Origin: Bacteroidales bacterium | Lineage (GTDB): Bacteria > Bacteroidota > Bacteroidia > Bacteroidales > UBA10428 | Direction: 5' to 3' | Length of the DNA: 33,374 nucleotides | Assembly: GCA_016926205.1 (NCBI GenBank) | Contig: JAFGPB010000011.1 | Span: 1-33,374, forward strand | Shown: piece after piece, positions 1 to 33,374 of the stretch | How positions within the stretch are numbered: position 1 is the first letter of the stretch | How the letters are laid out: every line of letters starts with the position of its first letter | Program-made: the position numbers and the translations under genes | The notes under the pieces: model-generated | What the model was told of the DNA's origin: nothing | The model's input: the letters and a program-made list of their open reading frames with translations, nothing else | The model's database searches: none

Positions 1-699
1 GCCTGGTACTATGCCCGCGAAGGAAAAGAAATTGTTATTAAGCGCGTGGCTAATATCAGTGATACGGAAGTTTCGGCTTTTCTTAATGGAGCTATTCTGG
101 GAGCGCTTTTACACCAACGCAAGATGCTGCCTCTTCATGCAAGTACAGTGGTTTATCATAATAAAGGGCTTTTATTAGCCGGTATGTCCGGTTCCGGAAA
201 ATCAACTCTTGCAGCTGCTCTGGTAAATGAAGAGACTACACTGGTAGCAGATGACATTTCTGTGATTGATTTTAAAGCTTCTGGTCCTGGTGTATTGCCG
301 GCATTTCCATCCATCAAGCTTTGGGAGGACAGTCTAAAATATTTAAATATATCAGTTGATAAGCTTCAACCCGTACGGGATGAACTCAGGAAGTTTTATG
401 TACCAGTGGATCACTTCAGTCATAAATCCGAAAAGATCGATCAGATTTTCATATTAAGATCCCACAATCTGTTTGATTATGAAGTTCAAAAATTAAAGGG
501 CGTTGATAAATTCAGCGTATTGAAGAAACATACTTACCTTTTCAGGGGCATTCCGAAAACAGGACTTGAGGAGAATCATTTCAGACTGGTGAACCAACTG
601 GCTTCTCAGGTTCCAGTGACTGTACTTACCAGACCAAATACTGAATTCAACACTTCAAAGCTGATTGCAAAAATTGATGAGATCATCAATAGCGACTAA
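1..699 (+). CDS. HPr kinase/phosphorylase-like P-loop kinase, 5' partial
   Basis: The reading frame is open from base 1, so the true start lies upstream of the window; the GTG at 46 is only an internal codon. The visible 232 residues contain an LHAS motif followed by a Walker A loop GMSGSGKST (bases 181-207) and a following acidic ADDIS segment, the layout of the C-terminal kinase domain of HprK. Such truncated HprK-like proteins are known in lasso-peptide clusters, where some phosphorylate the precursor peptide. Here the gene stops one base before a sulfotransferase and is followed by an asparagine-synthetase homologue and a nucleotidyltransferase, which supports a role in peptide tailoring rather than carbon catabolite control. 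The substrate is inferred, not shown. An HPr regulatory kinase is the alternative, but the missing N-terminal part cannot be judged. Confidence 0.8.
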   Translation, partial: AWYYAREGKEIVIKRVANISDTEVSAFLNGAILGALLHQRKMLPLHASTVVYHNKGLLLAGMSGSGKSTLAAALVNEETTLVADDISVIDFKASGPGVLPAFPSIKLWEDSLKYLNISVDKLQPVRDELRKFYVPVDHFSHKSEKIDQIFILRSHNLFDYEVQKLKGVDKFSVLKKHTYLFRGIPKTGLEENHFRLVNQLASQVPVTVLTRPNTEFNTSKLIAKIDEIINSD

Positions 700-700
700 T

Positions 701-1552
701 ATGGATGATCTGAAGAAAATTGTCTGGCTGGCTTCTTATCCGAAATCGGGCAATACCTGGTTCAGGGCTTTTTTGACTGCATTGCTGGATCCTGAAGGCA
801 AATTACCGGATATTAACCAGCTTCATCTTGCCACTATCGCAAGCAGCAGACAATTGTTCGATGAACTGGCAGGTGTGGCATCAGCTGACCTTACTGCGGA
901 TGAGATCGATCATCTCAGACCAAAGATATACCGACTAAATGCAATTGAATCTGAGGAAACGATATACCATAAGATACATGATGCCTATACGCTTTTGCAG
1001 GATGGCAAATCCTTGATACCTGACAATATCACAAAAGCAGTACTTTATTTTATACGCAATCCGCTCGATGTGGCCGTTTCTTTTTCGCACCATCTTTCGA
1101 TAAGCATTGATAAAACGATACAAATTATGAACAATCCTGATTATGCATTTTGTGACAGAACTGACCGGTTGCATAACCAGCTCAGACAACGCCTGTGTAC
1201 CTGGAGCGGTCATGTAAAAAGCTGGGTTGATAAATCAGGGCTTCCATTGATAGTTATTCGGTATGAGGATATGCTGGATGATCCTCCCGGAACCTTTGGC
1301 AGGGCGACTGAGTTTATCGGATTGGAGTACAACAAACAGCAGGTGAATGAAGCATTGGAAAAATGTTCATTCGATAAACTCAGGGAACAGGAAAAAGCTA
1401 AAGGTTTTCAAGAAAAAAGTGCAAAGGCAGCAAGTTTTTTCAGAAAGGGTATTTCGGGTGACTGGAAGAACGTTCTGACACCTGAGCAGGTTCAGCAGAT
1501 TGTTAAAGCACATGGGGAGGTTATGGAAAGGTTTGGATATTTAAATGATTGA
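701..1552 (+). CDS. PAPS-dependent sulfotransferase family protein
   Basis: A 283-residue protein starting at the ATG at 701, one base after the preceding stop. The P-loop-like 5'-phosphosulfate-binding motif YPKSGNTW lies at residues 13-20, immediately after a hydrophobic beta strand. A 3'-phosphate-binding motif IRNPLDVAVS follows near residues 118-127. The C-terminal part has the KGISGDWKN segment typical of the cytosolic sulfotransferase fold. The family moves a sulfo group from PAPS to a hydroxyl or amine. An in-frame TTG at 665 would overlap the kinase gene and add 12 residues before the natural N-terminus, so ATG 701 is preferred. The position between an HprK-like kinase and an Asn-synthetase homologue suggests it modifies the same peptide or glycan product. 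The acceptor cannot be read from sequence. Confidence 0.88.
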   Translation: MDDLKKIVWLASYPKSGNTWFRAFLTALLDPEGKLPDINQLHLATIASSRQLFDELAGVASADLTADEIDHLRPKIYRLNAIESEETIYHKIHDAYTLLQDGKSLIPDNITKAVLYFIRNPLDVAVSFSHHLSISIDKTIQIMNNPDYAFCDRTDRLHNQLRQRLCTWSGHVKSWVDKSGLPLIVIRYEDMLDDPPGTFGRATEFIGLEYNKQQVNEALEKCSFDKLREQEKAKGFQEKSAKAASFFRKGISGDWKNVLTPEQVQQIVKAHGEVMERFGYLND

Positions 1553-1747
1553 ATCCACTCAAAAAAGAGGAACTTTTCCAGTCTAAATGTAATATAATCA
1601 ATTGACTATACTACCTATAATCTCCTTTAAAGGGGGATAGAGATCATGCAATTATGAAAGAATGCTATTCCTCAGTTAGTTTTTAAACAAATTGTAATTC
1701 TCATTCAATAGTTCGTGGTAATTTAGGACGCGATAAAGTATTGAGCA

Positions 1748-3805
1748 TTGCCACCAATATTTGGAATACACCGCATCGATCTGAAAGTTCCGGATTCTGA
1801 GATGATTAGTCGCATGAAGCATGCGGCCAGATATATGATTCCCAGACAGTTGAAATCTCTGGAGTTTTCAGGCGGTTGGTTTGCTACGGCTTTAAGAAAT
1901 GATCATGCAAGCGGTGAGATCGGAGAAGATGTTTTAAACAGGGTCGATAATGAACATAACAAATGTGGTTTACTCCGATACGGAAATTATGTTTTGGCTG
2001 CGGATGTTACTTTATACAAACGGGAGGAATTGCTGGGAAGACTTAATCTGGAGTCTCATGATCATTCCATGACGGATGCAGCTTTGATAATGGAAAGCTA
2101 TCTGAAATGGGGAACATATTGTACGAAGCATCTGTACGGTGATTATGCCTTTGTTATTGTTCACACAAAAAACGGGGAAATATTCTGCGGGAGGGATCCG
2201 CTCGGAGTCCGGCCGTTATTTTACAGCCTGAGAAACGATTGTTTTGTTTTTGCCTCGGAACTCAGGTATGTGGTCCAGTCCTTTGGCAGAAAACCGGATA
2301 TCGATGAGGATTATCTGCTTGATACGCTGGTTACGGTCAAATCAGCGAAAAACCTCTCACCTTTCGAAAATATTTACCGCTTGCCACCCGGACACACACT
2401 TTCGTGCGTTAATGGAAGGATTAACCTGAATCCTTTCTGGTTGCCGGATTCTGATAGAGTCATTGAAAAGGGAAAGGAAAATGAGCCTGAATTGGCAATG
2501 AATCAGAACCGGGGCAAGGGAGCTGATCCTGCATTGGAAAATCAGCATGAGAAAAATCAGCATGAGAAAGAGCATCATGAGAAAAATCAGCATGAGAAGG
2601 AGCAGGAATGTATCGAAACACTGCGTGAGAAACTGGTAGATGCGGTGAATATGCGGTGCAATGGGGCAGTTACCCTTGGTTCGGAATTAAGCGGGGGACT
2701 TGACTCCTCGACAGTTGCAGGTATAGCTGCGGCGTTCGCTGATAGTAATAAGATTCCCTTTAAAACTTATTCCAATATTTTCCCTGATAATGCTGATATT
2801 GAATTTAAGGACGAAAAGGAATTCATTCATCAGATGCTGGAATTCAGGAAGATGGAGTGGACCGGCATTGACAGGCTGAAAAGAACCATCCCGGAACTGC
2901 TGCAATTCGCCATGGATGTTCAGGGATGCTTTGTTCAGCAAAACTTTAATATTTTTAACCAGGGTATATATGAGGCAGCAGGCAGACAGGGAATTGATGT
3001 GTTGTTATCAGGTTTTGGCGGGGACGAGATGGTCTCTGCCCGGATTGCTTTCCCGTGGAATGAGATCATTGGTGAAGGGAACTGGAGAGTACTGACAGAT
3101 GAGCTTTTTTATAAAGGATTATCGGTAAGAACATTACTCAGGACGGGAAAGATTTTCTCCAGATATATTTATTCCCGGTTCCAACGGTCGGATTATAGAA
3201 CCGGTGTGTTCACAATTGAACTGCTGCGCCGGCGGTTTACCAACTTGCCATTGTGGCCTGATTTTGCACTGAGTCATGGACTGAAGAAAAGGTATGAAGA
3301 AAAACACAAAATGCCGGCAAAAGGAAGGATATCAGCCAGACAACTGGAAAAACTGAAGCAGGATCATTTGCCCCAGCGCCTGGAATATTGCTATGCGGCT
3401 GCTGCACAATATGGACTGGAATACCGTTATCCGTTGCTTGACCTGAACCTTGTTGAAACGTACCTGTCATTGCCCGTTTGGCTGAGACAGCGTCACGGGA
3501 CAAATCGTTATTTATTCCGTGAAGCCATAAAAGATTTTGTGCCGGAAGGGATCAGAACACGTGATGATAAATCGGGAACGACAATACCCCAAACATATTA
3601 CAGCCTGATCCGGGGAAAAGATACCATTTATTCTATACTGAACGATGCATCAAAATCTCCCTACCTGAATACAATATTTGATTTCAGCCGTTTTCCTGAT
3701 TGGTATAACAAACTCGTGAAGAGGGAGCAGAAAGAAATGAACTACTTGATGCCCGGAGCTTTTTATCATTATCTGATGTTGATGTTGTACTATAAATACA
3801 CCTAA
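1748..3805 (+). CDS. Asparagine synthetase homologue lacking catalytic Cys (lasso cyclase-like)
   Basis: 685 residues. An N-terminal glutaminase-like domain (about 1-235, with GDYAFVIV and GRDPLGVRPLFY motifs) is followed by a synthetase domain carrying the PPi loop SGGLDSS at residues 315-321. The start is a TTG: an in-frame stop sits at 1742-1744, and the PPIFGI sequence right after the TTG is the expected N-terminus of the family. Ordinary AsnB needs Cys2 as the glutaminase nucleophile; here that position is Pro, so glutamine-dependent asparagine synthesis is unlikely. Lasso-peptide cyclases are such homologues and activate a side-chain carboxylate by adenylation to close the macrolactam. 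A charged linker with four NQHEK-type pentads (residues 265-284) separates the two domains. Neighbours support peptide maturation; another amide-forming role remains possible. Confidence 0.85.
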   Translation: MPPIFGIHRIDLKVPDSEMISRMKHAARYMIPRQLKSLEFSGGWFATALRNDHASGEIGEDVLNRVDNEHNKCGLLRYGNYVLAADVTLYKREELLGRLNLESHDHSMTDAALIMESYLKWGTYCTKHLYGDYAFVIVHTKNGEIFCGRDPLGVRPLFYSLRNDCFVFASELRYVVQSFGRKPDIDEDYLLDTLVTVKSAKNLSPFENIYRLPPGHTLSCVNGRINLNPFWLPDSDRVIEKGKENEPELAMNQNRGKGADPALENQHEKNQHEKEHHEKNQHEKEQECIETLREKLVDAVNMRCNGAVTLGSELSGGLDSSTVAGIAAAFADSNKIPFKTYSNIFPDNADIEFKDEKEFIHQMLEFRKMEWTGIDRLKRTIPELLQFAMDVQGCFVQQNFNIFNQGIYEAAGRQGIDVLLSGFGGDEMVSARIAFPWNEIIGEGNWRVLTDELFYKGLSVRTLLRTGKIFSRYIYSRFQRSDYRTGVFTIELLRRRFTNLPLWPDFALSHGLKKRYEEKHKMPAKGRISARQLEKLKQDHLPQRLEYCYAAAAQYGLEYRYPLLDLNLVETYLSLPVWLRQRHGTNRYLFREAIKDFVPEGIRTRDDKSGTTIPQTYYSLIRGKDTIYSILNDASKSPYLNTIFDFSRFPDWYNKLVKREQKEMNYLMPGAFYHYLMLMLYYKYT
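2540..2599 (+). repeat. Four 15-bp tandem repeats (NQHEK pentads) in the interdomain linker
   Basis: Four in-frame copies of a 15-base unit (aatcagcatgagaaa and close variants) encode NQHEK, NQHEK, EHHEK and NQHEK. They lie between the glutaminase-like domain and the synthetase domain of the Asn-synthetase homologue. The unit is a multiple of three, so copy-number changes would lengthen the linker without shifting frame. Confidence 0.95.
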
Positions 3806-3813
3806 CTGCCTAA

Positions 3814-4965
3814 TTGTTGAACAGATTTGATGCTGAAATACCGGTTTTGCTAAAAATACTTTCCGGGGAGGAGGATATAGTGCTCCCTGGAAAAGACTTC
3901 AGCACAGATCAGCTTATCAGGTTGGCTTTGATGCACAGGGTTACGGGTCAGTTTTATCAATATGTCAGGCATCATCCCGGGATTTTTTCGGATGAACAAC
4001 TTGAATTGCTCGATAAGCGGGTAAAGCAAAACGCTTCCCGTTCCCTGTTGCAGTTGCATGAACTGCTCCGTATATGCAGGGAATTTAACCGCAGCGGCCT
4101 GTCATATGCATGTATGAAAGGACCTCAGCTTGCAAAGATGATTTATGGCAGGGAAGCTTTGAAGGAATCAGTGGACCTGGATATCATGCTGGTGAATGAA
4201 TCAGAGCTGGAAACTGCCCACCGGGTTCTTATTGAACTGGGCTATGACCAGTCCAATTTACATGACTACAAAAGCAGGTTCGCGAAGAAGATCTTTCTGC
4301 TGGGGAAAAGGGAAGTCCATTATTTCAATGCAATATCAGGGTGCCATGTTGATCTGCACATCCGGGCTGCGGCCAATGCGTACCTTACGGCAGGCAGGTT
4401 CAGAGACCTGTTCACAGATTTGCAGTCATATGATCTTGAGGGCATTCCGGTACCGGTATTGCCTCCGGAAAAGTATCTGGTGTTCCTCTGTTATCATGGT
4501 GCGCTGCATCAGTTCGGCCGTCTGGGATGGCTGATGGACATCCGGTTTTTTATAATAAACATGGCAAAAGAACTTGATTTTAACAAAGTGGAATGGATTG
4601 CCAGATCACTCGGAACGGAACGGGCTCTCTTCCTGGTCTTCATATTGCTTAAAGAAATATTTGGTACTGAAATGGCTGGAAGCAAAACAGGCGGTAACGG
4701 GACGGTTGGAAATGGCACGTTCACAGATGAAATGGCAAGTTCAGCAATTGATATCCTGAAGCATAACCGTTCAATCCGCTATATGATTGGTGTGAGTGAG
4801 CGTATCTGGTCCAGGGATGCATCTTACACGCTTGGTTTTCGTGGCCGGCTGGAACGGTTTATATATTTGGTGATGCTCAGCAAGGATTTTGCTGCTAAAA
4901 TCGACCTTATTGCAGGGATTCTGACCAGAAATCTGCTGCCGGTCATGCGCTGGCTCAGATCATAG
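3814..4965 (+). CDS. Nucleotidyltransferase family protein (PF14907-like)
   Basis: 383 residues. The MKGPQLAKMIYG segment at 101-112 and the metal-binding DLDIML (Asp121 and Asp123) match the minimal-nucleotidyltransferase layout of the NTP_transf_5 family, with an HVDLH segment further on. An in-frame stop lies directly upstream at 3811-3813, so translation starts at the TTG at 3814 or the next TTG at 3817; the gene begins eight bases after the Asn-synthetase homologue and is surely cotranscribed. Members of this family occur in lasso-peptide and related clusters, sometimes beside HprK-like kinases, and may transfer a nucleotide or sugar to a phosphorylated peptide. A glycine-rich insertion around residues 288-305 is unusual. 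The substrate is not predictable; a polysaccharide-cluster role is the main alternative. Confidence 0.8.
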   Translation: MLNRFDAEIPVLLKILSGEEDIVLPGKDFSTDQLIRLALMHRVTGQFYQYVRHHPGIFSDEQLELLDKRVKQNASRSLLQLHELLRICREFNRSGLSYACMKGPQLAKMIYGREALKESVDLDIMLVNESELETAHRVLIELGYDQSNLHDYKSRFAKKIFLLGKREVHYFNAISGCHVDLHIRAAANAYLTAGRFRDLFTDLQSYDLEGIPVPVLPPEKYLVFLCYHGALHQFGRLGWLMDIRFFIINMAKELDFNKVEWIARSLGTERALFLVFILLKEIFGTEMAGSKTGGNGTVGNGTFTDEMASSAIDILKHNRSIRYMIGVSERIWSRDASYTLGFRGRLERFIYLVMLSKDFAAKIDLIAGILTRNLLPVMRWLRS

Positions 4966-5113
4966 ATGCGCTGTGCATTGTAGCTGATCAGGGCCTAACC
5001 GGATTTTTCTCCGATGATGGTTGCATCCGAATAGACTTTGGTAATCATCATAAACAAGGTGGTGGACAGATTGCATGTCGGACAGGTTCTGTATTTAAAA
5101 CAGTACCGTAATA

Positions 5114-5746
5114 TTATTCATTGAATTCGCTGCCCATAGGAATTTTACGAAATGCAAATCCTTGTTGCGAAAAATGGTCCAGGACCCTTGGCAAAGCATA
5201 TAGCATATTCATGGAGGCTTTTACGGAGTCATGAAAAACAATGATTGAGCCGGGTTTTGAATTTTTCAGAACATGGTCAAGACATTTTTCTTTCTTCACA
5301 TCAGGACGGAAATCATAGCTCAGCAGGCTCCACATGAATATCTTGTAGTAATGAAGAAGGTTTCTCGCCTGCGATGGTTTGATCATTCCGTAAGGAGGAC
5401 GGAACAATGAGGACGGTATAAACCTGGAGGCCAGCTTAACATCCGCATAATATTCAGAATTTTTTGTATGCCAACCTTTTATATGGCTGTATGTATGGTT
5501 TCCAATGGCATGACCGGACTGAATGATGGCATTGAAGATGGCAGGGTCTCTTTCCACGTTTCTTCCCGTACAGAAGAAGGTTGCTGATGCGTTGTATTTT
5601 TCTAAAATTTCCAGCACTTTCCCGGTAATTTCGGTATGCGGACCGTCGTCAAAGGTTAGATAAAGCTTGCGGTTGCCAGCCGGAATATTCCATACCAGTC
5701 CGGGTAACAGATTTTTTATCATCCGGTTCGGATTCCACAGGATCAT
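5114..5746 (-). CDS. Polysaccharide deacetylase (NodB homology domain, CE4)
   Basis: A compact 210-residue NodB domain. Motif 1 TFDDGP is at residues 31-36 (catalytic base and metal Asp), motif 2 HTYSH at 84-88 supplies the metal-binding histidines, motif 3 RPPYG is at 116-120, and VFHDS near 170-174 holds the late catalytic His172. The enzymes remove N- or O-acetyl groups from chitin-like glycans, peptidoglycan or xylan. No cleavable signal peptide is obvious; the first 20 residues are only moderately hydrophobic, so export is uncertain. It is the downstream gene of a minus-strand pair with the GT117 gene, separated by 113 bases, and probably belongs to envelope glycan metabolism. The start is the ATG at 5746; an internal Met9 is an alternative. 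Confidence 0.9.
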   Translation of the reverse strand: MILWNPNRMIKNLLPGLVWNIPAGNRKLYLTFDDGPHTEITGKVLEILEKYNASATFFCTGRNVERDPAIFNAIIQSGHAIGNHTYSHIKGWHTKNSEYYADVKLASRFIPSSLFRPPYGMIKPSQARNLLHYYKIFMWSLLSYDFRPDVKKEKCLDHVLKNSKPGSIIVFHDSVKASMNMLYALPRVLDHFSQQGFAFRKIPMGSEFNE

Positions 5747-5859
5747 ATGATATGATTAGCTATATTATCGGGCCCGGGGAGCAAGCGGTTCCATTTTAAT
5801 ACTTTGCTCAAATGCAATAACAAGCCGGGATACATACTATACCACGTTGTAATATAGAT

Positions 5860-8800
5860 CTAGAAAGCAATATTGAGCCGGGAAGCATACAATTCCATTT
5901 TTTCCCGCAGTTCTGCTGCAAGATCTGCCTGTCCGTTTGCTAAGGCCAGACTTCTTAATTCATTGAGCGTATAAAATGCAAGTTGCTTATCATAGATCAG
6001 ATAATCAAGGTACTTCGTTCCCAGACTTACGAAATAGTCCATGTCCTGATAGACATTATCCCTGATACCAACAGCAATTTCATTTGCCTTTTCAATGTCT
6101 CCCAGCTGATAGAATGCATCTACTATAAGCACGTTGTATACATTGTAAGGAACGATCTCGTCGGGAATAACTTCCAGACATTTCTGAAGTACCTGTCGTG
6201 CAGAATCAGGCTTGTTCTCTTCGACCAGCGAAAGTGCCAGTTGGGCAAAACTACTTCTGAAATTGCCCAGCATCCGCAACGTGTTTTCATCCAGGTAAAT
6301 ATTGGGATCCTGTATTCCACCCCAGCGAAATACATTAACCATCTTGTCATACATAATATCGGTATTCACTCCGTTATCACCAAAAATGCTTCCCTCGAAC
6401 TCCTTTGGTACAATCCGGTAAGCCAGTCCCTGCATTTCAAAGTGGTTATTAAGGTTCAGGTAATTGTCACTTGAAACCGTAATAGCATAATAAACAGGTC
6501 TTTCCCAGTGATTATGCGCCAGTAGGTCGAGCACCATCAAAAGGTTTTTCATAACATAGTTTCTTCCGGATTCCAATTCCCAGAGGATCTCGGTGAGTAT
6601 TTCAGACGTGTCATCCGGATTGATTGTACCATTTCTGCGAACAAAGACTGTATCTACCGGTATGCTGAATTTACGGGTTGGGAAATGGTCAACTTCAGCC
6701 TGATATTCAGGAAGCTGTTTTGTGCGCGGATCATCACTGGCTACAAATTCAATTGCCTCAGCAAGATCAGTGTATGCATCAATCCTGTTCACCACATAAA
6801 CTATATCACGGTTTCCGGACCTGTATTTTTCCTTCGTGAGGGAAAATGGCACCGGATCGGAATCATAGACTTTACGCTGCATTTGTTCGATGTACCAGTC
6901 AGCTCCAAGGTAGCTCAGGTTAATGACCCTGACATCAGTCCGTATTCCTTCTACCTCCTGGGCGTACCATAACGGAAAGGTATCGTTGTCCCCGTTGGTA
7001 AAAATAATTGCATTGGTATCGCATGAATTCAGGTAATTATAGGCAAAATCACGTGCGACATAACGGCCTGACCTGTCATGGTCATCCCAGTTCTGTCCGG
7101 CCATCTGAATGGGAACAGCAATCAAGGCAGCCAGAATGGCCAATCCGGCTCCGGATATAGCTGGAAGGAATTTACTCAATCCATTGTAAAGAGTCAGAAC
7201 ACCCAGTCCGATCCAGATCGTAAAAGCGTAAAAAGATCCCGCGTAGGCATAATCCCTTTCCCTAGGTTGCAGAGGATTCTGGTTCAGATAAATAACGATT
7301 GCTATACCCGTCATAATAAACAGTACGAGCGTTACAATGAAGTCTTTCCTGTGCTTTTTGTATTGGTAAGCAAATCCAAGAAGACCCAATAACAGAGGTA
7401 AAAAATAATACCGGTTGCGTGCTTTGTTCTGCAGCATTTTATCAGGTAACTGACTCTGGTTTCCAAGGCGCAACTCATCGATGAAATCAATGCCGGAAAT
7501 CCAGTTTCCCTTGTCAATATCGGATTTGTAATGGGACTGAATATCATTCTGGCGGCCGGCAAAATTCCACATAAAGTACCTGAAATACATATGACCCAGC
7601 TGATACCTCCAGAAAAACCTGAGATTATCAAAAAAACCGGGGCTGTTGCGTGGTTTGTTTCGGTCATAGACAATATTGCCTTCGCCATCTGTCACAACGT
7701 TCCCGTCGGCATTCGTCTGTGCCTGATAGAGATCCCTTTCATTCAGTCTTGCCCAGTGGATATATGCATCGATGTGTCCCTGAGCATCATCGTCACTCCA
7801 CATGCGGGGGAACAATGTAAGATAAGCCTCATCATATTCATATTTTATCCGGAAATCATTTTTGATGTAACGGTCGTTCTCTTTGTAATAAAAGGGGCTT
7901 CCTTCTTTTGACCCTGTGACGGGAGCATTGAAATACTGGCCATACAACAATGGTCTGTCGCCATATTGTTCCCTGTTGAGATAATACAGTAACGAGAAAA
8001 GATCTTCAGGATCGTTCTGGTCCATAGGCGGATCTGCAGCTGACCGGATTACGATTACACCATATGATGAATAACCGATTAAAATGACTGTAATTGCCAG
8101 GATTACCGTGTTGAGTATCAATTTCTTTCTTCTATACGTTGTGTAAAGGCCCCATACGATAAGGGTGATAAGGACGATCGCATAGAACAATATGCCCGAA
8201 TTGTAAGGGAGCCCAAAGGTGTTCACGAACATCAGCTCAAAGAATGCAGCAACCTTAACAACTCCTGGGATAATGATATAAATGATTCCCGCAAGAATCA
8301 GGGCTGAAACAGTCAATGCCTTAATTACTCCTTTTCGTGTCACCTCATGGTGCTTGAAATAATAGACCAGAACAATAGCCGGGATTGCCAACAGGTTCAG
8401 AAGGTGCACGCCTATAGAAAGACCCATAAGATAGGCTATGAAAATAATCCAACGGTTGGAATGGGATGTGTCACTAATATTTTCCCATTTCAGTATGGCC
8501 CAGAAAACAAGTGCAGTGAACAAGGATGAAGTGGCATAAACTTCAGCTTCAGCTGCAGAAAACCAGAATGTATCTGAAAAGGTATAAGCCAGGGCCCCGA
8601 CAATACCACTGCCAGTGATTGCAACAATTCCGGCAGGGTTACATTTGCCGTCTTTGATCACAATTTTTCCTGCAAGATGGGTGATCGTCCAGAACAGGAA
8701 CAAAATGGTAAATGCACTTGCCAGGGCTGACATCACATTTACCATGATCGCTACTTTGGTAACATCATTTCCGGCAAACAGCGTAAAAAAACGTGCCATG

Positions 8801-8976
8801 ATCATGAAAAAGGGTGCACCCGGAGGATGCCCGACTTCAAGTTTATACGCCGATGATATAAATTCACCACAATCCCAGAAGCTTGCAGTGGGTTCAATTG
8901 TTGACAGGTAAACGAAGGCAGCAATACCAAAAGCTAACCAGCCTGCTATCAGATTGACAAGCTTCAATTGTTTCAT
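5860..8976 (-). CDS. DUF2723 / GT117 multi-pass membrane glycosyltransferase
   Basis: 1038 residues. The N-terminal half is rich in transmembrane helices and carries the family signature WDCGEF (Asp35, Glu38) followed by GHPPGAP (49-55), as in the DUF2723 family now grouped as GT117 and related to protein O-mannosyltransferases of the GT-C fold. The acidic pair in the first extracytoplasmic loop is the probable catalytic and metal site. Further helices (about residues 520-630) are followed by a soluble region containing FTNGDNDTFPLWY and a helical, TPR-like C-terminus. These large proteins are hallmark genes of Bacteroidota and probably glycosylate exported proteins or envelope glycans from lipid-linked donors. 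Length is normal for the family. The upstream region to 9161 is shared with a divergent lipoprotein gene. Confidence 0.93.
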   Translation of the reverse strand: MKQLKLVNLIAGWLAFGIAAFVYLSTIEPTASFWDCGEFISSAYKLEVGHPPGAPFFMIMARFFTLFAGNDVTKVAIMVNVMSALASAFTILFLFWTITHLAGKIVIKDGKCNPAGIVAITGSGIVGALAYTFSDTFWFSAAEAEVYATSSLFTALVFWAILKWENISDTSHSNRWIIFIAYLMGLSIGVHLLNLLAIPAIVLVYYFKHHEVTRKGVIKALTVSALILAGIIYIIIPGVVKVAAFFELMFVNTFGLPYNSGILFYAIVLITLIVWGLYTTYRRKKLILNTVILAITVILIGYSSYGVIVIRSAADPPMDQNDPEDLFSLLYYLNREQYGDRPLLYGQYFNAPVTGSKEGSPFYYKENDRYIKNDFRIKYEYDEAYLTLFPRMWSDDDAQGHIDAYIHWARLNERDLYQAQTNADGNVVTDGEGNIVYDRNKPRNSPGFFDNLRFFWRYQLGHMYFRYFMWNFAGRQNDIQSHYKSDIDKGNWISGIDFIDELRLGNQSQLPDKMLQNKARNRYYFLPLLLGLLGFAYQYKKHRKDFIVTLVLFIMTGIAIVIYLNQNPLQPRERDYAYAGSFYAFTIWIGLGVLTLYNGLSKFLPAISGAGLAILAALIAVPIQMAGQNWDDHDRSGRYVARDFAYNYLNSCDTNAIIFTNGDNDTFPLWYAQEVEGIRTDVRVINLSYLGADWYIEQMQRKVYDSDPVPFSLTKEKYRSGNRDIVYVVNRIDAYTDLAEAIEFVASDDPRTKQLPEYQAEVDHFPTRKFSIPVDTVFVRRNGTINPDDTSEILTEILWELESGRNYVMKNLLMVLDLLAHNHWERPVYYAITVSSDNYLNLNNHFEMQGLAYRIVPKEFEGSIFGDNGVNTDIMYDKMVNVFRWGGIQDPNIYLDENTLRMLGNFRSSFAQLALSLVEENKPDSARQVLQKCLEVIPDEIVPYNVYNVLIVDAFYQLGDIEKANEIAVGIRDNVYQDMDYFVSLGTKYLDYLIYDKQLAFYTLNELRSLALANGQADLAAELREKMELYASRLNIAF

Positions 8977-9035
8977 TCGGAGCGTATTGATTTATGCTTA
9001 CGAAATAAGTGAAAAAAATTGTAAGATAATAATTG

Positions 9036-9043
9036 TATTTTTG
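9036..9043 (+). promoter_or_regulatory. Bacteroidota -7 element (TATTTTTG) for the lipoprotein gene
   Basis: TATTTTTG matches the TAnnTTTG consensus exactly and is followed by GCA, just like the ribosomal promoter further along. A TTG at 9019-9021 is only 14 bases upstream, shorter than usual, so the -33 element is doubtful. Use of this site would give a leader of about 110 bases before the ATG at 9162. Confidence 0.5.
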
Positions 9044-9161
9044 CAAAAAGAATAGCGATATTGCTGATTATTGAATTCTGAATAATATATAATCAATTGC
9101 TTTCGTTATTAAACGTATAAAGTCATTAATCAGTAACTTTTTGCAATAAATTTTTTGTAAC

Positions 9162-9737
9162 ATGAAAAGGATAAAAATCTGGCAAGTATTGGTGTTGCTT
9201 TTTTCTGTTATCATCATGGTGACATCATGTAACAAGGATGATGAGGAACCCGAACTGGAATTTGAAATTACTGTCCCTTCAGGCTGGAATTATAATAATT
9301 ATTATTATGAGGATGTTCTCAGATACTATGCATGGAGCCCCATGAGAGTGGAAGATGATATAAACCTGGTTGCTGATACCATTCAGGAGGACCTTGTTAT
9401 TTACCGGAACACATATGAAGGCATGAACCTGGATATGTTTTATATTGCTCTGACAGCTGATCTGGCGCAACAGACCAATTATCAGACGCTTTATTCCAGC
9501 GATACAACGGTTAACGGAGAAGATGCAAAAAAATTAATTCATTTACAGACGATTAGAATACCTAAAAGCGGTTCATCAACAGATTCTATTGATTTGGATA
9601 TCAAACCGATGAAGCTGATTTTTTACAGGGACGATTATGGATATGTCATGGATTGCGGAATGCTGATCTACACGTACGATTATTATAAGCCGATATTTGA
9701 AGAGGAAATTGTCCCGACTTTCAGATTCAGGAATTGA
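9162..9737 (+). CDS. Small putative lipoprotein of unknown function
   Basis: 191 residues with a type II signal peptide: a basic start (MKRIK), a hydrophobic core, and a lipobox-like VTSC with the lipidated Cys at residue 23. A short acidic tether (NKDDEEPE) follows; in Bacteroidota, charged or acidic residues after the Cys can be part of a surface lipoprotein export signal. The mature part is rich in Tyr and acidic residues and mostly beta-strand-like. I recognise no specific family; its shape recalls small PsbP/DcrB-like lipoproteins in which a domain of about 150 residues follows the lipobox. It is a single-gene unit with its own -7 element and a hairpin terminator, divergent from GT117. 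Confidence 0.85.
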   Translation: MKRIKIWQVLVLLFSVIIMVTSCNKDDEEPELEFEITVPSGWNYNNYYYEDVLRYYAWSPMRVEDDINLVADTIQEDLVIYRNTYEGMNLDMFYIALTADLAQQTNYQTLYSSDTTVNGEDAKKLIHLQTIRIPKSGSSTDSIDLDIKPMKLIFYRDDYGYVMDCGMLIYTYDYYKPIFEEEIVPTFRFRN

Positions 9738-9745
9738 ATATGCCT

Positions 9746-9776
9746 TATCCTTATGGTAAGTGTAAGGATACTTTTT
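9746..9776 (+). terminator. Rho-independent terminator after the lipoprotein gene
   Basis: An 8-bp perfect stem TATCCTTA / TAAGGATA (9746-9753 and 9763-9770) with a 9-base loop is followed by CTTTTT. It begins nine bases after the lipoprotein stop codon. Confidence 0.7.
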
Positions 9777-9919
9777 CAGATCCTGTGAATGTCGTTGTGT
9801 TTAATAACTGAACCCGAATTCTCTGCAGGCAATTATAAATATGCCTGACAAATTGAAACAAATTTCAAACGGAAATCTGTCTGTATGGGGTGTCCGCAGG
9901 TCCTTTCCAGGTGGTCAGG

Positions 9920-11509
9920 TCAACCGATGAGAATTTCGGTTTGAGTTCTTCCAAACATAAACAGGCTGTAAAAAAAAGCAAAGAAAACAATGCTGTCGTA
10001 AGATTCCAGCGTATCCATGGTCATCATGGACACGAAGGAAATCATGAGGAAAATAACAGGCGGGTATTGCCGGTACTTCCTTTCAGCAACGACAGGCATT
10101 ACCCATGTAAAAATAATCCATACAAGACCTGCAATTCCGAATGCAACCAGAAAGAAGGCCAGCTGGTTATGCGGTTTTCCTTTCCAGTGTGACTCAAACA
10201 TTGAATGATTTTTCATCGCTTCCTGCAGTAAGGTTTGTTCAACATCACCAGTACCCGTGCCCAATAGAATATGATTTTTTGCAGCCTTCAGGGCTGTCTT
10301 TAAATATTCCAGGCGTTGTGTAAAAGAGTGGTTCTGAACATAACCAGTTTTTCTGTATATATCTATTTCCCAAAGTGTTGTGTATAATCTTTCAAAAAGA
10401 TACGGAGAATCCTTGAAACGGTAATTGGTCACTCCGTTTTCGATGGCATGGATATCCTCTGATGTCAGTTGCCGGATACCTGAAGAGTCCTTCCGCAAAC
10501 CCATAGAAGTCATGTACCTTATGATTGTATAACTGATCTGCTGACCTTGGCGGTCCAGGCTGTCATACGGTATATTGCTGATGTAGTTCCATTCTTTTGT
10601 TAACTCTTCCTCACAGATGTACAAATTGATCAGATTGCCGTTTTCCAGTGCCAAAGGTTCAGCACTGTGTTCATAAAGGTTCCCGTTTTCAGTCCTGGAT
10701 TCAAGAGCTTCAATATTTACCGGACCGGTGTGAAAATTCTTGTGATACATCCGTGCGGGGAAGATCAGCAGAAAGGTAAAACAAATCACTGCCAGCAACA
10801 GAAACATGACTTTCACCATGCTTTGCTTTGCTTTCAGGATCAATGCTGTCAAAGAAACGATCACCAGCATCACAAAGATTGCAATACCTGTCAGTGATCC
10901 AAGGAAATACAAGAAAACACTTAGTAGAGCCGCAAGTATGGGATATATAAATTTCTCATATTTTCTTGTTCTGTATCGGCTGCTGAAAACAATGCCCAAA
11001 AGTATAAAAACGGCCATGTTGACAAGCAGTGAAAATCTTATGTGGGACATGAATACCGAAAGTCTTCCGGTATTATCATATCCCGCGGACAAGGGTTGCA
11101 GATAAAAGAGGATGCTGACTAAGGATGCACATAGAACGGAAAATGCAAACAAAAGCAGCAGGGTCTTTACGAATTTGTTTGTAAATCCTGTTGATGTTCC
11201 AATAACCAGGGGAAGAAGCAATACGGGAAGTGTATTTTTGATCTTGTTCAGCGCATGCATGCTGTTTTCTGAATAGAGGAATCCGATACAGTAAACCAGA
11301 AAAAGTGAGGCAAACAGGAGCACAGAAGGTTTTTTCAGCAGCAAGTCGATCTTTCTTTTAAAATCACCTTCAGCCAGCCAGTTTGCAGCAAGCAGAAACT
11401 GTGAAATGCTGAGCAGATAAGGAGAAAGGGGAAGACAACAAACCAGTGCCAGCAGGCCGGATTCAAAAACAAACAAGTGAAAACTTCTTCTGGAAGAGAA
11501 TACTTTCAT
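9920..11509 (-). CDS. O-antigen ligase/polymerase family membrane protein (Wzy_C-like)
   Basis: 529 residues, with about ten hydrophobic segments. A large hydrophilic loop (roughly residues 250-430) precedes the HILLGTGTGD motif and the HNQLAFFLVAFGIAG segment that mark the Wzy_C domain; the His of the HNQ motif is conserved in ligases and polymerases. Such proteins transfer or polymerise lipid-linked O-antigen or exopolysaccharide on the periplasmic face. In Bacteroidota the same family name also covers proteins that ligate glycans to lipid A or to exported proteins. It is a solitary minus-strand gene, divergent from the ribosomal operon with 113 bases between the starts. Ligase and polymerase cannot be told apart from the sequence. 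Confidence 0.85.
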   Translation of the reverse strand: MKVFSSRRSFHLFVFESGLLALVCCLPLSPYLLSISQFLLAANWLAEGDFKRKIDLLLKKPSVLLFASLFLVYCIGFLYSENSMHALNKIKNTLPVLLLPLVIGTSTGFTNKFVKTLLLLFAFSVLCASLVSILFYLQPLSAGYDNTGRLSVFMSHIRFSLLVNMAVFILLGIVFSSRYRTRKYEKFIYPILAALLSVFLYFLGSLTGIAIFVMLVIVSLTALILKAKQSMVKVMFLLLAVICFTFLLIFPARMYHKNFHTGPVNIEALESRTENGNLYEHSAEPLALENGNLINLYICEEELTKEWNYISNIPYDSLDRQGQQISYTIIRYMTSMGLRKDSSGIRQLTSEDIHAIENGVTNYRFKDSPYLFERLYTTLWEIDIYRKTGYVQNHSFTQRLEYLKTALKAAKNHILLGTGTGDVEQTLLQEAMKNHSMFESHWKGKPHNQLAFFLVAFGIAGLVWIIFTWVMPVVAERKYRQYPPVIFLMISFVSMMTMDTLESYDSIVFFAFFYSLFMFGRTQTEILIG

Positions 11510-11535
11510 GAACTAAAAATAATCAATTTGACTTC

Positions 11536-11564
11536 TTGTAATATGAAAATTAATTGTATTTTTG
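11536..11564 (+). promoter_or_regulatory. Promoter of the rplM-rpsI-rpsB-tsf operon
   Basis: TTG at 11536-11538, an 18-base spacer, then TATTTTTG at 11557-11564, an exact match to the TAnnTTTG element recognised by the Bacteroidota primary sigma factor. Transcription would start around 11570, leaving a leader of about 50 bases before the GTG start of rplM. Confidence 0.8.
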
Positions 11565-11622
11565 CACTCCCTCATTAAGAGGTATATCAGTTTTATAGTG
11601 TGAATTTTATTATGGTTGCGAA

Positions 11623-12075
11623 GTGAATACGCTAAGTTATAAGACAATTTCGGCCAACAAAGAAACTGTTCAAAAGGAATGGTATGTCGTGGATGCTGCC
11701 AATCAGGTACTGGGACGACTAAGTTCTCAGATAGCGGGTATTTTACGGGGGAAGCACAAGCCTTATTTTACACCTCATGTTGATTGCGGGGATAATGTGA
11801 TTGTAATTAATGCAGAAAAGGTAAAATTAACGGGCAGAAAAATGGAGGATAAGGAATATATCAGGCATACCGGTTATCCGGGTGGGCAGCGCAAAACCAA
11901 AGCCCGGGAGCTGCTTAAGACAATGCCGGAACGGATGGTGGAAATGGCAGTCAAAAGGATGCTTCCCCGCAACAGACTTGGTAACGCGTTATTCAGAAAC
12001 CTGTTTGTATATGCTGGTCCGGATCATCCGCACCAGGCTCAGCAGCCTAAAGAACTTAAATTTAATCAGAAATAA
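11623..12075 (+). CDS. rplM: 50S ribosomal protein L13
   Basis: 150 residues that read as L13 throughout: TLSYKTISANK at the N-terminus (a Bacteroidota-style extension), WYVVDAANQVLGRL, then the conserved HVDCGDNVIVINAEKVKLTG core and GNALFRNLFVYAG toward the C-terminus. L13 is an early-assembling 23S rRNA-binding protein of the large subunit. The start is GTG at 11623, chosen because the residues that follow match the usual start of the Bacteroidota protein. No Shine-Dalgarno is visible. It is the first gene of the ribosomal operon, five bases before rpsI. Confidence 0.98.
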   Translation: MNTLSYKTISANKETVQKEWYVVDAANQVLGRLSSQIAGILRGKHKPYFTPHVDCGDNVIVINAEKVKLTGRKMEDKEYIRHTGYPGGQRKTKARELLKTMPERMVEMAVKRMLPRNRLGNALFRNLFVYAGPDHPHQAQQPKELKFNQK

Positions 12076-12080
12076 CATTC

Positions 12081-12467
12081 ATGGAAGCAGTCAGTGCCAC
12101 CGGAAGAAGGAAAAGTGCCGTAGCCCGGATCAATATTAAGGAAGGCAAAGGTAACATAACCATTAATGACCGTGATTTGCAGGAGTATTTTCCACTTCAG
12201 CAGATACAATATATCATACAGCAACCGTTGGTTGTAGCTGAGGCGGGGAATAAATACGACATCATGGCCAACCTGAAAGGTGGAGGTGTGACGGGACAGG
12301 CAGAAGCTTTGAGTCTTGCTATAGCAAGAGCACTTGTTGCAATAAATCCTGAGGTTAAGGAAGCTTTAAAGAATAAAAAACTTCTGACCAGGGATCCTCG
12401 TCAGGTGGAAAGAAAAAAGCCCGGACGCCCCGGAGCAAGAAAGCGGTTCCAGTTTAGCAAACGATGA
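12081..12467 (+). CDS. rpsI: 30S ribosomal protein S9
   Basis: 128 residues with the N-terminal ATGRRKSAVARI motif, the GGGVTGQAEALSLAIARAL core and the basic C-terminal tail that ends in SKR, which reaches the ribosomal P-site tRNA. The length is normal for S9. It starts at ATG 12081, five bases after rplM, the usual L13-S9 pair found in nearly all bacteria. No Shine-Dalgarno is seen before the start. Confidence 0.98.
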   Translation: MEAVSATGRRKSAVARINIKEGKGNITINDRDLQEYFPLQQIQYIIQQPLVVAEAGNKYDIMANLKGGGVTGQAEALSLAIARALVAINPEVKEALKNKKLLTRDPRQVERKKPGRPGARKRFQFSKR

Positions 12468-12508
12468 AAATCGTTTTATTGTTTAGTATCTAAATTGATG
12501 AGACTCAT

Positions 12509-12520
12509 TCTGATATCAGA
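12509..12520. promoter_or_regulatory. Palindrome in the rpsB leader (possible regulatory hairpin)
   Basis: TCTGATATCAGA is a perfect 12-base palindrome in the 100-base gap between rpsI and rpsB. Flanking ATGAG and CTCAT could extend it into a larger stem. S2 leaders are autoregulatory in other bacteria; here this is only a suggestion. Confidence 0.3.
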
Positions 12521-12567
12521 CTGACTACTCATTGATTGATCAACACAGAATGTAAACAAATACCATT

Positions 12568-13506
12568 ATGCAAAAAATCTCAGTTCAACAATTGTTAGAT
12601 GCCGGTGTACATTTCGGACATCTTAAAAGAAAATGGAATCCAGCCATGGCTCCTTATATCTTTATGGAGAAGGAAGGCATTCATATCATTGATCTTCAAA
12701 AATCTGTTGTCAAGCTTGAAACAGCTGCCGCAGCCCTTAAACAGATTGCAAAATCGGGCCGTAAAATTCTGTTTGTCGCAACAAAGAAGCAGGCAAAAGA
12801 AATTGTGGCCGATATGGTGAAAAAAGTAAACATGCCCTATGTGACTGAGCGCTGGCCCGGTGGTATGCTGACAAATTTCCCGACCATCAGAAAAGCTGTG
12901 AAGAAGATGTCATCCATTGACAGAATGGCAACGGATGGCACATATGATAATCTTTCCAAGCGTGAAAAACTTCAGATTGCGCGGCAGCGGGCGAAACTTG
13001 AAAAGAATCTTGGAAGTATTGCAGACCTCACCCGTTTACCGGCTGCCATGTTCATTGTTGACATTACCAAAGAATATATAGCTGTACGCGAAGCAAGAAG
13101 ACTTAATATTCCCATTTTTGCCATGGTGGATACGAACTCGGACCCGAATCTGGCCGATTTCCCCATTCCTGCCAACGACGATGCCTCCAAATCCATTGCA
13201 TTGATCATTGATTTTGTTTGCAAAGCAATCCAGGAAGGACTTGACGAAAGGAAGTTTGAGCGCGAGAAAGAAACCGATGTAGAAGCTGCAAAAACCAGGA
13301 AAAAAGCTAAAAAAGCAGATGAAATTGAATTGGATGATGAAGAGGAAGCAGAAGCTGATGAGGAAATTGAAGAGGATGCGGATGAAGAAGAAGCGAATCC
13401 GGATGACAGTTTAGCCAGTAGAACATCGGCTAAAAAAGCTTTGACAATGAAAGCTCCTGCTAAAAAAGGAGTGATCATTGACCTGGAAGAAGACGAAGAA
13501 GAATAA
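12568..13506 (+). CDS. rpsB: 30S ribosomal protein S2 with long acidic C-terminal tail
   Basis: 312 residues. The core (about 1-230) contains LLDAGVHFGH, RWPGGMLTNF and DTNSDPNLADFPIPANDDA, all S2 signatures. S2 is usually near 225-280 residues; the extra part here is a highly charged tail with a basic stretch (KTRKKAKKADE), a run of Glu and Asp, and a second basic patch before the final EEDEEE. S2 is assembled late on the small subunit and helps to hold S1. The tail probably projects into solvent and its role is unknown. It starts at ATG 12568 without a Shine-Dalgarno and is followed after 34 bases by tsf, the usual S2-EF-Ts pairing. Confidence 0.98.
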   Translation: MQKISVQQLLDAGVHFGHLKRKWNPAMAPYIFMEKEGIHIIDLQKSVVKLETAAAALKQIAKSGRKILFVATKKQAKEIVADMVKKVNMPYVTERWPGGMLTNFPTIRKAVKKMSSIDRMATDGTYDNLSKREKLQIARQRAKLEKNLGSIADLTRLPAAMFIVDITKEYIAVREARRLNIPIFAMVDTNSDPNLADFPIPANDDASKSIALIIDFVCKAIQEGLDERKFEREKETDVEAAKTRKKAKKADEIELDDEEEAEADEEIEEDADEEEANPDDSLASRTSAKKALTMKAPAKKGVIIDLEEDEEE

Positions 13507-13540
13507 CAACAACTAACACCATTAAAAAACCAACATTGTC

Positions 13541-14368
13541 ATGTCTCAGATAACAGCAGCAGATATTAGCAAACTCAGAAAAATGACAGGTGCAGGAATG
13601 ATGGACTGTAAATCCGCACTGAATGAAACCAATGGAGATTTTGAAAAAGCGGTAGAAATTATCCGGAAAAAAGGTAAATTGGTTGCCAGTAAAAGAGCTG
13701 ACCGGGAAGCCGGAGAAGGAGTTGTTCTTGCTAAGGCATCATCAGAAGGGAAAGCCGGAGCTATGGTCGTATTGAATTGTGAAACGGATTTCGTTGCAAA
13801 AAATGCTGATTTCATAAAATTGGCCAGTTCAATACTCGACGCGGCAATAGAAAACAAACCGGATGATCTTGCGGCCTTAAAAGCTTTAAAGATTGACAAC
13901 ACATCAATTGAAGATCTGATCATTGAACAGATCGGTATCATAGGTGAAAAGCTCGATCTGTCATATTATGCCAAAATCGAGGCTGAACAGGTTGTACCTT
14001 ATATTCATCCGGGCAACAAAATTGCCACCCTTGCTGGATTGAATAAAGTTGTCGACATGCAGGTTGGAAAAGACATAGCCATGCAGGTTGCTGCAATGAA
14101 TCCGGTTGCCGTAGATGAAAATGATATTCCTCCTGAGGTACTGGAAAAGGAAAAGGAAATAGGAAGGGAGCAGGCAAGGAATGAAGGAAAGCCTGAAAAC
14201 ATCCTTGACCGGATTGCAGAAGGAAAAGTAAAAAAATTCATTAAGGAAGGAACGTTGCTCAATCAGGCTTTTACAAAAGACAACAACATGACTGTCAGAC
14301 AGTATCTACAGACTGTAGACAAGGAACTGACGGTCACGGGATTTATCAGATACTCATTGAATCAGTAA
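13541..14368 (+). CDS. tsf: Translation elongation factor Ts
   Basis: 275 residues. The N-terminal UBA-like domain has KLRKMTGAGMMDCKSAL, and the CETDFVAKN motif around residues 80-90 contains the TDFV loop that enters the EF-Tu nucleotide site. EF-Ts exchanges GDP for GTP on EF-Tu. Length and domain order are typical of the family. It is the last gene of the L13-S9-S2-EF-Ts operon; a strong intrinsic terminator begins 12 bases after the stop. Confidence 0.98.
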   Translation: MSQITAADISKLRKMTGAGMMDCKSALNETNGDFEKAVEIIRKKGKLVASKRADREAGEGVVLAKASSEGKAGAMVVLNCETDFVAKNADFIKLASSILDAAIENKPDDLAALKALKIDNTSIEDLIIEQIGIIGEKLDLSYYAKIEAEQVVPYIHPGNKIATLAGLNKVVDMQVGKDIAMQVAAMNPVAVDENDIPPEVLEKEKEIGREQARNEGKPENILDRIAEGKVKKFIKEGTLLNQAFTKDNNMTVRQYLQTVDKELTVTGFIRYSLNQ

Positions 14369-14380
14369 GAGAATGAAAAA

Positions 14381-14415
14381 GTAACGGGGTGCCTGACAAC
14401 ACCCCGTTACTTTTT
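14381..14415 (+). terminator. Strong rho-independent terminator between tsf and pyrH
   Basis: A perfect 11-bp stem GTAACGGGGTG / CACCCCGTTAC (14381-14391 and 14400-14410) with an 8-base loop is followed by TTTTT. Upstream A residues could pair with the U tract and extend the stem to 16 bp. It ends the ribosomal operon just before pyrH. Confidence 0.92.
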
Positions 14416-14449
14416 ATTATATTTATACCTGCATCGATTTCCCGTCCAA

Positions 14450-15166
14450 ATGAAACTAAAATACCACCGTGTATTGCTGAAGCTGAGCGGAGAAGCCCTG
14501 ACCGGCACCCAAAAAAACGGATTTGATATTTCTGTGCTGGAGACATATGCCAGGCAGATAAAAGAGATCCTGGATATGGGTGTTCAGATGGGGATTGTTG
14601 TCGGAGGCGGAAATATTTTCCGCGGAATTTCAGGTCAGAAGAAGGGTTTTGACAGAATTACAGGAGATTATATGGGTATGCTGGCAACTGTCATCAATGG
14701 ACTCGCCCTTAAAGAGTTTATCGAACAGGCCGGAGGCAAAGCAAGGGTTCTTACGGCAACAGAAATGCAGCCAGTTGCGGAGCGATACAGTAAAACTCTT
14801 GCAGAGGAGCTTCTTCAACAGGGTAATGTATTGATATTCACGTTCGGAACGGGAAATCCTTTTTTTACTACAGATACTGCAGCAGCCCTGAGGGCAGTCG
14901 AGATACATGCTGATATTCTGCTAAAGGGTACGCGTGTCGACGGAGTTTACACAGCTGATCCTGAAAGATATCCTGATGCAGTGAAATATGCTGCCATAAG
15001 TTTTGAGAAGGCTTATCAGGAAGGTTTGCAAATCATGGACCTGACTGCTTTTACCATGTGCCGTGAGAACAGTCTTCCCATTCTGGTGTTTGACATGAAT
15101 AAGGAAGGCAATCTGATGGATATCATGAGGGGTGCAAAAGTCGGCACATTGATTCATGGAGATTGA
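14450..15166 (+). CDS. pyrH: UMP kinase
   Basis: 238 residues of the amino-acid-kinase fold: KLSGEAL near the N-terminus, GGGNIFRG in the phosphate-binding region, GTGNPFFTTDTAAALRA in the acceptor region and TRVDGVYTADP later on. The enzyme phosphorylates UMP to UDP and is the bacterial hexameric type, unrelated to eukaryotic UMP/CMP kinase. It sits between tsf and frr, the classical bacterial order. No clear promoter is visible in the 34 bases after the tsf terminator, so expression may rely on partial read-through or on an unrecognised promoter. Confidence 0.98.
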   Translation: MKLKYHRVLLKLSGEALTGTQKNGFDISVLETYARQIKEILDMGVQMGIVVGGGNIFRGISGQKKGFDRITGDYMGMLATVINGLALKEFIEQAGGKARVLTATEMQPVAERYSKTLAEELLQQGNVLIFTFGTGNPFFTTDTAAALRAVEIHADILLKGTRVDGVYTADPERYPDAVKYAAISFEKAYQEGLQIMDLTAFTMCRENSLPILVFDMNKEGNLMDIMRGAKVGTLIHGD

Positions 15167-15193
15167 ATATTACATTTAAAAGGGATATATTTG
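15163..15193 (+). promoter_or_regulatory. Promoter of frr
   Basis: TTG at 15163-15165 overlaps the pyrH stop region. After a 20-base spacer comes TATATTTG at 15186-15193, an exact TAnnTTTG match. The predicted transcript start near 15200 leaves a leader of about 25 bases before frr. Confidence 0.7.
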
Positions 15194-15223
15194 TTTTATC
15201 TTACTTTCTAAATCCTCATTGTC

Positions 15224-15787
15224 ATGGAAGAAGAAGCCGTATTATGCATCGATATAGCCCGAGAGAAAATGGACAAGGCTATCAAACACCTCGAAGAAGA
15301 ACTGATGCGGATAAGGGCAGGCAAAGCCACGCCCAACATTCTTGACGGTATTACAGTGGACTATTACGGAGCATCAACACCGCTTTCACAGGTATCCAAT
15401 ATAGGCACTCCGGATGCAAAGACAGTTGTCATACAGCCATGGGATAAGTCAATGCTGGATCTCATCGAAAAAGCCATATTGTACGCAAATATCGGTCTTA
15501 CTCCGATGAACAACGGAGAGATCATCAGGCTGAACATTCCTCCGCTTACGGAAGAAAGGCGCCGTGATCTGGTAAAACAGGTAAAGGGGATGGGAGAAAA
15601 TACCCGGGTAAGCATTAGAAATGCCAGGCGTGATGCCAATGATGAGCTGAAGAAACTTCAAAAGCAGGGACTCTCGGAAGATTCTGAAAAAGAAAAGGTC
15701 GATGAAGTTCAAAAAATGACCGATGAATACATCAGTAAAGTGGATATTATTGTTGCCGGCAAGGAAAAAGACATCATGACGGTCTGA
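15224..15787 (+). CDS. frr: Ribosome recycling factor
   Basis: 187 residues with the RRF pattern: a first long helix containing LMRIRAGKATPNILDGI, then the small domain VDYYGASTPLSQVSNI and IQPWDKSM, and the return helices with PPLTEERRRDLVKQVK and VSIRNARRDAND. With EF-G it splits the post-termination ribosome. The length is the family norm. The ATG at 15224 gives the standard N-terminus with no Shine-Dalgarno. Its own promoter overlaps the end of pyrH. Confidence 0.98.
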   Translation: MEEEAVLCIDIAREKMDKAIKHLEEELMRIRAGKATPNILDGITVDYYGASTPLSQVSNIGTPDAKTVVIQPWDKSMLDLIEKAILYANIGLTPMNNGEIIRLNIPPLTEERRRDLVKQVKGMGENTRVSIRNARRDANDELKKLQKQGLSEDSEKEKVDEVQKMTDEYISKVDIIVAGKEKDIMTV

Positions 15788-15902
15788 GCAAGCCTTCGAC
15801 CATTATACAAAACTGTGTCCCGTAGAGGGCTAAAAGCAATAATTGAACTGCATTCTGTCTGCAATATCCTCCTGTGGACTGCCCCCTGCTGTCTTACCTG
15901 TA

Positions 15903-16901
15903 CTAACTTCCTTCTATCAGCTTGTATAGTTCATCAAGTTTCGGTGAAAGAATGATCTCCGTACGCCGGTTTTTTTGTCTCGCTTCAGCCGTATTTACGG
16001 GATCAACAGGCTGGTATTGACTGCGTCCTGCCGTGGTGATCCTGATGGGATCAATGTCGGATCCTTCAAGTAAAATCCTGACAACTGCAGTGGCACGCAA
16101 AACACTGAGATCCCAGTTGTCCTTGTATACAGAACCTGAGATTACAGGAACATCGTCAGTATGTCCTTCAATCATGATGTCAATATCCGGATTCTGTTCC
16201 AGCACCCTTGCAAGGTTTCTTAACGCAGTAATGCCATTTGGGTCCACCGTGGTACTGCCACTTTTAAACAGGAGCTTTTCATCAAGGGATACATATACTT
16301 TCCCATTTTTCTGTGTAACGGTGAGTCCCTGATTTTCGAAACCCAGCAAAGCATTTGACACTTTTAGTTTCAATTCGGCAACCATCGATTCCTGTTCATT
16401 CAGGACTTTCTCCAGTTCAGCAAGTCTTTCATTTCTGCTGTTAAGCTCAGATTGCATCTGTTCAAGGTTCTTTCTCCTGGTTTCCAGATCTGAAGAAAGT
16501 TTTTGCAATTCTGTTTCCTTTTGCTGCATATCTTTCTGTGCTTCCTGCAGGTCGTCCATCAAACGGCGTATTTCATTACCACTGCCTTTGATCAGAGCCT
16601 GATTGGCTTCCATCAGGTCCTGGTAATCCTTATTTAACTGATTGTATTGACTATGAAGCTCACCTAGCTCATTTTTCCATTTTAATGTGTCTTTTCCGAT
16701 CTGATTCAATCGGGCTTCAAGAGTATTCAGACGTGACCGGATTTCTCTGATTTCCACATTCAGGCGTTCATTTTCCATATTCAGGCGTTCCCTGTCTTCC
16801 TCACAGCTCAGTGCCTCTGTCTGAAGACTGTTGAATTTTGTCGGCGGAACACATGACATCAGCAGAACAACCATGCATAGCAGTAAACTGTAAATTCTCA
16901 T
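15903..16901 (-). CDS. OmpA-family lipoprotein with long coiled coil
   Basis: 332 residues from the ATG at 16901. This start places a lipoprotein signal peptide correctly (MRIYSLLL followed by VVLLMSC, lipidated Cys17); an upstream ATG would add 17 residues that spoil the signal. Residues of about 30-195 form a Leu/Glu/Arg-rich coiled coil. The C-terminal domain carries IEGHTDDVPV, SVLRATAVV and the NRRTEIIL motif of OmpA/MotB peptidoglycan-binding domains. The protein probably anchors the outer membrane to peptidoglycan from the periplasmic side, with the coiled coil as spacer. It is a single minus-strand gene, divergent from dxs. Confidence 0.92.
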   Translation of the reverse strand: MRIYSLLLCMVVLLMSCVPPTKFNSLQTEALSCEEDRERLNMENERLNVEIREIRSRLNTLEARLNQIGKDTLKWKNELGELHSQYNQLNKDYQDLMEANQALIKGSGNEIRRLMDDLQEAQKDMQQKETELQKLSSDLETRRKNLEQMQSELNSRNERLAELEKVLNEQESMVAELKLKVSNALLGFENQGLTVTQKNGKVYVSLDEKLLFKSGSTTVDPNGITALRNLARVLEQNPDIDIMIEGHTDDVPVISGSVYKDNWDLSVLRATAVVRILLEGSDIDPIRITTAGRSQYQPVDPVNTAEARQKNRRTEIILSPKLDELYKLIEGS

Positions 16902-16973
16902 TGTATTTTGGATTATGATTTCCGAAATTATAATGCCCGTCAATATGATCAAAGAAAGAAACCAATAAATTAT

Positions 16974-16981
16974 TAACTTTG
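16974..16981 (+). promoter_or_regulatory. Possible -7 element upstream of dxs
   Basis: TAACTTTG fits TAnnTTTG, about 90 bases before the dxs start. No convincing TTG lies at the -33 position, so this is a weaker call than the ribosomal, frr and tRNA promoters. Confidence 0.4.
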
Positions 16982-17069
16982 TTCCGTGGGGTCACCTGTG
17001 CTGCGCATCAGATGCATATTAATGTTTTTCACACCTATATGGCTATAGAAACAGAGAATTCTGTTAAAA

Positions 17070-18998
17070 ATGGATCACAACAAAAACAAAAGTCTTCTTA
17101 ACAGGATCAATCATCCGGCAGATCTTAAGCAACTCGGCCGGGAAAACCTGCCGGCCATTTGTTCCGAATTAAGGCAGTTTATCATTGATGAATGTTCTTC
17201 GAATCCGGGACATTTGGGAGCAAGTCTTGGTGTCGTTGAATTAACGGTAGCATTACATTATACTTTTGATACGCCGAAAGATGCGTTGATATGGGATGTG
17301 GGGCACCAGGCTTATGGACATAAGATTCTCACGGGACGAAAAAACGTATTTCATACAAATCGCAAATATAAGGGAATCAGCGGTTTTCCGAAAATGAGTG
17401 AAAGTCCTTACGACGCTTTTGGCACAGGTCATTCCTCAACATCAATTTCTGCAGCTATCGGCATTGCGGTTGCAGACCGTCTTAAAGGCATTGAGCGGAA
17501 GGTGGTGGCGGTTATTGGTGACGGTGCCATGACCGCGGGTCTTGCTTTTGAGGGACTGAACAACGCCGGAATGGAAAAGACCAACCTGCTTGTTATTCTG
17601 AATGATAACAATATTGCCATTGATCCCAACACAGGAGCGCTTAAGGAATATCTTGCCGACATTACGACATCGCGGACATACAACAGAGTTAAAAATGAGA
17701 TCTGGCATCTTTTTGGGAAAATTAACAAGATTGCGCCCCATGCCCGGGACTATGCAAGAAAGCTTGAAAACGGACTGAAATCAATATTGATGCACCAGAG
17801 TAATCTTTTTGAGGCGCTCAGTTTCAGATATTTCGGTCCGATCGACGGACATGACGTATTGCATCTTGCAGATCTTCTTGGTGACCTGAAAAACATACCC
17901 GGACCAAAGTTGCTGCATGTACTCACCACCAAAGGCAAGGGACTTAAGCAGGCAGAAATGAACCAGACGGTTTATCATGCTCCGGGGATCTTCGACAAAA
18001 ATACCGGGGAAATACACCGGATCAGTCGTGATGTTCATGAACCGAAATTGTTTCAGGACGTATTTGGATATTCATTGCTGGAACTTGCAAGATCAAACGA
18101 ACGGATTGTCGGTATAACACCAGCAATGGCGACAGGGTGTTCACTCAACCTCATGATGGCTGAAATGCCTGATCGCACTTTTGATGTGGGGATTGCCGAA
18201 CAGCATGCTGTGACCTTTTCAGCAGGACTGGCCTCACAGGGACTGGTGCCATTCTGCAACATCTATTCTTCTTTCATGCAGAGGGCATTTGATCAGGTGA
18301 TTCATGATGTTGCCCTGCAGAAATTACAGGTTGTTTTGTGTCTTGACCGGGGCGGACTTGTCGGACCCGACGGTCCTACGCATCATGGTGTATTTGACCT
18401 GGCATACCTCAGAAGCATACCCAATATAATTGTCAGCGCCCCAATGGATGAAGTTGATTTGCGGAACATGATGTATACAGCGCAGTTGAAAAACCACGGT
18501 CCTTTTGCCATAAGATATCCGAGGGGAACCGGTGTTGTGGTTGACTGGAAGAAACCATTCCGGGAAATAGAATTGGGGAAAGCAAGACTGATCAAAGAGG
18601 GCAAGGACATTGCCATTCTTACCATCGGATTTGCCGGGAACCTCGCAGCAGAAGCAATAAAGAAACTTTCGGAAGAAGATCATATTGATGTGGAGCATTG
18701 GGATATGCGGTTTGTCAAACCCATTGACGAGGATTGCCTGCATAACGTTTTCAAGCGTTTTGACAAGATCATCACCGTTGAGGATGGTGTGATAGCGGGA
18801 GGATTTGGCAGTGCGGTGCTCGAGTTCATGAGTGATCATGGTTACCATGCAAGGATAACACGACTGGGTGTGCCTGACCGGTTTATAGACCATGGTTCGC
18901 AGCAGGATCTTTACTCTGAATGTGGTTTTGATCCTGACAGCATACGGAAAACTGTACATGTTTTTGTTAAACCCAGAGTATTGTTCAGGACTGCCTGA
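17070..18998 (+). CDS. dxs: 1-deoxy-D-xylulose-5-phosphate synthase
   Basis: 642 residues, normal for DXS. It contains GHLGASLG near residues 47-54, the GDGAMTAG thiamine-diphosphate motif from residue 150 with NDNN at 178-181, the IDGHD motif, and the transketolase pyrimidine-binding segment FDVGIAEQHAVTFSAGLA with the catalytic Glu. A DRGGLVGPDGPTHHG motif completes the set. DXS joins pyruvate and glyceraldehyde-3-phosphate in the first step of the MEP isoprenoid pathway and also supplies thiamine and pyridoxal precursors. It is divergent from the OmpA-family gene and runs toward ribD, with 20 bases between the two stop codons. Confidence 0.97.
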   Translation: MDHNKNKSLLNRINHPADLKQLGRENLPAICSELRQFIIDECSSNPGHLGASLGVVELTVALHYTFDTPKDALIWDVGHQAYGHKILTGRKNVFHTNRKYKGISGFPKMSESPYDAFGTGHSSTSISAAIGIAVADRLKGIERKVVAVIGDGAMTAGLAFEGLNNAGMEKTNLLVILNDNNIAIDPNTGALKEYLADITTSRTYNRVKNEIWHLFGKINKIAPHARDYARKLENGLKSILMHQSNLFEALSFRYFGPIDGHDVLHLADLLGDLKNIPGPKLLHVLTTKGKGLKQAEMNQTVYHAPGIFDKNTGEIHRISRDVHEPKLFQDVFGYSLLELARSNERIVGITPAMATGCSLNLMMAEMPDRTFDVGIAEQHAVTFSAGLASQGLVPFCNIYSSFMQRAFDQVIHDVALQKLQVVLCLDRGGLVGPDGPTHHGVFDLAYLRSIPNIIVSAPMDEVDLRNMMYTAQLKNHGPFAIRYPRGTGVVVDWKKPFREIELGKARLIKEGKDIAILTIGFAGNLAAEAIKKLSEEDHIDVEHWDMRFVKPIDEDCLHNVFKRFDKIITVEDGVIAGGFGSAVLEFMSDHGYHARITRLGVPDRFIDHGSQQDLYSECGFDPDSIRKTVHVFVKPRVLFRTA

Positions 18999-19018
18999 AT
19001 TTTATTTTCCAACAATCA

Positions 19019-20074
19019 TCAGGCATTGTAATAAATCAGGAGGGTGTCATCAAGGATCCGGAATTCTTCCGGAACTTTGGATCTTATGACAGGGGCGGAA
19101 ACTCCGGATGTAAAATTTTGATTTCCGATAATGACCCGTGCTTCGTCCCATAAATCTTCCATCAGCAATGTATCTATGAGCTTTTTGCCTCCTTCGACCA
19201 AAACTGATTGAATTTCATTTTCATATAAGAGATATAGCATCTGAATAAGCATGTTGTTTTTGAAATCAAGGGGAATATACCGGTTATTGCCTTTTTCTTT
19301 GGCGGTACGGTCATTAAAGATCCAGGTTTTTTCCGAGCCGTCAAAAATATGCAGGTGTTCCGGTAACCGCAGGCTCCTGTCGATTACCAGCCGGATTGGC
19401 GATGATCCGGTCCATTCCCTGACATTTAAACGGGGATTGTCAAGCAGTGCTGTATTGGTCCCTACAAGAATGGCCTGTTCCTCGGAGCGCCATTTATGAA
19501 CCAGCATTTTGGAAACGGGATTGCTGATCCATGTCGGTTTTGCGGGATATGAATCCCCGCGGATCATGTCCATAAAACCATCTTGTGTCTGTGCCCATTT
19601 TAGGATGATAAAAGGCCTCTTATTTTTGTGATGACAGCAGAATCTGCGGTTTAGAGTCCTGCACTCGTCTTCGAGAACGCCAACGGTTGTCCTGATGCCG
19701 GCTGAGATGAGTTTCTGTACACCTTTCCCGCTGACCAGAGGATTGGGATCGATCATCCCGATGATCACCTCAGGTATCCCTGAGTTTATGATCAGGTCAG
19801 TACAGGGAGGTGTTTTTCCTGTGTGTGAGCAGGGTTCAAGATTAACATAGAGAACGCAGTCTTTTAAAAGACTTTTTTTGGCAACCGATTGAATGGTATT
19901 TACTTCAGCATGGGGAAATCCGAAATATTGATGGTAGCCTTCCCCGATAATGCGGTCGTTGTTCACAATGACGGATCCCACCATAGGATTGGGAGCAGTA
20001 TGACCCAATCCTGTTGCTGCAAGTTCCAGACACCTTCGGATGTAGTGTTCATGATAGCCCGGCTCTTTCATCAA
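19019..20074 (-). CDS. ribD: Bifunctional riboflavin biosynthesis deaminase/reductase RibD
   Basis: 351 residues. The N-terminal cytidine-deaminase-like domain has the zinc ligands in HAE (residues 55-57) and PCSHTGKTPPC (Cys82 and Cys91). The C-terminal reductase domain starts around residue 150 with LKWAQTQDGF and has a VEGGKKLIDTLL motif. It deaminates and then reduces the pyrimidine intermediate in riboflavin synthesis. The length is standard for the fused enzyme. Two tandem Met codons (20074, 20071) could both serve as start. It is divergent from prmC with only 19 bases between the start codons. No FMN riboswitch is present in that space. Confidence 0.96.
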   Translation of the reverse strand: MMKEPGYHEHYIRRCLELAATGLGHTAPNPMVGSVIVNNDRIIGEGYHQYFGFPHAEVNTIQSVAKKSLLKDCVLYVNLEPCSHTGKTPPCTDLIINSGIPEVIIGMIDPNPLVSGKGVQKLISAGIRTTVGVLEDECRTLNRRFCCHHKNKRPFIILKWAQTQDGFMDMIRGDSYPAKPTWISNPVSKMLVHKWRSEEQAILVGTNTALLDNPRLNVREWTGSSPIRLVIDRSLRLPEHLHIFDGSEKTWIFNDRTAKEKGNNRYIPLDFKNNMLIQMLYLLYENEIQSVLVEGGKKLIDTLLMEDLWDEARVIIGNQNFTSGVSAPVIRSKVPEEFRILDDTLLIYYNA

Positions 20075-20093
20075 CTTTTTGTAATTTTACCAA

Positions 20094-20951
20094 ATGTCAG
20101 GTCGTTCATCACTCCGGGAAATCATTAACCTTTACAGATCAGCGCTGAAAGATCTTTATCCGGAAACGGAAATACGTAACTTTTGTTTTCTGAGTGCTGA
20201 ACATTTGCTAAATTACAGTAAAATAGATTTTCATACGAAAGCAGGGGATGTTATTTCAGAAGATGCACGCAAAAAATTCATTACATTTCTTGACAGGCTT
20301 ACAAATGGTGAGCCCATACAATACGTGCTTGGTGAGACAGAATTCTTCGGGCTGAAATTTGGTGTTGACCGGCGGGTTTTGATACCCAGACCAGAGACCG
20401 AAGAGATGGTGGCACTGATTATCCATGAGGAAAACGGTAAAGGGGTCGATCTTCTTGATATTGGAACCGGCAGCGGATGTATTGCCATCGCACTGGACAG
20501 GTTTTTACAGCATGCCAATGTTTTTGCATGCGATGTATCTGAAGATATCCTGGTGCTGGCCCGGAACAATAATGAAAGAAACCGGACAAATGTTCATTTT
20601 TTCAGGCATAACATCCTGGACACCAATACCGGACTGGCATTACGATACAATGTGGTCGTTAGTAATCCGCCTTATGTAAGGCAGTCGGAGAAGACTGTCA
20701 TGCATAAAAATGTACTGGAATTTGAACCTGAAACAGCCCTTTTCGTGCCGGATGACGATCCACTCTTGTATTACCGGCATATCACCCGGAAGGCCGGGGA
20801 TGCAATGCACCCAGGCGGAAGATTATACCTGGAGATCAATGAGAATTACCCTGAAGAAATTGAGACCCTTCTCAAGTCACATGGGTATCATCATATTGAA
20901 TTAAAACTTGATATCAACAGAAAACCAAGAATAATCCGGGCTGTCTTATGA
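20094..20951 (+). CDS. prmC: Peptide chain release factor N5-glutamine methyltransferase
   Basis: 285 residues. A helical N-terminal domain precedes the SAM-dependent methyltransferase domain with RPETE at 99-103, the SAM loop DIGTGSGC at 122-129 and the catalytic NPPY at 191-194. It methylates the Gln of the GGQ motif of release factors, which fits the presence of prfB about 700 bases downstream. The stop codon overlaps the recX start by four bases (ATGA), showing cotranslation. HemK was the older name. Length is normal. Confidence 0.96.
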   Translation: MSGRSSLREIINLYRSALKDLYPETEIRNFCFLSAEHLLNYSKIDFHTKAGDVISEDARKKFITFLDRLTNGEPIQYVLGETEFFGLKFGVDRRVLIPRPETEEMVALIIHEENGKGVDLLDIGTGSGCIAIALDRFLQHANVFACDVSEDILVLARNNNERNRTNVHFFRHNILDTNTGLALRYNVVVSNPPYVRQSEKTVMHKNVLEFEPETALFVPDDDPLLYYRHITRKAGDAMHPGGRLYLEINENYPEEIETLLKSHGYHHIELKLDINRKPRIIRAVL

Positions 20952-21439
20952 ACAGGACATCTGAAAGAAAAACTTATGAAGAAGCGCTGGAAAAAATAAA
21001 AGACATTTGTGCCAGCCGCGAAATGAGTCCCTCTGAAGTTTCAACCCTTCTGAAGCGATGGGGACTTGCAAGTGAAAAAATTCAAGAGATCACGGAAAAA
21101 TTGAAAACCGAAAAATTTCTTGATGAAAGTCGCTATGCCTTCGCTTTTGTGCGGGATAAAATCAGGCTTGAACGCTGGGGGCTCTATAAGGTTAAATTTG
21201 CATTGAAGCAAAAAGGAATTCCCGGCCCTATTGCTGAGGAAGCAATTCAATCTGTTGATGAGACAGAATACCGTGAAATGGTACAAAGTGAGCTGCTGAA
21301 AAAAGCAAAGCTGATGAAAGGCTCTTCTGCCCAAAACTGGCAGAAGCTTGCCCGTTTCGGTTCTTCTAGGGGATATGAAATGGAGATCATGCACGATATG
21401 CTTGATGAGATATGCAGAAAAACCAAGGGAAACCGTTGA
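20948..21439 (+). CDS. recX: Regulatory protein RecX
   Basis: 163 residues made almost entirely of helices in three tandem three-helix repeats, with the family pattern FLDESRYAFAFVRDKIRLERWGLYKVKFAL in its middle part and KQKGIPGPIAEEAI after it. RecX binds inside RecA filaments and limits strand exchange. It is joined to prmC by a four-base ATGA overlap, so the two are probably translationally coupled. No recA gene is in this window, so its usual partner must be elsewhere. Confidence 0.9.
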   Translation: MNRTSERKTYEEALEKIKDICASREMSPSEVSTLLKRWGLASEKIQEITEKLKTEKFLDESRYAFAFVRDKIRLERWGLYKVKFALKQKGIPGPIAEEAIQSVDETEYREMVQSELLKKAKLMKGSSAQNWQKLARFGSSRGYEMEIMHDMLDEICRKTKGNR

Positions 21440-21445
21440 TCATTT

Positions 21446-21483
21446 CCTCCCCTATCGGGAGAGGTGTCCCGATTTGTCGGGAC
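21446..21483. repeat. Double-hairpin palindromic element downstream of recX
   Basis: Two stems stand side by side seven bases after the recX stop: CTCCC / GGGAG (21447-21451 and 21457-21461) and the perfect 7-bp GTCCCGA / TCGGGAC (21466-21472 and 21477-21483). There is no T tract. The layout recalls dispersed palindromic repeats seen between genes in Bacteroidota, but I cannot confirm further copies. Confidence 0.55.
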
Positions 21484-21685
21484 GGAGTGGATATGGCTTT
21501 AGGGCGGAAAAAAGAAAGCTAAAGCGGTAAAAAGCCAATTGATAAAAAAAAACAGCCACAGAAACAATTCATGAATGAATAACGAACAGCGAACAACTGA
21601 GGAAAGAAAGTCAAAAGTATTAAATGATTATTGAGCCGGGAGGCATCTTCTTTTTTCATAAATTTGAACCTAAAATTTGAATCAG

Positions 21686-22781
21686 ATGGTAACGATTGAA
21701 CAGATAAAGGAATTAACAGAGCGCACAAGTGCCCTGGGGAGGTATCTTTGACATTGAACGGAAGCTGGAACGGATACGGGAAGAGGAACAAAAAACCCAT
21801 GCGCACGATTTCTGGAATGACCCGAAGGAGGCTGAGAAAAAACTGAAAGTAATATCTTTTCTGAAAAGCTGGACTGATGCTTACCAGAAATTGAAACAGG
21901 AAGCGGATGATCTAACCGTTATGTATGATTTTTACAAGGAGGGTGAGGCATCAGAAACAGAGGTTGAAGATCATTATCAGAAGTTGCTGGGTCATATTGA
22001 AAACCTGGAATTTAAAAATATGCTCCGCAATGAAGAAGACAAAATGGGGGCTATTTTAAAGATCAATTCCGGCGCCGGTGGTACGGAAAGTCAGGACTGG
22101 GCCGCAATGCTGATGCGGATGTACATCCGGTGGGGGGAAAGAAATGATTATAAGGTAGGGGAGATCAGCCTGCTGGAAGGCGATGATGCCGGATTGAAAT
22201 CGGTTACGCTTGAGTTCACGGGGGATTATGCCTACGGTTACCTGAAAGCGGAAAACGGGGTTCACAGGCTTGTGCGCCTTTCACCCTTCGATGCCAATCA
22301 CAAAAGGCATACTTCATTTGCATCTGTATTCGTATCCCCGGTTATTGACGATAATATAGAGATCAACATCAATCCTACCGATCTGGAATTTGATTACTTT
22401 CGCTCAAGCGGTGCGGGTGGCCAGAATGTAAACAAAGTTGAAACAGGGGTCCGTGTGAAACATTTACCCACAGGGATCACGGTTGACAATACGGAAACCA
22501 GATCGCAACTTCAGAACAAGGAAAATGCAATGCGCATACTGCGTTCACATCTTTATGAGCTGGAGCTCAGAAAGCGTATGGAAAAACAGGCTGAAATCGA
22601 AGGACAGAAGAAAAAAATTGAGTGGGGTTCCCAGATCAGAAGTTATGTGCTGCATCCGTACAAGCTGGTCAAGGATCTTAGGACATCCTATGAGACATCT
22701 GACACACAGGGTGTCCTGGATGGTGACATCAACGAATTCATCAAGTCATATCTGATGGAATTTTCCGGAAAATCAACCTGA
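21686..22781 (+). CDS. prfB: Peptide chain release factor 2, with programmed +1 frameshift
   Basis: The coding sequence is join(21686..21748, 21750..22781), giving 364 residues. The first 21 codons, from ATG 21686, end at CTT followed by an in-frame TGA at 21749-21751. Slipping one base forward gives GAC and the rest of RF2. The site GGGGAGG TAT CTT TGA C has the internal Shine-Dalgarno-like sequence and the slippery CTT of the classical autoregulatory site: low RF2 slows termination at the UGA and favours the shift. The SPF anticodon-like tripeptide is at residues 199-201 and GGQ at 244-246. RF2 reads UGA and UAA. The upstream prmC product would methylate the GGQ glutamine. Confidence 0.97.
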
Positions 22782-22782
22782 T

Positions 22783-23127
22783 ATGTTAATAATATACCAT
22801 AATCCCAGGTGCAGAACAAGCCGGAAAGGTTTGCAGTATCTGAAAGACAAAGGAATTGCCTTTGAAGAGGTTAATTATTTTAAAAGGCCTTTTAGCACTC
22901 AGGAGCTCAAGGATATATTCATGAAGCTTAACATCAGACCCGAACAGGCTGTCAGAAAACAGGAGAATATCTACAGGCAGGAACTTAAGGGTAAAACCTT
23001 TACGGATGAAGAATGGATACAGATCATCATGGAGAATCCTGCATTGCTGGAGCGCCCTGTTGTTGTGGGGAAATATAAGGCTGTTATCGCACAGCCTCCT
23101 GAAAGGATAGAAGAGCTGATCATCTGA
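22783..23127 (+). CDS. ArsC/Spx-family thioredoxin-fold protein
   Basis: 114 residues starting one base after the prfB stop. The N-terminus YHNPRCRTSRKGL carries the catalytic-type Cys10, followed by the helical insertion typical of the ArsC/Spx/YfgD family and the RPVVV strand near residues 91-95. Arsenate reductases use such a Cys with glutaredoxin. No ars operon partners are present, and many Bacteroidota proteins of this group have no proven arsenate activity, so a redox-stress or generic reductase role is equally possible. It is cotranscribed with prfB judging by the spacing. Confidence 0.88.
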   Translation: MLIIYHNPRCRTSRKGLQYLKDKGIAFEEVNYFKRPFSTQELKDIFMKLNIRPEQAVRKQENIYRQELKGKTFTDEEWIQIIMENPALLERPVVVGKYKAVIAQPPERIEELII

Positions 23128-23169
23128 TTGCTTTGTCATAGTCTGTTTGAATTGCTTAAATTCTGAACA

Positions 23170-24555
23170 ATGGAATACAGAACCGAATATGATACCATGG
23201 GTGAAGTCAGGGTCCCGGCCGGACATTACTGGGGTGCACAGACAGAACGTTCAAGAAATAATTTCAAAATCGGACCGGAAGGCAGCATGCCTAAAGAGAT
23301 CATCCATGCTTTCGCTTACTTAAAAAAGGCTGCCGCCCAGGCTAATGCCGAACTGAAGGTACTTCCGGCTGAAAAAATGCAGCTGATCTCAGAAGTTTGC
23401 GATGAAATCCTTGCAGGCAAACTAGATGATGAATTTCCGCTGGTGATCTGGCAGACGGGTTCAGGTACCCAGACCAATATGAATGTAAATGAGGTTATTG
23501 CAAATCGTGCCCACGTGATAAACGGAGGCAAACTTACAGATGCCGGAAAGATAATACATCCCAATGACGATGTGAACAAGTCACAATCTTCAAATGACAC
23601 ATTTCCCACGGCCATGCATATTGCAGCATACATGTCGGTCGTGGAGTTCACTTTGCCGGGAATGTGCAGGTTGCGTGATACCCTTGCGTCCAAATCAGAT
23701 GCGTTCAGAGGTGTCATTAAGACCGGACGCACCCATTTTATGGACGCCACACCCCTTTCACTTGGTCAGGAATTCTCCGGTTATGTGAAGCAAATTGACA
23801 ATTCGATGCAGGCAATTGAACATGCGTTGGAACGGGTCAGGGAACTTGCACTGGGTGGTACGGCAGTGGGAACGGGACTGAATGCTCCTGAAGGATATGA
23901 TGTGCTGGTTGCAGGTAAGATCGCAGCACTTACAGGTCATCCGTTCATCACCGCCCCGAACAAATTCGAAGCATTGGCGGCCCATGATGCATTGGTTGAG
24001 CTGAGTGGAAGTCTGAAACGTGCTGCGGTGTCGCTCATGAAAATTGCAAATGACATCCGGATGCTGAGTTCAGGACCACGTTGCGGTATCGGTGAGATCA
24101 TCATACCTGAGAATGAGCCCGGTTCATCCATTATGCCCGGAAAGGTTAATCCGACACAGCCGGAGGCCCTGACAATGGTTTGTGCACAAGTGATCGGGAA
24201 TGATGTAACAGTTTCAGTAGGCGGTGCCAACGGACATTTTGAGCTGAATGTATATAAACCCGTGATTGCGTCAAATGTCCTTCAGTCTGCCCGGTTGCTG
24301 GGCGATGCCTGTGTTTCTTTCAATGATCATTGTGCTGAAGGTGTCCAGCCGAACCTTGAAAGAATTGAGCAGCATCTCAGTCAGACCCTGATGCTGGTTA
24401 CTGCGCTGAATCCGCATATAGGATATGAAAATGCTGCCAGAATTGCCAAAAAAGCACATAAGGAGCACATCACTTTGAGACAGGCTGCAATTGATCTGGG
24501 TCTGGTCAGCGGTGAACAATTCGATCAATGGGTAGATCCCCGGAAAATGATTTAA
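23170..24555 (+). CDS. fumC: Class II fumarate hydratase
   Basis: 461 residues, typical for FumC. It shows the [19 protein letters not shown] segment, [19 protein letters not shown] near residues 137-155, the [20 protein letters not shown] region with catalytic His, and the superfamily signature [16 protein letters not shown] around residue 318. It converts fumarate and malate without an iron-sulfur cluster. The gene precedes mutA and mutB, so the three probably serve the same route: malate or fumarate to succinate, then succinyl-CoA and methylmalonyl-CoA to propionate, or the reverse. No promoter could be assigned in the 42 bases before it. Confidence 0.97.
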
Positions 24556-24600
24556 TGTTACATTTCAGAAAACGGCAAAACAGAAGTAAACTGATTTTAC

Positions 24601-26478
24601 ATGGATCGCAAACGTGAAAGGTTACTTGAGGAATTTGCTCCTTTAAGCCGGGAAGACTGGGAGGCAAGAATAATTCAGGATTGCAGGGATGCGGAATATG
24701 CAGAAAAGCTGATCTGGAAAAGTCCGGAACAGATCAATGTAAAGCCCTTTTATTGTGCCGAAGATATCCTGGATCTTGAATATCCTGAGGCACTGCCCGG
24801 GGTGTTTCCGTTTGTCAGGGGAAACAAGTTGACTGGCAATGCCTGGGAGATCAGACAGGACATTCGCGTGCACAATATCACTGACGCCAATAAAAAAGCA
24901 CTGTTTGTGATTGACAAAGGTGTGCAGGCGGTGGGCTTTGAGTTCCGGGAAATAAGACAACCGGATTATCAGGATTTTAAGAGACTGATTGATAACATAA
25001 ACATCGAAAAAATCACTTTGCACTGGACAACAGATGGTGATCCGGCATATTTGCTGGATCACTGCAAGCGGTTTGCTGGGGAGCATCATGCAGATCCTTT
25101 GATGTTCAATGGATCCATCAGTTTTGACCCGCTCGGTTGGTTAACCCGGACCGGAAGCTTCAGGAATTCTTTTGATATGGACATGAAACAGGGGGAACAG
25201 CTGATCCGGTACGCAAGCCGCATGTTCCCTTCCATCCGGGTGATCATGATCAACGGAAGACATTTTACTGACGCAGGTGCATCATGCGTTCAGGAGCTTG
25301 CATTCAGTCTTGCCGTCGCTGCTGAGTACCTTTCCTGTTATACCGACAGGGGCATGAAGTTAGAAAATATTGCTCCCCACATGCAACTTAACCTGAGTGC
25401 GGGCAGTAATTTTTTTTTCGAAATAGCCAAGTTCCGGGCTTCCCGCATACTCTGGTCAAATCTTCTCATGGCATTTGATAAAGAATTGGCAAAAAGATCA
25501 TCTGTTCATATACAATGTATAACAACGAAACGGAACAAGACAATTTATGACTCCCGCGTGAATTTGCTCCGGCTGACGACAGAGGCCATGGCAGCCATTT
25601 TAGGCGGGTGCGATTCTTTACTGATTGAACCTTATGACATTTGTTTCAAAGAACCGGATGATTTTTCGGAACGGCTCGCACGCAACCTGCAGATCATTCT
25701 CAGGGAGGAAGCACACTTTAGTAAGATTGCTGATCCGGCTGGCGGTGCATATTACATTGAATCCCTTACAGATGCCATTTGCAGCAATGCATGGAATATA
25801 TTCCTGGAAACTGAACGAAAAGGCGGGTACCTTGAAGCTTTGAAATGTGGTTCCATTCAAAAGGAAATCAGGGACAACGATGGTCAAACATATGAAAATG
25901 TCGCCTCAGCAAAACAGGTCATCGTAGGTACAAATGCTTATCCTGATAACAATGAAAAAGTTTATGGTTCATTGGATCCTGACATTGCATTTTACAGGCA
26001 GCCAGTTGGAAACCAGCCGGTAGTGGATCCTGTTATACCGGTACGTACTTCTTCTGAATTCGAAAATATAAGGCTGGCGACCGAAAAGCATCCGGCGGGC
26101 CGGCCGAAAGTATTTATGCTTACTTATGGCGATATGGCAATGCGACATGCCCGATCCTTGTTTGCGTGCAATTTTTTTGGTTCGGCGGGTTATGAGGTAA
26201 TCGATAATCCCGGATTTGAAGTATTTTCTGAAGGGATCCCGGCGGCGTTCGATGCAAAGGCTGATATCATTGTCGCCTGCAGCAGTGATGATGAATACAT
26301 GGATACGATCCCCCAGATTTTCAGTATGGTTCAGGGGAAGGCCATCCTTGTTGTCGCCGGCGCTCCTGCATGCATGGACGATCTTAGGCGTCAGGGCATC
26401 ATGGATTTCATTTATAAAGGGATCAATATGATTGAAGCATTACAGTATTTTCATAATAAACTTGGAATTGCCTTATGA
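24601..26478 (+). CDS. mutA: Methylmalonyl-CoA mutase small (beta) subunit
   Basis: 625 residues, standard for the small subunit. It has the TIM-barrel body of the mutase family (segments TRTGSFRNSFDMDMKQ and LNLSAGSNFFFEIAKFRASRILW) and a degenerate B12-like C-terminal domain in which the DxHxxG cobalamin motif is missing, as expected for the non-catalytic subunit. It pairs with the larger subunit encoded 43 bases downstream. The heterodimer isomerises succinyl-CoA and (R)-methylmalonyl-CoA. There is no B12 riboswitch in the 45-base gap before the gene. Assignment as the mutA-type subunit is firm from length and the missing cobalamin His. Confidence 0.96.
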   Translation: MDRKRERLLEEFAPLSREDWEARIIQDCRDAEYAEKLIWKSPEQINVKPFYCAEDILDLEYPEALPGVFPFVRGNKLTGNAWEIRQDIRVHNITDANKKALFVIDKGVQAVGFEFREIRQPDYQDFKRLIDNINIEKITLHWTTDGDPAYLLDHCKRFAGEHHADPLMFNGSISFDPLGWLTRTGSFRNSFDMDMKQGEQLIRYASRMFPSIRVIMINGRHFTDAGASCVQELAFSLAVAAEYLSCYTDRGMKLENIAPHMQLNLSAGSNFFFEIAKFRASRILWSNLLMAFDKELAKRSSVHIQCITTKRNKTIYDSRVNLLRLTTEAMAAILGGCDSLLIEPYDICFKEPDDFSERLARNLQIILREEAHFSKIADPAGGAYYIESLTDAICSNAWNIFLETERKGGYLEALKCGSIQKEIRDNDGQTYENVASAKQVIVGTNAYPDNNEKVYGSLDPDIAFYRQPVGNQPVVDPVIPVRTSSEFENIRLATEKHPAGRPKVFMLTYGDMAMRHARSLFACNFFGSAGYEVIDNPGFEVFSEGIPAAFDAKADIIVACSSDDEYMDTIPQIFSMVQGKAILVVAGAPACMDDLRRQGIMDFIYKGINMIEALQYFHNKLGIAL

Positions 26479-26521
26479 AAAGGAGATCAGGTAAACGTTA
26501 TCTCACTGACAGGATTTTTCA

Positions 26522-28678
26522 ATGAGACCGGATTATCAAAAAGTACTATTAAAACGTATTGATGAAAAGGAAATAATTCCTGTTTCGCGACCCGAAAAGC
26601 ACGATCAGCATAATCTATGGGAAACTGCTGAGAAAATTCCGGTTAAACCGGTATTTACAAAGACAGACCTGGAACAGATGGAGCATCTGGACTTCATTGC
26701 AGGGATCCCTCCCTACCTGAGGGGACCGTATTCCACGATGTACGTCATGCAACCCTGGACCATCAGACAGTATGCGGGTTTTTCAACTGCAGAGGAATCC
26801 AATGCGTTCTACCGCCGGAATCTGGCAGCCGGTCAGAAAGGATTGTCGGTTGCATTTGACCTCGCAACCCACAGAGGATATGACAGTGATCATGAAAGGG
26901 TTGTGGGTGATGTAGGGAAGGCAGGTGTGGCAGTTGATTCTGTTCTGGATATGAAGATCCTGTTTGACCGTATCCCGCTGGACCGTATGTCGGTATCCAT
27001 GACCATGAACGGCGCGGTGTTACCGGTCATGGCCTTTTATATTGTGGCAGCGCTGGAACAGGGTGCAAAGCCTGAATGCCTTAACGGGACCATTCAAAAT
27101 GATATCCTGAAGGAGTTCATGGTAAGGAATACATATATCTATCCACCTGAGACTTCCATGCGAATCATAGCGGATATTTTGCAGTATACATCCGAAAACA
27201 TGCCAAGATTTAATTCAATAAGCATTTCCGGATACCATATGCATGAAGCTGGTGCTACTGCGGATATTGAACTGGCCTACACATTGGCTGACGGTCTTGA
27301 GTACCTGAGAACGGGTCTGGGTGCCGGACTGGATATAGATTCCTTTGCTCCCAGGATTTCATTTTTCTGGGCAATCGGCATGAACCATTTTATGGAAATC
27401 GCCAAGTTGCGGGCGGCACGTCTGTTATGGGCGAAAATCGTAAGGCAGTTCAATCCTAAAAATCCAAAATCCATGGCTTTGCGTACCCACTGTCAGACAT
27501 CAGGATGGAGCCTAACAGAACAGGATCCGTACAACAATGTAAGCCGGACCTGTATTGAAGCTATGGCAGCAGTTCTGGGACATACCCAGAGCCTTCACAC
27601 CAACGCACTCGATGAAGCAATTGCCCTGCCAACGGATTATTCTGCCCGCATCGCCCGCAACACGCAAATCTATCTTCAGAAAGAAACGGGTATCACCAAA
27701 ACCGTGGATCCATGGGGAGGTTCTTATTATGTGGAGTACCTGACCCATGAACTTATGCATAAGGCATGGGCACTGATACAGGAAATAGAATCGCTTGGCG
27801 GCATGGCAAAAGCAATCGGGACCGGAATACCGAAAATGCGCATTGAAGAAGCTGCAGCAAGAAAACAGGCGAGAATCGATGCAAAGAAAGACATCATCGT
27901 TGGTGTAAATGCCTACCTCCCTGAAAAGGAGGAACACATTGATATTCTTGAAGTAGACAACACTACCGTTCGTGAAGCACAGATAAACAGACTTAACAGG
28001 ATCAGAGCGGAAAGGGACAATGCAGCAGTGGAAGCCGCTCTTGAAAGGATAACTGAAGCAGTCAGGACAGGCAGGGACAATCTGCTGCAGCTATCGGTTG
28101 AGGCTGCCAGACACAGAGCTACACTGGGGGAGATCTCAATGGCTGTTGAAAAAGTATGCGGCCGCTATAAAGCTTCAGTTCAGACTATATCTGGTGTATA
28201 TTCATCGGAAGCAGCAGGGGATGAGAACTTTGCCAAAGCACGTGAACTTTGCAGGAATTTTGCGAAAAAGGAAGGGCGCCAGCCCCGGATCATGATTGCA
28301 AAAATGGGTCAGGATGGCCATGACAGGGGTGCAAAGGTTGTGTCAACAGGTTATGCGGATATAGGATTTGACGTGGACATCGGTCCGCTTTTTCAGACAC
28401 CTGCCGAAGCTGCACGCCAGGCGGTCGAAAATGATGTTCATGTTGTGGGCGTGTCCAGTCTGGCAGGCGGCCATAAGACCCTGGTACCCCATCTGATCGA
28501 AGAACTCAGAAACTATGGACGTGAAGATATCATGGTAGTCCTGGGTGGCGTGATTCCGGCCCGGGATTATAATTTTCTTTATAATGCAGGAGTGGTCGGT
28601 ATATTCGGTCCGGGCACTCCGGTATCAAAAGCAGCCCTGAAAATCCTTGAGATCCTGCTGGATGTCTCGGAGCATTAA
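26522..28678 (+). CDS. mutB: Methylmalonyl-CoA mutase large (alpha) subunit, B12-binding
   Basis: 718 residues. The N-terminal catalytic barrel includes [21 protein letters not shown], where substrate-binding Tyr and Arg residues lie, and the C-terminal cobalamin domain begins near residue 580 with [15 protein letters not shown]. The DGHDRG motif is at 598-603, with His600 as the lower axial cobalt ligand, followed by the VSSLAGGH loop and the GGVIP strand. With mutA it forms the active heterodimer. In anaerobic Bacteroidota this enzyme serves propionate formation from succinate, in others propionate use. The epimerase, MeaB chaperone and decarboxylase are not in this window. Confidence 0.98.
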
Positions 28679-28700
28679 TTCATTAGTTCTTCCTTAATTA

Positions 28701-28733
28701 TTGGATGATTATCAAACAATTTGATTATATTTG
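28701..28733 (+). promoter_or_regulatory. Probable promoter of the DUF4190-like gene
   Basis: TATATTTG at 28726-28733 matches TAnnTTTG, and a TTG sits at 28701-28703. The 22-base spacer is two bases longer than in the tRNA and frr promoters here. The transcript would start just before the ATG at 28753, leaving a very short leader. Confidence 0.55.
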
Positions 28734-28752
28734 AGTAGATCAAAGAGCAGAT

Positions 28753-29265
28753 ATGGAAGAAATAAAAAGCAACGCAGGTCAGGGGCTGGGTATAGCGGGA
28801 CTGATTCTGGGCATACTGGCCATACCTCTGGGAATTATCCCCTGCACATTCTTTCTGGGTATCCTTTTTGGATTGGGTGGGATCATCATGAGTATTGTGG
28901 CACTCACACAGGCAACCCGCTGGAACGGACCAAAAGGACTGATTATCACAGCACTGGTATGCTCGATTATCGGTTTCACCTTTTCAACCGCATGGGGTGT
29001 TGCTTTGTCCAACCGTAATTTTTTCTTAAGACAGATCATCGAAGACATAAAAGAAGACGGAGAATGGGATGATATGCGGCCACCAAGGGACCGGCGGATC
29101 ATAATCCCTGAACCTGACCTGGACAGCATCATAATTGAAGAGTATGATAACCAGGATTTTAAAGCGCTTGAGGATACACTCAGGTCACTTGAAGAACAAC
29201 TCAGGGTTCTTGAAGAGGAAAACCAGGTCCTTGAAGAGGAAAACCAGGTCCTTGAAGAGGAATAA
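28753..29265 (+). CDS. DUF4190-like membrane protein with heptad-repeat C-terminus
   Basis: 170 residues. Two to three hydrophobic segments (about 12-35 and 40-85) contain Gly-rich helices such as GLGIAGLILGILAIPLGI and GLIITALVCSIIGFTFSTAWG, the pattern of small DUF4190-type membrane proteins. After an acidic, proline-containing linker (about 95-125), the C-terminus is a Glu/Leu-rich coiled coil that ends in repeated VLEEENQ heptads. The function of the family is unknown. It lies after mutB with its own promoter and overlaps the open frame of the next gene. The coiled coil suggests oligomerisation or binding to a partner on the membrane surface. Confidence 0.75.
   Translation: MEEIKSNAGQGLGIAGLILGILAIPLGIIPCTFFLGILFGLGGIIMSIVALTQATRWNGPKGLIITALVCSIIGFTFSTAWGVALSNRNFFLRQIIEDIKEDGEWDDMRPPRDRRIIIPEPDLDSIIIEEYDNQDFKALEDTLRSLEEQLRVLEEENQVLEEENQVLEEE
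29206..29262 (+). repeat. 21-bp tandem repeat encoding VLEEENQ heptads
   Basis: Copies at 29206-29226 and 29227-29247 and a partial copy at 29248-29262 run right up to the stop codon of the DUF4190-like gene. The unit is a multiple of three and exactly one coiled-coil heptad, so copy number could vary without frame loss. Confidence 0.9.
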
Positions 29266-29299
29266 CAGTAATCAAAGAGATCAGCTCATTTCTTTTAAG

Positions 29300-29740
29300 G
29301 TGCATTCAATAGCACAGATTCCGCGCACCACTGACTTTAAACCTTATCGCATCATAAATCTGGCATTTGCGGGAATTATTTTGCTGGTGTTTCTTTATGC
29401 TGCGTTTTATCCTCCGGAAAGTTCCGGCTACCCGATATTTTCTTTCTATGAGAGACTGACTAGTGAAAGGACAATAAGCAGCGGATTGTCCAGAAGTTTT
29501 TCTGCTGTCGTAAGACTTGATTTTTCTGCTGCAAGAGACTATAATCCATATAGCCTGAGAGTTTTTTCATTCTTTCTGATCCAGTTTGTGTTTCGCTTAA
29601 CGGTTCTGTTCATGCCTGTACAGAAAGGCCTTACGAATTACAGAATACTGATCATTGCCGATGCACTTCAGGCTGTTGCCTTGTTTGTTGTTTGCTTCTG
29701 GCCTTTTCTGGTTTTCTGGACTGGTTTTATCATCCGGTAA
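29300..29740 (+). CDS. DUF2752-like small membrane protein
   Basis: From the GTG at 29300 the product is 146 residues with two to three membrane segments (IINLAFAGIILLVFLYAAFY, SLRVFSFFLIQFVFRLTVLF and a final hydrophobic helix). The segment SSGLSRSFSAVVRLDFSAARDYNPYS follows the DUF2752 pattern, in which a CPxCGxTRA motif precedes HGDFxxAxxxNP; here both cysteines are absent. The frame is open further back to an ATG at 29135, but that stretch overlaps the heptad-repeat coding region and is only its basic shadow, so the shorter form is preferred; the exact start is uncertain. Function unknown; it is probably cotranscribed with the DUF4190-like gene. Confidence 0.6.
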   Translation: MHSIAQIPRTTDFKPYRIINLAFAGIILLVFLYAAFYPPESSGYPIFSFYERLTSERTISSGLSRSFSAVVRLDFSAARDYNPYSLRVFSFFLIQFVFRLTVLFMPVQKGLTNYRILIIADALQAVALFVVCFWPFLVFWTGFIIR

Positions 29741-29838
29741 GGTAACTTCAGCAACAACAAAGACAAAAACAGGTTGTTGAACAAATGGAATGTCAACGGG
29801 ATCAATTATAAAGGATCCGAAATCCAAATGTGATATTG

Positions 29839-29946
29839 ATCTTGCACAACAGTAATGAATTTTTCCGGACCGTTTACCGAAACGGGATAATAATCCTGCA
29901 CAACAGCAATGAATTTTTCAGGACCATTTACTGGAATGGGATCTCT
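29839..29946. repeat. Two-copy 54-bp tandem repeat at the 3' end of the MBL gene
   Basis: Copies at 29839-29892 and 29893-29946 share most bases (core GCACAACAG, AATGAATTTTTC and GGACC). The stop codon of the minus-strand MBL hydrolase gene falls inside the second copy, so one full copy and part of the other are beyond the stop. Period 54 is a multiple of three. Confidence 0.85.
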
Positions 29947-30785
29947 ACGATCTGTTTGAAGTTGAATGATTTGTTTCCCCGAATTCCTTTTTCAGTCATT
30001 TCCAGCCGGCAGCATTCTGTATACAGGTCGTGTTCAAAGACCAGCACGTAATCGTGTGCAAGTGCCTCGTTGAGGAATTCCTCATGTTCGGTGAGTGACA
30101 GCAACGGTTGTGTATCAAAGCCGCAGACCCATGACAGAGGGATGTTTGCCGTGGTTGGCAGCAGGTCGGTGGTATAAACCAGTGTCATGTCATTATATTT
30201 AATAAAGGGTACCGCCATCCCGGTGGAATGACCGTTATACAATCTCAGCGTGATTTCCGGTACAGGACTGAAATTGTTCTCAAAAAGCTTTAGTTGTCCG
30301 CTAACTGCAATCGGTTCGATATTTTCTTTAAGAAAGGAGACCTTCTCCCGGCGGTTTGGATTCAGCATCCAGTCCCATTGGGATTTGCTTACATGGTACA
30401 CGGCATTTGGAAATGTAGTCTGAAACGCTGTTTTATCATGGTTATATTCAACGGCACCTCCACAATGATCAAAATGAAGATGTGTTAGGATAAGATCCGT
30501 CACATCCTCTTTCCGGTATCCTGCATTTGAAAGCGATTTTTCGAGAGTGTCATCACCATTCAGATAATAATGCCTCAGGAATTTTTCATCCTGCTTGTTT
30601 CCGATCCCGGCATTGAAAAGAAGCAAACGGTTGCCGGTTTCCACTAGAAGGCACCGCAAACTTAGATTGCACAGGTTCAGCTCATTTGCAGGATAAACCC
30701 TACTCCACAGTGTTTTTGGTACCACACCGAACATGGCACCGCCATCCAGCATAAAATTACCTGTCTTAAGGAGATGGATCTTCAT
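29928..30785 (-). CDS. MBL-fold metallo-hydrolase
   Basis: 285 residues from the ATG at 30785; a TTG two codons earlier is less likely. The metal motif THLHFDHCGG (His102, His104, Asp106, His107) is complete, with later ligands supplied by the His of NGHSTG, the Asp of VYTTDLLP and the His of FEHD. The LLxDTG motif that usually precedes is here LLFNAGIG. This resembles the lactonase/quorum-quenching type or other small-molecule MBL hydrolases; the substrate is not predictable. It is convergent with the DUF2752-like gene and divergent from mpl. No signal peptide is seen, so the protein is probably cytoplasmic. Confidence 0.9.
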   Translation of the reverse strand: MKIHLLKTGNFMLDGGAMFGVVPKTLWSRVYPANELNLCNLSLRCLLVETGNRLLLFNAGIGNKQDEKFLRHYYLNGDDTLEKSLSNAGYRKEDVTDLILTHLHFDHCGGAVEYNHDKTAFQTTFPNAVYHVSKSQWDWMLNPNRREKVSFLKENIEPIAVSGQLKLFENNFSPVPEITLRLYNGHSTGMAVPFIKYNDMTLVYTTDLLPTTANIPLSWVCGFDTQPLLSLTEHEEFLNEALAHDYVLVFEHDLYTECCRLEMTEKGIRGNKSFNFKQIVEIPFQ

Positions 30786-30930
30786 AACCAATCAAATGCT
30801 TTATTTGGGTTAAATATAAATTTAAATCAACAGTATAACAACTGTATCAGGTCATTGTTTTGTCATTCCGGATCAACGTTTCACTTTGTTTTTCCCGGCA
30901 CCAGACGAAGGGGAAAAGACCATTCCAGAA

Positions 30931-31125
30931 TAAATTCACACCCATACTCTCACCGGCAGCCACACAAAGCAAACCCGTATGCAAACAATAATCAAACATA
31001 CACTTTCACCGGCAATCACACAAAGCAAACCCCTATGCAAACTATATCCACACCCGCACTCTCACCAACAACCACACAGAGCAAACCCGTATGCAAACTG
31101 TACCCGCAAACATACTCTCACCCGG
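30931..31125. repeat. 56-bp tandem repeat array in the 470-base mbl-mpl gap
   Basis: Three copies with exact 56-base period occupy 30931-30986, 30987-31042 and 31043-31098, and a partial fourth runs to about 31125. Each has a conserved 36-base part (CACCGGCA, CACACAAAGCAAACCC, then TATGCAAAC) and a 20-base part that differs more. This fills much of the only long gene-free stretch (30786-31255); the remainder (30786-30930 and 31126-31255) shows no gene, RNA or clear promoter. The period is not a multiple of three, so it is not coding. Confidence 0.92.
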
Positions 31126-31255
31126 TAAGCAATTGCGCAGAAAACCGGCGAAAGCGTTTGTATGCCTGTTCTGATAAATTCCAGTTACAATATACTGATA
31201 TATTGTGAAAACTGAATTAGGTTTGCAACTCATATTTATTCAACGCTTCGCTCAC

Positions 31256-32626
31256 ATGCGTTTGCATTTCATAGCCATCGGAGGGGCAGCCATGCACAGC
31301 CTGGCCATTGCCCTGCACAAGAAGGGGCATACTGTTACTGGCTCTGATGATGAAATCTTTGAGCCATCCCGGTCGAATCTGTTGAAAGCAGGCATATTGC
31401 CACCTGCGGGCGGCTGGTTTCCCGAAAGGATCACTTTCGTGCTTGACGCAGTGATCCTGGGGATGCATGCTAAAAAAGATAATCCCGAGTTGAAAAAGGC
31501 CATGAAACTGGGAATCAGGATCTATTCTTTTCCGGAATTTCTGTTTCATGAAACAAGAGATAAATTACGGGTGGTTATTGCCGGCAGTCATGGCAAAACA
31601 ACCATTACAGGCATGGTGATGCACATACTAAACCACTATGGCCACAGATTCGATTATATGGTTGGTTCCAGGCTCGAAGGTTTTGAGAATATGGTCAGAC
31701 TGGAAAAGGACAGCAAAATCGCTGTTTTCGAAGGTGACGAATACCTTTCTTCATGCCTGGATCCAAGGCCAAAATTACATGTTTACAAACCACAGATCGC
31801 CCTCATCAGCGGCATATCATGGGATCACATCAATGTTTTCCCGACCTGGGATTCTTATGTGGAACAGTTCAGGCTTTTTATTGATGCACTGCCCCAGAAC
31901 GGATATCTTGTGTATTGCCAGGAAGACACTGAACTGAAAAAGCTGGTTGAATCTGCAAATCCCCGGATCCTCAAACTTCCCTACTCAGCACATCCCTATA
32001 AGGTCGAAGGAGGAACCACTTTTCTTATACACGAGAAAACCAAAACGGAAGTCCTTGTATTTGGCCGTCATAATATGCAGAACATATCCGGTGCCAGATT
32101 GATCTGCAATCAGCTTGGCATTACAAATGACAGGTTTTATGACGCAATTGCGAATTTCGGGGGTTCTGCAGGAAGGTTGGAACTGCTGGGCAGGAACAGG
32201 TCGACATCTGTCTTCGCAGATTTTGCACATTCACCCTCAAAGGTTGAAGCCACAATAAAGGCTGCCAGGGATCAATATCCCGGAAAAAAGCTGATTGCCT
32301 GTCTGGAGCTGCATACATACAGCAGCCTGAATAGAAATTTCCTTCCTCATTACCTCAATACAATGGCAGCTGCCGATCAGGCCGTTGTTTATTACGATCC
32401 GGAGACGGTCTCGCATAAGAAACTTGAATTGATTTCCACAGATGAAATCGCAAAAGCATTTGGAATCGGGAACCTGATCGTTTTCACCATGAGATCAGAT
32501 CTTGAAGATTACTTCCTGTCACGTCAATGGTCCGGTTCATGCATCCTTTTCATGAGTTCCGGAAATTTTTCCGGTCTTGATCTGAAGCATTTGACCAGTA
32601 AGATTCTGGACGAAAATAACAGCTAA
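31256..32626 (+). CDS. mpl: UDP-MurNAc:L-alanyl-gamma-D-glutamyl-meso-DAP ligase (murein peptide ligase)
   Basis: 456 residues, the length of characterised Mpl. The N-terminal MRLHFIAIGGAAMHSLAIAL is a Rossmann UDP-binding start. The ATP loop GSHGKTT lies at residues 110-116, and a Mur-ligase GDEYLSS motif with a metal-binding Glu and a C-terminal FADFAHSPSKVEATIKAA segment follow. The enzyme attaches recycled murein tripeptide to UDP-MurNAc. The AAMH signature after the Gly-rich loop and the middle HINVFPTW separate it from MurC. An upstream GTG at 31205 would add 17 unrelated residues; ATG 31256 is preferred. Confidence 0.95.
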   Translation: MRLHFIAIGGAAMHSLAIALHKKGHTVTGSDDEIFEPSRSNLLKAGILPPAGGWFPERITFVLDAVILGMHAKKDNPELKKAMKLGIRIYSFPEFLFHETRDKLRVVIAGSHGKTTITGMVMHILNHYGHRFDYMVGSRLEGFENMVRLEKDSKIAVFEGDEYLSSCLDPRPKLHVYKPQIALISGISWDHINVFPTWDSYVEQFRLFIDALPQNGYLVYCQEDTELKKLVESANPRILKLPYSAHPYKVEGGTTFLIHEKTKTEVLVFGRHNMQNISGARLICNQLGITNDRFYDAIANFGGSAGRLELLGRNRSTSVFADFAHSPSKVEATIKAARDQYPGKKLIACLELHTYSSLNRNFLPHYLNTMAAADQAVVYYDPETVSHKKLELISTDEIAKAFGIGNLIVFTMRSDLEDYFLSRQWSGSCILFMSSGNFSGLDLKHLTSKILDENNS

Positions 32627-32629
32627 ATT

Positions 32630-32660
32630 TTGCTCGAATTCATTTTTTATTTTACTTTTG
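32630..32660 (+). promoter_or_regulatory. Promoter of tRNA-Glu
   Basis: TTG at 32630-32632, a 20-base spacer, and TACTTTTG at 32653-32660, an exact TAnnTTTG element. The predicted start near 32667 is about 22 bases before the tRNA. The -33 element lies only four bases after the mpl stop codon. Confidence 0.8.
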
Positions 32661-32688
32661 CGAACCTGTTTCATCAAAGGTAAAACAC

Positions 32689-32760
32689 GGTCCGTTCGTC
32701 TAGGGGTTAGGACGCAAGGTTTTCATCCTTGTAACAGGGGTTCGATTCCCCTACGGACTA
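32689..32760 (+). tRNA. tRNA-Glu (anticodon UUC)
   Basis: A complete 72-base cloverleaf. The acceptor stem GGTCCGT pairs with ACGGACT (first pair G-U), the D-arm lies in GTCTAGGGGTTAGGAC, the anticodon stem is CAAGG / CCTTG with loop TTTTCAT (anticodon TTC at 32722-32724), and the T-arm is AGGGG TTCGATT CCCCT. The discriminator base is A and CCA is not encoded. UUC reads both Glu codons. An intrinsic terminator follows four bases later. The integrase beyond it suggests this gene is an integration target. Confidence 0.97.
32735..32760 (+). other. Probable attachment-site core in the tRNA-Glu 3' end
   Basis: Tyrosine recombinases encoded beside a tRNA usually recombine within the T-arm and acceptor 3' end and leave that segment duplicated at the far end of the element. 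The T-arm to discriminator sequence is the natural candidate here. The distal copy is outside the window, so exact limits are unknown. Confidence 0.4.
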
Positions 32761-32763
32761 CTC

Positions 32764-32793
32764 GCTCCGAATTAAGATTCGGAGCTTTTTTTT
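32764..32793 (+). terminator. Rho-independent terminator of tRNA-Glu
   Basis: A perfect 9-bp stem GCTCCGAAT / ATTCGGAGC (32764-32772 and 32777-32785) with the tetraloop TAAG is followed by eight T residues. Confidence 0.93.
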
Positions 32794-32831
32794 GAATTGG
32801 CTAATTAGTAAGGCATACAGAAGAAAATATC

Positions 32832-32856
32832 GTTAAGTGAAGTTAAGATAAGTTAA
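32832..32856 (+). repeat. Three helically phased GTTAA repeats
   Basis: GTTAA occurs at 32832, 32842 and 32852, exactly one helical turn (10 bases) apart, in the integrase leader. Such phased direct repeats are typical binding sites of excisionase or accessory proteins in recombination directionality control. This is inference from spacing alone. Confidence 0.6.
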
Positions 32857-32860
32857 CGTT

Positions 32861-32943
32861 TTGTGATACTTTGTGTGACTGAAACCAGATTTTTTAGTAT
32901 TATTGTGATACTAAAATACGACATTTACGAACGAGTATCACAA
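32861..32943. repeat. Three copies of the 9-mer TTGTGATAC
   Basis: Direct copies at 32861-32869 and 32903-32911 and an inverted copy GTATCACAA at 32935-32943, just before the integrase ATG at 32952. They could be integrase arm-type sites or operator half-sites. Confidence 0.7.
32892..32916. promoter_or_regulatory. 9-bp inverted repeat upstream of the integrase
   Basis: TTTTAGTAT (32892-32900) and ATACTAAAA (32908-32916) are perfect inverted repeats around the 7-base centre TATTGTG. The overlap with the middle TTGTGATAC copy suggests a protein-binding operator or recombinase site rather than a terminator, as there is no T tract. Confidence 0.6.
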
Positions 32944-32951
32944 ATTAAATC

Positions 32952-33374
32952 ATGAAATCTGTGAAGTATAGGCTGGTGTTTAATCGCACTGGCAAAAAAC
33001 TGGAAACACAAGAAAAGTCATTGGTACAAATCGAAGCGTATTTGGACCGGCAGAGAAAATATATTTCAACCGGTGTTTATCTGACAAAAGACCAATGGAA
33101 CGCAAAAGAACAGAAAGTGCAAAAACATGACCGGCAACTGGACATAAATATATCGCTCGGGAACAAAATATACAACCTGCAAAAATTCGAATACTCTATC
33201 ACAAACAAAGGGCAGAAGTTCAGCCTGTCAATGTTTGATGCTTTCATGGAAGGACGTAATACGAAAAATTTTGTCGAATTTATGAACAAGGAGTTGAAAA
33301 ACAGGGCAGATATAGCAAAGATCACAAAAAAGCAGCATCAGACACTAATTAACCGGATAACGAAGCACGGGAAA
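32952..33374 (+). CDS. Tyrosine recombinase/integrase, 3' partial
   Basis: The frame is open from ATG 32952 to the last base, giving 141 residues with no stop. The N-terminus has the Bacteroidota arm-DNA-binding domain: a beta-rich start (KYRLVFNRTGK), then the characteristic YISTGVYLTKDQWNAKEQKV pattern around residues 37-56. Residues from about 113 onward (FVEFMNKELKNR, then ITKKQHQTLINRI) begin the SAM-like core-binding domain. The catalytic domain with the R-H-R-H-Y residues would lie beyond the window. It sits just after tRNA-Glu and reads away from it, as expected for the integrase of an element inserted at that tRNA. Confidence 0.85.
   Translation, partial: MKSVKYRLVFNRTGKKLETQEKSLVQIEAYLDRQRKYISTGVYLTKDQWNAKEQKVQKHDRQLDINISLGNKIYNLQKFEYSITNKGQKFSLSMFDAFMEGRNTKNFVEFMNKELKNRADIAKITKKQHQTLINRITKHGK

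Follow-up and report, generated by a model that had tools for sequence, protein, structure and literature searches.

A paeninodin-like gene cluster variant of Bacteroidales with a kinase-sulfotransferase module and a neighbouring gene for a protein with a type IX secretion signal

The window, that is, the whole stretch of DNA analysed, has 33,374 nucleotides and is contig C6, from base 1, of a Bacteroidales draft genome in 113 contigs (G000; GCA_016926205.1, contig JAFGPB010000011.1). Its left edge is the contig end, and the gene cluster located there is incomplete, as the initial annotation had supposed. Four genes lie on one strand with gaps of 1, 195 and 8 bases (K/ST, ST/C and C/NT, respectively), a description that the coordinates of the open reading frames bear out:

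1-699, plus strand: K, HprK-like lasso kinase, 232 aa, 5' end open at the contig edge
701-1552 (from ATG), plus strand: ST, PAPS-dependent sulfotransferase (PF00685, 1.7e-33)
1748-3805, plus strand: C, lasso-type macrolactam synthetase of the Asn-synthetase fold, 685 aa (PF00733, 2.6e-36, and GATase_7)
3814-4965, plus strand: NT, nucleotidyltransferase of PF14907 (NTP_transf_5, 2.4e-44), 383 aa, candidate PsmN-like tailoring enzyme

A polysaccharide deacetylase gene (5114-5746) is located next to the cluster. The identities first proposed for K, ST and NT agree with their Pfam/NCBIfam matches. K, about 75 residues shorter than its 307-aa orthologue in the related locus L030 (1970-2893, 77% identity), matches the HprK-type C-terminal domain and HprK_rel_A/B. 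It contains the Walker A motif (GMSGSGKST) and the catalytic Asp region (LVADD) of the HprK fold, and residues G133, S135, G138, K139 and D156 are invariant in the kinase alignment (A2). ST, for which a second possible start is the TTG at 665, is 82% identical to L030:2886-3737 and carries the motif RNPxDVAVS together with the 5' (YPKSGNTW) and 3' (RKGISGDWKN) PAPS-binding motifs of PF00685 sulfotransferases. NT has the metal motif DxD, as DLD in DLDIM.

The N-terminus of C reads M-P-P-I-F-G, with Pro at the position of the glutaminase Cys2, in accordance with the initial description of an Asn-synthetase homologue devoid of that Cys; none of ten aligned C orthologues has Cys there. The synthetase ATP motif is intact (ELSGGLDSS in C, ELSGGLDS being invariant across the ten sequences). 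The lasso cyclase family NF033535 is the top NCBIfam match of C, at 277 bits and below the cut-off of 525, which is a database threshold with no biological definition; the shortfall likely reflects the limited sensitivity of the model for Bacteroidota. A repetitive Gln/His/Glu/Lys insert (ENQHEKNQHEKEHHEKNQHEKEQE; window approximately 2520-2605) separates the two domains of C; in the nine other sequences of the alignment it is shorter or missing.

Orthologues of C were sought across 148 related genomes and their neighbourhoods were then retrieved; in the contig scan a single C protein used as query gave no match, and an alignment succeeded. Eight further species of the genus have an orthologous locus, from which ST is missing in two, and a conserved locus consisting of K-ST, B1, B2, a short open reading frame and a gene for a very large protein is present in the genus and in neighbouring families. 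In most relatives K-ST is divergent from C-NT, the latter on the other strand. Among the loci examined, the one-strand order K-ST-C-NT of the window recurs only in L030, the closest relative (its contig is identical to JAFGRC010000042.1 of a Bacteroidales MAG), where B1, B2, the short open reading frame and the large-protein gene lie upstream of K on the opposite strand. The K-ST-C-NT set is found again at the orthologous loci of congeners and in further families; hence, the arrangement is not due to chance.

B1 is a PqqD-type RRE protein (PF05402) that in orthologous loci scores 91.1 and 85.5 bits with NF033536 (lasso_PqqD_Bac, cut-off 80). B2 is a protease matching PF13471/NF033537, with 48.1 bits in L032, above the NF033537 cut-off of 33, and 21.9 bits in L030, below it; a class-wide search with NF033537 returned few loci because the model misses the Bacteroidales branch. 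An RRE protein, a protease and a precursor with Thr at -2 had been predicted upstream of K, and relatives carry the three at the orthologous locus, the precursor with Glu at ring position 8-9. The lasso interpretation is thereby supported, although C scores under its NCBIfam cut-off. In several families the locus is flanked by purD and by a polysaccharide deacetylase/DUF2723 pair, and this fixed position suggests long vertical descent and a resident function in Bacteroidales, as opposed to that of a mobile weapon. Beside NT, a BlaI-like repressor gene and an M56-peptidase/TonB gene are found in L030 (7283-8997) and L038 (190-1896), the BlaI homology having been checked in L030 only; both genes are absent from the window. 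In two congeneric clusters without ST, L039 (G007) and L040 (G003), K is located about 50 bases from B1.

The gene that follows the precursor encodes a large protein with an SBBP beta-propeller, SprB repeats and a C-terminal type IX secretion (T9SS) signal (Por_Secre_tail or CHU_C), and PorP/SprF is often next. Examples are:

15335-18646 of contig C20 (G000, locus L124): large T9SS-tailed SBBP/SprB-repeat protein
3951-7610 of L031: the same type of protein, with a CHU_C signal
12099-15641 of L032: the same type of protein

On C20, a contig of the same genome as the window, the large protein reads out to the last base, and inward of it lie PorP/SprF and then purD, as in the relatives. Therefore, the ends of C20 and C6 are one locus cut in two by assembly. 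By comparison with L030, roughly 1.6 kb would have been lost, with the precursor gene (A), B2, B1 and the start of K. B1, B2 and A were searched for in the window's own genome and not recovered, on account of the contig break; their presence there would follow from that in the relatives. The window is thus very probably the right half of a Bacteroidales lasso-peptide cluster whose left half was split off by assembly.

The precursor is encoded by the short open reading frame between B2 and the large T9SS protein, away from C, and its leader follows the pattern W..P.L..L....T-x. With a slash at the predicted cut, the L030 precursor in full is MESKNNIDIKKKKKEWKVPELQIIPFKNTK/GGGRADTYEDTDYFNELSPHGL, and around the cut ...EWKVPELQIIPFKNTK/GGGRADTYEDTDYFNELSPHGL; those of L032 and L043 are ...DWNSPQLFSLDIKKTQ/SGSPYVGTEDGLYAPLES and ...LWTKPRIKSLKFNKTM/GGMVGGISESHYASPGEPS. 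Precursors on contigs labelled Planktophila (L161, ...KWEAPQLFKTDFDTTE/SGKTPSTFESGPYALS) and Acidobacteria (L153, ...QWVAPQLTILNAKSTE/VGAVVNTVEAYSYRPS) are similarly delimited, both bin labels being possibly wrong. The 60 cores counted have Thr at -2 and an acidic residue at 7-10, mostly at position 9; many loci outside Bacteroidota did not enter these counts, the leader-pattern search having found no precursor there, and L102 was excluded for having no acidic residue at core positions 7-10. Among the 43 cores from clusters with ST (ST+), the ring Glu is at position 9 in 30, at 8 in eight, at 10 in four and at 7 in one. The prediction of Glu or Asp at 7-9 holds for most cores. In the four with position 10 (L038, L101, L111 and L147) the first suitable Glu falls outside the known ring sizes of 7-9, so that the cut would lie elsewhere or the ring be larger.

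The precursor gene lies directly upstream of the T9SS gene, on the same strand, for 29 of 40 Bacteroidota precursors, with a spacing of -67 to +85 bases, mostly 8-24, the overlaps possibly reflecting the choice of start codon. Since the large-protein query matches just seven further contigs in the window's genome, this adjacency is far above chance, although the loci are non-independent by shared ancestry. An exporter had also been expected upstream, and here the expectation failed: a motif scan of the 40 loci found no ABC exporter, an exporter elsewhere in the genome not being excluded. Export of the product is probable, and so, judging from gene order alone, is a joint function with the T9SS surface protein encoded beside it. 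The constant pairing with a T9SS gene, together with the missing ABC exporter, would point to an export route or function new for lasso peptides.

K directly followed by ST, often with overlapping genes, was found in 67 stretches after removal of known duplicates, a number that is no frequency, as sampling was centred on the families of the locus. The hosts are Bacteroidota and contigs labelled Desulfobacterota, Pseudomonadota, Acidobacteria and Actinobacteria, labels that may be wrong. ST was seen without K in five cases and K without ST in 53, several of these stretches being cut by contig ends. The set of kinase, nucleotidyltransferase and sulfotransferase had been called unusual in the initial annotation; in view of these 67 stretches, and of sulfotransferase genes noticed in lasso clusters since 2014 (PMC8498205, PMC4289311), the term does not apply to the kinase-sulfotransferase pair.

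Of the 60 cores whose leader is clear, 31 of 43 ST+ cores have a tail Tyr, against 5 of 17 from clusters without ST (ST-; Fisher p=0.0035), or 14 of 20 against 2 of 11 when counted by taxon group (p=0.009), and ST+ tails are richer in Tyr than ST- tails (10.5% against 2.5%). A C-terminal Ser is found in 38/43 ST+ and 6/17 ST- cores (p=8e-5). Kinship was handled in these counts by family grouping alone, and L178 (ST+, no tail Tyr) was excluded. As both Tyr and Ser track ST, a modification of the peptide tail by ST is favoured, with the data not dividing between the two residues. A strict rule by which ST sulfates Tyr was dropped, given the 12 of 43 ST+ cores that lack a tail Tyr and the ST- congeners L039 and L040, which retain it. 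In L042, also ST-, Phe occupies the position of the tail Tyr. The paeninodin core, from a cluster free of ST, likewise has a Tyr near its end. The solved structures (PDB) that match ST include those of the glycopeptide sulfotransferases Teg12, Teg14 and StaL and of cytosolic phenol sulfotransferases, relatives that lean to Tyr as the target.

The gene set, its motifs, the orthology, the anatomy of the precursor and the split contig are observed, and a pathway may be proposed with the chemistry of B1, B2, C, K and NT taken from characterised relatives. B1 would bind the leader of A through its W..P motif. K would phosphorylate the C-terminal Ser or one close to that end, and NT would place a sugar or nucleotidyl group on that phosphate. 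ST would use PAPS to sulfate the peptide, the most likely site being a tail Tyr 1-5 residues past the ring Glu. B2 would cut after Thr-x, and C would adenylate Glu8/9 and join it to residue 1 with the tail threaded. The site of sulfation and the order of the steps are no more than inferred. Kinases and nucleotidyltransferases are established members of lasso clusters (PMC8498205), as the initial annotation had stated. According to that source, the residue that the lasso kinase phosphorylates is the precursor's C-terminal Ser (citing Zhu 2016), and in pseudomycoidin the nucleotidyltransferase PsmN adds hexoses to the phosphate (citing Zyubko 2019). The core of L030 ends in Leu instead of Ser, which misfits this kinase rule and speaks against the pathway. 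At its most complete, the proposal is a long-established Bacteroidales family of tyrosine-sulfated, phosphorylated lasso peptides co-expressed with, and acting on or through, the T9SS beta-propeller/SprB-repeat protein, which possibly replaces the ABC exporter; so specific a combination is speculative and, taken as a whole, unlikely. If true, the locus would serve surface signalling or adhesion from a fixed place in the chromosome and would not be a roaming antibiotic cluster.

Within the same lasso cluster, ST might instead target the region of the C-terminal Ser (a Ser/Thr hydroxyl, or the sugar added by K and NT), K and ST forming one module that yields a tail end of mixed phosphate and sulfate. 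This alternative is plausible, if somewhat doubtful. The correlation with ST is stronger for C-terminal Ser than for Tyr, the K and ST genes adjoin, and the ST+ cores devoid of tail Tyr would be accommodated; however, tail Tyr is four times as frequent in ST+ clusters, and peptides seldom carry sulfated Ser. Nor does ST need a sugar, since it is present without a detected NT in L043, L110, L113 and L115.

The coupling of precursor and T9SS genes, the absence of an exporter from the loci, the Glu at position 10 in four of the 43 ST+ cores and the divergence of C from characterised lasso cyclases could also mean that lasso-derived machinery has been turned to a non-lasso cyclic or linear peptide, or to a peptide attached to the T9SS surface protein. 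The complete A-B1-B2-C set, with Thr at -2 and Glu at 8/9 in most clusters, makes this quite improbable. That the four genes are a polysaccharide or sulfolipid locus, lasso-like by family only, is scarcely credible. The adjoining deacetylase would suit it, and envelope loci can hold sulfotransferases, PF14907 proteins and polysaccharide deacetylases; nevertheless, B1, B2 and a precursor are found beside K/ST in the orthologous loci of sufficient length, which rules it out unless the window's genome differs from its congeners. Polysaccharide glycosyltransferases upstream, with neither protease nor precursor, had been named as the finding that would speak against a lasso cluster; the relatives have the protease and precursor there, and no glycosyltransferases were seen in the cluster.

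The locus is, then, a variant of the paeninodin-like lasso cluster that includes a sulfotransferase module and has a puzzling T9SS neighbour. It shares with the paeninodin-type clusters of Firmicutes (PMC8498205) the split B1/B2, the AsnB-like C, the HprK-like K, Thr at -2 and a frequent C-terminal Ser, and in some of those clusters sulfotransferase and nucleotidyltransferase genes have been noted. It differs from them in its Bacteroidota host, in the fixed position of ST beside K, in the precursor coupled to a T9SS surface protein with no ABC exporter found, and in the divergence of C, K and B1. Sulfotransferase genes were noted in lasso clusters of Firmicutes and anaerobes, their role being untried there (PMC8498205, PMC4289311), and a lasso cluster of Bacteroidota was mentioned for Amoebophilus asiaticus (PMC8831229). 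The pseudomycoidin cluster likewise combines K and a nucleotidyltransferase for the lasso tail; unlike here, where NT directly follows C, the set described in PMC8498205 is without a sulfotransferase. Lpp RiPPs (PMC13381572) also have an RRE, an HprK-like kinase and an NTP transferase, but differ in a signal-peptidase-like protease and an MsbA-like exporter, and only about a third of their clusters are linked to canonical lasso enzymes. The neighbour with SprB repeats and T9SS signal, followed by PorP/SprF, resembles the cargo pairs of the SprB/SprF type (PMC9143113). No such pair linked to lasso peptides, no work joining lasso peptides and type IX secretion and no sulfated lasso peptide was found in the literature searched; most subscription papers lay outside the search, so this is weak evidence.

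Teg12, Teg14 and StaL, which are some of the solved structures nearest to ST, act on peptide antibiotics, where they sulfate phenols. Their substrates are non-ribosomal, and ST is more distant (42-56 bits by phmmer). Precursors from clusters with and without ST provide defined substrates on which sulfation can be tested. In L101, L102, L182 and L183 the cluster has two kinase genes, of which one or both are paired with ST, and L183 has two precursors.
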